DNA from: an uncultured Pseudothermotoga sp.
GTDB lineage: Bacteria; Thermotogota; Thermotogae; Thermotogales; DSM-5069
Direction of reading: 5' to 3'
Assembly: GCA_937995655.1 (NCBI GenBank)
Contig: CALKJI010000010.1
Location: 62,001 to 126,000 of the forward strand
DNA length: 64,000 bases
This document shows, piece by piece, positions 1 through 64,000 of this stretch. Both the position numbers and the translations under genes were made by a program. Position 1 is the stretch's first letter. Every line of letters starts with the position of its first letter. The notes under the pieces were generated by a model. The model was given only the letters and a program-made list of their open reading frames with translations, had not been told where the DNA came from and did no database searches.

Positions 1-792
1 TTGATGTATCGTTCCTCTGATGAGATAGATAGTTTTATAGAAGGTCTCGCCCAAGGTGAAGCTGAATATGACTTTGTTGATGAAGACGGTGTTAGACAAA
101 TTGTCTATGTGGTACAGGAAAAAGCAATGATTGAAAAGATAAAGGAACTATTCAGTAAAGTAGATAGCTTCTACATAGCAGACGGCCATCATCGTGCTGC
201 TTCTGCTGTGAGAGTTGCACAGATTCTCAGGCAAGATAACAAGGAGAACACGGGAGAGTACAATTTCTTCCTGGCGGTCCTCTTTCCGCACAAGCACCTA
301 CGTATATATGATTACAACCGAGTTGTTAAAGACTTGAATGGCATGGATGAAAAAGAATTCTTATCAAAGGTTGGAGAGGTTTTTGATATCTCTATCTCTG
401 TCGAAGGTGCCTACAGACCAAAGATGAAGCACGAGTTTGGGATGTATTTGCGCGGGACTTGGTACAAAGTTGTGCTGAAAAAATCATTTATGGATCATTC
501 TGATCCTATCAAATCCTTGGATGTATCTATATTACAGGAACATATTTTAGATCCGATTCTTGGCATAAAGGATCCAAGGACTGATAAGAGGATAGATTTC
601 ATCGGTGGCATCCATGGTCTGAAGGCCTTACAGGATTATGTCGATCAAAAAGGTTGGGCAGTGGCCTTTTCATTGTTCCCAACGTCGATAGAAGATTTGA
701 TGAAAGTATCAGATTCTGGTAAGATAATGCCCCCGAAATCAACTTGGTTTGAACCAAAATTGAAAAGTGGACTTTTTGTTCACTTAATTTGA
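1..792 (+). CDS. DUF1015 family protein, 3' part
   Basis: The frame is open from the first base, so the start lies outside the window and the 263 visible residues are the C-terminal part of a family whose members usually have about 400. The block YIADGHHRAASA (visible residues 58-69) is the family signature. The family is widespread in bacteria and archaea, often near serine or amino acid metabolism genes, but its activity is unknown to me. The next gene starts 63 bp downstream behind a strong GGAGGTGA site, so the two may be cotranscribed. Identification of the family is secure; the function is not. Confidence 0.85.
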   Translation: MMYRSSDEIDSFIEGLAQGEAEYDFVDEDGVRQIVYVVQEKAMIEKIKELFSKVDSFYIADGHHRAASAVRVAQILRQDNKENTGEYNFFLAVLFPHKHLRIYDYNRVVKDLNGMDEKEFLSKVGEVFDISISVEGAYRPKMKHEFGMYLRGTWYKVVLKKSFMDHSDPIKSLDVSILQEHILDPILGIKDPRTDKRIDFIGGIHGLKALQDYVDQKGWAVAFSLFPTSIEDLMKVSDSGKIMPPKSTWFEPKLKSGLFVHLI

Positions 793-855
793 AGATTCGT
801 AGAAAATTCGAACGTATTTTGAAAATATGGGGTCCTATTTGAAGGAGGTGAGACT

Positions 856-1545
856 GTGTTCTTTTACGATCCGACTTTCATAATTCTTATACCAGCCCTG
901 TTACTGGCTGTATGGGCTCAGGTCAAGGTCAGTACTGCTTTCTCTGAGTATTCAAAGGTGAGATCTGTCAATGGTTTCACGGGTAGTCAACTTGCCATGA
1001 GATTGCTTGATAATGCCGGTATTTACGACGTACGTGTTGAATCGGTGCCAGGGCATTTGACAGATCATTACGATCCAAGAACGAAGGTTGTGAGACTTTC
1101 CGCTTCAACCTATGCAAGCTCTTCTGTGGCCGCCCTTGGTGTTGTAGCTCACGAAATCGGCCATGCAATTCAACATGCAGAGAAAAACCCCGCTCTTGTT
1201 TTCAGAACGATCCTTGCACCCGTTGCAAGCCTTGGATCATCACTTGCTTGGATTCTGTTCGTCATGGGACTGATTTTTGCACTGCCCGCTCTATGGCAGT
1301 TTGGAATTGTACTTTTTGCTCTGGCTGTCATATTCAGTTTGGTCACACTACCCGTGGAGTACGATGCAAGCAGAAAGGCAATCAAGTTGCTCAGGGAAAA
1401 CATTATGATGTCTGAAGAAGAGCTCAAAGGCGTCAAGAAAGTTCTAAGTGCTGCTGCCTTGACCTATGTTGCAGCAACTGCCATGTCTGTTTTGCAGCTT
1501 TTAAGAATGCTTCTGATAGCCGGTGCTTTTGGTAGAAGAGACTAA
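856..1545 (+). CDS. YugP-type zinc-dependent membrane protease
   Basis: This 229-residue protein matches the neutral zinc metallopeptidase family typified by B. subtilis YugP. It opens with a hydrophobic segment after MFFYDPTF, and carries the zinc-binding motif HEIGHAIQH at residues 99-107; two or three further hydrophobic stretches follow at about 120-165 and 195-225. It should be an integral membrane protease with its catalytic helix at the membrane face; the substrate is unknown. The GTG start is preceded by GAAGGAGGTGA at a 5-bp spacing. It is the first gene of a same-direction run that continues to psuG. Confidence 0.85.
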   Translation: MFFYDPTFIILIPALLLAVWAQVKVSTAFSEYSKVRSVNGFTGSQLAMRLLDNAGIYDVRVESVPGHLTDHYDPRTKVVRLSASTYASSSVAALGVVAHEIGHAIQHAEKNPALVFRTILAPVASLGSSLAWILFVMGLIFALPALWQFGIVLFALAVIFSLVTLPVEYDASRKAIKLLRENIMMSEEELKGVKKVLSAAALTYVAATAMSVLQLLRMLLIAGAFGRRD

Positions 1546-1568
1546 AATGGAGCCGTGGGGGGCTGTTC

Positions 1569-2462
1569 TTGAAAAAAGTAACGATCAAAGATATCGCTGA
1601 TATCGCAGGTGTGTCTATTTCAACGGTATCTCGTGTTTTGAACGGAAAGGGAAATGTTGATTTAGAACTTAAGGAAAAGGTTCTGCAAGTGATAAAAGAT
1701 ACTGGTTTCCAGCCGAGCAGTTTTGCTCGCTCCTTCAGAAAAAAATCAGTACAGATCGATATCCTATTGAATGAATGGAAGGAACAGTATCTTCGAGTAT
1801 TACGTGGATTGATTGAAAGTTTGTGCTCTGAACAACTTTCGATGAATCTCAAAACAGATTTGAATAACCTTGGTGATTTTGTCGTTGCCATTGGCGAAGA
1901 ATTTGACCCCAAAATAAATGCTTCCATGATCATTGGACAGGAATCGTCATCTTGTTCAGTTGTTTTCGATTATTTTTCAACGACAGAGTCCATAGTTAGG
2001 GATTTGTTGGATAAGGGAGCCGAAAGTTTCGCTTTTCTTTGTGAGAATCTATCAAATTATAGAGCCTATAGATTATATAGCGCCTTTATGAAAACCATGT
2101 TCAAGTGTAAAATTGAATCCTATGAGGTGAAGGTACTCGATTCAAAGGATTCCTACGGTGTTCTCATGGAATCTTCGATTCTACCTGACGTAATCTTGTG
2201 TAGCAACGATGATATAGCAGCAAGTGTTATGAAGGTTCTGAAGGACGAAGGAATCAAGGTTCCAGATCAGATTTCTGTTATTGGTTATGGGAATTTCACC
2301 TATGGGAGTTTCTTGGATCCAGCTTTGAGTAGTGTGGAATACATGAATGAAGAAGCTGGTAAGATTTGTGGTCAATACATTCTCAAGATGATAAAGGGTG
2401 AGGAGGTACCAAAGAAGATAATCTTGGCAACAAAATTAATAAAAAGAAAGAGTAGCCTATGA
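1569..2462 (+). CDS. LacI family transcriptional regulator
   Basis: The N-terminus (about residues 2-50) is a typical LacI helix-turn-helix with the recognition stretch VSISTVSRVLNG, followed by a periplasmic-binding-protein-like effector domain. At 297 residues it is shorter than the usual 330-340, the shortening being in the effector domain around residues 55-110. The start is TTG with a G-rich site (GGGGGG) 6 bp upstream. Its stop overlaps the start of the EamA transporter by 4 bp, which suggests that it regulates this transporter or the downstream genes; the ligand cannot be predicted. Confidence 0.85.
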   Translation: MKKVTIKDIADIAGVSISTVSRVLNGKGNVDLELKEKVLQVIKDTGFQPSSFARSFRKKSVQIDILLNEWKEQYLRVLRGLIESLCSEQLSMNLKTDLNNLGDFVVAIGEEFDPKINASMIIGQESSSCSVVFDYFSTTESIVRDLLDKGAESFAFLCENLSNYRAYRLYSAFMKTMFKCKIESYEVKVLDSKDSYGVLMESSILPDVILCSNDDIAASVMKVLKDEGIKVPDQISVIGYGNFTYGSFLDPALSSVEYMNEEAGKICGQYILKMIKGEEVPKKIILATKLIKRKSSL

Positions 2463-3286
2463 AGAAAGCCATATTCTCACTACTCATCGTTACGTTAATC
2501 TGGGGTTTAACTTTTCCTATACAGAAGATAGCATTGGAAGGTGTTAATCCATTTTTTTATAATTGCTTAAGATTCTTGACCGCCTTTCTTTTGACCTTCT
2601 TAGTTTTCAGAAAAAAACCTTCATGGAAAAAAGGATTGATCTTAGGTCTTTTCCTTGGTGTTGCCTATGCAGCTCAAACAAGTGGGCTGAAGATAACGAC
2701 TTCAACTAAGAGTGGGTTCATAACTTCCTTGTACATACCGCTTGTACCATTTTTCTCGTACTTCGTTGAAAAAAATAAACCAAATCTATCTCAGATAATC
2801 TCTTTTTTCATATCTGTTGTTGGCCTTTATATGCTCAACGATCCTTCGAAGGATCCTTTCAATGTTGGTGATTTTTTAACCATAATATGTGCAATAAGTT
2901 TTGCAATTCACGTTGTTCTGATAACTCATTTTACCAAATCTGACAACGATGAAGTGACCCTTCTTGCACCACAATTCTTGCTAACGTCTGGCGTCAACTT
3001 AGCCTTGGCTCCGTTGGGTGGTGATGCGAAGATGAATTTTGCAGCCATCCTTGCCCTCGTGTTCACGGCGCTTTTTGCTACAATCTTTGCCGTTTGGGTG
3101 CAACTCAAGTTTCAAAAACTTGTTGGCTCGAATATTTCTGCAATTATATACGTTGGTGAGCCCGTTTTTGCAGCATTGTTTTCTTTTATAATTCTCTGTG
3201 AAAGGATGTCTTTGATCCAGTTCATCGGTATGTTTTTGTTGATTTCTGCCATGATCGTGGGAACGATTAAGAAGGTTTACAGTTGA
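2459..3286 (+). CDS. EamA/DMT family transporter
   Basis: A 275-residue protein made almost entirely of hydrophobic helices, arranged as two EamA repeats (about residues 3-125 and 135-270), the usual ten-helix layout of the drug/metabolite transporter superfamily. The second repeat ends in a typical GEPVFAALFSFIIL helix. It overlaps the LacI gene by 4 bp (ATGA), so the two are translationally coupled. The substrate is unknown: members export or import amino acids, nucleotide sugars or metabolites. It acts in the cytoplasmic membrane. Confidence 0.85.
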   Translation: MKKAIFSLLIVTLIWGLTFPIQKIALEGVNPFFYNCLRFLTAFLLTFLVFRKKPSWKKGLILGLFLGVAYAAQTSGLKITTSTKSGFITSLYIPLVPFFSYFVEKNKPNLSQIISFFISVVGLYMLNDPSKDPFNVGDFLTIICAISFAIHVVLITHFTKSDNDEVTLLAPQFLLTSGVNLALAPLGGDAKMNFAAILALVFTALFATIFAVWVQLKFQKLVGSNISAIIYVGEPVFAALFSFIILCERMSLIQFIGMFLLISAMIVGTIKKVYS

Positions 3287-3305
3287 AGGTCGTGAGGTGA
3301 TTTTG

Positions 3306-3806
3306 ATGAGCATCATTTATCAAAGAAGGAGTATCAGAAAGTATCAGGACAGAGAGGTCGAAGATGAACTTCTTTTGGAAATCATAAGGGCAGCAATGCA
3401 CGCGCCCTCCGCTGGAAATGAACAACCCTGGCACTTTGTTGTAGTGAAGAATAGGGAAACGAAGGAGAGGATTGTTCAAGTTCATCCCTATGCAAAAATG
3501 CTTTTGAAATCTCCAGCTGCCATCGTTGTTTGTACAGATCTAAACCTTACTAAGTTTGGAGACTTCTGGGTTCAAGATTGTTCTGCGGCTACACAAAACA
3601 TTCTCTTGAGAGCAACCGAGCTTGGGCTTGGTACTGTGTGGTGCGGCGTTTATCCAGATGGGGAAAGAGTTGAGAACCTAAGGAAAATTTTGAATCTTCC
3701 AGAGCATGTGATCGCTTTTTCGCTGGTCTGTGTTGGATATCCCGCCGAAAAACCTGAACCTGTTGATAGATTTAAAAAAGAACGTATTCATCTTGAGAGA
3801 TGGTAG
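3306..3806 (+). CDS. nitroreductase family oxidoreductase
   Basis: A compact 166-residue flavoprotein of the nitroreductase fold. The N-terminal RRSIRKYQDREV block and the following PSAGNEQPWHFVVV block hold the FMN phosphate and isoalloxazine contacts; the C-terminal GLGTVWCGVYP block completes the fold. The start at ATG 3306 is preferred over an in-frame GTG nine bases upstream because GAGGTGA lies 5 bp before the ATG and contains the GTG. The family reduces nitroaromatics, quinones or flavins with NAD(P)H as homodimers. The gene sits between a transporter and psuG, 3 bp before the latter. Confidence 0.88.
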   Translation: MSIIYQRRSIRKYQDREVEDELLLEIIRAAMHAPSAGNEQPWHFVVVKNRETKERIVQVHPYAKMLLKSPAAIVVCTDLNLTKFGDFWVQDCSAATQNILLRATELGLGTVWCGVYPDGERVENLRKILNLPEHVIAFSLVCVGYPAEKPEPVDRFKKERIHLERW

Positions 3807-3809
3807 AAG

Positions 3810-4667
3810 ATGTCTGAAAAAAAGATCGCCCTTGAATCCACTGTCATTGCCCATGGATTGCCAAAGCCAGTTAACATAGATGTAGCTTTAGAACTCGAAG
3901 AGATAGCAAGACAAAATGGTTGTATGCCATACACTGTAGGTATAATCGACGGACAGATCAAGGTTGGTTTAAGTGAAAAAGAAATAGTTGAGATAGGTAC
4001 GAAAGAAGATGTGATGAAAGTCGGGACTTCGGAGATTGCAGTTGCAGTGGCTCTAAAGAGATCCGCTGCGACAACTGTGAGTGCCACGATGCGTATAGCT
4101 TATTCTCATGGAATAAAGGTCTTTGCAACTGGCGGCATAGGTGGTGTTCATTCTACGGAATATTGGGATGTATCTCAGGATCTGATGGAGCTTGCCAGGA
4201 CAAGGATGGTGGTTGTGAGTGCTGGGCCAAAATCAATTTTGGATCTTAAGTCGACGGTTGAGATGCTTGAAACTCTGCAAATCACAATCTTAGGTTACAA
4301 AACAGACAGATTACCTGCCTTCTACTGTAAATCTACAGACCTTCCCCTTACAAAGGTCGAAAGTCCTGAGCAGATAGCTTCAATCTTTTTCTACAAGGAA
4401 CGGCTAAATCTGCCAGGCGCTTTACTCGTTTTTAACCCAATTTCTGATGAGTATGCGATTTCACAAGAAGACTTTGAAAAATGGCAAAAATTGGCACAAG
4501 AAGATCTTGAGAAATTCTCTGTCAAAGGTAAAGGTGTTACCCCCTTTTTACTCTCAAGACTTGCCTACTATTCAAATGGAAAAACGGTGCAGAGTAATAT
4601 TGAACTTTTGAAGAGTAACGTGAGGCTTGCCTGTGATATAGTCTGTCAACTTTCGAAAATGCAGTAG
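3810..4667 (+). CDS. psuG: pseudouridine-5'-phosphate glycosidase
   Basis: PsuG breaks the C-glycosidic bond of pseudouridine 5'-phosphate to give uracil and ribose 5-phosphate, an RNA salvage step. The 285-residue protein has the family opening ALESTVIAHGLPKP and the central GTSEIAVAVALKRSAATT and FATGGIGGVHS blocks. It spans the full family length. No PsuK kinase is adjacent, so pseudouridine phosphorylation must be supplied elsewhere, although a PfkB kinase lies at 36.1 kb. It follows the nitroreductase by 3 bp. Its 3' end overlaps the convergent GGDEF gene by 22 bp. Confidence 0.93.
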   Translation: MSEKKIALESTVIAHGLPKPVNIDVALELEEIARQNGCMPYTVGIIDGQIKVGLSEKEIVEIGTKEDVMKVGTSEIAVAVALKRSAATTVSATMRIAYSHGIKVFATGGIGGVHSTEYWDVSQDLMELARTRMVVVSAGPKSILDLKSTVEMLETLQITILGYKTDRLPAFYCKSTDLPLTKVESPEQIASIFFYKERLNLPGALLVFNPISDEYAISQEDFEKWQKLAQEDLEKFSVKGKGVTPFLLSRLAYYSNGKTVQSNIELLKSNVRLACDIVCQLSKMQ

Positions 4668-6028
4668 GGTTTGTTCTGCGTTTTAGCACAATAGAGAGCT
4701 TCATCTGCAGCGTGCAAGATCTTGGAAAAGCTGTTTCCATGCTTAGGGTACTCTGCGATGCCAATAGAGGCTGAGATCTCAAAGTTGTTATTATCGATAG
4801 TCATGGAAACTTCGATTTGTTCCATGATCCTTTTGACTAAATTGATGGCGCAAAGTCTTGAAGTTTTTGGAAGCAGAAAGACAAACTCGTCTCCACCTAT
4901 TCTTGCAACAAAATCACTCTTTCTTGTGCGTTTTCTCAATCTCTTTGCTATTTCAATCAGAATCAAATCACCTGTTTGGTGGCCAAAGGTATCGTTTATT
5001 TTCTTAAAATCGTTCAAATCCAAGTAAAGGAGGCTGACTGGTTCTTTCTGCCTATCGGCAAGAGCCAGGATCCGTTCGGCTTCTTCTTGTAGAAATCTTC
5101 TATTCGCAAGTCCAGTGAGTGGATCGTGATATGAAAAAAAGCGCAACTGCTCAGCTTGTTTTTTGATTTGCTTTTCCAAAGATAACCTTTCAAAGATTAC
5201 TCCTATTTGTAAGGCAAAGATCCTGGCGGTGTCAATGGATTCTTCATCAAAGGCGTTTGTATCTTCAAAGTTATCGAGGTTGAAAAATCCTACAGTCTTT
5301 TTGTGAACTACAACAGGTATTGTCATCATTACTTTTATTTGTCGAAATCTACCAACCTGTTCGAGAATCTTTTTCCTTTTATCATCTAGTTTTTCATTAA
5401 CTGAGAAATCCCTTACTATCATCACATCTTTTGTCAGTCCTTGCACCAATTCATCCCTGTGAAAGAATACCTTTGAAAGCTCAGATAAATCGTATCCTAC
5501 TGCTGCTTTGTATACATAAACACCTTTTTCTTCCACAAGGACACTACCCGCTTGAACCTTGGGGAGTACTTTGGTTGCACTTTCCAGTATAAGTTGGTAT
5601 GGGTTTGTCACATCGCCCTTGAGAATTTGAGCAGTAACTTGGAGAACTGTCGCTTGGCACTTAGTTTTTCTTTCAAGTTTCTCTGCCAGTTGCTTCAATT
5701 CCGTCACGTCAGTCATTGAGACTAAGGACCTTTGAGTACCAGGAATCATCTTAACATGTACCAAGATTTCCTTCCTTGCACCGTTGGGTGTTCTCATTGC
5801 AAGATAAAATCGATCCGGAACAGGTGTGTTTCTCACTCTCAGTTGATGGTTGTGTTTTATTTTCTCAAGATCTTGAGGATCAACAAAATCAGTCCAATTT
5901 ATTTTCTGCAACTCTTCTTTTGAAAGATCAACTATCTCACACAATTCTTTGTTGGCAAAGTGAATCATTAAGTTCTCGTCGATGACTGCCATAGGTACGC
6001 CTGCTGATTCAATAAAAAAGAAAAGCAT
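4646..6028 (-). CDS. PAS-GAF-GGDEF diguanylate cyclase
   Basis: A 460-residue soluble signalling protein with no membrane segment: PAS at about residues 8-110, GAF at about 125-290, and GGDEF at about 297-460. The active-site motif GGDEF is intact (378-382), and an RKSD inhibitory-site motif (369-372, RxxD) stands five residues before it, so an active, product-inhibited c-di-GMP synthase is expected. It is the last gene of a pfkA-pyk operon, 33 bp after pyk. The start is uncertain: the ATG has only a distant GGAG, and an in-frame TGA lies 30 bp upstream. The pairing with glycolytic genes suggests that it senses a metabolic or redox cue. Confidence 0.9.
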   Translation of the reverse strand: MLFFFIESAGVPMAVIDENLMIHFANKELCEIVDLSKEELQKINWTDFVDPQDLEKIKHNHQLRVRNTPVPDRFYLAMRTPNGARKEILVHVKMIPGTQRSLVSMTDVTELKQLAEKLERKTKCQATVLQVTAQILKGDVTNPYQLILESATKVLPKVQAGSVLVEEKGVYVYKAAVGYDLSELSKVFFHRDELVQGLTKDVMIVRDFSVNEKLDDKRKKILEQVGRFRQIKVMMTIPVVVHKKTVGFFNLDNFEDTNAFDEESIDTARIFALQIGVIFERLSLEKQIKKQAEQLRFFSYHDPLTGLANRRFLQEEAERILALADRQKEPVSLLYLDLNDFKKINDTFGHQTGDLILIEIAKRLRKRTRKSDFVARIGGDEFVFLLPKTSRLCAINLVKRIMEQIEVSMTIDNNNFEISASIGIAEYPKHGNSFSKILHAADEALYCAKTQNKPYCIFES

Positions 6029-6061
6029 TTCATCTGAAATTGGCTCCGTTCAAAATCACCC

Positions 6062-7480
6062 CTATTCAACGGTATGAACCTTGAGCATGTTTGTTGTACC
6101 AACTACACCACAGGGCGCACCAGATGTTACAATGACTATATCAGAGCTGTCTATGTACCCTAAGGATTTAACTTTTTCGACCGCTACATGGATCATGATA
6201 TCCGTTGAATGGACCTCGGGAACCAAAATTGGAATCACTCCCCACACAATTGAGAGTTGATTGAAGGTATCTTGATCTGGTGTTGTTGCAATTATTGGAC
6301 AAATTGGTCTGAAATGAGACACTCTTCGAGCTGTACTTCCAGAAGCAGTGGAAGTTATTATTGCTTTTGCTCCCACTTCTTGAGCAATATAATAACAAGA
6401 CTTTGCTATTGCTTCTGAAGGGTCCTCTCTCTCTTCCGATTGTTTCTCAGAAAAGAATGTTTTGAAATCTTTCAGATGTCTTTCAACGTTCTGGACAATT
6501 TTGTCTGCCATTTCAATAACCTGTAGAGGGTAGTTCCCCACGGCTGTCTCCGATGTGAACAAAAGGGCATCTGAACCTTCAGAGGCTGCATTTGCCACGT
6601 CTATGACTTCTGCTCTTGTAGGGATTTGATTTTCAACCATTGATCCAAGAACCTGTGTCGCTATGATCACTGGCACTCTGTATTTCGAGGCCGTGTGTAT
6701 GATTTTTTTCTGAATCACGGGCAGTTCTTCTAAAGAAGTTTCTACAGCAAGATCACCTCTGGCAACTATGACTCCATCGCTGTTTTGGCAAATTTGATCG
6801 ATGTCTTCGACTGCTTTCTTTGTTTCTATCTTCGCAATTATTCCAGCATTTGGATCGATCGACTCGATGATCCTTCGAGCTTCTTTTACGTCTTTGGAAT
6901 TCTTGACAAATGATAGGCAGAAGAAATTGACTCCCATTTTCCCACATTCAGAGATTATTCTTTTGTCTTCATCAGTCAATGCCGGTATTGAGAGATCAGA
7001 TTCTGGCAAATTCACGCCACAATTTTCTTTGACTATACCTGGTGTCTGAACGATACACTCGATCTTTTTGCCAGAGACCTTTGTCACTATCAACCTTATT
7101 TTTCCATCATCGAGCAATATTGGGTCATCAACTTTCACCTCTTGTGAGAGTCTTGGGTAGTCAATACTGATTAGTCCTTTTGTAGAGAATGTTCTCTCTG
7201 TTGTTATCGTTATTCTCTCACCTTCAGATAATTCAATGAATTCTTCCCTCTGCTCACCGGTTCTCAATTTAGATCCTGGCAAATCTACAATGATTGCCAA
7301 AGGCACATTCATGTCGTTTCTGATTTCCCCAACAACATTTATGAGTTCTTTAAGTTTTTCAGTACCATAATGAACGGCACTCAACCTAAATCCATTTACA
7401 CCAGCTTGGATCAACCGTCTTATCATCTCGGGTTCTTCCGTCTTTGGACCAATAGTGCAGATTATTTTCAATTTTCGCAT
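6062..7480 (-). CDS. pyk: pyruvate kinase (divergent active site)
   Basis: The 472-residue protein aligns over the whole pyruvate kinase length: A domain with lid-like B domain (about 70-170), catalytic AKIE and VARGDLAVE blocks, TRAEVIDVANA, SETAVG, and a C-terminal allosteric domain ending TSGAPCGVVGTTN. It converts phosphoenolpyruvate and ADP to pyruvate and ATP. Odd point: the nearly invariant R-x-N-x-S-H-G block, which places K+ and phosphate, reads FRLSAVHYG here, so both N and S are replaced. It follows pfkA by 9 bp and precedes the GGDEF gene. Family assignment is firm; catalytic competence is likely but not certain. Confidence 0.92.
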   Translation of the reverse strand: MRKLKIICTIGPKTEEPEMIRRLIQAGVNGFRLSAVHYGTEKLKELINVVGEIRNDMNVPLAIIVDLPGSKLRTGEQREEFIELSEGERITITTERTFSTKGLISIDYPRLSQEVKVDDPILLDDGKIRLIVTKVSGKKIECIVQTPGIVKENCGVNLPESDLSIPALTDEDKRIISECGKMGVNFFCLSFVKNSKDVKEARRIIESIDPNAGIIAKIETKKAVEDIDQICQNSDGVIVARGDLAVETSLEELPVIQKKIIHTASKYRVPVIIATQVLGSMVENQIPTRAEVIDVANAASEGSDALLFTSETAVGNYPLQVIEMADKIVQNVERHLKDFKTFFSEKQSEEREDPSEAIAKSCYYIAQEVGAKAIITSTASGSTARRVSHFRPICPIIATTPDQDTFNQLSIVWGVIPILVPEVHSTDIMIHVAVEKVKSLGYIDSSDIVIVTSGAPCGVVGTTNMLKVHTVE

Positions 7481-7489
7481 TCTTTCACC

Positions 7490-8449
7490 TCAAGAGAGCA
7501 GATGAGCTAATTGATAAAGTGTCATATCCAGTGTTTTCTTTTCCTTGAGCACTTGTTCCATTGGTACAGGAACAATTTTTCCAAACTGTAGGGCCATCAT
7601 ATGACAACTCTTTCCCTCCAACAAAGCCTTTACAGCTTCGGCGCCCATTCGCGTTGCCAAGATTCTGTCAAATGCCGTGGGACTCCCTCCACGCTGTATG
7701 TGACCAAGAATCGTTACACGCGTTTCATAGCCAATCCTGTCTTGAAGATTCTTCGCTACGTGGAACGCCCCGCCAGCACCTTCAGCAACCACGATGATGC
7801 AGTTTATCTTTCCCCTTTTCCTTTCTTCCAGTAGTCTTGATGCTAATTTGTCCCAATCGATTGGTACCTCTGGAACAATCGCAGCTTCCGAACCGGTTGC
7901 CAATGCAGCACAGAGGGCAATGTAACCAGATGATCTTCCCATTACTTCTACAATAAAGGCTCGTTCATGAGAGGTCGCTGTATCTTTCAGATTTTGGATC
8001 GCATCTACGACAGTGTTGAGACAAGTGTCAACACCTACGCACATATCTGTTTGAGATATGTCATTGTCTATCGTACCAGGTATACCTACAATCGGTATTC
8101 CATGTTCTTCATGTAGGAACTTTGCACCTGTGAAACTCCCTTCCCCACCTATGACGACGAGTCCATCTATGCCTGCAGCTTTCAATTGTTCTGCAGCCTT
8201 TGCTCTACCTTCTTTGGTGTAAAATTCTCCGCATCTACTTGTTCTGAGAATGGTTCCACCTCTTTCCATTATACCTGCTACATCAGGAAAGTGCATCTCT
8301 TTGAAAGCACCATCTATCAACCCACAGTATCCTCTTTGTATTCCAATAATTCTCAAGGAATTTCTGACTCCAAATCTAACAACGGCTCTAACGGCTGCAT
8401 TCATACCAGGTGAATCTCCACCACTGGTCAGTACACCTATGGTTTTCAT
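7490..8449 (-). CDS. pfkA: ATP-dependent 6-phosphofructokinase
   Basis: A 319-residue PfkA of the standard bacterial length. It has the ATP-site [16 protein letters not shown] at the N-terminus, the catalytic GTIDNDI, the fructose 6-phosphate loop [11 protein letters not shown] and the effector-site [14 protein letters not shown]. It phosphorylates fructose 6-phosphate in glycolysis as a cytosolic tetramer. It is the first gene of the minus-strand pfkA-pyk-GGDEF operon. The start is preceded by CCAGGAGGTG, and the 62-bp gap to the divergent DUF2007 gene must hold both promoters. Confidence 0.96.
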
Positions 8450-8511
8450 TTTTTAACACCTCCTGGTGTAGAATTTATACTGGATTGATTATACAACGGG
8501 AGGAGTTCGTC

Positions 8512-8736
8512 TTGTGGGAAATCTTGGTACAGGAGATTGATTTAACATCAGCTAATATTATAAAGTCTCTGCTAGAAGAAAATGGTATAGAGGTTTTGAT
8601 CAAGCCAGGTTCCTTTGATCCGGTTATCTTTGGCCAAGGTGGGTTCGTTCAGATTTTGGTGACAAAAAGCGATTTAGAAAGGGCTCGACAAATTGTGAAG
8701 GAGGCGCTTGAAAATGAAGAGAACACCTCTTTATGA
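8512..8736 (+). CDS. DUF2007 small protein
   Basis: The 74-residue protein is a DUF2007 single-domain protein (named putative prokaryotic signal transducing protein), with the typical helix SANIIKSLLEENGIEV followed by strands and an ERARQIVKEAL helix. I choose the TTG at 8512 because GGGAGGAG lies 6 bp upstream; longer forms run into the pfkA promoter region and lose family similarity. The 3' end overlaps gcvT by 23 bp, so it is translationally coupled to the glycine cleavage operon. The fold resembles small regulatory ferredoxin-like domains; no ligand is known. Confidence 0.8.
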   Translation: MWEILVQEIDLTSANIIKSLLEENGIEVLIKPGSFDPVIFGQGGFVQILVTKSDLERARQIVKEALENEENTSL

Positions 8737-9802
8737 GAATCATATAGCTTTGAATGCAAAAATGATAGATTTCGCTGGTTGGGAAATGCCACTCCAATAT
8801 GAAGGTATCACCAGTGAAGTAATGAGCGTAAGAAAAGGTATAGGAATTTTCGATGTTTCTCACATGGGTGAAATCCTAATTGAGGGTGATGAAACGATAA
8901 ACTTTGTTGATTACCTGCTCACAAATTCTTTTGGTTCTCTGAAGGTTGGTCAAGTGATGTACACTACCATGTGCAATGATGAGGGTGGAATCATAGATGA
9001 TCTTCTGGCTTACAAATTGGGTGAAAAACGGGCAATGCTCGTTGTGAATGCTGCCAATACAGATAAGGATCTCAAGTGGATCGTCGATAGGGCAAAGACT
9101 TTTAAGGTCAAAGTTTCTGACTTCTCGATGGATTATGGTCTCATAGCGGTCCAAGGACCTTTGAGTGAAGAGTACTTAAGAAAATTTTCACCAGATGTTG
9201 TTGAGTTACCTTATTATAACTTTGGTAGCTACGCGATCTTTGGAAAGTATTGCATCATTTCCAGAACAGGTTACACTGGTGAAGATGGTTTTGAGATTTA
9301 CTGTAAATGGAGTGACACACCTTTCATATGGGAGGAGCTCCTTGCACGGGGTGAAGCTTTTGGCGTCAAACCAGCAGGACTTGGAGCTCGTGACGTTTGT
9401 AGACTTGAAGCCTCTTATATGCTTTATGGTAATGACATGGATCAAGATACTACACCCTTGGAGGCAGGGCTTTCATGGGTTGTAAAATTTGAAAAGGATT
9501 TCATAGGTAAAGAGAGTCTTTTAAAGCAAAAAGAAGAGGGCTTGAAAAGGAGAATAAGGGGTCTTGAGGTTTTAGACAAAAGGATCGCAAGGCATGGTAT
9601 GGAAGTTTTCAAAGACGGGGAAAAAGTTGGTGTGATAACCAGTGGGACCTTTTCACCGACTCTTGGCAAGTCCATCGCATTAGCCATGTTGGATAGTCAG
9701 CTCAAACCTTCAGAAGAAGTTGAAGTTGATATAAGAGGTACTAAAGTGATGGCTAAGATCGTTAAACTTCCATTTTATAGAGGTTCAGTAAAAAGTTCAT
9801 AG
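8714..9802 (+). CDS. gcvT: glycine cleavage system T protein (aminomethyltransferase)
   Basis: GcvT transfers the aminomethyl carbon from lipoyl-GcvH to tetrahydrofolate, releasing ammonia. The 362-residue protein begins MKRTPLYENH, has the folate-binding DVSHMGEILIEG and RTGYTGEDGFEIY blocks, the GLGARDVCRLEA block, and the C-terminal barrel ending FYRGSV. The ATG at 8714 is preferred to the TTG at 8708 because AAGGAGG sits 9 bp before the ATG but only 3 bp before the TTG, and because Thermotoga GcvT starts here. It lies 12 bp before gcvH. Confidence 0.96.
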   Translation: MKRTPLYENHIALNAKMIDFAGWEMPLQYEGITSEVMSVRKGIGIFDVSHMGEILIEGDETINFVDYLLTNSFGSLKVGQVMYTTMCNDEGGIIDDLLAYKLGEKRAMLVVNAANTDKDLKWIVDRAKTFKVKVSDFSMDYGLIAVQGPLSEEYLRKFSPDVVELPYYNFGSYAIFGKYCIISRTGYTGEDGFEIYCKWSDTPFIWEELLARGEAFGVKPAGLGARDVCRLEASYMLYGNDMDQDTTPLEAGLSWVVKFEKDFIGKESLLKQKEEGLKRRIRGLEVLDKRIARHGMEVFKDGEKVGVITSGTFSPTLGKSIALAMLDSQLKPSEEVEVDIRGTKVMAKIVKLPFYRGSVKSS

Positions 9803-9814
9803 GAGGTGAAGATA

Positions 9815-10186
9815 ATGAAAAAGTACGCGAAGACTCATGAATGGGTATCGGTTGATGGTGAGATTGCGACAGTGGGAATAACCAATTTTGCACAGGAGAA
9901 ACTGGGAGATGTGGTCTATGTTGATCTACCACAGATCAATAAAGAAGTGAAAAAGGGCACTGCCTTCATGAGTGTTGAATCTGTCAAAGCAGCAAGCGAC
10001 ATCTATGCACCGGTGAGTGGGAAGGTAGTTCAGGTGAACGAAAGGCTCAACGATCAGCCAGAACTAGTGAACAAAGATCCGGAAGGCGAAGGTTGGCTCG
10101 TCAAGATCCAGATGATTGATCAGGCAGAACTCAATGACCTACTTGACCAGGGGGCTTACAAGAAATTCTGTGAGGAGGAAAGCTGA
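9815..10186 (+). CDS. gcvH: glycine cleavage system H protein
   Basis: The lipoyl carrier of the glycine cleavage complex, shuttling the aminomethyl group between P and T proteins. The 123-residue chain has the classic KYAKTHEWV start, a barrel-sandwich fold, and the lipoylated lysine in VESVKAAS, followed by DIYAPVSG and EGEGWL. The ATG at 9815 is chosen over the GTG at 9806, which lies inside the AGGAGGTG ribosome binding site. The stop overlaps the gcvPA start by one base (TGATG). No lipoate ligase or lpd is nearby. Confidence 0.96.
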   Translation: MKKYAKTHEWVSVDGEIATVGITNFAQEKLGDVVYVDLPQINKEVKKGTAFMSVESVKAASDIYAPVSGKVVQVNERLNDQPELVNKDPEGEGWLVKIQMIDQAELNDLLDQGAYKKFCEEES

Positions 10187-11517
10187 TGCATCCTTATATT
10201 CCTCATACAAATGAAGAGATTAGGCAGATGTTACAAACAATTGGTGTGCAACAATTAGATGATTTGTACAAAGATGTTCCATTGACTGCGAAGGATCTAA
10301 AAATTCCTAATGGTCTTGATGAATTTACTGTCGTTTCTTTGCTGGAATCTCTTGCCTGTGAGAACAAAGTTATAGAAAAGTCGAATATTTTCATGGGCGC
10401 CGGTATATATGCGCACTACATTCCACAAGTTGTAAAGGCTTTGGCTTCAAGGCCCGAGTTTGTCACCGCTTATACGCCTTATCAAGCGGAGGTCTCGCAA
10501 GGCACTCTTCAGGCTTTGTTTGAATATCAAACAATGATCTGTGAATTGACAGGCATGGAAGTTGCGAATTCCTCTATGTATGACGGTGCCTCGGCTCTTG
10601 CCGAAGCTGTTTTGATGGCTTACAGAATAAATGGAAAACATGAAATTCTCATCAGTAAAGCTGTTCATCCAGAGTATATTGAAACTACTCGTACCTATGC
10701 ATCGGCACAGAATCTTTCTTTCAGACAAATACCGCTTGATACCTCTGGTAAGACCGATCTTGGAGTACTCAGAGAGTCTGTTGATGAGGAAACTTGTGCT
10801 GTTGTAGTGCAGTATCCCAATTTTTTTGGTATAGTAGAGGATCTCAAAGCGATAAGAGAGAACATCAAAGATGTTGTTCTTATTGTCGTAGCTGAGCCTT
10901 TTTCCTTATCTGTGCTCGAACCACCAGCCACATTTGGAACAGATATAGTAGTTGGAGATGGCCAACCTCTTGGTATCTCCATGAACTATGGTGGGCCAAC
11001 GGTTGGTTTTCTGGCAACGCTTGAAAAACATGTTCGCAAGATGCCAGGCAGGTTGATAGGTGAAACAAGAGATATGGAGGGCAATAAAGGCTATGTGATG
11101 ATCTTACAGACAAGAGAACAGCACATCAGAAGGGAAAAGGCTACCTCCAACATCTGTACAAACCATGCGCTAATGGCTGTCATAAACGCTATATTCATGA
11201 GCACTATGGGTCCCAATGGTTTGAGAGAGGTGGCAATGCGAAGTTATTCAAATGCCCACTATCTGGCCGGTAAACTGAGGGAAAAAGGTTTCAAACTGTT
11301 GTTTGATGGTCCTTTTTTCAACGAATTTGCAGTCAAGTTTTCAAAAGATTATGATTCAAGCTGGAGACAGATCTTTGAAGAGGGTGTACTCGGACCACTC
11401 CCGCTGGGCTGGTACTTTGAGGAATACAAAGACTGCGGTCTTGTTTGTACGACGGAGGTTAACACAAAGCAGAGTATGGACTTGCTTGTAGAACTCTTGG
11501 GGCGTGATGTGAGATGA
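10186..11517 (+). CDS. gcvPA: glycine dehydrogenase (decarboxylating) subunit 1
   Basis: The N-terminal half of P protein, encoded separately, as usual in Thermotogales, archaea and Gram-positives. The 443-residue chain opens [15 protein letters not shown] and has the [13 protein letters not shown] and [20 protein letters not shown] blocks, then [10 protein letters not shown] and a C-terminal domain. It pairs with GcvPB to decarboxylate glycine with PLP. It starts one base inside the gcvH stop and ends with a 4-bp overlap with gcvPB, so H, PA and PB are tightly coupled. Confidence 0.95.
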
Positions 11518-12956
11518 CGATCTTTGAAAGGTCGGTAACAGGTAGGGTTGGTTTTAAATTACCAAAGTCAGATATTGAAAAAAAGGAATTTGATCTTCCA
11601 AGTCATCTGATAAGGCAAAGACCACTGAATCTACCAGAGGTCTCTGAGCCCGACGTGGTGAGACATTACACAGAGTTAGCAGGAAAGAATTATTCCGTTG
11701 ACAAGGGATTTTACCCACTCGGTTCGTGCACAATGAAGTACAACCCAAAGATAAATGAATACACAGCAGCTTTAGATGGTTTCACACAGATACATCCGTA
11801 CCAACCATGGGAATTCACACAAGGGGCACTCAAATTGATCTTTGAGCTCAAAGAGCTTCTCTGTGAAATCACAGGAATGGATGAGATGACATTGCAACCA
11901 GCCGCAGGCGCTCATGGAGAACTCACGGGCATGCTTATTGCCAGAGCGTATCATCTGTCCAGAAAGGACACAAAAAGACATATAGCGCTCGTTCCTGATT
12001 CTGCCCATGGAACAAACCCTGCTTCCGCTGCTATGGCAGGTTTTGATGTGATCGAACTCAAGTCAACGGAAGATGGATTGGTTGATCTTGAAGAATTAAA
12101 GAAACATTTGAACGATGAAGTTGCCGTTTTGATGTTGACAAATCCCAACACCCTCGGTTTGTTTGAAAAAGATATTCTACAGATCGCAGAAATGGTTCAC
12201 AAGGCAGGTGCACTGCTTTACTATGATGGTGCAAACCTCAACGCCATAATGGGAAAAGTCAGACCAGGTGATATTGGTTTTGACATAGTGCATCTGAACT
12301 TACATAAAACTTTTTCAACGCCGCATGGAATGGGTGGACCTGGTAGTGGACCTGTTGGTGTGAAGTCGTTTCTTGGAGAGTTTCTCCCTATCCCCGTCAT
12401 CAAGAAAGTTGATGGCAAATACTACCCAGATTTTGATCTTCCAAAGAGTATAGGTAGGGTAAGGAGTTTTTACGGTAATTTCTCGGTACTCGTCAAAGCC
12501 TACACATATATACTCATGATGGGCAAAGACGGATTAACTCATGCTTCTCAAATGGCTGTTTTGAATGCGAATTATTTGAGAACACTCATTTCGAAGTTTC
12601 TAAAGATTGCTTCACCAAGAATATGTATGCATGAATTTGTCGTCGACGGTAGCGATTTTGTGAAAGAAACGGGAGTAAAGATCTTGGACGTGGCAAAAAG
12701 GTTACTTGATCACGGTGTTCACGCGCCGACGGTGTATTTTCCATTGATAGTTCACGAAGATCTGATGATAGAACCAACCGAGACAGAAAGCAAAGACACT
12801 CTTGATAAGTTTGCGAAAATCTTAGAAATGATTGTTGAGGAAGCAAAGACTAACCCTGAACTTGTCAAGAATGCTCCTCACAAGACCCCTGTAAGAAGAC
12901 TTGACGATGTAACGGCAACCAAAAAACCCATCTACAGGTGGAGAAAAACAATTTAA
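11514..12956 (+). CDS. gcvPB: glycine dehydrogenase (decarboxylating) subunit 2
   Basis: The PLP-binding half of P protein, 480 residues. The cofactor lysine is in the block [16 protein letters not shown], with GSGPVGV directly after; the N-terminal half has the [12 protein letters not shown] signature and the [15 protein letters not shown] helix. It forms the P complex with GcvPA, handing the aminomethyl group to lipoyl-GcvH. It overlaps gcvPA by 4 bp and is the last gene of the gcv operon, followed 17 bp later by a strong terminator hairpin. Confidence 0.96.
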
Positions 12957-12973
12957 TCGATCTTTACAAAATT

Positions 12974-12996
12974 AAGGGGGCTCTGAGCCCCCTTCT
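12974..12996. terminator. bidirectional terminator between gcvPB and a convergent lipoprotein gene
   Basis: The arms AAGGGGGCT and AGCCCCCTT are perfectly complementary around a 3-base loop. The A-rich left flank and T-rich right flank let it stop transcription from both sides; it lies 17 bp after gcvPB and just beyond the stop of the minus-strand lipoprotein gene. Confidence 0.85.
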
Positions 12997-12997
12997 A

Positions 12998-14389
12998 TCA
13001 TTGTTGAGGTGCAGAAATTCTATAGAGTGGTGAGATGAAGTCTACTTTGTTAATAAGCTCAGGAGCTTCATCTACATCGAAAACGTAGAGTCCATCATTT
13101 GCCGAAACGTATGCATAAAGACCATTCGTGTAAGCTCTGACTATAACATCTCTTGCGTAACTTGAACTCCGCCATAAAATCGATGTTGCGATCTCGGTTT
13201 CCTCTAAATTGCTTGAAAGATCAGTAAAATTGAAACTTACAATTCCGCCATTTCCTGCTGCCACAAAGACTCTGTTACCGTGGGTCGTTATACCGGCAAA
13301 GCTTTCTGCTGTTGAAATTCTGCCTAGCTCAACACTAGTCGCATAAGGTGTGAGGCCAGTAGGAGAGTCAATGTACGATTCCAGGTACAATGAACCCGAG
13401 TTTTCTCCGATTAAGAGTATGTAACCACCAGAGAGAGTCATGTCCAGCGGCGAATAGTTCAGTCGAACTCTGCCTTGGAAGTTGAAGCTACCGTCTGTTC
13501 CCAGTTTCAATTTAACAAGTGTAGGTGAATTGTTTTGAAAGCCTGCTACATAGATCATGTTGTCTGAGCCAATGGCAATCGCATTTGTTGAACTCAAGCC
13601 ACTGTAAGGGGTACTCGATTTTGTGTTGATGTTATAAGCAAAGATTCTATCGTTGTTTGAAACAATCAGATAATTCGATCCATCGAAAGTTCCAGCTTTG
13701 ATCCTTTTTGCATTTGCTGGGAAACTGCCAAAGGACGAGATCGAGTATACTTGTGGGTTTTTACCAGACAAATATTCTGCTATGTTGGCGCACACTATAC
13801 TGCCGGAAGAATCGACCATATAAGCCCATTCACCAAAAACAATGATTTCTTTTATGCTTGAAATCTGCTGCTTGAATGATTCTGGATAGTCTATCTCGTT
13901 ATATCTTGTAACGTCATAGATCAAGAGCCCGTTTGATCCACCAGCAACGTACAGATAATCCCATACGTTTATAGGTTTTTGGAACTTTGAGATGGAAAAT
14001 GTGTAAATTTCGCTGGATGAACTCAAATTCTTCGGATCTTTCGCCACAATTTTCCATTGATAAGTCTTACCAGGCTGCAGACTCACACTGTATTCGGTGC
14101 CTGAGATTCTGTCTTTGTAGGGTGAAGTCATACTTTGACCTTGTTCGGCAAGGTATAGGTCATAGGTTAAAGTATCACCATCTGGATCTGTACAGCTCCA
14201 CCTGAATGTGACATAAACTGTGCTCAAGGTTTCACCGTTTGCAGGCTTTATCAAAGTTGGTTTGTTAGGAGCTCTGTTTGTTTGAGTCTGACCCCCGCCT
14301 CCGAACCAGTCGCCGATACCTGCACAGCCTTGAAGAAATATTATTACTAGCAACAAAACTGATGGCAAGATATACCATTTGTTTTTCAT
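12998..14389 (-). CDS. lipoprotein with fibronectin III-like domain and beta-propeller
   Basis: The protein begins MKNKWYILPSVLLL and has a lipobox ending LQGC at residue 22, so it should be an exported lipoprotein. Residues about 38-130 form a fibronectin type III-like domain (NRAPNKPTLIKPANG to TYQWKIVAKDPKN). The rest is repeated beta strands of the LVIVD type (YLYVAGGSNGLLIYDV, VFVAAGNGGIVSF, AYVSANDGLYVFDV), typical of a beta-propeller. The ATG at 14389 is chosen because AAGGGGG lies 9 bp upstream and because the signal peptide starts there. It stands alone between terminators; function unknown, probably surface binding. Confidence 0.82.
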   Translation of the reverse strand: MKNKWYILPSVLLLVIIFLQGCAGIGDWFGGGGQTQTNRAPNKPTLIKPANGETLSTVYVTFRWSCTDPDGDTLTYDLYLAEQGQSMTSPYKDRISGTEYSVSLQPGKTYQWKIVAKDPKNLSSSSEIYTFSISKFQKPINVWDYLYVAGGSNGLLIYDVTRYNEIDYPESFKQQISSIKEIIVFGEWAYMVDSSGSIVCANIAEYLSGKNPQVYSISSFGSFPANAKRIKAGTFDGSNYLIVSNNDRIFAYNINTKSSTPYSGLSSTNAIAIGSDNMIYVAGFQNNSPTLVKLKLGTDGSFNFQGRVRLNYSPLDMTLSGGYILLIGENSGSLYLESYIDSPTGLTPYATSVELGRISTAESFAGITTHGNRVFVAAGNGGIVSFNFTDLSSNLEETEIATSILWRSSSYARDVIVRAYTNGLYAYVSANDGLYVFDVDEAPELINKVDFISPLYRISAPQQ

Positions 14390-14474
14390 CTCCTTAAACC
14401 CCCTTTTGGCACATTTTACCAATAACTGATAAAATTGTACCACAGATGGTTATCCAAAGAAAAGGAGGATCTTA

Positions 14475-15143
14475 ATGAGAGCATTGTTACTAGATTACGA
14501 TGGAACTCTCGCACGTGTGAATGAAAACCAATTTGTTCAAGAATACTTTCAAAGACTCAAAGATTTCGTCTTCGAAGAGTATTCTTTAACGATTTCATTT
14601 AGAGACATTCTTGAGTGTGTTGAACACATAACCAAGTTTGCAGATGGCAAGAAGAACAACTACTTAAGATTTCTGTCTTGCTTTGCGGCAAGGTATCAAT
14701 CTTCCATTGATTGGAAGGCTATCTTTGACAGATTCTATCAAAGCAAGTTTTTTGATGATTTGAGTATTTTTGTAAAACCAAATTTTCCTGTTATAGAACT
14801 TTTGAGAAGATTTAGAAAAGATTCTTGTAAGGTTGTGTTAGCCACAAATCCTGTCTTTCCTAAAACAGCCGTATTAAAGAGAATCGGCTGGATCGGTTTG
14901 AATGAATCGGATTTTGATTTGATAACTTACATGGAAAACTCCTATTTCTGTAAACCAGATCCAAGATACTTTCTAGGTATATGTTCTATAATTAGTGTAA
15001 AACCAGAAAACTGTATTATGATCGGAAACGACAATGTATTGGACAAAAGTTGTGAGAAAGTCGGTATCAAGTATTTACCGATTGAAAAAATTGAAGGGGG
15101 TGAATGGGATGGGACCGGCCTTGCTGAGCGAGAAAAAAGTTAA
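14475..15143 (+). CDS. HAD superfamily phosphatase-like hydrolase
   Basis: A 222-residue HAD protein: motif I is LLLDYDGTLA with the nucleophilic aspartate near residue 7, motif II is VLATNP, and motif IV is MIGNDNVLDK, all present. A helical cap occupies roughly residues 18-95. It should act on a small phosphorylated substrate in the cytosol; the specificity is not predictable. The gene lies behind AAAGGAGG and its 3' end overlaps the DUF4234 gene by 35 bp, so the two, plus the following nucleotidase-like gene, form a run of three. Confidence 0.85.
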   Translation: MRALLLDYDGTLARVNENQFVQEYFQRLKDFVFEEYSLTISFRDILECVEHITKFADGKKNNYLRFLSCFAARYQSSIDWKAIFDRFYQSKFFDDLSIFVKPNFPVIELLRRFRKDSCKVVLATNPVFPKTAVLKRIGWIGLNESDFDLITYMENSYFCKPDPRYFLGICSIISVKPENCIMIGNDNVLDKSCEKVGIKYLPIEKIEGGEWDGTGLAEREKS

Positions 15144-15843
15144 TACTACCTTTGCCGTACTAGCTGTTATTTTTTCAATCGTCGCAGGTTTTGTAGGGGC
15201 AATAGGTGCCTTCAATGTCTTCAGAGGTATGTTTGAAGGTTTTTTTAATGAAGGATTCCGCTATGGTTATGGTTACGCAAGGATGTTCGGTGGAATGTTT
15301 ATAACGTTGATCTCCATTCTCCTTGGTGTGTTAGCGGCCGTTTTCACCTTGATAGTACTGAGCCAGTGGAGCACTACGTTGAACGATAATATCCAAAATA
15401 CGAAGGCTTTGCTCAGTTATCTTAAACAGAAAGTAGAAACGGACAAGCAAATCAATCTGGGTGTTATCGAAGGCCATCTTTCTGCACTGAATTTGAATCT
15501 TTGGGCTTACTGGTTGTATCTGGTTTTCTACATTATCTCGTTTTTTGTGCCCATGATTTCTCTTGTTTTCACAATCTTGGCCATTGTCTTTTTGTCCATA
15601 TATCTACAGAGTGTTTTCACTGTTGCAAAAAGATTAGAAGAGGTTAAAAATGCTATGTATCCCATGCTAGGAGTTTCTTCACCTATGTTGAGCTATATAA
15701 AACGAAGAGACGTCGGAGTCTTCATTTTACTGACGATCGTAACCTTGGGGATTTACTGGTGGTATCTTTTGATAAAACTTTCAGATGAGATAAACCAGTA
15801 CATCGACGCAGACCAAAAAATCAGGCAGGTGATAAACCCCTGA
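15109..15843 (+). CDS. DUF4234 family membrane protein
   Basis: A 244-residue membrane protein with hydrophobic stretches at about residues 13-35, 55-90, 125-165 and 200-230. The last, with the block RDVGVFILLTIVTLGIYWW, is the recognisable DUF4234 signature. The ATG at 15109 lies 6 bp after AAGGGGGTG; upstream in-frame codons overlap the HAD gene only. Its function is unknown. The two neighbouring genes encode HAD-fold phosphatases, so a role at the membrane in the same pathway is possible but not shown. Confidence 0.75.
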   Translation: MGPALLSEKKVNTTFAVLAVIFSIVAGFVGAIGAFNVFRGMFEGFFNEGFRYGYGYARMFGGMFITLISILLGVLAAVFTLIVLSQWSTTLNDNIQNTKALLSYLKQKVETDKQINLGVIEGHLSALNLNLWAYWLYLVFYIISFFVPMISLVFTILAIVFLSIYLQSVFTVAKRLEEVKNAMYPMLGVSSPMLSYIKRRDVGVFILLTIVTLGIYWWYLLIKLSDEINQYIDADQKIRQVINP

Positions 15844-15848
15844 AGATA

Positions 15849-16403
15849 ATGGTAGATGTAGATGATGTACTCACCGATTTCAATAGCGCCTTTTTGAGCC
15901 TGTGCCATGAGCTCTTTGGGACACCAAAGGATGTTCAAATAACAGTTTGGGATTTCTATAAATGTGTTCCTGGTTTGACCTATGAGATGGAACAGGTTGT
16001 GTGGAAAAAGATCAAAGACACCGAAAATTTCTACGAAACTCTAAATGTTTATGGCTCGAAGGAAGATCTTCTGTTGTTGAGAAAGATTGTTGAGAGAGGT
16101 GATCACGATATCTTTTTTGTCACCTCTCGTTTTCCTACAAAGGGTAAAACAGTTGAAGAGCAGACGATTTCTTGGATAGAAAAACATGTAGGCATAAGGC
16201 CAAGGGTTTTTGTTACAACCAAGAAAGGAATGCTTTGCAGAGAACTTGGCATTGAAATTGCTTTAGATGATGCTCCACACCATATAGAAGATTTGACAAA
16301 TCACGGTATTCGCACGGTTATAATGGATTGGTCTTACAATAGACATATAACAAACCTTCCGCGCGTCAAGACTATTTCAGAGTTCATCAAACTGATCGAC
16401 TAA
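15849..16403 (+). CDS. 5'(3')-deoxyribonucleotidase-like HAD protein (NT5C family)
   Basis: The protein opens VDVDDVLTDFN, the DVDD nucleophile motif of the NT5C/YqfW-type nucleotidases, with a C-terminal IALDDAPHHIEDL acidic motif and the VTSRFPTK threonine/serine motif. Length 184 is normal. Start choice: the ATG at 15849 has no ribosome binding site at proper distance, while an in-frame CTG at 15840 has AGGTGAT 6 bp upstream and overlaps the preceding stop; initiation at CTG would give MKIMVDVDD. It probably dephosphorylates nucleoside monophosphates or a related substrate. Confidence 0.8.
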   Translation: MVDVDDVLTDFNSAFLSLCHELFGTPKDVQITVWDFYKCVPGLTYEMEQVVWKKIKDTENFYETLNVYGSKEDLLLLRKIVERGDHDIFFVTSRFPTKGKTVEEQTISWIEKHVGIRPRVFVTTKKGMLCRELGIEIALDDAPHHIEDLTNHGIRTVIMDWSYNRHITNLPRVKTISEFIKLID

Positions 16404-16516
16404 CCTGTGAAATATTTAAGTTATCTGAATCATCTGAGAGACACTTCATAGTAAAGATGATATCATTCAGTTGATCAACATAGTAGAACTTTGGTATAGT
16501 TTAAGGGGGTATGAAG

Positions 16517-16993
16517 ATGTGGATGGTAATCGCTGATACCCATGATAATCTTGTAAGAATCAGACATTTTGTCCAGGAAGCAATAGAAAGAGGAGTTACT
16601 CATGTATTTCACTGTGGTGACATTGTTTCTCCCTTTGCCCTTATGGAGTTCATGAAGGATAGTTTTGATTTTCACGGAGTCTTCGGGAATAACGATGGCG
16701 AGATAATTTTGTTGAATCAAAAATCCTCTGGAAGAATCAGAAAGGGACCTCTTGAGATCATAGTAGATGGCCATAGGGTACTCTTAATGCATGAACCATG
16801 TGCAATTGATGCGCTTTTAGAGGCCAATTATTTTGATTTTATCTTTTATGGGCATACCCACAAAATTGATATTAGAAAGAGTACTAAAACGGTGATTGTA
16901 AATCCAGGCGATGGGAGCGGATATCTTTCTAGCCAAGCAACCGTGGCATTCATAGATCCTCAGACGAAGGAGATCGAAATATACCATGCATGA
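16517..16993 (+). CDS. YfcE/MJ0936-type metallophosphoesterase
   Basis: A 158-residue calcineurin-like phosphoesterase with all five metal blocks: VIADTHDN, FHCGDI, GVFGNNDGE, a central LLMHE, and FYGHTHK. Family members hydrolyse phosphodiesters with two Mn or Ni ions; the cellular substrate is unclear. I take the ATG at 16517, because AAGGGGG ends 7 bp upstream, rather than the ATG at 16511 which abuts this site. The gene stands alone in the 107-bp and 211-bp gaps that flank it. Confidence 0.87.
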   Translation: MWMVIADTHDNLVRIRHFVQEAIERGVTHVFHCGDIVSPFALMEFMKDSFDFHGVFGNNDGEIILLNQKSSGRIRKGPLEIIVDGHRVLLMHEPCAIDALLEANYFDFIFYGHTHKIDIRKSTKTVIVNPGDGSGYLSSQATVAFIDPQTKEIEIYHA

Positions 16994-17042
16994 AATAGAC
17001 TATTGACTTTTTGATGCCAATAAGATAACCTAAGTATCTAGT

Positions 17043-17186
17043 ATGGAGATTTTGTGCAGAGCGACAAAAATACTTCGGTTGGATTGCAAAACTGAACAGT
17101 TATTTCAAAGTGCATGTCGTTGCCAAGAAAGGATATTTTTTCACAATGAATATTTAATGAAGGTCAGCGGAAGCTGACCTTTTTTA
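17043..17186 (+). promoter_or_regulatory. pyrBI leader with 44-codon open frame and attenuator
   Basis: An open frame of 44 codons starts at ATG 17043 and ends at TGA 17175-17177, inside the right arm of the terminator hairpin just before pyrBI. A run of six T lies at 17136-17141, 18 bp before the hairpin. This matches the known E. coli pyrBI plan, in which UTP-dependent pausing in a U-rich stretch lets a translating ribosome prevent terminator formation. Weak points: no clear ribosome binding site precedes the ATG (a TTG at 17052 follows GGAG only 3 bp away), and the promoter is uncertain; TTGATG (17011) with TATCTA (17035) would put the start near 17047. Confidence 0.45.
17160..17186 (+). 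terminator. attenuator hairpin upstream of pyrBI
   Basis: The arms AAGGTCAGC and GCTGACCTT form nine base pairs around a GGAA tetraloop, followed by a run of T. It ends about 20 bp before the pyrBI start and 167 bp after the preceding gene, so a leader attenuator is more likely than a simple terminator of the phosphoesterase gene. Confidence 0.8.
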
Positions 17187-17204
17187 TTATATGGAGGTGT
17201 TTGT

Positions 17205-18779
17205 ATGAAAAGCTTTCGTAGTAGAACCCTTGCTTTGATAAGAGATTTCTCAACTGAGGAACAACTCTTTCTTTATCACAAAGCCAGAGAATTGAAAGAA
17301 AGATGGTTGAACAAAGGGAACCTTGACGACTTTCAAATCAAGGACCCTGTGAACATTTACATAGTCTTTGTTGAGCCAAGCACGAGAACCAAAGAGTCTT
17401 TCATAAATGCCGCAAGATTTCACAAGAACGCTCGCGTGAATATCTTTGACGCAGAACACTCTTCCTTCAATAAAAATGAAAGTTATGTTGACACCTTCAA
17501 CATGCTCACGAGTTATGGTGACTATTCCATATTTGTTATCAGAACAAGATTAGAGGGTGTACCAAGACTTTTGGAAAGGAAGGTAGGTGAGTTTGCGCAG
17601 CGACATGGGATAGAAAGACCAGCCTTTATAAATGGTGGTGACGGAAGGCATGAACACCCAACTCAAGAGTTGTTAGATGAATTCACATTTCTTGAACAAA
17701 ACAACTTTGAGAACTCCCATATCAGAATTGCCCTCATAGGTGATTTGCTCCATGGAAGAACGATTCATTCTAAAGTTGATGGTCTAAGGATCTTCAAAAA
17801 TGTCGAGGTAGATTTGATTGCTCCTGAGGATATTCAGATGCCAGAACATTATGTTGAAAAGATGAAATCAAACGGCTTCGAGGTGAGAAAGTTTTCTTCA
17901 ATCGATGAATATCTTTCTACGAACAGTACGGCAAAGATTTGGTATTTCACAAGATTACAACTTGAAAGAATGGGAGAAGACATCTTAGAAAAAGAACATA
18001 TCTTGAGAAAGGCAGTGACTTTTAGAAAAGATATGCTCGATAAAATCAGTGAAGGGACCAAGTTCTATCACCCTCTTCCAAGACCGAAGATGAATCCAGA
18101 GATACCTACCTTTCTCGATGAACTAGCTCTCAATGGTTGGGAAACACAGGCCAGAAACGGTTTCTGGGTGAGAGTCGTTTTGCTTTCTATGCTCGGTGGA
18201 GCAATCACTATGGAGTGTGAAGAGACGACGCAACCTTTTGCACAGGAAGATGAATATGAGTTTATCATACCAGCTCAGATCGTTCATGGCACAAAAGGCC
18301 TTGCCAAGGAGGGAAAGCGTGGTATCAAACCCATTGAGAATGGAACCGTGATAGATCACATTGCAAAAGGCAAAAGCACCGAAGAAATCTTCAACACCGT
18401 TGTAAAGATCAGAAAGATTCTGAAACTTTACGACTGTGACAGCGCAGATGGTATCTTCAAATCTGCAGACGGAAGCTACAAGGGTTATATCAGCTTGCCA
18501 GACAGATACTTGGGTAAAAAGGAGATCAAGAAACTCGCCGCAATTGCTCCAAACACAACTGTGAATATCATAAAAGATGCGTCTGTGAAGGAGAAATATC
18601 GAATCAAACTGCCTCCCAAGATATACAACTTTGATGAAATTAGATGCAAAAACGAAAACTGTATTACCCATCCCAAGAACGGTGAGAATGTTGCAGCATC
18701 TTTCGTTAGAATCGGTGATAAACTAGTTTGTGAATATTGTGAAACACCACATGAATACAGTGAAATATGGATGATATAG
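17205..18779 (+). CDS. pyrBI: aspartate carbamoyltransferase, fused catalytic and regulatory chains
   Basis: A 524-residue fusion. Residues 1 to about 340 are the PyrB catalytic chain, with the carbamoyl phosphate motif EPSTRTKESF (52-61), GGDGRHEHPTQELLD and FYHPLPRP. Residues about 365-524 are the PyrI regulatory chain, with a nucleotide-binding part and a zinc domain using C-x4-C and C-x2-C (CKNENC and CEYC). It makes carbamoyl aspartate, the first committed step of pyrimidine synthesis. The fusion is known from Thermotoga. GGAGGTG lies 6 bp before the ATG. A leader with an attenuator precedes it, and no other pyr gene adjoins. Confidence 0.95.
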   Translation: MKSFRSRTLALIRDFSTEEQLFLYHKARELKERWLNKGNLDDFQIKDPVNIYIVFVEPSTRTKESFINAARFHKNARVNIFDAEHSSFNKNESYVDTFNMLTSYGDYSIFVIRTRLEGVPRLLERKVGEFAQRHGIERPAFINGGDGRHEHPTQELLDEFTFLEQNNFENSHIRIALIGDLLHGRTIHSKVDGLRIFKNVEVDLIAPEDIQMPEHYVEKMKSNGFEVRKFSSIDEYLSTNSTAKIWYFTRLQLERMGEDILEKEHILRKAVTFRKDMLDKISEGTKFYHPLPRPKMNPEIPTFLDELALNGWETQARNGFWVRVVLLSMLGGAITMECEETTQPFAQEDEYEFIIPAQIVHGTKGLAKEGKRGIKPIENGTVIDHIAKGKSTEEIFNTVVKIRKILKLYDCDSADGIFKSADGSYKGYISLPDRYLGKKEIKKLAAIAPNTTVNIIKDASVKEKYRIKLPPKIYNFDEIRCKNENCITHPKNGENVAASFVRIGDKLVCEYCETPHEYSEIWMI

Positions 18780-18796
18780 AAACCGGGAGTGATGAG

Positions 18797-19567
18797 ATGA
18801 ATTTGAATAACTTCAAATGGGCTTTGGTTACAGGGGCTTCGTCAGGAATTGGAAGAGAATTTGCCATCGAGCTTTCTAAAAGGGGTCTGAATATAATCGC
18901 GGTCGGAAGAAATGGGCAGAGTTTGGAGGAAGTCGCCGATAAAGTGAAACAGTTTTCCGATGTTGAGTTTTTGATCTATCGGGCAGATCTTTCAAAGCAA
19001 GAAAATGTGAGAACTCTCATTATGGACCTTTCAAAATATCAGATCGATCTGCTGATTAATAACGCTGGTTTTGGCCTTTACGGAGAGTTCATCAAACTTG
19101 AACTTGCAGAGATTGAAGGGATGATAGAGCTCAATGTCAAAACCCTGACTACTCTCAGCCATGTATTTGCAAACCAGATGGTATCAAAAGGTTTAGGTGG
19201 TATCATAAACATTGCATCTGTTGCTGGACATATTCCTCTTCCCTACTTCAATGTATATGCAGCCACAAAGGCTTACGTATACAACTTTTCACTTGCACTA
19301 TGGGCTGAGTTGAGAAAATACAATGTTCATGTCTTGTGTGTCTCTCCGGGTCCAACAGAAACAAGGTTTTTTGAAAGAGCTTTCAAGCGTCAAGATTTGA
19401 GAAAATTTGGAGGCCGAATGCAACCAGATGAGGTTGTCGCTGGTGCGCTCAAAGCTTTTGAAAAGGGCGCAGCTGTATATATTCCTGGCTTGAAAAACAA
19501 GATCATTACCTTTGTGGGCAAGAAACTTTTTCCCGATAGGTTTATTGCAAAGGTCGCCAGCGATTAG
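18797..19567 (+). CDS. short-chain dehydrogenase/reductase
   Basis: A 256-residue classical SDR: the NAD(P) loop TGASSGIGREFA at about residues 12-23, NNAGFG at 83-88, the catalytic serine in INIASVAGH, and the YAATK active-site motif. The basic residues after the glycine loop suggest NADP preference. The substrate is unknown. ATG 18797 is chosen since GGGAGTGA lies just upstream; an in-frame ATG further upstream overlaps pyrBI. It follows pyrBI by 17 bp, and its stop overlaps the convergent dipeptidase gene by 4 bp. Confidence 0.87.
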   Translation: MNLNNFKWALVTGASSGIGREFAIELSKRGLNIIAVGRNGQSLEEVADKVKQFSDVEFLIYRADLSKQENVRTLIMDLSKYQIDLLINNAGFGLYGEFIKLELAEIEGMIELNVKTLTTLSHVFANQMVSKGLGGIINIASVAGHIPLPYFNVYAATKAYVYNFSLALWAELRKYNVHVLCVSPGPTETRFFERAFKRQDLRKFGGRMQPDEVVAGALKAFEKGAAVYIPGLKNKIITFVGKKLFPDRFIAKVASD

Positions 19568-20541
19568 TTTAGATTGTTCTTGAGGAAGTTCATAAAGTTG
19601 AGCCAAGAAATCTTTTCAATTTCCTCTTTAGCGAAACCGTTTTTCTGAAGCAAATCAAGTAGGGCTGGAACTTTAGTAGTATCTTCCAGCCCTTTTGTCA
19701 TCTGGCTTTGTTTTTGAACAACATTTTTGAGTGAATCATCTTTCATAAGATAATCAAAAAAGTCAAAGCCGAGGCAAATGTGTCCGACACCCACTATGCT
19801 GGCGACATAAGTTATATGTTGAACTACTTTTTCTATCGTTGGATTTTCACGATCTACGATCTGTGGCAGTGCACTGATACCTATTAAACCTCCAGATTGA
19901 GCTATGGCTTTTATCTGATCATCTTTGAGGTTTCTTGGCACTGGACACAAAGAAAATGCATTTGAATGAGTTGCAATAACAGGTTTTTGAACGATCTTCA
20001 TTGCATCCCAGAAACTTCTCTCACTCAAATGAGATACATCAAAGATCACGCCAAGCTTCTCTATGATCTTTATGGCTTGCTTTCCTAGATCGGTCAAGCC
20101 TTTTGAGTTATCATCGCAGCCACAACCAGCGGCAAGGTTGTTGAGTTCATTCCAAGTAAGGCTCATTATTCTAAAACCCAAGTCGTATAGAGCAATGATA
20201 AAATCTACGTTCTTGCCTATTCCGATCAAACCTTCTATGCTTGAGATCACAGCAATCTTTCCTTCTTCCGCGGCTTTGTCAATCTGATCGGATCTTTGTG
20301 CAAAGACAAAATCTTTGTGGTTCATCAACTCGATTTGTTCAGATCTTGCACCAAGCATTTGTATAAATCTGTTCATTGGATCTTCAATCTTTGGGTTGGT
20401 CCACACCGCTGCATTGATACCCCAGACACCACCCGATTTGAGTCTTGGAAGATGGTAGGTTCTAAGAACATCGTTGTCTCCTTTTTCTTTTTTTAGAGAA
20501 AGGTCATACCATATATCTGTGTGCGTGTCAAAAACTCTCAT
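19564..20541 (-). CDS. membrane dipeptidase-type M19 peptidase
   Basis: A 325-residue M19 (renal dipeptidase) family enzyme. The zinc ligands and neighbours are visible: DTHTDIWYD at the N-terminus, ISSIEGLIG with the bridging glutamate, FDVSHLS, and ATHSNAFSLCPVPRN. It should hydrolyse dipeptides, including D-residues at the second position. No signal peptide is present, so it is cytosolic. The start has GAGGTGAA just upstream. It fits the proteolytic bias of this strain: S9, M14 and C11 peptidases also occur in the window. Confidence 0.88.
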   Translation of the reverse strand: MRVFDTHTDIWYDLSLKKEKGDNDVLRTYHLPRLKSGGVWGINAAVWTNPKIEDPMNRFIQMLGARSEQIELMNHKDFVFAQRSDQIDKAAEEGKIAVISSIEGLIGIGKNVDFIIALYDLGFRIMSLTWNELNNLAAGCGCDDNSKGLTDLGKQAIKIIEKLGVIFDVSHLSERSFWDAMKIVQKPVIATHSNAFSLCPVPRNLKDDQIKAIAQSGGLIGISALPQIVDRENPTIEKVVQHITYVASIVGVGHICLGFDFFDYLMKDDSLKNVVQKQSQMTKGLEDTTKVPALLDLLQKNGFAKEEIEKISWLNFMNFLKNNLN

Positions 20542-20860
20542 TTTTTCACCTCTCTTGGCTGATACGATTGTAAACTATTCTTATGCAAATAAAAAGACTT
20601 AGTAATGCGATTTATAAACCTTAGTTTTAGCCATAATGATAATGCACTATCAATAAAACAACTTTCCAAGGGTGTGAACGGGACTGGCTTTTCAAATTCA
20701 TACAGACCATCGGTGATACCATGCCTGGTCCCCTCATTGATTGCAAAAGTATTCAAAAACTGTTCTGTGGTTTTCGTTTCTCTTTTTCCTGTCTCAATGA
20801 ACCGTTCTACTTTCTTTCATTGGTCTATAGCATTACAAACAGTGACTTCGATTATATTAA
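20538..20860 (-). pseudogene. possible gene remnant, product unknown
   Basis: The 462-bp gap between the M19 and S9 genes holds no intact gene. On the minus strand a frame reads KKVERFIETGKRETK, then TTEQFLNTFAIN and ITDGLYEFEKPVPFTPLE, with codon use and charge like real coding DNA, down to about 20620, after which it turns into low-quality sequence. An in-frame TGA lies directly before KKVE, and an ATG two bases away is out of frame, so the 5' end looks broken. A TATAAT on the same strand lies about 45 bp upstream. I do not recognise the product. The plus-strand frame over the same region looks like a shadow. Confidence 0.3.
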
Positions 20861-21003
20861 AAGGAGCCCTGATGAGTGAGATTTATGAACTTAACTGTGT
20901 AAGACTAAGACCTTTCTTTCGAGCCATCGTAGTTCAGTTTTTTGATTTCACAATAGTTAAAAGTGTCTTTCGAGAAAATACAATCCAGATATGCATTGAT
21001 GAA

Positions 21004-22902
21004 TCAAGCCTTCTCTGACTCATCCTTCTTTTTTAAGATCTGTTCTACATCAAAGCCTTCTTCGTATTTCTTCAGTTTTCTTGCGAAAAACTCCATGAAA
21101 AGTCTGTATCTTTTCATTCTATGTCTTGGACTTGCTTGCAAACTGTGTCCGTGGGCTCCTTTCTTAAATATCGCTATGTATGCCTCTTTTCCTAGATCTT
21201 TGAGCAGATGGTAGAACATCACACTCTGATCAAGAGGGCATCTATAGTCTTCGAGGCTATGAATAATCAACAATGGCGCTTGAACATTCTGGGCATGGAA
21301 AAGTGGGCTGAGTCTTCTATAATTTTCATTTTCAAGTGGATTATCTCCGATTACTTCCTTGTCAAACCAAAGACCTATATCGGAAAAGGCATAACTTGTA
21401 AGCCAGTAACTTATACCGTTTTCGCTGATTCCAGTTTTAAAGATTTTACTTTGAGTCAACGCCCAGTTTGTCATGAAGCCACCATAGCTTATGCCTGTTA
21501 TCCCAACTCTTTCTCTATCGGCTTGGGGTTCCAGCTCAAAGAACTTCTCTAATCCGTTCAGTATATCTTGAAAATCCTCTAACCCAGTTCTCTCAAGTAC
21601 CTTTAAAGCAAAGTCTTCATCATAACCATTACTCCCCCTTGGATTGACAAAAACAACGTAGAAACCTTTATTAGCCATGAGCTGAAACTCGTACTTGAAG
21701 TAGTAACCGTACATTCCTTTGGGCCCACCGTGAACGAAAACTATCACTGGTACCTTTTCACCTTCCTCGACTTGTGGTTTTATATACCACCCGTCGAGCT
21801 CTAAGTTCAAACTCTCATATTTGAAGTGATTCAGAGGTCTTGTACTGAGTTTCGCAAATATTGGTTCATTGTAATCGGTTATCTGTACTGAGCCTTCATT
21901 CCAAAGATAAAGTTCTCTGAGCTTTGTATCAGTTTCTTTAAGAAAAACAACCTTACCATCGTTGCTCACATCGAATTCCGTTACCCATGAGTTGTCTTCT
22001 ACAATAGGGATTAGCTCTCTCCCTTTTAGTTTGTATAGATTCACCTTTCCTTGTTTTGCTGTTGTAAAGTACACATTTCCCCTTTCATCAATTTTCCCTT
22101 GTTCATTATTGTAAACAAGATGATCGGTCAATGGAATGACTTCTTTCCCGTTCCAGATATAGAGAAAATTGTGTTCGCTCATTTTATCCTTCCTTGGCTT
22201 TCCGTGAAGCAAAAGTGCTTCTCCGTTGGAATCTAAGACTGTATAGGAAACACCTTCAAAGAGTTTCTTACTTTCTCCATCTTCATGAATATAAATGTCA
22301 TAGAGCTTGAAAAATTGAAGTTTATTGTCCTTTCTATGGGGTACGGTGTATATTATTTTGTCATTGTGCCATATACCTGAAGAAAATTTTTCTGCTGTGA
22401 ACTCTTCAAGGATCTCCTCACTCTTTGTATCGACTACCCAAAAGGTAGTTCTCTCGCCATCAAAGAATGCCTTGGCATCAAACCAAACGGGTACTTCATC
22501 ATCAAAGATGAGATCTTCATCTTCTTTCCTTTTGAAACCGATGACTAAAATTCTTCTATCATCTTTGTTCCAACTCACACTGATGATATTTTTCGCCTGC
22601 AGGATCCTCTTTCCGCTCATGGAACTCAAATCGTAAAGGAATAGTTCTGTACTCTTCTTTTCTTTGTTGGCTCTTGTAAAGGTCATTTTCTTACCATCTG
22701 GAGAAAAGCGAGGCATCAAAGCATTTTCGATAAATTTCTTCGTACCATTTTCTTCAATAATTATGGTGTTCTCGTACTCGTTATTTTTCAAATTTGCCTT
22801 TGTCAACACATAAGCAATTCTCTGACCATCCTTTGAGATCTTAGGATCGTTTAAATAAGCAAACTTGCAAAAAGTACTCTCATCCCATTCGATTTTTTTC
22901 AC
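21004..22902 (-). CDS. S9 family acylaminoacyl/prolyl oligopeptidase
   Basis: A 632-residue two-domain serine peptidase. The first 340 or so residues are beta-propeller strands (PKISKDGQRIAYVLTK, MPRFSPDGKKMTFTR), and the C-terminal alpha/beta hydrolase carries the catalytic serine in GISYGGFMTNW, the aspartate in HSLEDYRCP and the histidine in KKGAHGHSLQ. GGPKGMYGYYF with FVHGG forms the oxyanion region. No signal peptide, so it acts in the cytosol on short peptides. It is monocistronic, with GGGGAGGTG upstream of the start. Confidence 0.92.
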   Translation of the reverse strand: MKKIEWDESTFCKFAYLNDPKISKDGQRIAYVLTKANLKNNEYENTIIIEENGTKKFIENALMPRFSPDGKKMTFTRANKEKKSTELFLYDLSSMSGKRILQAKNIISVSWNKDDRRILVIGFKRKEDEDLIFDDEVPVWFDAKAFFDGERTTFWVVDTKSEEILEEFTAEKFSSGIWHNDKIIYTVPHRKDNKLQFFKLYDIYIHEDGESKKLFEGVSYTVLDSNGEALLLHGKPRKDKMSEHNFLYIWNGKEVIPLTDHLVYNNEQGKIDERGNVYFTTAKQGKVNLYKLKGRELIPIVEDNSWVTEFDVSNDGKVVFLKETDTKLRELYLWNEGSVQITDYNEPIFAKLSTRPLNHFKYESLNLELDGWYIKPQVEEGEKVPVIVFVHGGPKGMYGYYFKYEFQLMANKGFYVVFVNPRGSNGYDEDFALKVLERTGLEDFQDILNGLEKFFELEPQADRERVGITGISYGGFMTNWALTQSKIFKTGISENGISYWLTSYAFSDIGLWFDKEVIGDNPLENENYRRLSPLFHAQNVQAPLLIIHSLEDYRCPLDQSVMFYHLLKDLGKEAYIAIFKKGAHGHSLQASPRHRMKRYRLFMEFFARKLKKYEEGFDVEQILKKKDESEKA

Positions 22903-23125
22903 AACTACACCTCCCCTTTATGAAAAAATCATATCACTATAAGTTGCGCAAGCAAACAAAGTAGATCTTAATTACTAAAATATTAAATTGAAGTGTTGTT
23001 TTAGATAATCCACACAGATAGAGAAACACAAGTGTAATATAAAAGTGGACAAGGTGTTTCCTGTGTGACTTGTTTTTAATTGATTTCTTGACAACTATGG
23101 TTTAACATTCAAAGAGGTGTTTGGC

Positions 23126-24427
23126 ATGTTTGAAAATTTGCAAGAGAAATTATCAAAGGTCTTCAAATCTCTAACGGGCCAAGGCAGACTCACAGAAAGG
23201 AATATAAATGATGCTGTTAGACAAGTCAAATTGTCTTTGCTCGAGGCTGATGTAAACTTCAGGGTTGTGAAGGAATTCATAGATTCGGTGAAGGAAAAGG
23301 CACTGGGAGAAGAGGTTCTCAAGAGCTTCACACCTGATCAACAGTTTATAAAAATAGTCCGTGATGAATTGATCAACATAATGGGGAAATCTTCAGTATC
23401 GTTGAATTTAAAACACCATCCTTCGGTGCTAATGCTCGTTGGTCTTCAAGGAAGTGGGAAGACTACGACTGCTGCGAAACTGGGAAATCACCTGAGAAAA
23501 TCTGGGAGAAACGTCTTGCTTGTTGCGGCAGATACTTACAGGCCGGCAGCTATAGATCAGCTCGAAAAACTTGGTAAATCTATTCAGATAAATGTTTTCG
23601 TAGGAGACAGGAAAAATCCTATCAAGATTGTAAAGGAAGCCCTTGAATTTGCAAAGAATTCTCAATACAACGCCGTTGTACTTGATACCGCCGGCAGGCT
23701 TCACATAGATGAAGAGATGATGAATGAACTAGAACAGATCAAGCAGCTATCAGGACCAGACGAAATTCTAATGGTTGTTGATGCCATGGTAGGGCAAGAT
23801 GCGGTCAATTCTGCCACGGAATTCGATAGAAGGTTGGACTTGACTGGGTTCATCGTCACGAAGATGGATGGCGATGCTCGTGGTGGTGTGATACTTTCCA
23901 TAAGTCATATCACTAAGAAACCCGTGAAGTTCGTAGGTGTTGGAGAAAAGATAGATGCCTTTGAGCCTTTCCATCCAGACAGGGTTGCAGCAAGGATTCT
24001 TGGCATGGGAGACGTGCTCACATTGATTGAAAAGGCCGAGAAAGAGCTCGATAAAGAAAAGATGGAAACGATTGGTAAGAAGATGCTCCAGGCTGAATTC
24101 ACGCTGGAAGATTTTCAAGAACAGTTAAAAGAGATGAAAAAGCTTGGGCCACTTTCTTCGATCATAGAAATGTTACCAGGTGCGCCGAAAGTAGATTTAG
24201 AGACCAGTGAAAAACAGCTCAAACGTACTGAAGCAATAATAAATTCCATGACCCCAGAGGAGAGAAGAAATCCAAGAATCCTCAACGCAAGCAGAAAGGT
24301 GAGAATCGCAAAGGGTAGTGGTACGACGGTGCAAGATGTGAATAAATTGCTCAAGTCCTATGAAGAGATGAAGGAACTCATGAAAAGAATGAAACATGGG
24401 AAGCTGAAGCTTCCGTTCAAAATTTGA
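23126..24427 (+). CDS. ffh: signal recognition particle GTPase Ffh
   Basis: The 433-residue protein has the SRP54 N domain (1-90), the G domain with [33 protein letters not shown] and [10 protein letters not shown], and the methionine-bearing M domain (about 325-433). It binds SRP RNA (gene at 50.05 kb) and targets nascent membrane proteins. The ATG at 23126 is chosen because AGAGGTG ends 6 bp upstream; the GTG nine bases earlier overlaps this site. It leads an operon with rpsP, khpA, rimM, trmD, a methyltransferase, rplS and lepB. The M domain is short but complete. Confidence 0.96.
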
Positions 24428-24441
24428 CAGGAGGTGTAAAG

Positions 24442-24738
24442 GTGGTAAGGATTAGACTCACACGAATGGGAAAGAGACACATGCCTTTTTACAGGATTGT
24501 GGTGGTGGATTCAAAGAAAAAACGTGACGGTGCTTACATTGAATCACTGGGTTACTACAACCCTCTCAGGGAACCGGTACAGATTGATGTGAATGTTGAG
24601 AAGGCCGTTGAATGGATCTTGAAAGGAGCCCAGCCGAGCGATACAGTTTCTGATATTCTCAGCAAAGCGGGAGTTCTTGCAAAGGTTCATCAGATCAAGT
24701 ACTCGAAAAAGGAGAAGAGTGATGAAACACTTAGTTGA
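24442..24738 (+). CDS. rpsP: 30S ribosomal protein S16
   Basis: The start is GTG 24442, giving [18 protein letters not shown], with AGGAGGTG 5 bp upstream; longer forms run through this site. The 98-residue protein shows [18 protein letters not shown] and NPLREP, all typical of S16. The core rpsP-rimM-trmD-rplS order is widely conserved in bacteria. It begins 14 bp after ffh and overlaps khpA by 17 bp. Confidence 0.96.
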
Positions 24739-24946
24739 GTACATTCTCAAAGGCATTGTGAAACACCCTGAGGATGTAGTAGTGGTTGAGTTCGATGAGG
24801 ATGGAAAGAAAGTTGTGGAGATCGTTGTGAACGAAGAGGACGTTGGACAGGTCATAGGAAAAGATGGAAGAACGATAAAATCTTTGAAGATCTTGTTGAC
24901 GGCTTTATTGGACAATGAAAACTTTATCCTAAGGGTGATAAGGTGA
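24722..24946 (+). CDS. khpA: KH-domain RNA-binding protein KhpA
   Basis: The 74-residue protein is a single KH domain with the [18 protein letters not shown] loop. In Firmicutes its homologue forms a dimer with KhpB (EloR/Jag) and affects cell elongation genes after transcription. The ATG at 24722 follows AAAGGAG by 7 bp. It overlaps rpsP and overlaps rimM by 4 bp, so it is translationally coupled in the ribosomal operon. Confidence 0.93.
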
Positions 24947-25448
24947 AAGAATATGTTGTCATCGGCAAAATCGTAAGAACACATGGACTAATGGGAAATG
25001 TCAGGGTTCAACCTTTGACAAACGTGCTTGAGGTCTTTGATAAGTCTAAGCAATTCTTTATAATGGACGAGTCACGCGATGAAATCTACACAGTTCAAGT
25101 TGAAGATATCAAGAGAAGTGGAAAAACGTTCTTAATTAAATTTTATGGTGTCAATAACGAAGAAACTGCAAAGAAGATCGTTGGGCTTAAGATAGTTATG
25201 AAAGCTGAAGACTTACCAAAGCTCAGTTCACCTGACGAGTTCTATTATTACGAAGTTCTCAACATCGATGTCTTTGACCAGACTGGTAATTTTATCGGAA
25301 AAGTTTGTGACATCATCTCAACAGGTTCTAACGAGGTTTTAGTTGTGAGAAGTGATGATGAAGAGCTCCTCTTACCAATGATACGTGATTACGTAGTAGA
25401 ATTCCACAAGAAAGATCGGTTGATTGTGAGAATACCGGAGTGGATCTG

Positions 25449-25449
<1 letters not shown>
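24943..25449 (+). CDS. rimM: 16S rRNA processing protein RimM
   Basis: A 168-residue RimM: N-terminal barrel with IGKIVRTHGLMGNVRV, then a PRC-barrel domain with EFYYYEVLNIDVFDQTG and LLLPMIRDYVVEF. It helps 30S head assembly through S19. The start is GTG 24943 in a 4-bp overlap with khpA. Its stop overlaps trmD by one base (TGATG). Confidence 0.95.
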
Positions 25450-26748
<1,299 letters not shown>

Positions 26749-26752
26749 AGCC

Positions 26753-27118
26753 ATGAGCATGGACAACCTTGTCAGGATCATTGAGAAAGATCAATACAGA
26801 GAACTTCCAGATTTCAGATCTGGAGATACGGTTAGAGTTCATGTCAAAGTTGTTGAAGGAGGGAAAGAGCGTACACAGGTCTTTGAAGGGATAGTCATAA
26901 GTATTAGAGGATCTGGCTTGGGGAAAACCTTTACCGTTAGAAAAATCGCGAGTGGCGGTGTAGGAGTAGAAAGAACCTTTCCTTATCACGCACCTGTTGT
27001 GCAGAAGGTTGAGGTTGTTAGAAAGACTCTTTCGAGACGTGCGAAATTGTATTACATTAGAGATGTCAAGGGCAAACTGAAACTTAAGGAACGCAAGGAA
27101 AAGGAGTCTAAAGAGTAA
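26753..27118 (+). CDS. rplS: 50S ribosomal protein L19
   Basis: A 121-residue L19 with [36 protein letters not shown] and [19 protein letters not shown], all highly typical. It sits at the 30S-50S interface. ATG 26753 has AGGAGGT 8 bp upstream; ATG 26759 is an alternative with a longer spacing. It is 4 bp after the methyltransferase gene and one base before lepB. Confidence 0.96.
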
Positions 27119-27119
27119 G

Positions 27120-27966
27120 ATGCCCGCAAAAAGGAGCCTAAAAAAAGAGGTGATAGAGTGGGGTAAAGCCCTACTCTATGCTGTTGTTGCAGCCACGATA
27201 ATCAGGCTGTTTGTTTTTGAAACAATGCTTGTTCCAACTGGATCGATGATACCAACCATAAATATAGGCGATAGGTTGTTCATAGAAAAGGTTACTTACA
27301 CTGCGCGAGAACCAGAGATTGGTGATATCGTTGTTTTTTGGTCTCCTTTCATCGATGAACGCGCTCAAACGATGCTTCGTTTCTTTGATAAATTCATGGA
27401 CTTGTTTGCGCCTGCACGATTCAAAGGGCACGTGAAGTATGTAAAAAGGCTTGTTGCAAAAGATGGGGATTTAATACAGTTGAAAACCCACGAAGATGGG
27501 AGATACTACCTTTATGTCAATGGCAAGATTCCCGATGGTTTTGAAAATAGAACTTATTCACCAGAAGGGATCTTTCAAAACCCCAGACTGCTCAGTCTCT
27601 TTGTGGAGGCAAGCCGTTTGAGAGATAAACCAACTGAGTATAGGTTGTATTTACAGAATCTGGCACGTCAAGATTCATACACTGCGAATTTGGTCTTTTC
27701 AGTGGTGGGCGGCATCAACCCTGTTCCCCTGGGTATACCTTTTGATAAGACCTACGATGAGATTTACAAAGGAATTGATTTATCCAAGTATATACGCAAT
27801 ACAAAGGATGGTATAGAAGTAGAAGTACCGGCTGGTTTTTACTTTTTCATGGGTGATAACACAAAAGACAGCTTTGACAGCAGGTATTTTGGTTTTGTCC
27901 CAAAAGATCATGTAATAGGAAGGCCTATTTTGCGAATATGGCCAATTAAAGATTTTGGACCAGTGC

Positions 27967-27977
<11 letters not shown>
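27120..27977 (+). CDS. lepB: signal peptidase I
   Basis: A 285-residue S26 peptidase. An N-terminal membrane helix (about 16-36) leads to the catalytic serine in PTGSMIPT (Ser42), and the general base lysine lies in KYVKRLVAKDGD (Lys109). The C-terminal GDNTKDSFDSRYFG is conserved box E. It is longer than minimal enzymes because of an insertion at about residues 135-230. It removes signal peptides at the outer face of the inner membrane. It ends the ffh-rpsP operon, with its stop inside a terminator stem. Confidence 0.95.
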
Positions 27978-28646
<669 letters not shown>

Positions 28647-28693
28647 ATTCATACCTTGATCAAATTTCATCAATACTGATGGGGTGTGATTGT

Positions 28694-30168
28694 GTGAAAA
28701 AATTTCTAAAGAACCTAGGGATCATCTGTATTCCTGTATTGATTTTCATCTTAACACAATGTGCAAATCCTTACCAAGCAAAGTGGGCGGTAATGGCAGA
28801 AGATCAAACAAAACTGTAGGACGTGTAAGCTACGTAAAACTTACATTGACACAGGGTGGTATACCTGTTTCGAATGCCCAAATAGGCTTGATGTACAAAG
28901 AGAGTGGTCAATGGAAAACCTTCACAGATCCGCTCACCAAAAAAGAGATCTTTACCACAGATAAGAATGGAGTTGTCATGTTTTCTGTATTTTCAAAAAA
29001 AGAGACAGACTTGCAATTTCTTGCTTATTTGATCGATGATCAATCGATAAAAACACAGTTCAGGGTAAGTTTTAAAAAACCACAGTGGCTTTTCACGATC
29101 TGGATTTGTGCCGACAACAATTTAGAAGGATTCGGGTTCTTGGATAAGGAAGAAATGAAAAATGTGAACAACAATGTCTCTGTCTTTTTAGTTTGCGATG
29201 TTATATCAGAGCAAGATAGCCTTTATGTAATGGATGAACTTGGAGAGTGGATCGAAATTATGGTTTTTCAGCAAGATTTAGATTCATGCAATAGCTCGTT
29301 ATTACTTGAAGTTTTGAAAGTCCTATTTGGTCCGTGTGAAGCAAACAATTATTCATTGATCCTTTGGGACCATGGAGGAGCGTGGATTGATGATTCAATA
29401 TACACATGCCAAATTACGCCTCATTACATAGCTATTGATGATACATCCAATCATGCTATTTCGACGAGAGATCTGCGTAAAGCCTTGGAAGATTTTTCGA
29501 CCCAAACGGGAAAGAAGATCAAACTTCTTGGAATGGATGCTTGCTTGATGGGATCTATAGAGGTTCTGTATGAGTTGAGAGGAGTCGTTGATTATGTGGT
29601 CGCATCAAGTTCTATTGTGCCAGGTAATGGGTGTAACTATGAGTTTTTTAAACAGATCTCTCCAACGGATGATGCAGTGAGTGTTGGTAAAAAGATTGTA
29701 GATACTTACAAAGATTATTACAAGACAAGCAGTGATTATAAGCAAAGGGGATTGACTTTTGCTGTTTATGATATGAGTAAGGTCCTACTCACAGCTCTTT
29801 GTATAGATGATCTAGCAAAAAGTTTGTATTTGAAGATGAACGACGACCTGAGAAATGTTATTAACAATTTTTATCCGCGTTTAGTTGAATACAGTAGTTC
29901 TTTGATTGATCTTAACGATTTTACAGAGTTTGTGAAATCGAATGTTAACGGTGAATATGTTAAATATTATGCACAACAGATTCAAATTGCCTTATCAGAG
30001 CTCATAGTTTACGAGTATTCTGAAAAGACAAATTATGAGATTCAAAATCCTGTGAGTATCTTCATGCCAGGCAAAAAGGATTTCATGTTAGAATATAGGG
30101 CAGACTATGAGACCTTATCATTCTCTGAACTTAGTTGGTTTGATTTTCTTGAAAGTTGGCTTAGATAA
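28694..30168 (+). CDS. clostripain-like C11 cysteine peptidase, signal peptide in another frame
   Basis: The catalytic part is intact: histidine in WDHGGAW, cysteine in GMDACLMG, and an Ig-like domain (VKLTLTQGGIPVSNAQIGL) before it. However, the N-terminus is split. From GTG 28694 one frame encodes a lipoprotein signal, MKKFLKNLGIICIPVL with lipobox LTQC, and stops at TAG 28817. The catalytic frame is the one starting TTG 28690 and its first 40 residues are not protein-like. Adding one A to the run at 28810-28813 joins them as DQTKTVGRVSYV. So it is a 1-base deletion, a sequencing error, or a real break of secretion. Confidence 0.78.
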
Positions 30169-30206
30169 CCTTAATCTTGCCTGATTTTCTTGGCTAAATT
30201 CCCTGT

Positions 30207-30232
30207 GGGGGTCCTCTGATCCCTATTTTTTA
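30207..30232 (+). terminator. terminator after the clostripain-like gene
   Basis: GGGGTC and GATCCC pair with one G-T wobble across a CTCT loop, followed by TATTTTTTAT. It lies about 40 bp after the stop. Confidence 0.65.
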
Positions 30233-30328
30233 TCGCATTTTTGAATGCCTCGAAAGGTATTTTTTATTCCATTGAGATTTCATCCAAAGTGCGTTTGATG
30301 ACAGAAATTATTGTAAAGTATTCTTTTG

Positions 30329-30357
30329 TTGACATATATACTAAAGTATACTATAAT
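30329..30357 (+). promoter_or_regulatory. dinB promoter with repeats between -35 and -10
   Basis: TTGACA (30329-30334) and TATAAT (30352-30357) are consensus hexamers 17 bp apart. The spacer holds the direct repeat TATACTA, twice at a 10-bp period, and the palindrome AGTATACT. This looks like an operator for a repressor, possibly for DNA damage control. Confidence 0.8.
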
Positions 30358-30374
30358 GTAATACGGTGTATCTC

Positions 30375-31472
30375 ATGGTGGCCCTTTTAGACATGGATTC
30401 TTTTTTTGCGATGATAGAGATTGTTAGGAATCCTTTTTTGAAGGATAAACCAGTGGCGATAATAGGTTGGGGAGAAAGAACGGCAATATCTTCCATGAAT
30501 TATGCTGCGAAAAGGTACGGCGTAAAGGTTGGGATGCCTCCACATATGGCAAAAAGTCTTTGCCCACAGATTGTTTTTGTGAAGGCAGACTTTGCAGAGT
30601 ATGAATCTATATCGCTGGGTATAGAAAATCTCCTTTGTGAGAGATTTCCTATATATATAAGATACAGTATAGATGAGTTTTTCATAGATCTAAATGTTCC
30701 AAGGTATTTAGAAAGATTGATCGAACTGAAAAAAGAGATAAAAAGGCAGTATAAACTCACTTGTTCGATAGGTATCTCGCCAAATCCTGTCCTCAGCAAA
30801 ATTGCTTGTGAGTTCTCTAAACCTGATGGTTTTTTAATAGTTGAGAAGGAAAAGATCTCAGAATTTCTTCAGGATCTTGATGTGTCTTCAATCCCAGGAA
30901 TTGGTAGAAAAACTCAAGAGTACTTGCGAAAAATAAAGATCAATAGGGTAAAAGAGCTTGTGGACTTTGCAAAGAGGAGTGTTTGCCCAAAAACGCTTGC
31001 TGAACTTGTAGAATCGATCTTTACTATCGACTTTGACAGAAAAGAATTTTTCAAGAAAAAACCACCAAAAAGTTTTGGACATATGAAGACCTTAGATGTG
31101 AATATAACAAGTCTCTCCCAGATAAAGGAAATAGGTTTCTACCTACTCTACAGGGCGTTTTTAAGAATGATAAGAGAAGGGTATAGGGCAAGAACGGTTT
31201 CTTTGATCTTGAGGTACCACAAATTCCAGACGATATCCCTTTCAAGGAGCTTAAAGGAGTGGTCGAGCAACTTTTTGAGGTTTGCCAAGGTCCTCGAGAT
31301 GCTCATTGAAAGTGCATTCAACTATGAACCGGTAAGAATGCTTGGTGTATCGTTGAGCAATCTGAAGCCCTTTTCCGTAGAGCAGCTTGAGCTGTTTTCT
31401 AATCATGAAAAACTTTTGAAAGCGATGAGCGTAAAAAATCTCGAGATCTCATCAAAGTTGTTTTTAACATAA
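30375..31472 (+). CDS. dinB: Y-family DNA polymerase IV
   Basis: A 365-residue translesion polymerase. The palm carries ALLDMDSFFA (first acidic residues) and YSIDEFFIDL (SxDE motif), followed by GISPNPVLSKIACEFSKPDG, the helix-hairpin-helix SIPGIGRKTQEYL, and a little-finger domain to the end. The ATG at 30375 lies 6 bp after GGTG; a GTG at 30366 overlaps this site. It has its own consensus promoter and no partner gene. It bypasses damaged bases at replication forks. Confidence 0.93.
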   Translation: MVALLDMDSFFAMIEIVRNPFLKDKPVAIIGWGERTAISSMNYAAKRYGVKVGMPPHMAKSLCPQIVFVKADFAEYESISLGIENLLCERFPIYIRYSIDEFFIDLNVPRYLERLIELKKEIKRQYKLTCSIGISPNPVLSKIACEFSKPDGFLIVEKEKISEFLQDLDVSSIPGIGRKTQEYLRKIKINRVKELVDFAKRSVCPKTLAELVESIFTIDFDRKEFFKKKPPKSFGHMKTLDVNITSLSQIKEIGFYLLYRAFLRMIREGYRARTVSLILRYHKFQTISLSRSLKEWSSNFLRFAKVLEMLIESAFNYEPVRMLGVSLSNLKPFSVEQLELFSNHEKLLKAMSVKNLEISSKLFLT

Positions 31473-31549
31473 AATATCTCAGGCAAAAAGAGTTTCTAAA
31501 AAGGCAACTTCCCTACTGATGAGATATTGAGGATTTAGAAAAACTGAAA

Positions 31550-31579
31550 GAGGATACTGGAAGTATACTCAGTATCCTC
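31550..31579 (-). terminator. terminator of the tRNA pair
   Basis: Read on the minus strand, GAGGATACTG and CAGTATCCTC form a perfect 10-bp stem with a 10-base loop, then TTTCAGTTTTTC. It lies 17 bp after the tRNA-fMet 3' end, so it should end the tRNA transcript. It has no T tract in the plus direction. Confidence 0.7.
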
Positions 31580-31596
31580 GAAAGCAGTTTACACAT

Positions 31597-31673
<77 letters not shown>

Positions 31674-31712
31674 ACGCATATATCTTCAAGAAATCATTTT
31701 TATATTTCAATC

Positions 31713-31800
31713 TGGTGCCGGGGATCGGACTCGAACCGACACGGAGGCTCCCTCCAGCGGATTTTAAGTCCGCAGCGTCTGCCTATTCCGCCACCCCGGC
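31713..31800 (-). tRNA. tRNA-Leu (TAA)
   Basis: An 88-nt class II tRNA with the long variable arm typical of leucine, acceptor GCCGGGG/CCCCGGC, anticodon loop CTTAAAA (anticodon TAA, reading UUA/UUG) and T loop GTTCGAGTC; CCA is encoded. It is first in the tRNA pair. Confidence 0.96.
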
Positions 31801-31811
31801 GACCAAGAATC

Positions 31812-31840
31812 AGTTTACCACTAACTGAGCTTGTTGTCAA
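31812..31840 (-). promoter_or_regulatory. promoter of the tRNA-Leu/tRNA-fMet transcript
   Basis: On the minus strand, TTGACA and TAAACT are 17 bp apart, with the tRNA-Leu 5' end 11 bp downstream of the -10 hexamer. It starts just after the end of nrdJ. Confidence 0.75.
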
Positions 31841-31861
31841 GTTTTGCGATCAAGATCATTC

Positions 31862-34384
31862 TTAGCTACATCTTGACCAGCCGCATATTTTACAACTTAT
31901 GCATCCCTCTTGCATTATCAAAGAGTTCTTTGAAAGACAAGATGGACAATATGTGTTTCCATCGATGTCTACATAATAGCCTTGTTTCCATTCGAGGCTG
32001 TTGGCGACAACGAACTTCTCTATTTCTTCTGGAGTCTTTGCCGTCCCATCGATTCTAAGAACTTCGCTCTGTACCACCTCTTTCTGACCCCAAAGTTCAA
32101 TGAAATCGTCGATAGCCTTTTTAATTTCGCTGCCCACATTTCTGACGTAATCACCTTTCACCTTCACAAGTTGCTCGATTATTTCATCCACAGAAACACC
32201 AGCTCGCAGCGCCGTTGAAGACAGCCTTCCTATTGCTTCGGCAGTTTCGGTACCATTGGATAGGAATATTTCTATCGCTTCACCATTGTCATCGAAGGAG
32301 ACCGTTATATAAGTCGTTCCCGAAGAAGTCTTGTATTTTCTTGTAACACTGCGGAGAGTTTCTTTTCTGGGTTTTGCTCTCAGCCTATGTTTTTCATCGA
32401 GTATGAAAAATTGGACCTTGGGGGCGTCTTTTGTCTTTGCAGACTTTGTTGATGTCAATACCTGCGTTTGCAATGAACCGTCTCTGTAAATCGTGAGACC
32501 CCTGATCTTGTGCTTGAGTGCTTCAATATAGATTTCGAGCACATCATCTACCGTTGCGCTGTTGGGCATATTTATGGTCTTTGAAATATTGTTGTCCACA
32601 TAACACTGAAAGGCTTCCTGCATCAAAAGGTGATCGATTGGTTTTATATCGTGTGACACAACAAATATTCTTTTGAGTTTGTCATCAACATCGAGGTGTT
32701 TCATGGTACCATCATCAACCAGTTTGTCTTTTATCTTTTCAAGCAGTTGTGAAGGAATCTTCTTCTTGAGGATTTCATTCACATAGAATAAAGCTTCTCT
32801 CTCGTTACTACTTTGTTTGTTGACATACCGCACATAAGCCAATAAAAAGTTGGGTTCAAGCCCAGAAGAGGTATCAGCAATATTGGAGATGGAGCCAGTT
32901 GGTGCTATTGCAAGTACAGCAACGTTTCTTTTGTATTTTCTTGCTTGTGTTTTGAAGTGTTCGACTATGGCATGATCATAATCACTTTCGTCCATGGAGA
33001 ATGGTATAAAGCCTTCCTGAGAAAAGTATCTACTTTTTTCGAACAGTGGGAAATTGCCTTTCTGCTCACCAAGTCTTGAAGATTCTTCATGTGCATTTAT
33101 CGACATGAATGCCATTATGTTCTTAGCCAACTTTCTTGCTTCTTGGGAATCGTACGGTATCTCCATCTTGTAAAGGAGATCTGCAAAACCCATGATTCCA
33201 AGACCAAGTCTCCTGGAGTCTTTTACGGCCTTGGTGATTTTCTCTATGGGAAATACGTTGACATCTATTACGTTGTCCAAAAATCTAACAGAGATCCTCA
33301 CGGTTTGGGCAAGTGCATCCCAATCGAAGTTCCCTGAATCATCGCAAAGTTTGACCAGATCTATAGAACCAAGATTACAGGCCTCATATGCACCAAGTCC
33401 TATTTCGCCGCATGGATTTGTCGAGATTATTTCTCTCTCAGGATAGAGCGCGTAATATCTATTCATTTCTCCTAAGAAAACCATGCCCGGATCGCCTGTC
33501 TCCCATGCGTTCTGTGCCATTTTTTGTAAAATCTCCCTAAGTTTCACTTCCTTCTGCACGTGCCACTTTGGATGATTCAATCTTATTGTTCCGTTGCTTT
33601 CGTAAATTCTCAACAGTTCCTCGCGTCTCATTGTTATTCCAACAGATATATTGAAAAACCTCAGAACCTTTTCCCCATCATTCCCTCTCTTTGCACTTAT
33701 GAAATCCAATATGTCAGGATGATCAATGTTTAGTATCCCCATCAGAGCACCACGCCGCCTGTAACCTTGTTCCACGACAGATACCGCCGAATTGAAAACG
33801 TGCATGAAACTTATAGGTCCAGATGCCTTACCGTGTGTACCGGCGACAAAACTTCCGTTCGGTCTAAGGGAACTGAAATTGCTACCTATCCCTCCGCCAG
33901 CCTTTGTTATCAATGCATACTCTTTTACCGCGGTGAAGATGCCATCGATGCTGTCTTCGACTGGTACCACGAAACATGCAGATAACATGTGCAGGTGATT
34001 TCTCGAATTGAGAATATTCTCATAGTCTTCGAGTGTCATCTGTTCAATCGGTTTGTACAAGAGCTTGTAATCTGCACCCATTCCAGCGTTAAAGAGCGTG
34101 GGACTATTTGGAATAAAGATCCTGCTCTCCAGCAGATCGAAGAATTTTTCTTCGAGATCTTTCACAAACTCAAGTTTCTTGTTGGCAGACAATTCTTCCA
34201 GTTGCGGGTTGTTTATCAACTCGGCAGCTGCTACAACCCTCGATACACGGCGCGCAACGTCGCTCCAAGAATTTTCTAACAATTCTCCCTCAGCTGTTTT
34301 GATGAAATACCTTTCTTTGAGTATCTTCATCGCATTTTCAGAGGGAGTTATTCCTTTGTACTTTTTGATAAGATCTGAATACAT
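31862..34384 (-). CDS. nrdJ: adenosylcobalamin-dependent (class II) ribonucleotide reductase
   Basis: An 840-residue class II reductase like the well-known Thermotoga enzyme. Visible blocks include IPNSPTLFNAGMGADYKLL, LHMLSACFVVPVEDS (first active cysteine), GGGIGSNFSSLRP, INTNPCGEIG-type region STNPCGEIGLGAYEACNLG (radical cysteine), and APTGSISNIADTSSGLEPNF. The C-terminal tail has YCPSC, GCISCKICG and a final CS, used for re-reduction or metal binding. It makes dNTPs from ribonucleotides with B12 and works with or without oxygen. ATG 34384 is preferred over TTG 34393, as AGGGGG lies 10 bp upstream of the ATG. It has its own promoter with NrdR-like boxes. Confidence 0.96.
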   Translation of the reverse strand: MYSDLIKKYKGITPSENAMKILKERYFIKTAEGELLENSWSDVARRVSRVVAAAELINNPQLEELSANKKLEFVKDLEEKFFDLLESRIFIPNSPTLFNAGMGADYKLLYKPIEQMTLEDYENILNSRNHLHMLSACFVVPVEDSIDGIFTAVKEYALITKAGGGIGSNFSSLRPNGSFVAGTHGKASGPISFMHVFNSAVSVVEQGYRRRGALMGILNIDHPDILDFISAKRGNDGEKVLRFFNISVGITMRREELLRIYESNGTIRLNHPKWHVQKEVKLREILQKMAQNAWETGDPGMVFLGEMNRYYALYPEREIISTNPCGEIGLGAYEACNLGSIDLVKLCDDSGNFDWDALAQTVRISVRFLDNVIDVNVFPIEKITKAVKDSRRLGLGIMGFADLLYKMEIPYDSQEARKLAKNIMAFMSINAHEESSRLGEQKGNFPLFEKSRYFSQEGFIPFSMDESDYDHAIVEHFKTQARKYKRNVAVLAIAPTGSISNIADTSSGLEPNFLLAYVRYVNKQSSNEREALFYVNEILKKKIPSQLLEKIKDKLVDDGTMKHLDVDDKLKRIFVVSHDIKPIDHLLMQEAFQCYVDNNISKTINMPNSATVDDVLEIYIEALKHKIRGLTIYRDGSLQTQVLTSTKSAKTKDAPKVQFFILDEKHRLRAKPRKETLRSVTRKYKTSSGTTYITVSFDDNGEAIEIFLSNGTETAEAIGRLSSTALRAGVSVDEIIEQLVKVKGDYVRNVGSEIKKAIDDFIELWGQKEVVQSEVLRIDGTAKTPEEIEKFVVANSLEWKQGYYVDIDGNTYCPSCLSKNSLIMQEGCISCKICGWSRCS

Positions 34385-34393
34385 AAAAATCAA

Positions 34394-34409
34394 ACCCCCT
34401 TCTGGGGGT
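34394..34409 (-). promoter_or_regulatory. hairpin over the nrdJ ribosome binding site
   Basis: In the nrdJ-sense RNA, ACCCCC and GGGGGU pair around AGAA; the right arm is the AGGGGG ribosome binding site. A U-rich stretch follows, so the hairpin could also act as a terminator for rex. The predicted nrdJ start site (about 34403-34405) lies at the edge of the left arm, so RNA from the nrdJ promoter would lack that arm. Confidence 0.5.
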
Positions 34410-34410
34410 A

Positions 34411-34439
34411 ATTATACTATATATTGTATTTCAATGCAA
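34411..34439 (-). promoter_or_regulatory. nrdJ promoter
   Basis: On the minus strand, TTGCAT and TATAAT lie 17 bp apart. The -10 hexamer overlaps the first NrdR-like box, and the second box lies directly upstream of the -35. It stands in the 62-bp gap after rex, so nrdJ can be transcribed independently of rex. Confidence 0.75.
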
Positions 34440-34459
34440 TATGGTACTATACATTGTGT
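34414..34459. promoter_or_regulatory. pair of NrdR-like boxes at nrdJ
   Basis: The boxes ATACTATATATTGTAT (34414-34429) and GTACTATACATTGTGT (34444-34459) resemble the NrdR consensus ACACWATATATWGTGT with 2 and 3 mismatches. Their starts are 30 bp apart, about three helical turns, as in known NrdR operators. The second box overlaps the rex stop codon. Confidence 0.75.
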
Positions 34460-35076
34460 GTCTGTGAAACAACAGAGTGGACAAGTGTTTTGAAAAAAAC
34501 GGTTATGTCCACGTACTCAACAGGTATGTTACAGTCCAAAGTGATAGGTGCAAAGCATATTATACCTCTAATTCCTGCTTTTTCCAAACGCTCCGCAACA
34601 GACTGGGCAGCCTCTGCTGGCGTTGCAATAACGGCGATTTCTGCCTGATTGTGAACGATGAACGATTCTAACGAGTTTATGTCAGATACTACAAGATTGT
34701 TAGTTATCTGTTTTCCTATCTTTCTTTTGTCCGTATCGAAAACGCCGATGACTTGAAAGTTGTGTTTTTCCATATGCTTGAATCTTGCTATGGCTTGTCC
34801 TATGTTTCCTGCTCCGATTATCACGACCCTCCAGCTTTTGTGAATTCCCAGTATCTTTCGTATTTCGCTCAACAGTTTTTGAATATTATATCCTATACCG
34901 CGTCGGCCAAAGCTCCCAAAATAAGAAAGGTCTTTTCTCACTTGAGAGTCTTTGATGTGCACCATCTGAGCAAGCAATTTAGATGAGATATTCTCTTCTC
35001 CTTGTTGTTCTAACCTCTCAAGGCATCTGTAATAGATCGCCAATCTTCTTATGGTAGGTTTTGGTATTTTTCTCAT
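34447..35076 (-). CDS. rex: redox-sensing transcriptional repressor Rex
   Basis: A 209-residue Rex. The N-terminal winged helix (about 1-75) has PKPTIRRLAIYYRCLE and DSQVRKDLSYFGSFG; the C-terminal Rossmann domain has IIGAGNIGQAIARF, which binds NADH/NAD+. Rex leaves DNA when NADH is high and controls fermentation, hydrogenase and electron transfer genes. AAGGGGG precedes the ATG. Only half-sites (such as TTGTGA) of a Rex operator are visible upstream. It lies between an alcohol dehydrogenase and nrdJ, both in its direction. Confidence 0.95.
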   Translation of the reverse strand: MRKIPKPTIRRLAIYYRCLERLEQQGEENISSKLLAQMVHIKDSQVRKDLSYFGSFGRRGIGYNIQKLLSEIRKILGIHKSWRVVIIGAGNIGQAIARFKHMEKHNFQVIGVFDTDKRKIGKQITNNLVVSDINSLESFIVHNQAEIAVIATPAEAAQSVAERLEKAGIRGIICFAPITLDCNIPVEYVDITVFFKTLVHSVVSQTHNV

Positions 35077-35184
35077 GAAAAAACCCCCTTAGTTCTATTT
35101 TTCACAAATTTATTCTACCATGATGAGATTAAATCTAGATTGTTAATTAAATGAAAGCCGATGAGGGGAACTTTTTCTGTCAAT

Positions 35185-36141
35185 TCACAGATCTCTGCCA
35201 ATATCCAAAATTATTTTGAGGGAGCCTTTGCACGCCATGTTAAAAGCTTCTCGATAATCAGAAAGTTCAAAAGTACCATAAATCAGATCGCGAACTTCAA
35301 GACCGTCTTCCAACGCCGAAATTGCCTTTGGGAAGGGACCACATCTTGAACCGATGATTTTGATTTCGTTCACGGCTATCAAGCTCAGATCCAACTGGAT
35401 CTTCTCTGCTATTGTTGTTTTTAGGAAAACCGTACCTTCTGGTTTTACGAGAAAAAGTGCTTGCTCTATGCCAGATTTTCTACCAGTTGCATCGATAACA
35501 ACATCAAAGTACCTGTCGTATTTTGCAAGATTGCTTGAGAGTTCCGTAGATGTCCAGTTACGAGCTAGTGATAGTTTCTCTTCATGCTTCCCGAAAAGTA
35601 GATGATCGATTCGTGAAAAACTGAGAACTTTAGAGACAAGTAAGCCAAGTTTGCCATCTCCAAGGACGGCTATTCTTTGTGAGCTTGAAATATCTATCTG
35701 CTCCAAGATCCTAAAGGCGGCAGCCAGTGGTTCGATGAAGACCGCCCTTTGGTTTTCTATTTTTTCAGGTACAATATGAAGATTTTTCACAGGTAATATT
35801 GCATACTCAGCAAAGACCCCATCGTAGTTCTTTATTCCAACCACTCTCATATTTCGGCAATGACGATCGAGACCTTGGATACAAAGGTCACATTGACCAC
35901 AGGGAATGTTTATCTCTCCTGCAACCCTTTTACCAACAAGGTTTTCAGGTCCTTGTTCGACAGTTCCAACAAACTCATGACCAAGAACTCCCGTAAAATT
36001 CATATATCCATTCAGCACTTCGAGATCGGTATTGCATATGCCTGCAAGAACAACTTTTACAAGTGCGTGACCTTCTTTGAATTTTGGCTTTTCAACATTC
36101 AACAATTTGAGCTCTTTCCCATCGAATACTAAAGCCTTCAT
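35185..36141 (-). CDS. zinc-dependent alcohol/polyol dehydrogenase (MDR family)
   Basis: A 318-residue medium-chain dehydrogenase. Catalytic zinc ligands lie in AGICNTDLE and GVLGHEFVG, structural zinc cysteines in CGQCDLCIQGLDRHC, and a cofactor-binding turn in VLGDGKLGLL. It should oxidise an alcohol, polyol or sugar with NAD(P). It overlaps the PfkB kinase gene by 4 bp, so the two act in one pathway, probably catabolism of a sugar or polyol. Length is a little below the usual 340. Substrate unknown. Confidence 0.88.
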   Translation of the reverse strand: MKALVFDGKELKLLNVEKPKFKEGHALVKVVLAGICNTDLEVLNGYMNFTGVLGHEFVGTVEQGPENLVGKRVAGEINIPCGQCDLCIQGLDRHCRNMRVVGIKNYDGVFAEYAILPVKNLHIVPEKIENQRAVFIEPLAAAFRILEQIDISSSQRIAVLGDGKLGLLVSKVLSFSRIDHLLFGKHEEKLSLARNWTSTELSSNLAKYDRYFDVVIDATGRKSGIEQALFLVKPEGTVFLKTTIAEKIQLDLSLIAVNEIKIIGSRCGPFPKAISALEDGLEVRDLIYGTFELSDYREAFNMACKGSLKIILDIGRDL

Positions 36142-36917
36142 CTTTTATCACCAAGATTCTGCATCTTACTGAAAGCACCCTTGATTGATTGAGCAGCAAA
36201 CTGAGCTTTCTGCACGGCGTTTTTTAAGGCTTGTAATCTATCTGCTCCATTGAGCAAAGACCAGATCAGAACAACATCAAAAACATCGCCACTACCTATC
36301 TTGTATTGGTACTCTATGCCATCCCCTTCCACTGAAACATCTCCCCATCTTGCACCTTTGTGCCCGAGTTTTACCACATCACATATGATCTTTTCGGCTT
36401 CTTGAGCGTTGCCGATCACCAAAAGGTCTCTTGCCATCCCTTTCACATCTTTGTTCAGATTTGCAATTGGCCCGACATCGAGAAATATTTTCTTCCCCTT
36501 CGAGAGGTCAATAACCTTGTAGATACTCTCTTTTGGCACTTCGGTGTTGATCACTACACAATCACAGTGCTTTATATGTTCCTCGTCAATTTGAACCGGT
36601 AATTTGTTCACACCTCTGTTCACTGCCACAGGTCTTTCATTCAAAGCTATGTGAAAACCAGTGTCACCTGATCTCTGTCTAATATATTGCGTGTCAAAAT
36701 CATATTTCCTAAGCTCTGTCATGATCAGATTTGCTTTATAGTCGTTCCCGATGTTGGAAAAGAATGAAACGTCAAAACCCATTTTTCTCAAGCCGAAGGC
36801 AAGATTCAAACCGGAGCCTCCGCACATCTCCAATATTTCTGCACTATGAGCTTGTTGGCCATAGATGAAGACATCCCAGAAGATTCCGCCGATGACTGCG
36901 ATTTTTATATAGATCAC
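36138..36917 (-). CDS. PfkB family sugar kinase
   Basis: The 259-residue protein begins IKIAVIGGIFWDVFI and has the PfkB signature GGSGLNLAFGLRKMG and the C-terminal GSGDVFDVVLIW with the catalytic aspartate, where most members read GAGD. It is short for the family (about 300), missing part of the lid. Start: the GTG at 36917 lies inside GGGTGAT and has no site of its own; an in-frame ATA at 36908 sits 5 bp after this site and would give the family-typical start at KIAVIGG. It is coupled to the dehydrogenase by a 4-bp overlap. Confidence 0.85.
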   Translation of the reverse strand: MIYIKIAVIGGIFWDVFIYGQQAHSAEILEMCGGSGLNLAFGLRKMGFDVSFFSNIGNDYKANLIMTELRKYDFDTQYIRQRSGDTGFHIALNERPVAVNRGVNKLPVQIDEEHIKHCDCVVINTEVPKESIYKVIDLSKGKKIFLDVGPIANLNKDVKGMARDLLVIGNAQEAEKIICDVVKLGHKGARWGDVSVEGDGIEYQYKIGSGDVFDVVLIWSLLNGADRLQALKNAVQKAQFAAQSIKGAFSKMQNLGDKR

Positions 36918-36950
36918 CCATAGAAAGTATAATAGAAACGAGGTGAGAAA

Positions 36951-37244
36951 ATGAAGATCAGATTTGGAAACATTGCAGATGCAATGGTAGGTGTTAAGGA
37001 GTTAGAAGTACAAGAGCATGATTTGAAAAGGATCTTCGAGCTCGTTTCTCAAATGCTGAAGAAACGTGTTGAACTTGTCGTGGACGAAAAGGAAGAGAGT
37101 GTATATCTGCTCACTGAAAGGGATGGCAAGCTTGTGAGAAATTGGGTAGTTGCACTGTGTGACGGTGTAAATATACTCGACTGTGATCTGAGTCATCTTA
37201 GGGGTTCACAAATAACGATTTTTGTCCCAGTGAGTGGTGGATAA
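36951..37244 (+). CDS. MoaD/ThiS-like ubiquitin-fold sulfur carrier
   Basis: A 97-residue protein beginning MKIRFGNIADAM and ending QITIFVPVSGG. The VPVSGG end, with two glycines directly before the stop, is the MoaD/ThiS-type tail which an E1-like enzyme adenylates and converts to a thiocarboxylate. The remaining chain is beta-grasp-like by length and strand pattern. GAGGTGAG precedes the ATG. One base downstream starts a ThiF/MoeB-like gene, its likely partner. No molybdopterin, thiamine or tRNA thiolation genes adjoin, so the sulfur acceptor is unknown. Confidence 0.78.
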   Translation: MKIRFGNIADAMVGVKELEVQEHDLKRIFELVSQMLKKRVELVVDEKEESVYLLTERDGKLVRNWVVALCDGVNILDCDLSHLRGSQITIFVPVSGG

Positions 37245-37245
37245 G

Positions 37246-37902
37246 ATGTTTGAAAGACATAGCCAGTTGCTAAAAGAATGTATGGATAAGATCTTTTCTG
37301 CAAAGGTACTTGTTGCTGGCGCCGGAGGACTTGGATGTACAGTCCTGTCACTACTCGTAAGGTTGGGTGTGGGTACCATATACTTGGTAGATAGTGCTGA
37401 GGTTGACGAACCAGACCTCAACAGGCAGATTTTGTACGACTTAGAAAGTATAGGGAGACAAAAAGTAAAAGCGGCGTGTGAAAAACTCAAAAAGATAAAT
37501 CCCTCATGCAATTTGGTTTCAATTTATGAATTCATAGATGAAAACTTTCCTATGCCAAAGGTTGATGCTGTGGTTGATTGTCTTGACAGTTTCAAGTCAA
37601 AATTGACCTTAGATAGGCTTTGTCAAGAAAATTCAGTACCGCTTGTTCACGCTGGTGTTCAAGGATTTGTTGGCCAGGCTACGACGATTTTGTATGGTAG
37701 AACTCCCACTCTCAACCAATTATTCAAAAAAACTCTAGACCAAAGAGCTTTGCAAATCTTTCCACCCTTGGTAGTTCTGATGGCTTCGATACAAGCAACT
37801 GAGGTGATCAAACTTATCTGTGGAGAAAATGAATCGCTGGTTGGCAAAATGCTGCTGGTTGATCTGTTGAATAATCGCTTTGAAACAGTGAAAATAATAT
37901 AA
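37246..37902 (+). CDS. ThiF/MoeB/HesA-type E1-like adenylyltransferase
   Basis: A 218-residue E1-like enzyme with the nucleotide loop LVAGAGGLGCTVLS, the EPDLNRQILY arginine-finger block, lysine in RQKVKAACEKL and aspartate in VDCLDSF. It should activate the C-terminal glycine of the preceding MoaD-like protein. It lacks the two CxxC pairs that bind zinc in MoeB and ThiF: the expected region reads RTPTLNQLFKKTLDQR. It is therefore a shortened, zinc-free form. ATG 37246 is chosen, 1 bp after the MoaD-like stop, with GGTGGAT upstream. Confidence 0.87.
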   Translation: MFERHSQLLKECMDKIFSAKVLVAGAGGLGCTVLSLLVRLGVGTIYLVDSAEVDEPDLNRQILYDLESIGRQKVKAACEKLKKINPSCNLVSIYEFIDENFPMPKVDAVVDCLDSFKSKLTLDRLCQENSVPLVHAGVQGFVGQATTILYGRTPTLNQLFKKTLDQRALQIFPPLVVLMASIQATEVIKLICGENESLVGKMLLVDLLNNRFETVKII

Positions 37903-37917
37903 CCTGGTGGTGGTACG

Positions 37918-38661
37918 GTGAAAAGAATTCTGGTGACTATTTATTTTCTTGTGGCTGCCGTTTTATATATTTTAGTTTATGGAACCATTGTTTTGTTGAT
38001 TGGTTTCATCATTCGAATCTTTGCTGGAAGGATCAAGGCTAGGCGGTTCGTCGATGGTCAGATCAAGATCTTTGGCAGAAATGCTTTCAAGTTCATGTTT
38101 TCGCCAACGGTTGTTTTTGGCCAGGAAAATATTTGTGAAAACTGTCTTGTGGTAGCGAATCATCAAAGCTTGATGGATATACCTTTGGTCCTTGGTTATT
38201 TGGGTCCAATGCCCATGGTTGCTAAGAAAGAACTTTCAAAGGTGCCCGGTGTGAATTGGTTTGTTAAGTACATGGGCGGATTCTTTTTAGACCGGAGTAA
38301 GCCCACCGAAGGCGCACAGATAATCAAAAAGATCATGAAGACATTGGCTAATGGGAATTCCCTGTTGGTCTTTCCCGAAGGTACCCGTTCCGTTGATGGT
38401 ACAATCAGTAAGTTCAAGATAGCGATCTTCAAGGTGGCGAAAAAACTCAACGTCAAAGTATTACCTATTTCAATTTGGGGTACAATATTCTTGATGCCAA
38501 AACGCAGCCTCTTTTTAAACCCCGGGCCTGTGTCTATGATAATTCACCCACCTATTGATCCGAAAGATTATTCCAACGAGGAAGAACTTGCTCAGGGGGT
38601 AGAAGAAGTTGTACGACTTGGGGTTGAGAGGCTCAAAGCCATTGGAGGTGACTTGAAATGA
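37918..38661 (+). CDS. plsC: 1-acyl-sn-glycerol-3-phosphate acyltransferase
   Basis: A 247-residue PlsC family membrane enzyme. An N-terminal hydrophobic segment (about 4-37) precedes the catalytic NHQSLMD (HX4D) and the glycerophosphate block VFPEGTRS. It adds the second acyl chain to lysophosphatidic acid at the inner membrane. Start is GTG 37918. The stop overlaps the BFN gene by 4 bp (ATGA). Confidence 0.93.
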   Translation: MKRILVTIYFLVAAVLYILVYGTIVLLIGFIIRIFAGRIKARRFVDGQIKIFGRNAFKFMFSPTVVFGQENICENCLVVANHQSLMDIPLVLGYLGPMPMVAKKELSKVPGVNWFVKYMGGFFLDRSKPTEGAQIIKKIMKTLANGNSLLVFPEGTRSVDGTISKFKIAIFKVAKKLNVKVLPISIWGTIFLMPKRSLFLNPGPVSMIIHPPIDPKDYSNEEELAQGVEEVVRLGVERLKAIGGDLK

Positions 38662-39209
38662 GAAGAGCCTGGATTAAAGCATTGGTTCTGGATAAGGTTC
38701 ATAATTCTCCCGTCGTAATACTGGGAATCGAAGGTACAAACAAGGTGGTACCGATCTGGATAGGAGCCTGTGAAGCAAATGCTCTCGCGATAAGTCTTGA
38801 GGGTCTTAACTTTCCAAGACCACTGACTCACGATTTGATCGTGAACATTCTTGAAGCACTCGATGCACGTCTCGAGAAAGCGATCATCCATTCTGTAAAA
38901 GATAACGTTTACTATGCAACACTTGTGATAAGGGACCTAACCTATGTAGAAGGTGAAGAAGAGGAAGGTTCGGACGAACATGCTCTGATCGAAATGGATG
39001 CAAGGCCATCGGATTCAATAGTCCTTGCTGTGAAAAAAGGGATACCACTCTACGTGAGTAATGAAATAGTAGAAGAGCATGCGATTGACTTGAAGATTCC
39101 TGAAGATACGTCGGACGAAGATTTCAAAAAATTTGTTGAAAATTTGGACATAGATAAATTCAGACAGATGCTCAGAGATGAGCCCCACGACCAAGAAGAT
39201 GAGGAATGA
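38658..39209 (+). CDS. bifunctional nuclease (BFN/DUF151) domain protein
   Basis: A 183-residue DUF151 protein like T. maritima TM0160. The N-terminal strands hold WIKALVLDKVHNSPVVILG, PIWIGACEANALAI and, later, DARPSDSIVLAVKKGIPLYV, the family signature; an acidic tail follows (about 140-183), with EDFKKFVENL resembling a UVR-type helix. Plant homologues cut DNA and RNA; bacterial function is uncertain. It overlaps plsC by 4 bp and the prenyl synthase gene. Confidence 0.88.
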   Translation: MRRAWIKALVLDKVHNSPVVILGIEGTNKVVPIWIGACEANALAISLEGLNFPRPLTHDLIVNILEALDARLEKAIIHSVKDNVYYATLVIRDLTYVEGEEEEGSDEHALIEMDARPSDSIVLAVKKGIPLYVSNEIVEEHAIDLKIPEDTSDEDFKKFVENLDIDKFRQMLRDEPHDQEDEE

Positions 39210-40059
39210 GGAATTTCTTCAAATATTCAACGAAAGGCTAAAGGAACTGATCGTAACAACCAACAAAGTCGAAGAAGCTATGAAATATAGCCTTTTGTCT
39301 GGTGGGAAACGAATTAGGCCACTTTTGATAAAAACCATCTGTGAGGATATGATGGTCAAGAGTGATTTGATATGGCATCCAGCAATTGCAGTGGAACTTT
39401 TCCACACTGGGTCACTGGTTCATGATGATCTTCCACAGATCGATGACTCACCTCTCAGACGTGGTAAGCCTTCTTGTCATGTGGTTTATGGGAATGATTT
39501 TGCGATACTTGCCGGTGATGGGTTGATGTTGAAATCCTTCGAAATACTCAGCCAATCTCCTGCCAGTGATAATGTGAGAAATCTTCTCTTGAGAGAGTTC
39601 TCGAAATCGACCTACAATGTTCTGATCGGTGAGGCTCTTGATGTTCAATACACCGGTAGAAGTCAAAAGCTCGACGAAGTCATCAGGATGTACGCTAAAA
39701 AGACCGGTGGTTTATTCTCATTTTGTGTTGCATCGGGTGCCATACTTTCTGAGAGATTTCATCTGGTGGAAAGATTTTCCAGACTGGGTTCTGTACTTGG
39801 TATATGGTTTCAAGTGATTGATGATCTCAAGGACGCTCTATCCGATGAGATGGAGGTTGGCAAAACAGTTGGAAGGGACAAGATACTTGGAAAACCAACA
39901 GTTGTGAGTATCGTGGGCATTCAGAAAGCACAGGATTTTGCCGATAAGTTACTCGAGGGAATCGTGAAAAGATTCAGCGAATTTAGACTGAATAAACTGG
40001 TTGATTTTCTCATATCCTTTGCCGGTCGAGAGAGTGAGAAGAGTGGAAAAGGTTCTTGA
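39199..40059 (+). CDS. short-chain polyprenyl diphosphate synthase
   Basis: A 286-residue prenyl synthase with GGKRIRPLL, first aspartate-rich motif VHDDLPQIDDSPLRRG and second motif FQVIDDLKD. The DDxxxxD form of the first motif fits bacterial farnesyl or geranylgeranyl synthases (IspA group). It condenses IPP with allylic diphosphates for quinone and undecaprenyl carriers. Product length cannot be read safely. Start is uncertain between ATG 39178 and 39199, both with poor sites. It overlaps the BFN gene. Confidence 0.9.
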   Translation: MRNEEFLQIFNERLKELIVTTNKVEEAMKYSLLSGGKRIRPLLIKTICEDMMVKSDLIWHPAIAVELFHTGSLVHDDLPQIDDSPLRRGKPSCHVVYGNDFAILAGDGLMLKSFEILSQSPASDNVRNLLLREFSKSTYNVLIGEALDVQYTGRSQKLDEVIRMYAKKTGGLFSFCVASGAILSERFHLVERFSRLGSVLGIWFQVIDDLKDALSDEMEVGKTVGRDKILGKPTVVSIVGIQKAQDFADKLLEGIVKRFSEFRLNKLVDFLISFAGRESEKSGKGS

Positions 40060-42373
40060 ATTACTCAAATCGATAACTAAGAAGAAGTTGCTTTTGATTA
40101 TCGCTCTTGGTTCTATCTTAGTCTTTCTAGTAATCTTTTCAGGATTGAAAATTTTCAAGAGAACTTTTGTGGCACGACCTGAAAGTGGCACGAGTGTCAT
40201 AACCAATTTTTTGACGATCTCAGTACCTGAGGGTGCCTATAGCCGACCCAAGTCCTTTGAGATAAGAAGAGTACCGTCTTCAAACCTTCCTGTGCAACTT
40301 GCTTCTGTCTTTGTCTCTGATATTTATGAAGTTTCGCCCGTTGATAAGATTGAGGAATTTGCAATGAAACCAATTTTGATTCGCTATCGCTTGCCAAGGA
40401 ATCTGTATCTTGGTGAAGAATATGCCAATGTGAGACTGGCTTACATTCCAAACACTTCTGAACCGATCTACAGATCTTTTGGTGGTGCCTACATAGACAT
40501 TGATGAACTGGGACCGTATATTGAAGTTGAGGCTTTTCACACCTCAACGATTGGTTTGACAGCAAATGTACCACAGAAGCAGAAACTTGGTTTACAACTG
40601 GTCAAAGAAAATTCAAGGAGCATTGAACCAGTTCTATTGCTCATACCAGATGTAGATAGGAGTTTCCTGGGCTTTGTTCCAAGCACACTCAAACAGGAGA
40701 TCAATTTCTGGAGTGAACTCTTTCCAAATAGAACGATCATGTACTATGAGTACCCAATAATTGATACAAAATCAAAATCTTACATGAACAGTTACAGGCA
40801 GTTTTCTAAGACTTCCGGTGTAGGTAGCTTTTTGCTCTATGAATCTGAAAAGTTGGCAGCCGAACTTCTGAGATTAAAATCCCTCGAGTTTGATATTCTC
40901 GCGCATGGAATGGGAGGCATCGTAGCTCGCTTGGCATTAGAAAGGCACCCAGAGATAAAAAACGTTAGAGCCATGGTCTTGGTGAGTACCCCTAATAGAG
41001 GTACAAACATAGTAAATCCTATTTACTTTGGGACTCTAATCTATGGTAAACCTTCAGAACTGATCGCGGCTAATTTTGGTACTGAGAAATCTACCATAGA
41101 CTCTATGAAGTCGCATCTAATGTTTTATCTTGAATCGATTGGTCCATTGTACAGAGAAATATCTATATCTTCTAAGTTGCTCAGTTTATTGAGTTCAATA
41201 CGTCAAGATGTGAGATATCTTTCCGTTATTGGTAACAGACCCCCCATGTCCATAAACTTGAGAGGGACACCGCTTGAAAGTTTCTATCCGGAACTGGTAG
41301 TTGGTTTGGGTGATGGTGTCGTTACAAGGCAGAGTGCAATGATAGATGGAGCCGAGTTTTTTGAGTCAGACGGATCATTCTTTGACTGTTATCTTTCTCC
41401 TAAGTTTCATGATAAACTGAGAAAATTTTTAGAGTACCAATCTCCTAAGGTCCCAGAATACAAGACGGAAACCTATCCTGAAAGAGTAGTGAGTTCACGG
41501 GAAACAGAGGTGATTTCCAAGCCTGTTCAAAGTTTACAAGTCAGGGTGCCAAATTCTTTCAAAATCGTTCAGTTTATGAAAAAAACAAAGACACTTGATC
41601 AACAGGCACTCGATATTTTTCAAGTTGATTCAAAGATCTTAATCCAGCGTAATGGTGGGTTGTATGACCTGAACGGAAAACTTTTGTACCAAGGAGATAT
41701 CCGGTTTGCACACGTTGTTTCGCGTAAACTAGGGTTCTATAGCAACAAAAGTGCAGTAATATATAGTGGAAATAATCTATCTGTGACCTCTGGCGTAGAT
41801 CTTTTGGAGAACTGTGTAGACTTCTTAGCCAGCGATATTGGAATATTCTCAATAACAAAGAACAAAACCTTGGCTCTTTATAAATGGGAAAAGGAATGGA
41901 AAAAGATTGCCGATCTACCGGGGGAATACGCGAAGTTCATCGACGGTGACGCGCCTCTTTTGTTGACAAATGAAGTTGTCTACAGCCTATCGAATGATGC
42001 CAACCCTTTGAGAAGGCTTGTGAGTTATTCTGAAATAGGTGTAAAGGGAAGGTCAGTTGATTTTACAACCTGCGTCAGGAAAAATGACCTTTTGGTCTTA
42101 GGACTGAGGAGTTACGCAGTAGTTTTGTTCAATCTCTCAACAAGATCGCAATTTGTTGTAGCTGAAGGGTGGATAGATCCAGTTTATGTTGGACAGAGCG
42201 ACAGGTATCTGTTGATTGGTGGTAGTTCGTCAGTGATCTTTTTTGACCAGAAAAATATGACACTCAGAGAAGAGATACACAAGTTTGACGGAAAAGTCAA
42301 AAAGGTCATAACAGTTGGAAAGGAGGTTTACGCGCTTGTGGACAGGAGGATAGAGATCTATGAATTACCTTAA
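40043..42373 (+). CDS. lipase-fold (alpha/beta hydrolase) protein lacking the catalytic serine, with C-terminal propeller-like region
   Basis: A 776-residue protein with an N-terminal membrane anchor (about 10-35), a beta-rich domain, then a PGAP1/lipase-like alpha/beta hydrolase domain at about 200-450. The nucleophile elbow reads LAHGMGGIVARLALE where lipases have GHSMGG: the serine is glycine (Gly289). FHDKLRKFLEY may hold the histidine. The C-terminal third is repeated strands resembling a propeller. Probably a surface-exposed, anchored binding protein. GTG 40043 is chosen; GTG 40034 is possible. It overlaps the prenyl synthase and TPR genes. Confidence 0.72.
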   Translation: MEKVLELLKSITKKKLLLIIALGSILVFLVIFSGLKIFKRTFVARPESGTSVITNFLTISVPEGAYSRPKSFEIRRVPSSNLPVQLASVFVSDIYEVSPVDKIEEFAMKPILIRYRLPRNLYLGEEYANVRLAYIPNTSEPIYRSFGGAYIDIDELGPYIEVEAFHTSTIGLTANVPQKQKLGLQLVKENSRSIEPVLLLIPDVDRSFLGFVPSTLKQEINFWSELFPNRTIMYYEYPIIDTKSKSYMNSYRQFSKTSGVGSFLLYESEKLAAELLRLKSLEFDILAHGMGGIVARLALERHPEIKNVRAMVLVSTPNRGTNIVNPIYFGTLIYGKPSELIAANFGTEKSTIDSMKSHLMFYLESIGPLYREISISSKLLSLLSSIRQDVRYLSVIGNRPPMSINLRGTPLESFYPELVVGLGDGVVTRQSAMIDGAEFFESDGSFFDCYLSPKFHDKLRKFLEYQSPKVPEYKTETYPERVVSSRETEVISKPVQSLQVRVPNSFKIVQFMKKTKTLDQQALDIFQVDSKILIQRNGGLYDLNGKLLYQGDIRFAHVVSRKLGFYSNKSAVIYSGNNLSVTSGVDLLENCVDFLASDIGIFSITKNKTLALYKWEKEWKKIADLPGEYAKFIDGDAPLLLTNEVVYSLSNDANPLRRLVSYSEIGVKGRSVDFTTCVRKNDLLVLGLRSYAVVLFNLSTRSQFVVAEGWIDPVYVGQSDRYLLIGGSSSVIFFDQKNMTLREEIHKFDGKVKKVITVGKEVYALVDRRIEIYELP

Positions 42374-43229
42374 GGGAGCAAAGGCGTTTTTTGTTCTTAC
42401 AATGATTACGCTTGGCACTTTTGTTTTTGCACTGAATGATTATTATACATCTGCGATGAATGCTTATGTTTCAGGGAACTATGAACAAGCCCTTAAGTGG
42501 TTTGAAGATGCTGTGCGAATTGAACCTTCATTGGAGTCTTATGATAGTCTGCTCAAATTGAAGATGGGTATCTCTGCCTTTGCCATAGGTGATCTTCAAA
42601 GAGCAAGGACATATTTGGAACAGTACAAGGACTCTAATCCAATCGCCACCCAGATCTTAACGCTGATCAAACAAGGAGCTCGACCAACCGAGGAGTGGAT
42701 GACATGGATAAGATCAAGAATTCCACAGACGACCTTGGCTGCACCAGAGACGCCTCAAAAAAGTGGCGCTTCGCTGCTTCTTATCGCGGGTGTCTTTGTT
42801 GTTAGTTTTTCCGTGAGTTTTCTTGGTTTGTACTTTTTGAAGAGAGGGAAGGAAAGGAAGGCACGGGTAAAAAGAGTGGAAAAACCAACTGAACAAAAGA
42901 TCGATATTGAAGCACAACTTGAAAGCAATATGAATGAGGTTGAAGAACTTGTTCAGCAGATATCTACTTCAACACAGATGCCTGTTTTTGAGTCTGATGA
43001 GAAGTTTAAAGAAATTGAAGCCCAGCTTGATTCAATAGTTCAGGAGATTCTCTCAAAGGAAAAACCTAAAGAGGAGGTCCACTTGGGTAGCCAAGATGAT
43101 CCTTTTGAGATCCTCAAGAAACTTGAAGAAAAGCCTGCTTATGACGAGGAAGATGCAAAGGTTTTGTCCGATCTAATGAACAAGATTATTAGTACCCAGG
43201 AAAAATCACAAGACGAGACGGAACGTTGA
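42360..43229 (+). CDS. TPR-containing membrane protein
   Basis: A 289-residue protein. The N-terminus (8-25) is a signal sequence or helix ending TFVFALN; residues about 26-100 form TPR helices (SAMNAYVSGNYEQALKWFEDA); a membrane helix lies at about 138-162; and the C-terminal 120 residues are charged and acidic with coiled-coil character. The TPR part is thus outside and the acidic tail in the cytosol. It overlaps the preceding gene by 14 bp, and its partner may be that protein. Its 3' end overlaps the convergent mreC-like gene by 41 bp. Confidence 0.78.
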   Translation: MNYLKGAKAFFVLTMITLGTFVFALNDYYTSAMNAYVSGNYEQALKWFEDAVRIEPSLESYDSLLKLKMGISAFAIGDLQRARTYLEQYKDSNPIATQILTLIKQGARPTEEWMTWIRSRIPQTTLAAPETPQKSGASLLLIAGVFVVSFSVSFLGLYFLKRGKERKARVKRVEKPTEQKIDIEAQLESNMNEVEELVQQISTSTQMPVFESDEKFKEIEAQLDSIVQEILSKEKPKEEVHLGSQDDPFEILKKLEEKPAYDEEDAKVLSDLMNKIISTQEKSQDETER

Positions 43230-43845
43230 AGTGGTTGTCAACAACGTAGTATAGACCATCCCTATCGATAACCTTACCCAACCTTCCAAATCCAAGATTT
43301 TTCAAGAGCACTCCGCAGGGAAACACATCAGATACGATCACTTCAAAGCCTGTGACGTCTACATTTTCATAAACTCGGAGTCTGTTACCAGAAAATAGTT
43401 CTCCATCTATTTTTATTGCTGACGATTCGGCTGTGACTTGTACGATTACTTGCGGAGAGAATATTGATTCTACCCAGCTGATTTGTTTGTCAGAACTTTT
43501 GACTATTCCAATCAAACACTTTCTGTCAGGATCTACAGCAATATCTCCTGGCTTTGATTCTCCGGCCACGATGATGTATTGCTCTCTCAACCCAAGAACA
43601 GGGAACCCTTCCAAAACCGATTGGATCTGTTGTTCCATAGGATTATTATCTTGATTTAGAGAGATTCTTATACCTTCCAGAATGTGCAGAGTAAACACTC
43701 TGATTTTGAAAGGTAAAACATTTAAAGAATGAAAAAGCGAATTCAAAGTGGAGCCTATGCGATGTGAGGATAGTACATCGAACACGAAGATCAAGATGAA
43801 AATGAAAAAAAGTGCAATGACCTGATTAACTTTCTTTACGGGCAT
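43189..43845 (-). CDS. mreC: MreC-like rod shape protein
   Basis: A 218-residue protein directly after mreB (no gap). It has an N-terminal membrane helix (about 8-26), a short helical linker and a beta-rich part with GDIAVDPDRKCLIGIVKSS and DVFPCGVLLKNLGFGRLG, matching the two beta domains of MreC. It is shorter than usual (270-350) and sequence similarity is weak, so the call leans on gene order. MreC links the MreB filament to cell wall synthases. It overlaps the TPR gene's end. Confidence 0.7.
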   Translation of the reverse strand: MPVKKVNQVIALFFIFILIFVFDVLSSHRIGSTLNSLFHSLNVLPFKIRVFTLHILEGIRISLNQDNNPMEQQIQSVLEGFPVLGLREQYIIVAGESKPGDIAVDPDRKCLIGIVKSSDKQISWVESIFSPQVIVQVTAESSAIKIDGELFSGNRLRVYENVDVTGFEVIVSDVFPCGVLLKNLGFGRLGKVIDRDGLYYVVDNHFNVPSRLVIFPGY

Positions 43846-44853
43846 TCAGTCCACCTGCTGGAGTTTTTTCAGTATCTCCACCTTGTCAATGACCTTGCCA
43901 GCACCTTTTGCGACGCATGACATTGGGTCCTCTGCCCTGACAACCTTTATGCCCGTCTCCTTTTCAATGAGTTTGTCGATACCTCTCAGCAAAGAGCCAC
44001 CACCTGTTGCTACGATTCCACGTTCCACGATGTCCGTGGCGAGTTCCGGTGGAGTTTTTTCTAAGGTAGATTTTATGCTGTCGATTATAGCTGCAATGGG
44101 TATCATGAGTGCCTCACGAATCTCTCCGCCCTTAAGGACAGTCTTTCTTGGTAGTCCTGTCGAAAGATCGATGCCCGTCACCACTGTCTCCAGTGCATCG
44201 TATTCTTCATTTGGAAAGACATTTCCAATATCTATCTTTATCTTTTCGCCGGTTCTCTCTCCTATTGCTATTCGATATGTTTCTCTGACATATTGAACTA
44301 TTGCTTCATCCATCTCATCACCTGCTATCCTTATTGAATCCCAGACAACGATGCTTCCCAAAGATATCACTGCGACCTCTGTAGTACCTCCGCCTATGTC
44401 GACGATCATATTTCCATTGGGTTCTTCCACGTCAAGATCTATACCTATCGCGCTTGCCATGGGTTCTTCTATCAAGAAAACTCTCGAGGCACCCGCTTCG
44501 AGTCCAGCTTCAAGTATGGCGCGTCTTTCTACATCGGTAATTCCTATTGGTACACCTATGACAACCCTTGGTTTGAGAAAAGACATCGTTGGTTTTGTCT
44601 TACCTATGAAGTACTTAAGCATTGAAAGGGCAACATCATAATCGGCAATGACGCCGTCTCTCAACGGGCGTAATGCTATTATGGACGCCGGGGTCTTTCC
44701 TAGCATCATCTTTGCTTCCATTCCTACTTTGAGAACTTCACCGGTGTCTGCATTGATTGCCACAACAGAAGGTTCGTTTATGATTATTCCTTTACCTCTC
44801 GCATATACAAGAGTGTTTGCTGTTCCAAGATCTATTCCAAGGTCACGTCTCAT
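43846..44853 (-). CDS. mreB: rod shape-determining protein MreB
   Basis: A 335-residue actin homologue. The nucleotide motifs are clear: [13 protein letters not shown], phosphate 2 [17 protein letters not shown], adenosine block [13 protein letters not shown]. It forms membrane filaments that guide lateral wall growth. ATG 44853 is chosen since it gives the family-standard start [10 protein letters not shown]; an upstream ATG at 44874 adds seven residues without a better site. It is followed directly by the mreC-like gene. Confidence 0.95.
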
Positions 44854-44906
44854 GTTCACAACACCATCCTTCATTGATTCGATTCAGCTAAATTTTATCA
44901 CGAAGG

Positions 44907-44934
44907 TTGAAAAAACAACAGATCGTGGTAAAGT
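44907..44934 (+). promoter_or_regulatory. promoter for the flippase-like gene
   Basis: TTGAAA and TAAAGT lie 16 bp apart, 24 bp before the GTG start. It is the best match in the 104-bp divergent gap with mreB. Confidence 0.45.
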
Positions 44935-44957
44935 AATAACGCAAAAGGTGATGAGAT

Positions 44958-45971
44958 GTGCGAACAAAAATTATCATAGGTGTCATTTTGAGCTTAGGAG
45001 TAACTGCTTTAATATCATTGTTTGGTGCAAAAGATACACTTTTTTCAGCTTTCAGAGCTATTGATCTTTTGATATTCTCCTTCGCGTGCTTTCTTTATTT
45101 TATTTTCATTCTGATTGACGCTGTCAGAACAAAGCTTTTGTTAACACACGACGGTGTAAGAATCGGTTATCTGTTGTGTCTCCAAAACACAGTACTTGGC
45201 CTTTACACCAGCGCGATAACTCCTTTCTCGGCGGGTGGTCAGCCCTTCCAGATATATCATTTGGTTAAGAACAACGTCTCCATAGAAAGATCATCGATGG
45301 CAATTGGTGTGAAATTCATCACTTCATTGACTTTGATGATTACGGCCTCCTTCGTTTTGATAGCTCTTAATGGTAAAAGGCTCGTGTCCGACAGCAGCTC
45401 CGCTTTTGTTATTTATACTGGTTTCATACTCACCAGTATTGTCTATGTATTTTTCTTATTTCTCATCCTGTCAAAGAATTTCACATACAAGATCTTCACA
45501 TCAAAACTTTTGACGCGTATGATTTCTCGTTTAACCAAGAAGAACACAGGTGTGGTTTTTAAGAAAACTGTTGATTCCTTATCGAACTATTTTGGAATGA
45601 TAAGAAATCTGTGGACTTCTTCCAAGTTGCTTTTAATATTCAATGTACTTTTGACTGGCTTGGAAATTGTTTTAACAATGAGTGTTCCATACATTTTGAT
45701 GCTGAGCTTTGGCTTTCAAAAAGTGAACTATTTTGAGTTTCTGGCAGCAATGCTCGCAATGACTATGGTTGTGTATTTTTTGCCAACACCGGGTTCATCA
45801 GGTGGAGTCGAAGGGGCCTTTTACATGATGTTCAAGAATTTAGTTTCACGCGATATTGTCGTTGCAACCGTTATAACATGGCGGCTTATCACGTATTATA
45901 CAATGATTGCTGTTGGGACCTTTCTGTTATCAAGATTACTCTGGACTCTCAAACAAACAAAGCTACAATGA
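44958..45971 (+). CDS. lysylphosphatidylglycerol synthase/flippase-like membrane protein (UPF0104)
   Basis: A 337-residue protein with about eight hydrophobic helices and the family signatures LYTSAITPFSAGGQPFQIYH and LPTPGSSGGVEGAF. It matches the transmembrane half of MprF/AglD-type proteins without the soluble transferase domain, so it is likely a lipid flippase or regulator of lipid-linked sugars. Start is GTG 44958 after AAGGTGATG. It is divergent from mreB, and its end overlaps a small minus-strand gene by 23 bp. Confidence 0.87.
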   Translation: MRTKIIIGVILSLGVTALISLFGAKDTLFSAFRAIDLLIFSFACFLYFIFILIDAVRTKLLLTHDGVRIGYLLCLQNTVLGLYTSAITPFSAGGQPFQIYHLVKNNVSIERSSMAIGVKFITSLTLMITASFVLIALNGKRLVSDSSSAFVIYTGFILTSIVYVFFLFLILSKNFTYKIFTSKLLTRMISRLTKKNTGVVFKKTVDSLSNYFGMIRNLWTSSKLLLIFNVLLTGLEIVLTMSVPYILMLSFGFQKVNYFEFLAAMLAMTMVVYFLPTPGSSGGVEGAFYMMFKNLVSRDIVVATVITWRLITYYTMIAVGTFLLSRLLWTLKQTKLQ

Positions 45972-46149
45972 AAGATAATGCATACATAGCTCCACACAAG
46001 ATCAAGGCTTTCCAACCTCGCTTGTTGTGCCCTTTCATTTTCTCTTTTTCATCATTTTTCATAGCCTTCAATCCAAGCTCAAAGCTCAAAATAGCAAACA
46101 GTAATGTACCAGAGCCTGCAAAAAATAAAATGTTCGAAAAAGTTTTCAA
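45949..46149 (-). CDS. small two-helix membrane protein
   Basis: A 66-residue protein: hydrophobic helix at about 6-27, a highly charged loop (KAMKNDEKEKMKGHNKRGWK), then a second helix at about 47-65. The TTG start has GAGGTGAT 4 bp upstream and a promoter (TTGAAT, 17 bp, TATAGT) further up. The pattern of two clean helices and a basic loop argues against chance. I do not recognise the family. It follows the YitT gene in the same direction and overlaps the end of the convergent flippase-like gene. Confidence 0.65.
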   Translation of the reverse strand: MKTFSNILFFAGSGTLLFAILSFELGLKAMKNDEKEKMKGHNKRGWKALILCGAMYALSFIVALFV

Positions 46150-46166
46150 GTTATCACCTCACAGTT

Positions 46167-46195
46167 ACTATACGCAAAAATACTAGATGATTCAA
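46167..46195 (-). promoter_or_regulatory. promoter for the small membrane protein gene
   Basis: On the minus strand, TTGAAT and TATAGT lie 17 bp apart, ending 18 bp before the TTG start. Confidence 0.5.
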
Positions 46196-46220
46196 CAGGT
46201 ATTCTGTCGCTGATAGATTT

Positions 46221-47081
46221 TTAAAAAACATTTCTAATGTTTTGGAAACCTTCACCAAAAGTATAGCGTGCTTCATTGACTATTATGAAGGAATTCTTAT
46301 CGGTTTTTCGGATAAAGGAAATCAATTCACCAAGCTCTCTTCTTCTCAAGACTATCAACAGTACTTTTCTGTGTTTCTTGGTGTAAGCTCCGTAGCCATC
46401 CAAATATGTCGCTCCTCTTTTTAAAGTGTTTAGCACAAAATCGGCTACTTGTTCGTTTTTGTCTGATATTACTATTACTTGTGTCGAGGTTTCTATACCT
46501 TTCATCACAAAGTCAATAGTCATACCATTTATGATGATAGCCAAGATTGCGTACATACCTATTCTTGCACCAAATGTCAAGCCAGCGAGGACACCGATAA
46601 CAAAATCGACGATCAACAAAGTTGTCCCGATTGGTGATGCGTAATATCTGTTCAATATTCGTGCTATTATGTCTGTCCCGCCGGTGGAAGCATTTTGAGT
46701 GAAAGTGATAGCCATTCCAATGGCAGTAAGAACATCTCCGAAGAAGACGGCGAGCATCATGTCTCCAGCAATGTACTTCGGTATTTTTATGAATCTATCG
46801 AAAAGGTCAACAAGAAAGGTTATCAAGAAGGTACAGTATATGGTTTTTACACTGAAATCGAAGCCTACGGTGAGAAAGGCTATCAAAAAGAGTAAACCAT
46901 TTATTATGTACATCCAAACACCAACAGGCAGTTTTATCAAACCATTCAAAACCATAGCCAGTCCGCTGGCGCCACCTGCGGCTATGTTGTTGGGTATCAG
47001 AAAAACTACAAGACCTATAGCTGTTATCAATACACCAACAGTTGCAAATATGTATTCTCTGATGATGAGAGTCCTGTTCAT
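46221..47081 (-). CDS. YitT family membrane protein (DUF161 + DUF2179)
   Basis: A 286-residue protein with five or six hydrophobic helices (about 10-200) containing NNIAAGGASGLAMVLNG and TQNASTGGTDIIARIL, the YitT signatures, and a C-terminal cytosolic DUF2179 domain with LKRGATYLDGYGAYTK. The transported substrate is unknown. I choose ATG 47081, because GGGAGGGG lies 6 bp upstream; ATG 47087 abuts that site. Confidence 0.9.
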   Translation of the reverse strand: MNRTLIIREYIFATVGVLITAIGLVVFLIPNNIAAGGASGLAMVLNGLIKLPVGVWMYIINGLLFLIAFLTVGFDFSVKTIYCTFLITFLVDLFDRFIKIPKYIAGDMMLAVFFGDVLTAIGMAITFTQNASTGGTDIIARILNRYYASPIGTTLLIVDFVIGVLAGLTFGARIGMYAILAIIINGMTIDFVMKGIETSTQVIVISDKNEQVADFVLNTLKRGATYLDGYGAYTKKHRKVLLIVLRRRELGELISFIRKTDKNSFIIVNEARYTFGEGFQNIRNVF

Positions 47082-47271
47082 TGCCATCCCCTCCCTAATT
47101 AGCAAGATTTTACCATGCAAAGCCCACGAGGTTTTTAGGTGTCTCCTGAATCTTCAGGTTTTTATCGATGAAAAGATGCGATATAGCTAGATAATGACTC
47201 TATTTTAGATCTTTTTTTGATATAATCACCATTTTTTAGCTCTAGTTCTTGATAATTACCAAAAATGACAC

Positions 47272-47300
47272 TTGATTACTTACCAAGAGTAGTGTATTCT
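47272..47300 (+). promoter_or_regulatory. groESL promoter
   Basis: TTGATT and TATTCT lie 17 bp apart, directly before the CIRCE element; a TATAAT at 47300-47305 is an alternative -10. The CIRCE site would cover the start site. Confidence 0.55.
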
Positions 47301-47304
47301 ATAA

Positions 47305-47331
47305 TTAGCACTCAAAGAGGTAGAGTGATAA
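47305..47331 (+). promoter_or_regulatory. CIRCE element (HrcA operator)
   Basis: TTAGCACTC, nine bases, GAGTGATAA. The left arm is perfect and the right arm differs by one base from GAGTGCTAA. It lies 32 bp before groES, so heat-shock control by HrcA is expected; hrcA itself is not in the window. Confidence 0.93.
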
Positions 47332-47362
47332 GATTTTACAAAAGTGAAAGGAGGTTCGATTT

Positions 47363-47632
47363 ATGAAAGTTACGCCACTAGGTGAAAGATTATTGATTAA
47401 ACCCTTGAAAGAGGAAAAGAGAACCGAGGGAGGTATAGTTTTACCAGATTCGGCAAAGGAGAAGCCGATGAAGGCTGAGGTTATAGCAGTTGGAGAAAAG
47501 GTTGAGAACATCGATGTGAAAGCAGGAGACAAGGTAATCTTTTCGAAGTATGCTGGAACTGAGATTAAGATTGATGAGGTTGATTACATTATCATCGATG
47601 CGAATGATATTCTTGCGAAGATCGAAGACTGA
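47363..47632 (+). CDS. groES: co-chaperonin GroES
   Basis: An 89-residue GroES. It has TPLGERLLIKPLKEEKRTEGG, a mobile loop with IVLPDSAKEKP, and GDKVIFSKYAGTEIKIDE. It caps GroEL as a heptamer. AAAGGAGG precedes the ATG. It is first in a CIRCE-controlled operon and lies 15 bp before groEL. Confidence 0.97.
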   Translation: MKVTPLGERLLIKPLKEEKRTEGGIVLPDSAKEKPMKAEVIAVGEKVENIDVKAGDKVIFSKYAGTEIKIDEVDYIIIDANDILAKIED

Positions 47633-47644
47633 AGGGAGGAATGA

Positions 47645-49267
<1,623 letters not shown>

Positions 49268-49284
49268 TCAAGAAGGATGATCAT

Positions 49285-49316
49285 AAGGAGGGCGCCCGCC
49301 CTCCTTAATTTTATTA
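49285..49316 (+). terminator. terminator after groEL
   Basis: AAGGAGGGC and GCCCTCCTT form a perfect 9-bp stem with loop GCCC, then AATTTTATT. It ends the groESL operon. Confidence 0.85.
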
Positions 49317-49504
49317 GAGCTGCTCGTTCAATTTGAAGTCACCAAGGCAGATTTACAAGTTAGTCCAACATAAGTTCTCTTGTCGCCTTTTTCACTGGTA
49401 GGAGTCTGTTTTCTTTAAAAAAATCCATTGTTCAAGCTCATTCTATTCAAATGTTAGTTTCTTACACATCGTATTATATATAATGGGAGGCGCCAACCAA
49501 GATA

Positions 49505-49980
49505 TTGGTGAAACAGCCAAAGGTATATTGGCATTGGTCTAATCTTTCTGAAATTAGTCTGATCACTCCATCTTTTCAAAACTCTCGATTGCTTCGTTGA
49601 CAAAGTAAAGAAAGATGATTGGACTGGATGATTTTTTCATTCAGTGGCTACAAATATTTATGAAGATCTCTTCGCCGAATTAACAGCTGATCAAACTAAT
49701 AGTTGAGTTGGTCTGTTGTCACTACGATCTTTAGAAGTTGATCCATCAAAGATAAATTGATCTTTGGATCGTCAAAGGTTTAATTTCTTTTTCTCGCCCC
49801 TTATTATAAAAGCAGATATTTTTTGATGACTTTCAAAGGATGGGTACTATTTTTGAATCTCTCAAGTTGGTTCTTTTAGCCTTTTTTGAAAGATTGAACG
49901 AACTTTACAAACAAAGCCTTTCTCCAGAAGTCCTTGAGCCACAGCCTTACGAAACCACCTTTCCAATTGTTTCGAATATG
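49505..49980 (+). pseudogene. decayed protein gene, product unknown
   Basis: The 783-bp gap from groEL to the SRP RNA has no intact gene but holds an eroded one. From TTG 49505 a frame reads VKQPKVYWHWSNLSEIS until 49598. A second frame continues with CFVDKVKKDDWTG, SVATNIYEDLFAELTADQT, SLRSLEVDPSKIN and PLIIKADIF, broken by TGA at 49629, 49704 and 49758. A third frame follows from about 49825: RMGTIFESLKLVLLAFFERL. A TATAAT and GGGAGG lie just upstream and a good terminator follows, so it was once a single gene of about 160 codons. I do not recognise the family. Nothing is seen from 49317 to 49470. Confidence 0.5.
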
Positions 49981-49982
49981 GT

Positions 49983-50016
49983 GCCGCACATTTTTGGTGC
50001 GGCTTTTAATTTTTTT
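49983..50016 (+). terminator. terminator after the decayed gene
   Basis: GCCGCAC and GTGCGGC pair across a 7-base loop and are followed by TTTTAATTTTTTT. It still looks functional and shields the SRP RNA gene. Confidence 0.8.
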
Positions 50017-50044
50017 GAGCAAAATTCCCACTATGGTTTATAAT
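50015..50044 (+). promoter_or_regulatory. SRP RNA promoter
   Basis: TTGAGC and TATAAT are 18 bp apart, with the predicted start about 7 bases after the -10, exactly at the SRP RNA 5' end. Confidence 0.75.
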
Positions 50045-50050
50045 TGAAAC

Positions 50051-50327
50051 TGGTGCCACGATAGGCGGGGGGTTGGCGGTCCCCTGTAACCCGAGATCCG
50101 CCACAGCGGGGCTGAATACCTATCAGAGGCTGCTTGGGTTAGGAAACGGGTTGTGCCGAAGGCGTTGAAGGTTGGGTCCTGTGCAACGGTGGGCTGTGAA
50201 CCTGGTCAGGTCCGGAAGGAAGCAGCCATAAGCAGTTTCCACCGTGTGCCGCAGGGAAACCTAACTGGAGCTGGAAGTACAACAACGCCCTGGTCTGAGC
50301 AAGTCGAAGATAGGTTCGTGGCACCAT
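50051..50327 (+). ncRNA. ffs: signal recognition particle RNA, large bacterial type
   Basis: The ends TGGTGCCACGA and TCGTGGCACCA pair, closing a molecule of about 277 nt. The conserved apical part of helix 8, GGTCAGGTCCGGAAGGAAGC, is at 50203-50224, the Ffh-binding loop. The 5' part GGCGGTCCCCTGTAACCCG is the Alu-domain signature of the large SRP RNA seen in Bacillus and Thermotoga, rather than the short 4.5S form. It partners Ffh (23.1 kb). Short open frames inside it are not genes. Confidence 0.95.
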
Positions 50328-50395
50328 TTGTTTATGCCATCCTTGAGGCTAAAGAACAGGGGTGGTATTCTTTTAAAAACAAATAATTAAAATTA

Positions 50396-50424
50396 TTGAC
50401 AGTTTATAAAATTAACTATATAAT
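50396..50424 (+). promoter_or_regulatory. promoter and probable operator of the MarR gene
   Basis: TTGACA and TATAAT are consensus hexamers 17 bp apart. The spacer, together with the last base of the -35, is an imperfect palindrome AGTTTATAAAATTAACT (50401-50417), the usual place for MarR self-repression. Confidence 0.7.
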
Positions 50425-50441
50425 TTCAATGGGGTGGGTAC

Positions 50442-50879
50442 ATGAAGATTGACGCAGAAAAGATCATGAGGTCTATTTTCGATCTGGTTCTGACCTTTTC
50501 AAAGATGCTCAACTTCAACAGTGAAATTGAAAATCTCAGAGCCATTGAACTTTATGTACTTTTGTACATTGCACAAAGAGGTCCACAGAAGATGAGTGAG
50601 CTTGCACAGAGTTTTTCTATGACAAGAAGTAATATAACCTTTCTCACTGATTCACTTGAAGAGAAAGGTTTTGTTGCTAGGGTGAGGTCAGATGAAGATA
50701 GACGTGTCATAATGATTGATTTAACAAAAAAAGGTAAAGCAATTTATAAACAGATTCTTTCGGATTTTTCAAAACTTATAGACGAGGTTACTTCGCACAT
50801 ACCTTCAGAGGATCTTCTCGTGATGGCTGATGGTTTTGAAAGACTTTCAAAACTTTTCAGGGGGGGTGAAGACCGATGA
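50442..50879 (+). CDS. MarR family transcriptional regulator
   Basis: A 145-residue winged-helix regulator: an N-terminal dimer helix, HTH with MSELAQSFSMTRSNITFLTDSLEEKG (recognition part SMTRSNITFLTDSLE), and the wing VRSDEDRRVIMIDLTKKG, the MarR hallmark. Its promoter overlaps a palindrome. It overlaps the next gene by 4 bp, so it likely regulates itself and that oxidoreductase. The effector is unknown. Confidence 0.92.
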   Translation: MKIDAEKIMRSIFDLVLTFSKMLNFNSEIENLRAIELYVLLYIAQRGPQKMSELAQSFSMTRSNITFLTDSLEEKGFVARVRSDEDRRVIMIDLTKKGKAIYKQILSDFSKLIDEVTSHIPSEDLLVMADGFERLSKLFRGGEDR

Positions 50880-51895
50880 TCCTGGTCACTGGATCAACGG
50901 GTCATCTTGGGAATGTACTCGTAAGGCTTCTTGTTTCTACAGGAAAAAATGTGAGGGCGATGGTAGCACCCTTTGAAGATACTTTGCCTATTGATGACCT
51001 TCCCATCGAAATTGTTAGAGGCGATATACGAGATCACGATTTCGTTCAACGTGTGTGCAAAGATGTAGAAGTTGTTTATCATCTTGCGGCCTTTATATCG
51101 ATCCTAGGAAAGAGAAGGATGGTCTATGATATAAATGTTGGTGGGACTGAGAATATTATAAAAGCATGCAGGGAAAACAGAGTAAGACGCCTTGTTTACG
51201 TCAGCTCCATACACGCTTTTTCTGAACCAAGATCTGGTTCTTTGATCGATGAATCGATTCCCATTGATCCTGAGAAAACCTCTGGTGATTATGCAAAATC
51301 AAAGGCGATCGCCACACTCAAAGTCCTAAATTCAGCGAAAGAGGGCTTGGATGCGATTGTTCTATGTCCAACGGGCATTATAGGTCCCTATGACTGGCGT
51401 ATCTCCCAGATGGGCAACTTGCTCCTTTTATACTCAAAAAATTTGCTCAAAGTGGGTATTGAGGGTTCCTTTGACTTTGTCGATGTTCGTGACGTGGCAG
51501 GTCTTTTAATTAGAGCCTGCGAAAAAGCACAAAGGGGCGAAATATTCATAGCCAGTGGATACTATATTACTATAAGAGCTCTTTTTCAAATGCTTCAAAA
51601 GATAAGACCATCAAAGTCTGTCAATATCCTTTTACCAAGTTACATAGCGTATCCTATCTCTCTTTTCACGTCGATTCACTACCTTGTGAAAAAGAAAAAG
51701 CCTCTTTTAACGCCATACAGCGTTCATACTCTCACAAGAAACTATGTATACTCGCACAAAAAGGCTAGAGACCTTCTGGGTTATCAGCCAAGACCTTTGC
51801 TCGATTCTTTGAAAGATGCCTTACTCTGGTTTGAAAGCAAGGGTTTTGTCAAGCCAGTCAGTTCGGCTCTGAATTTTGTTGAACGATCTTCATAA
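50876..51895 (+). CDS. NAD-dependent epimerase/dehydratase (extended SDR)
   Basis: A 339-residue extended SDR related to dihydroflavonol 4-reductase-like and 3-beta-HSD-like enzymes. The NAD loop is [17 protein letters not shown]; the active site tyrosine and lysine are in [26 protein letters not shown] shapes the substrate pocket. Co-expressed with the MarR regulator. A reducing role on a lipid-like or terpenoid aldehyde/ketone is possible. Its end overlaps the convergent mgsA by 38 bp. Confidence 0.87.
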
Positions 51896-52343
51896 TTCTG
51901 TCTTTTAGTTCTGATTCATAATCAGTTTGAATTTGTTCGTATTCTGATTTGAACAGTGGTGACGAAATGACAAAATCTGCTGTTGATCTTGTGATTGCAA
52001 CTGGTATGTTGTAAACTGTTGCGATTCTTAGTAAAGCCTTTATATCAACGTCGTGTGCGAGAGGTTCAAGCGGATCCCAAAAAAAGATTAAAACATCTAT
52101 TTCACCTTCTGATATCTTTGCCCCTATTTCTTGATCTCCCCCTAGGGGGCCACTCTTGAACTTGGTAACTTTAAGGCCTGTTTTCTGCTCTATCAAAGAA
52201 CCTGTGGTGCCAGTTGCATACAGTTCATGCTCTGACAGCGTACCTTTGTTGAATTGTACCCACTCTATCAAATCCTTCTTTCTTCTGTCGTGAGCAATCA
52301 ATGCTATTCTTTTTCTTTTATTCATTCTGATTTTCTTTTCCAA
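51858..52343 (-). CDS. mgsA: methylglyoxal synthase
   Basis: A 161-residue Mgs[43 protein letters not shown] and [14 protein letters not shown] are all family hallmarks, with the catalytic aspartate in GGDQ/WDPL blocks. It converts dihydroxyacetone phosphate to methylglyoxal, an overflow bypass of glycolysis. I choose the TTG at 52343, with GGGGGTGA 6 bp upstream, over the GTG at 52349 that touches this site. Confidence 0.95.
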
Positions 52344-52364
52344 TTTCACTCACCCCCATGATCA

Positions 52365-52393
52365 ATATTAGACGAATGTTTGATGTATTTCAA
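52365..52393 (-). promoter_or_regulatory. mgsA promoter
   Basis: On the minus strand, TTGAAA and TAATAT lie 17 bp apart, about 20 bp before the mgsA start. Confidence 0.6.
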
Positions 52394-52582
52394 GCTTTAC
52401 CAGTCTGTGTGAACATTGTTGAAAATTTTTAATAGGTTAGTTCGTACACAAAACATTATTTATTTTTTGCGTAACATCAAATTCAATTTCACTGCATGGA
52501 AAGAGTGGTAAGATTAGCAAAAATAAAATGCATTAAGAAACTTTATAGATGCGACGATCTTTTTCCTTTGGGAGGGTCTATC

Positions 52583-53713
52583 TTGAAAATTAGATGTGGA
52601 ATTTTGTTTACACCATTTGAGCAAATCGATGACGTGACAATCTCTATAGAAAAGGGAAAGATAGAAGAGATAAGTTCATCGAGTGCCTTGGGTCCTACTT
52701 CCGATTTTATTGATGCCAGTAGATATTGGGTTGTCCCAGGCTTTATCGACCCTCACACCCATATAGGAATATACCGTCTTGAAGGTGAAAATGCTGATCA
52801 CGGATTTGAAGTTTCGGACCCTTTGACACCGCATTTAAACGTAGTTGATGGAATCGATCCTTTTGATCCGGCCTTTGAGGATGCCATAAAATCTGGTGTC
52901 ACAACCGTTGGAATATTACCCGGCTCGTACATGTCCTTTGGAAGCAGTGTAGAGAAGATAACGATCATGCCAGGACAAGGTGCCATATACAAAACGAACG
53001 GTAAATTAGTCAATAAATCAGCGTTTGTGAAAGTTGCACTTGGAGAGCATCCCAAGAGATTCTTAGCAGAACGTAAAATGACTCCAACAACAAGGATGGG
53101 AATAATCGCAGAGATAAGATCAATTCTTAAACAGACCATACAATATATGAAAGGCTCTAATGAAAAAACAGATCCAAAATTAGAGAGTCTCATACCGGTA
53201 CTTGAGAAGAAAATTCCACTCAGGTTTCATGTGCACACGCTCAGAGATATCGTAGTCGCTCAGAATATTGCTCGAGAGTTTGATTTGAAGATCGTGCTTG
53301 ATCATGCAACAGAAGCTTACAATTTGAAAGATCAACTGAAAGATGTGCCGATCGTTTATGGACCTATAGTTTTTTCCAAGAGAGGGGTCGAGCTCAAAAA
53401 TCTTGATTCATCTAATCTTTCCAAGATGAAAGGCCTGAATTTTTGTCTCACGACAGATCATCCAACGATCCCTATTCAGTACCTCGATTTCATGGCAGGT
53501 TTATCAATGGCTGAAGGTTTTTCGCTTCAAGAGGCATTATCTCTTATAACTATCAATGCTGCAAAGATTTTGGGTATCAATGATCAAACAGGGTCTGTCG
53601 AAGTCGGGAAAGATGCCGATCTTGTCGTTCTCTCTAACAGACCATTTGAGCCGGATACAAGGGTGATCTGCACGATAGTCGGTGGACAGGTTTATTGGGG
53701 GAGTGAAAAGTGA
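52583..53713 (+). CDS. metal-dependent amidohydrolase (first of a tandem pair)
   Basis: A 376-residue TIM-barrel amidohydrolase. Metal ligands are visible in GFIDPHTHIG, RFHVHTLRD, LDHATEAY and TTDHPT, and it ends with the usual GSVEVGKDADLVVL. TTG 52583 has GGGAGGG just upstream; a longer frame from 52496 adds no family sequence. It is closest to the imidazolonepropionase-like group that includes peptidases and cyclic-amide hydrolases. It overlaps its paralogue by 4 bp and heads an operon with a peptide ABC importer. Confidence 0.87.
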   Translation: MKIRCGILFTPFEQIDDVTISIEKGKIEEISSSSALGPTSDFIDASRYWVVPGFIDPHTHIGIYRLEGENADHGFEVSDPLTPHLNVVDGIDPFDPAFEDAIKSGVTTVGILPGSYMSFGSSVEKITIMPGQGAIYKTNGKLVNKSAFVKVALGEHPKRFLAERKMTPTTRMGIIAEIRSILKQTIQYMKGSNEKTDPKLESLIPVLEKKIPLRFHVHTLRDIVVAQNIAREFDLKIVLDHATEAYNLKDQLKDVPIVYGPIVFSKRGVELKNLDSSNLSKMKGLNFCLTTDHPTIPIQYLDFMAGLSMAEGFSLQEALSLITINAAKILGINDQTGSVEVGKDADLVVLSNRPFEPDTRVICTIVGGQVYWGSEK

Positions 53714-54837
53714 TTGCCGTTGCTGGGGGTACCGTTTGGACAGGTTTTGAAACGATCAAAGATGGACTGATAATCATCGAAGATGGCAAGATATCTTACG
53801 TTGGGCAGAAGGTAAATCTGGGACATAATTATAAGAAGATAGATGCAACTGGGAAATTCATCACTCCAGGTTTTGTCGATGCTCACAGTCACATTGGCTT
53901 GATTCCCGAGGGGTTGGATTGGGAGTACAGTGACGTCAACGATTTTTCAGGTCCGATAACTCCTCAAATGAGAGCGATAGATGCAGTTGATTTCTTTGAC
54001 AAAGCTTTTAACGATGCTCTCTATGGTGGTGTAACAACTGTTTACACCGGTCCGGGCAGTGCCAATGTGATCGGAGGAGTTGGATTGATAGCTAAAACCA
54101 CAGGTAAAGTCTTGGTGGAGGAAGCGGCACTGAAGATGGCTCTCGGCCCTAAGGGAATCAGAGAGTACAAATCCAAAGAACCATATCCATCATCTCGCAT
54201 GGGTACGGTTGCACTTTTGAGAAATACTCTGTATGATGTGAAAAGATGGATACAAAATCCACAGTTTAATGATAAAACCAAAGAGTTTCAATATGAATAC
54301 GTATCAAAGGTTCTAAAAAGAGAAATGATAGCAAAGATTCATCTTTCTACTTCGCCTGACGAAATAATCGCGGTCTTAGAACTAATAAAAGAGTTTGATC
54401 TTCATGCCACGATCGATCATGTTTTCGCGGGAGATCTACTCACAGAACAGATAAAGCAAGCCAATGTGCCAGTAGTTTATGGTCCAGTGATGCTTTCAAA
54501 GCTCTATTCGGCTTTCAGGTATGTTGACGATCAAATACCGGTGAAACTTTCTAAGGCCGGTGTACTTGTGGCGTTGATGACCGACCACCCCGTCATCCCC
54601 CAGAAACATTTGAGATTGCTCGGTAGCGTAGTTGTTAGAAATGGTCTTTCGTACGACGAAGCTTTGAAGATGATCACTCTCAATCCTGCCAAGATGCTCA
54701 AGGTTGATGATAAGGTTGGAAGCATCTGTGTTGGTAAAGACGCCGATATAGTTATTTCAAGCGATCATCCCTTGAGATTGGATTCAAAAATCGAGATTGT
54801 CATCGTTGATGGGGAAATTGTGTTCCATCATTCTTAA
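53710..54837 (+). CDS. metal-dependent amidohydrolase (second of a tandem pair)
   Basis: A 375-residue paralogue of the preceding enzyme with the same layout: GFVDAHSHIG, AKIHLSTSPDE, TIDHVFAG and MTDHPVI for metals, and GSICVGKDADIVI at the end. The two are diverged enough to suggest different substrates or a heterodimer. It should hydrolyse a peptide, N-acyl or cyclic amide bond in the cytosol. GTG start in a 4-bp overlap; the substrate-binding protein gene begins 22 bp downstream. Confidence 0.87.
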   Translation: MIAVAGGTVWTGFETIKDGLIIIEDGKISYVGQKVNLGHNYKKIDATGKFITPGFVDAHSHIGLIPEGLDWEYSDVNDFSGPITPQMRAIDAVDFFDKAFNDALYGGVTTVYTGPGSANVIGGVGLIAKTTGKVLVEEAALKMALGPKGIREYKSKEPYPSSRMGTVALLRNTLYDVKRWIQNPQFNDKTKEFQYEYVSKVLKREMIAKIHLSTSPDEIIAVLELIKEFDLHATIDHVFAGDLLTEQIKQANVPVVYGPVMLSKLYSAFRYVDDQIPVKLSKAGVLVALMTDHPVIPQKHLRLLGSVVVRNGLSYDEALKMITLNPAKMLKVDDKVGSICVGKDADIVISSDHPLRLDSKIEIVIVDGEIVFHHS

Positions 54838-54859
54838 CACATTTAAAGGAGGTGATCTC

Positions 54860-56422
54860 ATGGTGAAGAAACTGTTTACCTTGGTATTCTTGGTAGCTTG
54901 TGCCTTTTTAGTAACCGCCGCCCAATCGCCCAAAAAGGGTGGAACTTTGGTCATTGCACATTGGGGTGATCCTATCTCCTTCAATCCGAATGCGAAGATC
55001 GATGACGCCGGAAATGGAATCTATGGATGTATTTTCAGTAAACTTGTCGCCTTGGATGCCGATTACAATGTTATACCTGATCTTGCTGAACGTTGGGAAG
55101 TCTCTGACGATGGCCTAACTTACACCTTCTATCTTAGAAAGGGAGTAAAATGGCACGATGGTAAACCGCTTACTGCTCAAGATGCAGTATGGACTTTTAA
55201 CCAGATCAAAGTACATCCTGAAGCACCGGCTTCAAAACACTTTGAGAAAGTTTTATCCATTGAGGCAAAGGATGACTACACAGTAGTTTTCAAAATGAGC
55301 CAGCCACAGGCACCCTTTATTGGATTTTTGGCTTGGTATGGTACTTGGGTGATGCCAAAACACATATACGATATTACTAAGGATGGAGCTCCCCTAGACT
55401 GGATAGACAATCCCGCGAATCAGAAACCAATAGGAACAGGACCTTTCAAATTCGTCGAGTGGGTAAAGGGTAGTCATGTGATTTTGCAGAAAAATCCAGA
55501 CTATTTCATGGGAGAACCTTACCTTGATAAGATTGTTTTCAGAATCATACCAGATCAAGATACTGCACAGCAGGCATTCCTAACTGGTGAGGTCGATGTG
55601 AATGGGAATGTGAGTAACGTTCATATACCCATTTACCAAAAGATGCCAGATATCACTGTTCTTCAAAAGCCTGCTCCGAGCAGGTACTATATGGGCTTCA
55701 ACGTCGCAAGAAGGCCATCACCATTCAATGACCCAAAGGTACGATTTGCTGCTGCTTATGCGCTTAACAGGCAAGAGATCTTCGACAAAGCTATTAAGTA
55801 CGGTTCTGTAAGCGATGGATTCTACACACCAGGTATACCGTGGGCATACAATTCTAATGCAAAAGCGCCAGGTCAGGATCTAAAGATGGCTGAAAAATTG
55901 TTGGATGAAGCGGGATATCCAAGGGGCAAAGATGGTTACAGGTTTGAAGTGACTTTGGTTTACTTCCAAGGACAGGTTTGGAGAGACATGGCAACGATCA
56001 TAAAAGAGCAGCTCGATAAGGTAGGCATAAAGGTTAAGCTGGAAGAATATGAGATAGCCGCCTATATAGAAAAGTGCTTAAAAGCTGGAGACTTTGATTT
56101 GACAGTCCTTAATGGTTTTCAGGGTCCCGATCCGGATAATTTGAAGCTCAGAGTAGGTACAGGTGGCGACATAAATGTGATGGGTTATTCCTCAAAAGAA
56201 GTTGATGAATTACTCGATAAAGGTGCAACCGTGGTGGATCAGAGTAAAAGAAAAGAATACTACTTCAAAGTCCAAGAGATACTTGCACAAGACTTGCCGT
56301 TTTATCCTGTTGGAGAAGTTGCTGCCAACTATGTGCACAAAAAGTACGTGAAGGATATGCCATATCAGCTTACTGGAAAGATAGCACTCAATAACTACGC
56401 AAAGACCTGGTTGGACAAATAG
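54860..56422 (+). CDS. peptide ABC transporter substrate-binding protein (family 5)
   Basis: A 520-residue binding protein of the Dpp/Opp/nickel class. A signal peptide (about 1-22, ending VTAAQS) precedes GGTLVIAHWGDPISFNPN; SDDGLTYTFYLRKGVKWHDG and GTGPFKFVEWVKG are family marks. It captures the ligand in the periplasm. ATG 54860 follows AAAGGAGGTGAT. A palindromic hairpin separates it from the permease genes, fitting its need for higher expression. Confidence 0.93.
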   Translation: MVKKLFTLVFLVACAFLVTAAQSPKKGGTLVIAHWGDPISFNPNAKIDDAGNGIYGCIFSKLVALDADYNVIPDLAERWEVSDDGLTYTFYLRKGVKWHDGKPLTAQDAVWTFNQIKVHPEAPASKHFEKVLSIEAKDDYTVVFKMSQPQAPFIGFLAWYGTWVMPKHIYDITKDGAPLDWIDNPANQKPIGTGPFKFVEWVKGSHVILQKNPDYFMGEPYLDKIVFRIIPDQDTAQQAFLTGEVDVNGNVSNVHIPIYQKMPDITVLQKPAPSRYYMGFNVARRPSPFNDPKVRFAAAYALNRQEIFDKAIKYGSVSDGFYTPGIPWAYNSNAKAPGQDLKMAEKLLDEAGYPRGKDGYRFEVTLVYFQGQVWRDMATIIKEQLDKVGIKVKLEEYEIAAYIEKCLKAGDFDLTVLNGFQGPDPDNLKLRVGTGGDINVMGYSSKEVDELLDKGATVVDQSKRKEYYFKVQEILAQDLPFYPVGEVAANYVHKKYVKDMPYQLTGKIALNNYAKTWLDK

Positions 56423-56427
56423 TGTAT

Positions 56428-56452
56428 TGCCACCCACGATCGTGGGTGGCTT
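56428..56452 (+). terminator. perfect palindrome hairpin between binding-protein and permease genes
   Basis: A 22-bp perfect palindrome, arms GCCACCCAC and GTGGGTGGC with GATC in the centre, with only three T after it. Likely a leaky terminator or a 3' end that stabilises the binding-protein mRNA. Confidence 0.7.
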
Positions 56453-56479
56453 TCATATTAAAGGAGAGTGCATTCCTAG

Positions 56480-57454
56480 ATGGATCATTTTGCACGCTAT
56501 GTGTTGAGAAGAATCTTATCTGCAGTGATCTTGGTTTTCTTAGTCTTGACCTTGAATTTTTTTATCATACACCTTGCGCCTGGTGATCCTGTAACAATAA
56601 TGGTAGGGCTTGAGAATCCATCCAAGCAGATGATAGAAGCCCTCAAGAAAAGGTATGGGCTCGATCAACCAATTATCGTTCAATATTTAAGATATATCGG
56701 GAATTTACTAAGGGGAGATTTCGGTTACTCTTACGTGTATGATCAACCAAGTTGGAAATTGATACAACAAAGGATTGGTCCAACTCTTATACTGACTGTA
56801 ACGAGCAGCGTAGTTGCCTTTCTTATAGGTACTTATCTTGCGATATTTGTAAGTAAATCCTACAAATTACGCAACGATACGATTGTTTCAATCATTTCTT
56901 ATGTGTTGTATGCAACGCCATCTTTTTGGCTTGGTTTAATCATGATTCTTGTTTTTTCGTCAAAACTCAGATGGTTTCCCACTTCGGGCATGTTCAATCT
57001 AAGAGAATCCTACGAAGGTTTACGCAAGTTCTTTGATTTGTTGCATCATATGATCTTGCCTGCTACGACTCTGATATTGGTACAGATGCCAGTTTTCTAC
57101 AGGGTAACCAGAGCGAGCATAATTCAAAATTACAAACAAGACTACGTAACTACACTGACGGCTGTAGGTGTGCCTAGAGAAAGGTTATTTCGCAAGTATG
57201 TGATTAGGAATGCCATCATTCCTTCCCTCACAGTCTTTGGTATAACCATGGGCTTTTCTGTCACCGGTGCAACGATAATTGAAACGGTCTTTGCATGGCC
57301 AGGGATGGGAAGGTTGCTTTTAGATGCTATATACAGAAGGGATTATCAGTTGATTCTTGGTATCTATTTCCTGATGGCCGTTTTCATAAGTATTGCCATG
57401 ATAGTGACGGATTTGGTTATTGCTTTCGTTGACCCAAGAATTAGGTTAACTTAG
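56480..57454 (+). CDS. peptide ABC transporter permease, DppB type
   Basis: A 324-residue permease with six helices, opening YVLRRILSAVILVFLV, then the HLAPGDPVTIMVGLENP loop, and the EAA loop around TLTAVGVPRERLFRKYVIRN that contacts the ATPases. It pairs with the following permease to form the membrane pore. GGAGAG precedes the ATG by a normal distance. It is the first gene after the palindrome hairpin. Confidence 0.93.
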   Translation: MDHFARYVLRRILSAVILVFLVLTLNFFIIHLAPGDPVTIMVGLENPSKQMIEALKKRYGLDQPIIVQYLRYIGNLLRGDFGYSYVYDQPSWKLIQQRIGPTLILTVTSSVVAFLIGTYLAIFVSKSYKLRNDTIVSIISYVLYATPSFWLGLIMILVFSSKLRWFPTSGMFNLRESYEGLRKFFDLLHHMILPATTLILVQMPVFYRVTRASIIQNYKQDYVTTLTAVGVPRERLFRKYVIRNAIIPSLTVFGITMGFSVTGATIIETVFAWPGMGRLLLDAIYRRDYQLILGIYFLMAVFISIAMIVTDLVIAFVDPRIRLT

Positions 57455-57464
57455 AGGTGATCTT

Positions 57465-58310
57465 GTGAGTAAGTTCAGGGGATTTTTAAAAAGGTATCTC
57501 TCAAACAGGTATGGATTCGTTGGATTAATCATTTTTTTGGTAATGGTTTTTTTGGCAGTCTTTGCCCCGCAGATAGCTCCTTACAGGCCAGGTGAAATGA
57601 AAAGAGATGTTCTTGTTGAGCCAAATTTTTCACATTTGTTTGGTACAGATCATCTTGGTAGAGATGTTTTTAGTCGTGTTGTATTTGGTACAAGAACATC
57701 ACTCCTTGTGGGCTTTGTTGCTGCTGGCCTGTCAGCGTTGATAGGCACTTTGATTGGAACGATGTCTGGTTACTACGGAGGGCTTGTCGACGAGGTGGTG
57801 AGCAAGATAATCGATACCTTTTTGATGATACCAGTTTTCTTTCTCATACTCATTATTGTGGCTATATTCGGTAGAAATTTGTTCTACATAATGCTTGTCA
57901 TAGGTTTAACAACTTGGCCTTCGAATGCAAGGATCATGCGGGCGCAAACTTTGAGTATAAAAGAGCGAGCATTTGTTAAAATAGCACGTTCCAATGGTGA
58001 GAGGACACCGAGGATAATATTCACTCATATAATTCCGAATGGCATGTATCCTGTCATTGCAAATAGTGCTTTGCAAATAGGTGGTGCAATCCTCACAGAA
58101 GCAGCTCTCAGTTTTCTTGGGCTTGGGGACCCAAATGTTGTGAGTTGGGGCAAAATGATAAGTGAAGGTAAGTCGTACATGACCTTTGCTTGGTGGATCA
58201 TAGTTTTCCCAGGTATTTTCACAGTTCTCACCGTCATAGGATTTTCTTTCATAGGAGATGGCTTACAGCAGGCTTTGTATCCAGCAATTGGTGAGGTGAA
58301 TAATGAATGA
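57465..58310 (+). CDS. peptide ABC transporter permease, DppC type
   Basis: A 281-residue second permease with an N-terminal extra helix, HLFGTDHLGRDVFSRVVFGT, and the EAA loop KIARSNGERTPRIIFTHIIPN. The end LSFLGLGDPNVVSWGKMIS with FIGDGLQQALYP is family-typical. GTG start. It overlaps the first ATPase gene by 4 bp. Confidence 0.94.
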   Translation: MSKFRGFLKRYLSNRYGFVGLIIFLVMVFLAVFAPQIAPYRPGEMKRDVLVEPNFSHLFGTDHLGRDVFSRVVFGTRTSLLVGFVAAGLSALIGTLIGTMSGYYGGLVDEVVSKIIDTFLMIPVFFLILIIVAIFGRNLFYIMLVIGLTTWPSNARIMRAQTLSIKERAFVKIARSNGERTPRIIFTHIIPNGMYPVIANSALQIGGAILTEAALSFLGLGDPNVVSWGKMISEGKSYMTFAWWIIVFPGIFTVLTVIGFSFIGDGLQQALYPAIGEVNNE

Positions 58311-59284
58311 ACGTCCTGCATATAAGGGATTTGACAGTTAGATACAGCGTTGGCAAAAAGCAGATACGTGCCGTTGAAGATCTGAATCTTTCTGTCAAAA
58401 AGGGAAGGTTTGTTGGTGTTGTCGGAGAGTCCGGTTCTGGCAAGAGCACGCTGGCACACACCATAATGAGACTTCTACCGAAGAACGCAGGAATAATCAA
58501 AGGAAAGATAGAGTTGTTTGGTCAGGATATTATATCGATGAGTGACGATGAGCTCGCAAAGATAAGATGGAAGGAATTTTCGATGGTTTTTCAGCGTTCA
58601 ATGAATGCCCTAAGCCCAGTTCACAAGGTAGGAGTTCAGATGTCTGAGGCACTTACAATTCATGACCCGCAGATGAATGAAGAAAAAATCAGAGAAAGGC
58701 TTGAATCGCTTCTAAGTATGGTGAATTTGCCTGTCAGGGTTCTTGATTGTTACCCGCATCAGCTCTCGGGAGGTATGATGCAAAGAGTTATGATTGCCCT
58801 GGCCCTTGTGAATTCACCAAAGTTCGTGATCTTAGATGAGGCAACTACGGCACTTGACGTGGTAACTCAAGGACAGATAATAGAAGAACTCAAAATCTTG
58901 ATCCAAAAGTTCTCCCTGACCGGTATGGTTATAAGCCATGATCTGGGTGTTGTGGCTGAACTTTGTGATGACCTAGCTGTTATGTACGCTGGGAGGCTCA
59001 TGGAATATGGAAACAAAGATGAGGTAATTAACAAACCTCTACATCCCTATACAAGGGCACTTGTCTCATCGCTGCCAGAACTCAGCGAAAGGGGAGGACG
59101 TCTGTACAGCATACCAGGAAACCTGCCGGATCTTTCTTGCGAAATCAATGGTTGTGTATTTGCAAATAGATGTCAATTTGCATCTGATGAATGTTTTAAA
59201 ATGACACCTCTTACTGTTGGATTTGAAAACCGTTATGTAAGTTGTTTGAAGGTGGGGAATGAGTCATGCAAATCTTGCAGGTAA
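58307..59284 (+). CDS. peptide ABC transporter ATP-binding protein, DppD type
   Basis: A 325-residue ATPase: Walker A GESGSGKST, signature LSGGMMQRVMIAL, Walker B FVILDEATTALD, and the oligopeptide C-terminal domain with a cysteine cluster from CEINGCVFANRCQFASDEC, which in such ATPases can bind an iron-sulfur cluster. It overlaps both neighbours. It forms a heterodimer with the next ATPase. Confidence 0.94.
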   Translation: MNVLHIRDLTVRYSVGKKQIRAVEDLNLSVKKGRFVGVVGESGSGKSTLAHTIMRLLPKNAGIIKGKIELFGQDIISMSDDELAKIRWKEFSMVFQRSMNALSPVHKVGVQMSEALTIHDPQMNEEKIRERLESLLSMVNLPVRVLDCYPHQLSGGMMQRVMIALALVNSPKFVILDEATTALDVVTQGQIIEELKILIQKFSLTGMVISHDLGVVAELCDDLAVMYAGRLMEYGNKDEVINKPLHPYTRALVSSLPELSERGGRLYSIPGNLPDLSCEINGCVFANRCQFASDECFKMTPLTVGFENRYVSCLKVGNESCKSCR

Positions 59285-60210
59285 AGAATTTGAGGAAGTA
59301 TTTTACCGTAGGTATGCTGAAAAAATATACCATAAAAGCTCTAGATGATGTCAGTTTCGACATAAACCAAGGGGAGATCTTTGCTGTGCTTGGTGAAAGC
59401 GGCTGTGGTAAATCAACACTGGGTTTGGTACTGAGTAGAATTGAAAAAGAAACTGCCGGTGAAATTTTCTTCAAGGAAAGGAAGATCAGTGGTTCAACCA
59501 AGTTGGATTTTGATACAAGAAGGCAGATTCAAATAATATTCCAGAATCCCTATGAATCCTTCGATCAAAGGCTTTGTATCTACGATTCTCTCGTCATACC
59601 CTTGAGGATAAACAAAATTGGTGATAGTGATTCTCAAAGAAAGGAAATAATGAAGACTTTCTTACATCGAGCCGGTCTTGAGCCCGCAGAATCTTTTTTT
59701 AACCGTTTTCCTCATGAACTTTCTGGAGGACAATTACAAAGAATATCACTTTTGAGAGCGATGATGCTCAATCCGTCTTTTCTAATAGCCGATGAATGCG
59801 TCTCTATGCTTGATCTTTCTGTGAGGGCAAGTGTGATAAACTTGATGCTCGATTTGATTGAATCAGAGAAGACGACGGTAATGTTCATAACCCATGACAT
59901 CTCCTTGGCAAAGTATGTGAGCGACCAAATCGCTGTACTGTATTTGGGAAAGATCGTAGAGATGGGTAGATCAGTTGATGTTGTACAAAGACCACTCCAT
60001 CCTTATACAAAGGTTTTGATAAGCTATACTCCTTCGATCTTTGAGAAGAAAAACAAAATCAAACCTAAAGAACTCATGAGCCTTTTCCAGCCAGAGGTTG
60101 GCTGTAATTTTGTCAATAGATGTCCATATAGTGACGATAAATGTCAACAAGAAAGGCCTCAACTACGTGAATTGGAACCGGGGCATTGGGTTAGTTGTCA
60201 TAAGGTGTGA
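59266..60210 (+). CDS. peptide ABC transporter ATP-binding protein, DppF type
   Basis: A 314-residue ATPase: Walker A GESGCGKST, signature LSGGQLQRISLL, Walker B FLIADECVSMLDLS, H-loop ITHDIS. The C-terminal part has CNFVNRCPYSDDKC and a late cysteine. One oddity: Walker B reads ADEC, where most have ADEP. It overlaps the preceding ATPase by 19 bp and is 13 bp from the carboxypeptidase gene. Confidence 0.94.
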   Translation: MQILQVKNLRKYFTVGMLKKYTIKALDDVSFDINQGEIFAVLGESGCGKSTLGLVLSRIEKETAGEIFFKERKISGSTKLDFDTRRQIQIIFQNPYESFDQRLCIYDSLVIPLRINKIGDSDSQRKEIMKTFLHRAGLEPAESFFNRFPHELSGGQLQRISLLRAMMLNPSFLIADECVSMLDLSVRASVINLMLDLIESEKTTVMFITHDISLAKYVSDQIAVLYLGKIVEMGRSVDVVQRPLHPYTKVLISYTPSIFEKKNKIKPKELMSLFQPEVGCNFVNRCPYSDDKCQQERPQLRELEPGHWVSCHKV

Positions 60211-60223
60211 GGAGGGAGAAAAA

Positions 60224-61585
60224 ATGAGTATCATCGAGCAGGTAATTCAACAAGTGCCAGATTATCGACATTTCATGACAGTCGAGGAATTGAATACATC
60301 TTCGAAGAGATTGAAGGAACAATTTCCACAAAGTGTCGATCTTTTTGAGGTAGGTAGATCAACTGGTGGAGAACCAATTCTTTGTCTGAAGATTGGTGAG
60401 GGTAAAAAGTCTGCGCTGCTGTATGGCTTTCCACATCCCAATGAACCGGTTGGAAGTGTAATGCTCGATTATCTTTCTTGGAGGTTGGCCGAGAGTAAGG
60501 AACTTAGAGAAATCTTTGATTTCACATGGTATATCGTGAAGGTTGCCGATGTAGATGGGGCAAAACTGAACGAAGGTTGGTTTAAGAAACCTTATTCCTT
60601 CAGACAATATGTCTACAATTACTACAGACCAGCTGGAAATGAACAAGTAGAATGGTCTTTCCCAATAGAGTACAAAACTTTGAAATTTGACAAACCAGCA
60701 CCGGAAACCCAAGCGCTCATGAACATTATAGAACAAAGGCCGCCCTCATTTATATACAGCTTGCACAATGCGGGGTTTGGCGGTGTCTATTATTACATAA
60801 GTGAGGACGCACCTTTGCTGTATCCAATCTTCGAGAAGGCTGCCAAGGACCGGAATGTACCACTCTCGCTTGGTGAGCCGGAGATTCCCTATATGAAGCA
60901 ATTTCATCGAGCAGTGTTCTTGATGCCTACCACGGTAGATGCCTACGATTATTACCAAAAGTATGCAGATGTTGATCCTGCGACAATCATCATGAACGGT
61001 GATAGCAGCATTGGCTATGCAAAACGTTTCAACAAAGATGTCTTTGAGCTTGTCTGTGAGGTGCCATACTACTACGATGAGCGAGTGGAAAATACCAGAT
61101 CGACGAAGATAAGTAGAAGGAAATTAGTTCTTGAAGAAATCGAGTCGAGCAAAACTGACATGGAAGATCTCATGTCAATTTATGAAAAGCTAAAGAATAA
61201 AATCGATACTCATACCAAATTTCAAGATGCCCTTGAATATTTCATGGAATCCTTCAAGAAATCTTACTATGCAACACTTCGTTGGGCTCAAACCGCGGAG
61301 GAACTCGAAAGAAATGCTACCGTAGCAGAGAAATTTGACAATCAAATAAGCAGTAAATCCTATTCTTTGTTCAAATGGGGAATGATGTACAGACTCATAA
61401 AATCTCAGAGAAACAAAGATCGAATACTTTTAAAGACTGCAAAACAAATCAAGCAAATCATTGATTCACGTATTGAAATGCTACAGAAAAGGACGAAATT
61501 CAACGTAATCCCCGTCAAAAAATTGGTCCAAATTCAACTTACAGCTGGCCTCTACTCATCCTTATACACCTCCCTCAAGAAATGA
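60224..61585 (+). CDS. M14 family zinc carboxypeptidase-like protein
   Basis: A 453-residue protein. Zinc motif HPNEPVGS (HxxE) lies near residue 70, the third ligand is probably in YSLHNAGFGG, and the catalytic glutamate in ELVCEVPYYYD, so the M14 active site appears complete. The C-terminal 150 residues are helical. No signal peptide, so it acts in the cytosol on imported peptides. ATG 60224 follows GGAGGGAG. It closes the transporter operon. Confidence 0.87.
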   Translation: MSIIEQVIQQVPDYRHFMTVEELNTSSKRLKEQFPQSVDLFEVGRSTGGEPILCLKIGEGKKSALLYGFPHPNEPVGSVMLDYLSWRLAESKELREIFDFTWYIVKVADVDGAKLNEGWFKKPYSFRQYVYNYYRPAGNEQVEWSFPIEYKTLKFDKPAPETQALMNIIEQRPPSFIYSLHNAGFGGVYYYISEDAPLLYPIFEKAAKDRNVPLSLGEPEIPYMKQFHRAVFLMPTTVDAYDYYQKYADVDPATIIMNGDSSIGYAKRFNKDVFELVCEVPYYYDERVENTRSTKISRRKLVLEEIESSKTDMEDLMSIYEKLKNKIDTHTKFQDALEYFMESFKKSYYATLRWAQTAEELERNATVAEKFDNQISSKSYSLFKWGMMYRLIKSQRNKDRILLKTAKQIKQIIDSRIEMLQKRTKFNVIPVKKLVQIQLTAGLYSSLYTSLKK

Positions 61586-61589
61586 AACA

Positions 61590-61620
61590 GGCAGCGCCCT
61601 TGCGCTGCCATCCTTCTCTT
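61590..61620 (+). terminator. terminator after the peptide operon
   Basis: GGCAGCGC and GCGCTGCC pair around CCTT, followed by ATCCTTCTCTT. The T tract is poor, but the position directly after the last gene fits. Confidence 0.65.
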
Positions 61621-61664
61621 GTGCCACTCCTTGAGCGGCTCATTTGAAAGTTCAAACATACTTG

Positions 61665-61693
61665 TTGACAGTATACTACCTATAGTGTAGTAT
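61665..61693 (+). promoter_or_regulatory. nrdD promoter
   Basis: TTGACA and TAGTAT lie 17 bp apart; the first NrdR-like box fills the spacer. Confidence 0.75.
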
Positions 61694-61718
61694 TAATATT
61701 GTACACTGTATATAGTAT
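61673..61718. promoter_or_regulatory. pair of NrdR-like boxes at nrdD
   Basis: ATACTACCTATAGTGT (61673-61688) and ACACTGTATATAGTAT (61703-61718) match the NrdR consensus with 3 and 2 mismatches. The starts are 30 bp apart, the same as at nrdJ. One box lies over the promoter and the other just after it. Confidence 0.75.
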
Positions 61719-61736
61719 ATAGCTGGGGGTGTAGAG

Positions 61737-63524
61737 ATGTCTCTTGATATTCTCAATGCAATAGATAAATATCTTTCTTTAAAAGATTGGCGTGTGAGAG
61801 AGAACAGTAATATGAACTACTCTCTTCAAGGCATGAATAATCATATAGTTTCCATGGCAACGACATCCTATTGGCTGGAAAAAATTTACCCCCATGAGAT
61901 ACGTCAGGCTCATTTACAGGGTGATTTTCATATTCACGATCTAAATCTTCTAGCTCCCTATTGTTGTGGGTGGGACCTAAGAGATCTCCTGAAACGAGGA
62001 TTTGGTGGTGTTGAACAAAAGATTGAGAGCAAACCCGCGAAACATTTCAGGGTTGCCTTGATGCAAATAGTTAATTTCTTCTATACGCTTCAAGGTGAAG
62101 CAGCAGGCGCTCAGGCGTTCTCCAATTTTGATACCTTTCTTGCTCCATTCATAGCCTATGATAAATTGTCTTATTCTGATGTAGTGCAGTGTATGCAAGA
62201 ATTTGTTTTCAATCTGAATGTTCCCACAAGGGTTGGCTTTCAGACTCCCTTCGTGAATATAACCATGGATGTCATGGTACCTGAATATCTGGCGCACGAG
62301 CCAGTGATTGTAGGGGGCGAGTATCGATCCAGATCTTACGGGGAATTTCAGAGAGAGATGGATATGCTCAACAAAGCTTTTTGTGAAGTTATGCTTCAGG
62401 GTGACGCTAAAGGAAGAATCTTCAGTTTTCCCATACCAACTTACAATATTGCCAACAATTTCCCGTGGAATAGTGAAGTCGCTGAGATGATTTTGAAGAT
62501 GACTTCAAAGTATGGTGTTCCCTATTTTGCAAATTTCATAAGTTCTGGGTTATCACCAGAAGATGTCAGGAGTATGTGCTGTAGGCTCAGACTTGATAAT
62601 CGAGAACTGCGTAAAAGAGGAGGAGGACTCTTTGGTGCAAATCCTATGACAGGTTCTATAGGTGTTGTTACCATCAATATGCCAAGATTGGGCTATCTTT
62701 CACGTTCAGAAGACGAGTTTTTCGAAAGATTGTCAAAGATTATGGATATGGCAAAAGAAAGTCTTGTGATCAAGCGAAGGGTCATTGAAGAACTGACTGA
62801 AACTGGATTATACCCATATTCAAAAGTTTGCCTAAGAACAATCAAAGAATCTTTTGGACAGTACTGGTACAATCACTTCAGCACAATTGGTTTAGTGGGT
62901 ATGCACGAAGCTCTTGTAAATCTCTTTGGGAAAGGTATTGAAACCGATGAAGGAAGAACCTTCGCCATCAAAGTACTCGATTTCATGAGAAATAAGTTGA
63001 TCGATTATCAGAAACAGACAAACAATTTATTCAACTTGGAGGCAACACCAGCAGAGGGTACATCTTACAGACTCGCAAAGATTGATAAAGAATCTTTCAA
63101 AGACATATATACCAGTGGTGATAGTGAACCTTTCTATACCAATTCAACCCAACTTCCAGTAGGTCAATATACTGATCTTTTCAAAGCCCTCGAAATGCAG
63201 GAAGAACTGCAAATCAGATACACCGGTGGTACGGTTTTCCACATCTATTTGGGTGAGAAAGTTGAGGATACAGAGCCTTTGGCACTTTTGATAAAGAGAA
63301 TCTTTGAAAATTATCGTCTGCCCTATATCACGATTACTCCAACTTTTAGCATATGTCAGGACCATGGATACATACCGGGTGAAGAATATACCTGTCCAAT
63401 ATGTAGTCAAACCACAGAAGTTTGGAGCAGAGTTGTCGGTTTCTATAGACCTGTTCAAAATTGGAACCCTGGTAAACAAGAGGAATTCAAACTTAGAAAG
63501 ACTTATTTGCCTTTTGCCGAGTGA
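61737..63524 (+). CDS. nrdD: anaerobic (class III) ribonucleoside-triphosphate reductase
   Basis: A 595-residue glycyl-radical enzyme. It opens with SNMNYSLQGMNNHIV, has GDFHIHDLNLLAPYCCGWDL, and ends with the zinc region YTCPICSQTTEVWSRVVGFYR (split here as YTCPIC and WSRVVGFYRPV), where the glycine in RVVGF carries the radical. It makes dNTPs without oxygen using formate or a thiol. GGGGGTG precedes the ATG. It is followed 5 bp later by its activase gene, and is controlled by NrdR-like boxes. Confidence 0.95.
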   Translation: MSLDILNAIDKYLSLKDWRVRENSNMNYSLQGMNNHIVSMATTSYWLEKIYPHEIRQAHLQGDFHIHDLNLLAPYCCGWDLRDLLKRGFGGVEQKIESKPAKHFRVALMQIVNFFYTLQGEAAGAQAFSNFDTFLAPFIAYDKLSYSDVVQCMQEFVFNLNVPTRVGFQTPFVNITMDVMVPEYLAHEPVIVGGEYRSRSYGEFQREMDMLNKAFCEVMLQGDAKGRIFSFPIPTYNIANNFPWNSEVAEMILKMTSKYGVPYFANFISSGLSPEDVRSMCCRLRLDNRELRKRGGGLFGANPMTGSIGVVTINMPRLGYLSRSEDEFFERLSKIMDMAKESLVIKRRVIEELTETGLYPYSKVCLRTIKESFGQYWYNHFSTIGLVGMHEALVNLFGKGIETDEGRTFAIKVLDFMRNKLIDYQKQTNNLFNLEATPAEGTSYRLAKIDKESFKDIYTSGDSEPFYTNSTQLPVGQYTDLFKALEMQEELQIRYTGGTVFHIYLGEKVEDTEPLALLIKRIFENYRLPYITITPTFSICQDHGYIPGEEYTCPICSQTTEVWSRVVGFYRPVQNWNPGKQEEFKLRKTYLPFAE

Positions 63525-63529
63525 TTCTT

Positions 63530-64000
63530 GTGCGTTTCCTTCAAGGATGGACAAAGGTCAGCCTGTTAGATTATCCGGGTTATATTTGTTCTGTTGTGTT
63601 TATAGCAGGATGTAATCTCAGATGTCCTTACTGTCATAACAGAGAATTACTCAACAAGGATATGTGTCGCTATAGGTTTGACTGGGAAGAGATCTTACAA
63701 TGGTTACTGAGAAATCGACAAATGATAGATGGTGTCTGCTTTACCGGTGGTGAGCCAACTCTTTATGAACATCTTGAATCGATGATTTACGACGTTAAAG
63801 AACTCAATTTGAAAGTGAAGCTTGATACAAACGGTACAGAGTCGTACGTACTGAAAAGATTGCTCCAGTTACAACTACTTGATTATGTAGCAATGGACAT
63901 AAAGGCTCCATTGAATCGGTATGCACAAATTTGCAGAGCCCATGTGAATCTGGACAGTATACGAGAATCGGTTGAGCTAATAAAGTTATATGCACCAAAT
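63530..64000 (+). CDS. nrdG: anaerobic ribonucleotide reductase activating protein, 5' part
   Basis: The frame runs off the window end; 157 codons are visible. It has the radical SAM cluster motif CNLRCPYC and CFTGGEPTLY, with the opening FLQGWTKVSLLDYPG, typical of NrdG/pyruvate formate-lyase activase-like proteins. It generates the glycyl radical on NrdD with SAM and a 4Fe-4S cluster. GTG 63530 has GAGTGA 5 bp upstream; GTG 63521, in frame, would overlap the nrdD stop but lacks a site. Confidence 0.92.
   Translation, partial: MRFLQGWTKVSLLDYPGYICSVVFIAGCNLRCPYCHNRELLNKDMCRYRFDWEEILQWLLRNRQMIDGVCFTGGEPTLYEHLESMIYDVKELNLKVKLDTNGTESYVLKRLLQLQLLDYVAMDIKAPLNRYAQICRAHVNLDSIRESVELIKLYAPN

Follow-up and report, generated by a model that had tools for sequence, protein, structure and literature searches.

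Nearly every molybdenum or tungsten enzyme requires molybdopterin, which the textbook pathway makes with MoaD and MoaE. A function for the tungsten cofactor of AOR has been predicted for an AOR-linked MoaD-MoeB cluster (Iyer, Burroughs and Aravind 2006, PMC1779556). In Thermococcus kodakarensis, UblB (TK2118), encoded in an operon with the E1 TK2117, was found to be required for tungstopterin in a Gly-Gly-dependent manner (PMC11323500). Acetogens make molybdopterin without a MoaE gene (PMC5039349), and the nitrate-respiring Geobacter metallireducens has no MoaE gene, while mosC genes are listed for it (PMC2700814). In T. thermarum, the genome paper described AOR and genes for molybdopterin, but moaD and moaE could not be identified (PMC4148951).

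We examined a two-gene unit in the window, a 64,000-nucleotide stretch of a Pseudothermotoga genome. Two open reading frames were confirmed on the plus strand: a 97-aa carrier at 36951-37244 and a 218-aa E1 at 37246-37902. The carrier ends in TIFVPVSGG followed by a TAA stop, and one base further on is the E1 ATG at 37246, which agrees with the initial annotation of a carrier ending VPVSGG with the two glycines as final codons and a ThiF/MoeB-like gene one base past its stop. A putative -10 element, TATAAT, lies upstream of the pair at 36928-36933 (plus strand); with TTTATA at a spacing of 18 it matches the consensus at 10 of 12 positions, a match that alone is no sign of function. A Shine-Dalgarno-like GAGGTG is at 36940-36945 (plus strand), probably serving the carrier gene. 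The GGTGG that encodes the final glycines of the carrier (37236-37240, plus strand) ends 5 bases upstream of the E1 start and is a putative Shine-Dalgarno sequence for the E1; judging from the sequence, the two genes may be translationally coupled through it. Elsewhere in the window, genes for tRNA-Met(CAT) and tRNA-Leu(TAA) were seen on the minus strand at 31597-31800. If read from its first ATG, the polyprenyl synthase frame shares approximately 30 bases with the end of the bifunctional-nuclease-domain gene (39178-39209).

Cofactor genes had been described as absent near the pair, and they are: the sole MoaC, MoeA, and AOR matches are on contigs C2, C11, and C7, and the window is on C10. The pair had also been called stand-alone, which is right for the local neighborhood but wrong genome-wide, as two AORs, MoaA, MoaC, MogA, two MoeA, and MOSC lie elsewhere. 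Lipid and isoprenoid genes follow the pair solely in the family to which the window belongs; in Thermosipho-like genomes the pair is located elsewhere. We therefore rejected these neighbors as functional partners, and their adjacency is lineage-specific synteny. In five Thermosipho-like loci from two genera (L028-L031 and L035), the pair is near genes that by eye resemble hydF and aspartate ammonia-lyase. Between lineages, the neighborhoods of the 18 pairs found in the Thermotogota have nothing but the pair in common.

A Pfam search of the carrier returned no family above cut-off, ThiS (PF02597) included, and querying the PDB by carrier sequence alone gave nothing useful. Matches to SAMP1 and moaD_arch were weak (E 0.007 and 0.015) and below the model cut-offs; the moaD_arch score was 15.8 bits against a cut-off of 49.5, and the curated NCBIfam MoaD models were not reached. 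Because sequence searches of Pfam and PDB did not recognize the carrier, comparison of folds and profiles was needed. The AF2 model (pLDDT 94.3) had a beta-grasp fold, and the first 19 Foldseek matches in the PDB were all of the SAMP1/MoaD/Urm1 type (best E 4e-3). When the carrier profile was aligned by hhalign with MoaD proteins encoded after AOR genes in Marinitoga- and Kosmotoga-like genomes, the match was full length (probability 96.4, E 1e-9). The carrier was present, adjoining an E1, in 18 of 103 Thermotogota genomes, and Gly-Gly are the last residues of the carrier and of every complete relative. Compared to the nearest relative, dN/dS was approximately 0.04 for the carrier and 0.07 for the E1, with dS saturated. 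The carrier frame is therefore not a chance one, given its recurrence, its adjacency to an E1, its Gly-Gly ends, and its low dN/dS. Taken together with the fold and profile matches, these data identify it as a MoaD-type beta-grasp sulfur carrier.

The E1 matched PF00899 at 2e-54 and is the only ThiF-family gene in the window genome. It retains the GAGGLG nucleotide loop (GxGxxG), the Arg60 of NRQ, Lys73, and Asp114, as determined by alignment to a Uba1-type E1. Its AF2 model (pLDDT 93.2) matched ThiF/MoeB structures over the whole length by Foldseek (E about 1e-20). Fold and adenylation residues are shared with E. coli MoeB-MoaD (PDB 1JW9) and ThiF-ThiS (1ZUD), at a Foldseek E of about 5e-20. 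Unlike these, the window E1 lacks the two CxxC zinc-ligand pairs, as the initial annotation had noted and the alignment established, and no MoaE partner was found in the genome. The members of the AOR-linked clade likewise lack the pairs at the zinc positions. The gene at 37246-37902 encodes a zinc-free ThiF/MoeB-type E1 adenylyltransferase without a rhodanese domain.

For comparison, 80 E1 loci were obtained from a scan of GTDB species genomes. In the resulting tree, a branch with SH-aLRT 100 separated the bacterial zinc-free E1s from most of the CxxC E1s; the CxxC side also holds a few archaeal E1s, including that of Thermococcus, without one or both CxxC pairs. All Thermotogales pairs and all AOR-linked E1s were on the zinc-free side, where the usual gene order is AOR, MoaD (ending FPPxGGG), and E1. 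A zinc-free E1 lies directly 3' of AOR-MoaD in WOR-3, Hydrothermota, Bacteroidales, Planctomycetota, Spirochaetota, Marinitoga, Mesoaciditoga, and Thermosulfurimonas, and in some AOR-MoaD-E1 genomes the E1 is followed by a tungsten radical-SAM maturase (TIGR04317). An AOR was close by at 17 of 32 zinc-free bacterial loci compared to 1 of 37 CxxC loci (p 2e-6, kinship ignored). The window pair resembles the published AOR-linked cluster (PMC1779556) in having a MoaD-type carrier with an adjacent MoeB-type E1, and its E1 falls in a clade common to the AOR-linked E1s found here. It differs in that it lies away from AOR (C10, with the AORs on C7), the divergence of the carrier puts it beyond recognition by Pfam ThiS, the terminus is VPVSGG and not FPPxGGG, and MoaE was not found. 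Under the best explanation, the two genes form an AOR-type MoaD/E1 unit and became separated from the AOR gene. Like UblB-TK2117 of T. kodakarensis, which is needed for the tungsten cofactor, it is a two-gene MoaD-E1 unit, and a Thermococcus relative of the E1 (L241) is also without CxxC and also follows a Gly-Gly carrier. In contrast to the window E1, the Thermococcus E1 is on the opposite side of the tree, and the genome of that Thermococcus (G135) has an ordinary MoaE.

The window genome (2.11 Mb, 99.86% complete) encodes MoaA, MoaC, MogA, and MoeA of the standard pathway. A moaA-moaC-MOSC cluster is on contig C2, with MoaA above the NCBIfam cut-off, moeA-mogA-moeA is on C11, and the two AORs are on C7. 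A PF02597 search recognized no second MoaD; the sole match in the genome, C5:42038-42115, was below cut-off and was rejected as MoaD, appearing by eye to be an S4-like RNA-binding domain. Among Thermotogales, the whole pair was present in 13 of 14 MoaC-bearing genomes (Fisher p 1e-6), and in the 14th, a fragmented draft (G062), part of an E1 is seen where a contig ends. With a single ThiF, no second MoaD, the pathway genes, and this co-occurrence, the best reading is that the pair performs the MoaD/MoeB step of tungstopterin synthesis. We consider it likely that the two proteins take the places of MoaD and MoeB in this pathway; the basis is fold, Gly-Gly terminus, E1 family and residues, clade, co-occurrence, and pathway inventory, from which we infer the chemistry, sulfur donor, and substrate. 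Using ATP, the E1 would adenylate the glycine at the carrier C-terminus, and sulfur, whose source is probably a cysteine desulfurase or sulfide, would convert the acyl-adenylate to a thiocarboxylate. The carrier would then give its sulfur to the cyclic pyranopterin monophosphate from MoaA/MoaC, forming the molybdopterin dithiolene, and MogA and MoeA would insert tungsten for the two AORs. A sulfur-transfer module for tungstopterin was among the options raised at the outset and is well supported; the genome has no other recognizable MoaD. The pair would in this way fill the moaD (and moeB) half of the gap in the published Thermotogota genome.

Against the MoaD/MoeB reading is that MoaE was not found. 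The initial annotation had held that a full molybdopterin set with no other MoaD would make this the ordinary pair and had named moaA, moaC, and moaE among the genes to look for. The first two were found and moaE was not, leaving the set nearly full. This argues that the pair is the functional MoaD/MoeB pair, in a gene set that is not ordinary because MoaE was not found. Acetogens (PMC5039349) and G. metallireducens (PMC2700814), which belong to different phyla, likewise have MoaD/MoeB or their equivalents but no MoaE gene.

An ordinary MoaD/MoeB pair whose MoaE is present in the genome, yet too diverged for recognition, is the strongest of the alternatives and is nevertheless rather unlikely. 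The MoaE family can drift, since divergent MoaE proteins occur in other genomes with zinc-free E1s (Desulfurella, Thermodesulfatator, GBS-1). However, PF02391 detected MoaE in 0 of 103 Thermotogota genomes, 36 of them MoaC-bearing, although it was positive in 11 of 14 control genomes. A profile built from six divergent MoaE proteins gave chance-level matches in the window genome, none at E<=1, and in the tungsten-cofactor island of another genome (G049) no MoaE-sized gene was left unassigned except MOSC. MoaE was found in 1 of 12 MoaC-bearing AOR-MoaD-E1 genomes from the E1 scan, two of which are Thermotogota records also counted in the phylum set, and that one was divergent, compared to 7 of 7 MoaC-bearing genomes with CxxC E1s (p 1.6e-4). 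Short divergent MoaE proteins of approximately 120-130 aa without the usual WKKE tail were seen at L250, L251, L252, L253, L254, and L256, in Desulfurella, Thermodesulfatator, GBS-1, Methylomirabilis, Aminicenantes, and Desulfobacterales. An ORF of approximately 136 aa after the E1 in WOR-3 clusters was dropped as a MoaE candidate; its odd composition led us to suspect a spurious ORF.

The gene after moaC in the window genome, at C2:129767-130237, encodes a small MOSC protein. MOSC was detected at the tool threshold in 33 of 36 MoaC-bearing Thermotogota and in the remaining 3 by tblastn beside moaC, so that it lies beside or is fused to MoaC in all 36, and it was absent from all 14 MoaC-less Thermotogota tested. 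Outside the phylum, MOSC was present in 9 of 9 tested genomes with MoaC and without MoaE compared to 3 of 13 with both (p 4.6e-4), in counts that sample genomes via the E1, ignore kinship, and pool MOSC subtypes; two further outside genomes with MoaC and without MoaE have MoaC-MOSC fusions. Fusions to MoaC occur in WOR-3, Hydrothermota, and Methylomirabilis, and fusions to MogA in Bacteroidales and Phycisphaerae; the MoaC/MOSC architecture is named by NCBIfam PRK14499. MoaC-MOSC fusions were located at L310:3841-4698, L319:5846-6754, L320:5349-6203, and L321:5595-6449 in Hydrothermota, Methylomirabilis, and WOR-3, mostly without MoaE. Some MOSC protein was also present in 7 of 11 MoaE-bearing control genomes, a divergent MoaE accompanies the MoaC-MOSC fusion in the Methylomirabilis genome, a MOSC gene is close to MoaE in one genome (G141), and the MOSC cysteine is not invariant. 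No account of a MOSC protein taking the place of MoaE turned up in the literature searched. By association, the small MoaC-linked MOSC protein is the best candidate found for a MoaE substitute. Tentatively, and with the balance of probability against it, the Thermotogota and other AOR-MoaD-E1 bacteria could possess a MoaE-less molybdopterin synthase with the small MOSC as its catalytic half and the carrier pair as its sulfur half. If so, the pair would be the sulfur-supplying half of a second kind of molybdopterin synthase. A recognizable MoaE is missing in acetogens, G. metallireducens, and all searched Thermotogota, and the combination of a two-gene carrier module and a single candidate replacement gene makes the question of MoaE replacement directly testable.

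Also against the MoaD/MoeB reading are four genomes with the pair and without detected MoaC (G078, G079, G082, and G098), a fused pair in G078, broken pairs in G077 and G080, and the distance from AOR in this lineage. G098 (94% complete, 230 contigs) has the pair and MoeA, and its lack of MoaC may be an assembly gap. In G079 and G082 the pair is intact, and MoaC, MoeA, MOSC, and AOR all went undetected, as they did in G078. In G078, carrier and E1 form one 317-aa frame (L034, 7983-8936) through an extra base in a G run, which could be a sequencing error: GGTGGTGGATAATG of G079 reads GGTGGGGGGATAATG in G078, so that the stop is lost and Gly-Gly no longer forms a free end of the carrier. When G078 was compared with G079, the nonsynonymous share in the E1 was 0.35 compared to 0.76 expected, which looks like purifying selection and hints at either another role or a very recent loss. 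Retention of the pair in MoaC-less Thermosipho-like genomes reflects either recent, repeated loss of the pathway or a second job there.

That the pair serves another sulfur transfer or protein tagging (tRNA 2-thiouridine or SAMP-like conjugation), alone or additionally, we regard as improbable. The intact pairs in G079 and G082, the selection on the E1, and the weak similarity of the carrier to SAMP1 are consistent with such a role; in addition, several carriers may share one E1, a proposal made for TK2117, and conjugation of Ubls also occurs in Thermococcus (PMC11323500). In contrast, co-occurrence with MoaC in Thermotogales is near-complete, the E1 is closely akin to AOR-linked E1s, and the pair is broken in the MoaC-less relatives G077 and G080. 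The tRNA-sulfur and protein-tagging options of the initial annotation found no evidence in their favor, although either could be an additional role. A ThiS/ThiF-type pair for thiamine or cysteine is the least credible reading by far. ThiF and MoeB are close homologs and the NCBIfam scores were similar, but the phyletic link is to MoaC and to AOR-type E1s, the 18 neighborhoods share only the pair between lineages, and the E1 has no rhodanese domain. A longer ThiF-family protein (approximately 355-400 aa; family f9), in some cases beside a ThiS-like gene, occurs in G019-G034, mostly without MoaC, and is a different system.
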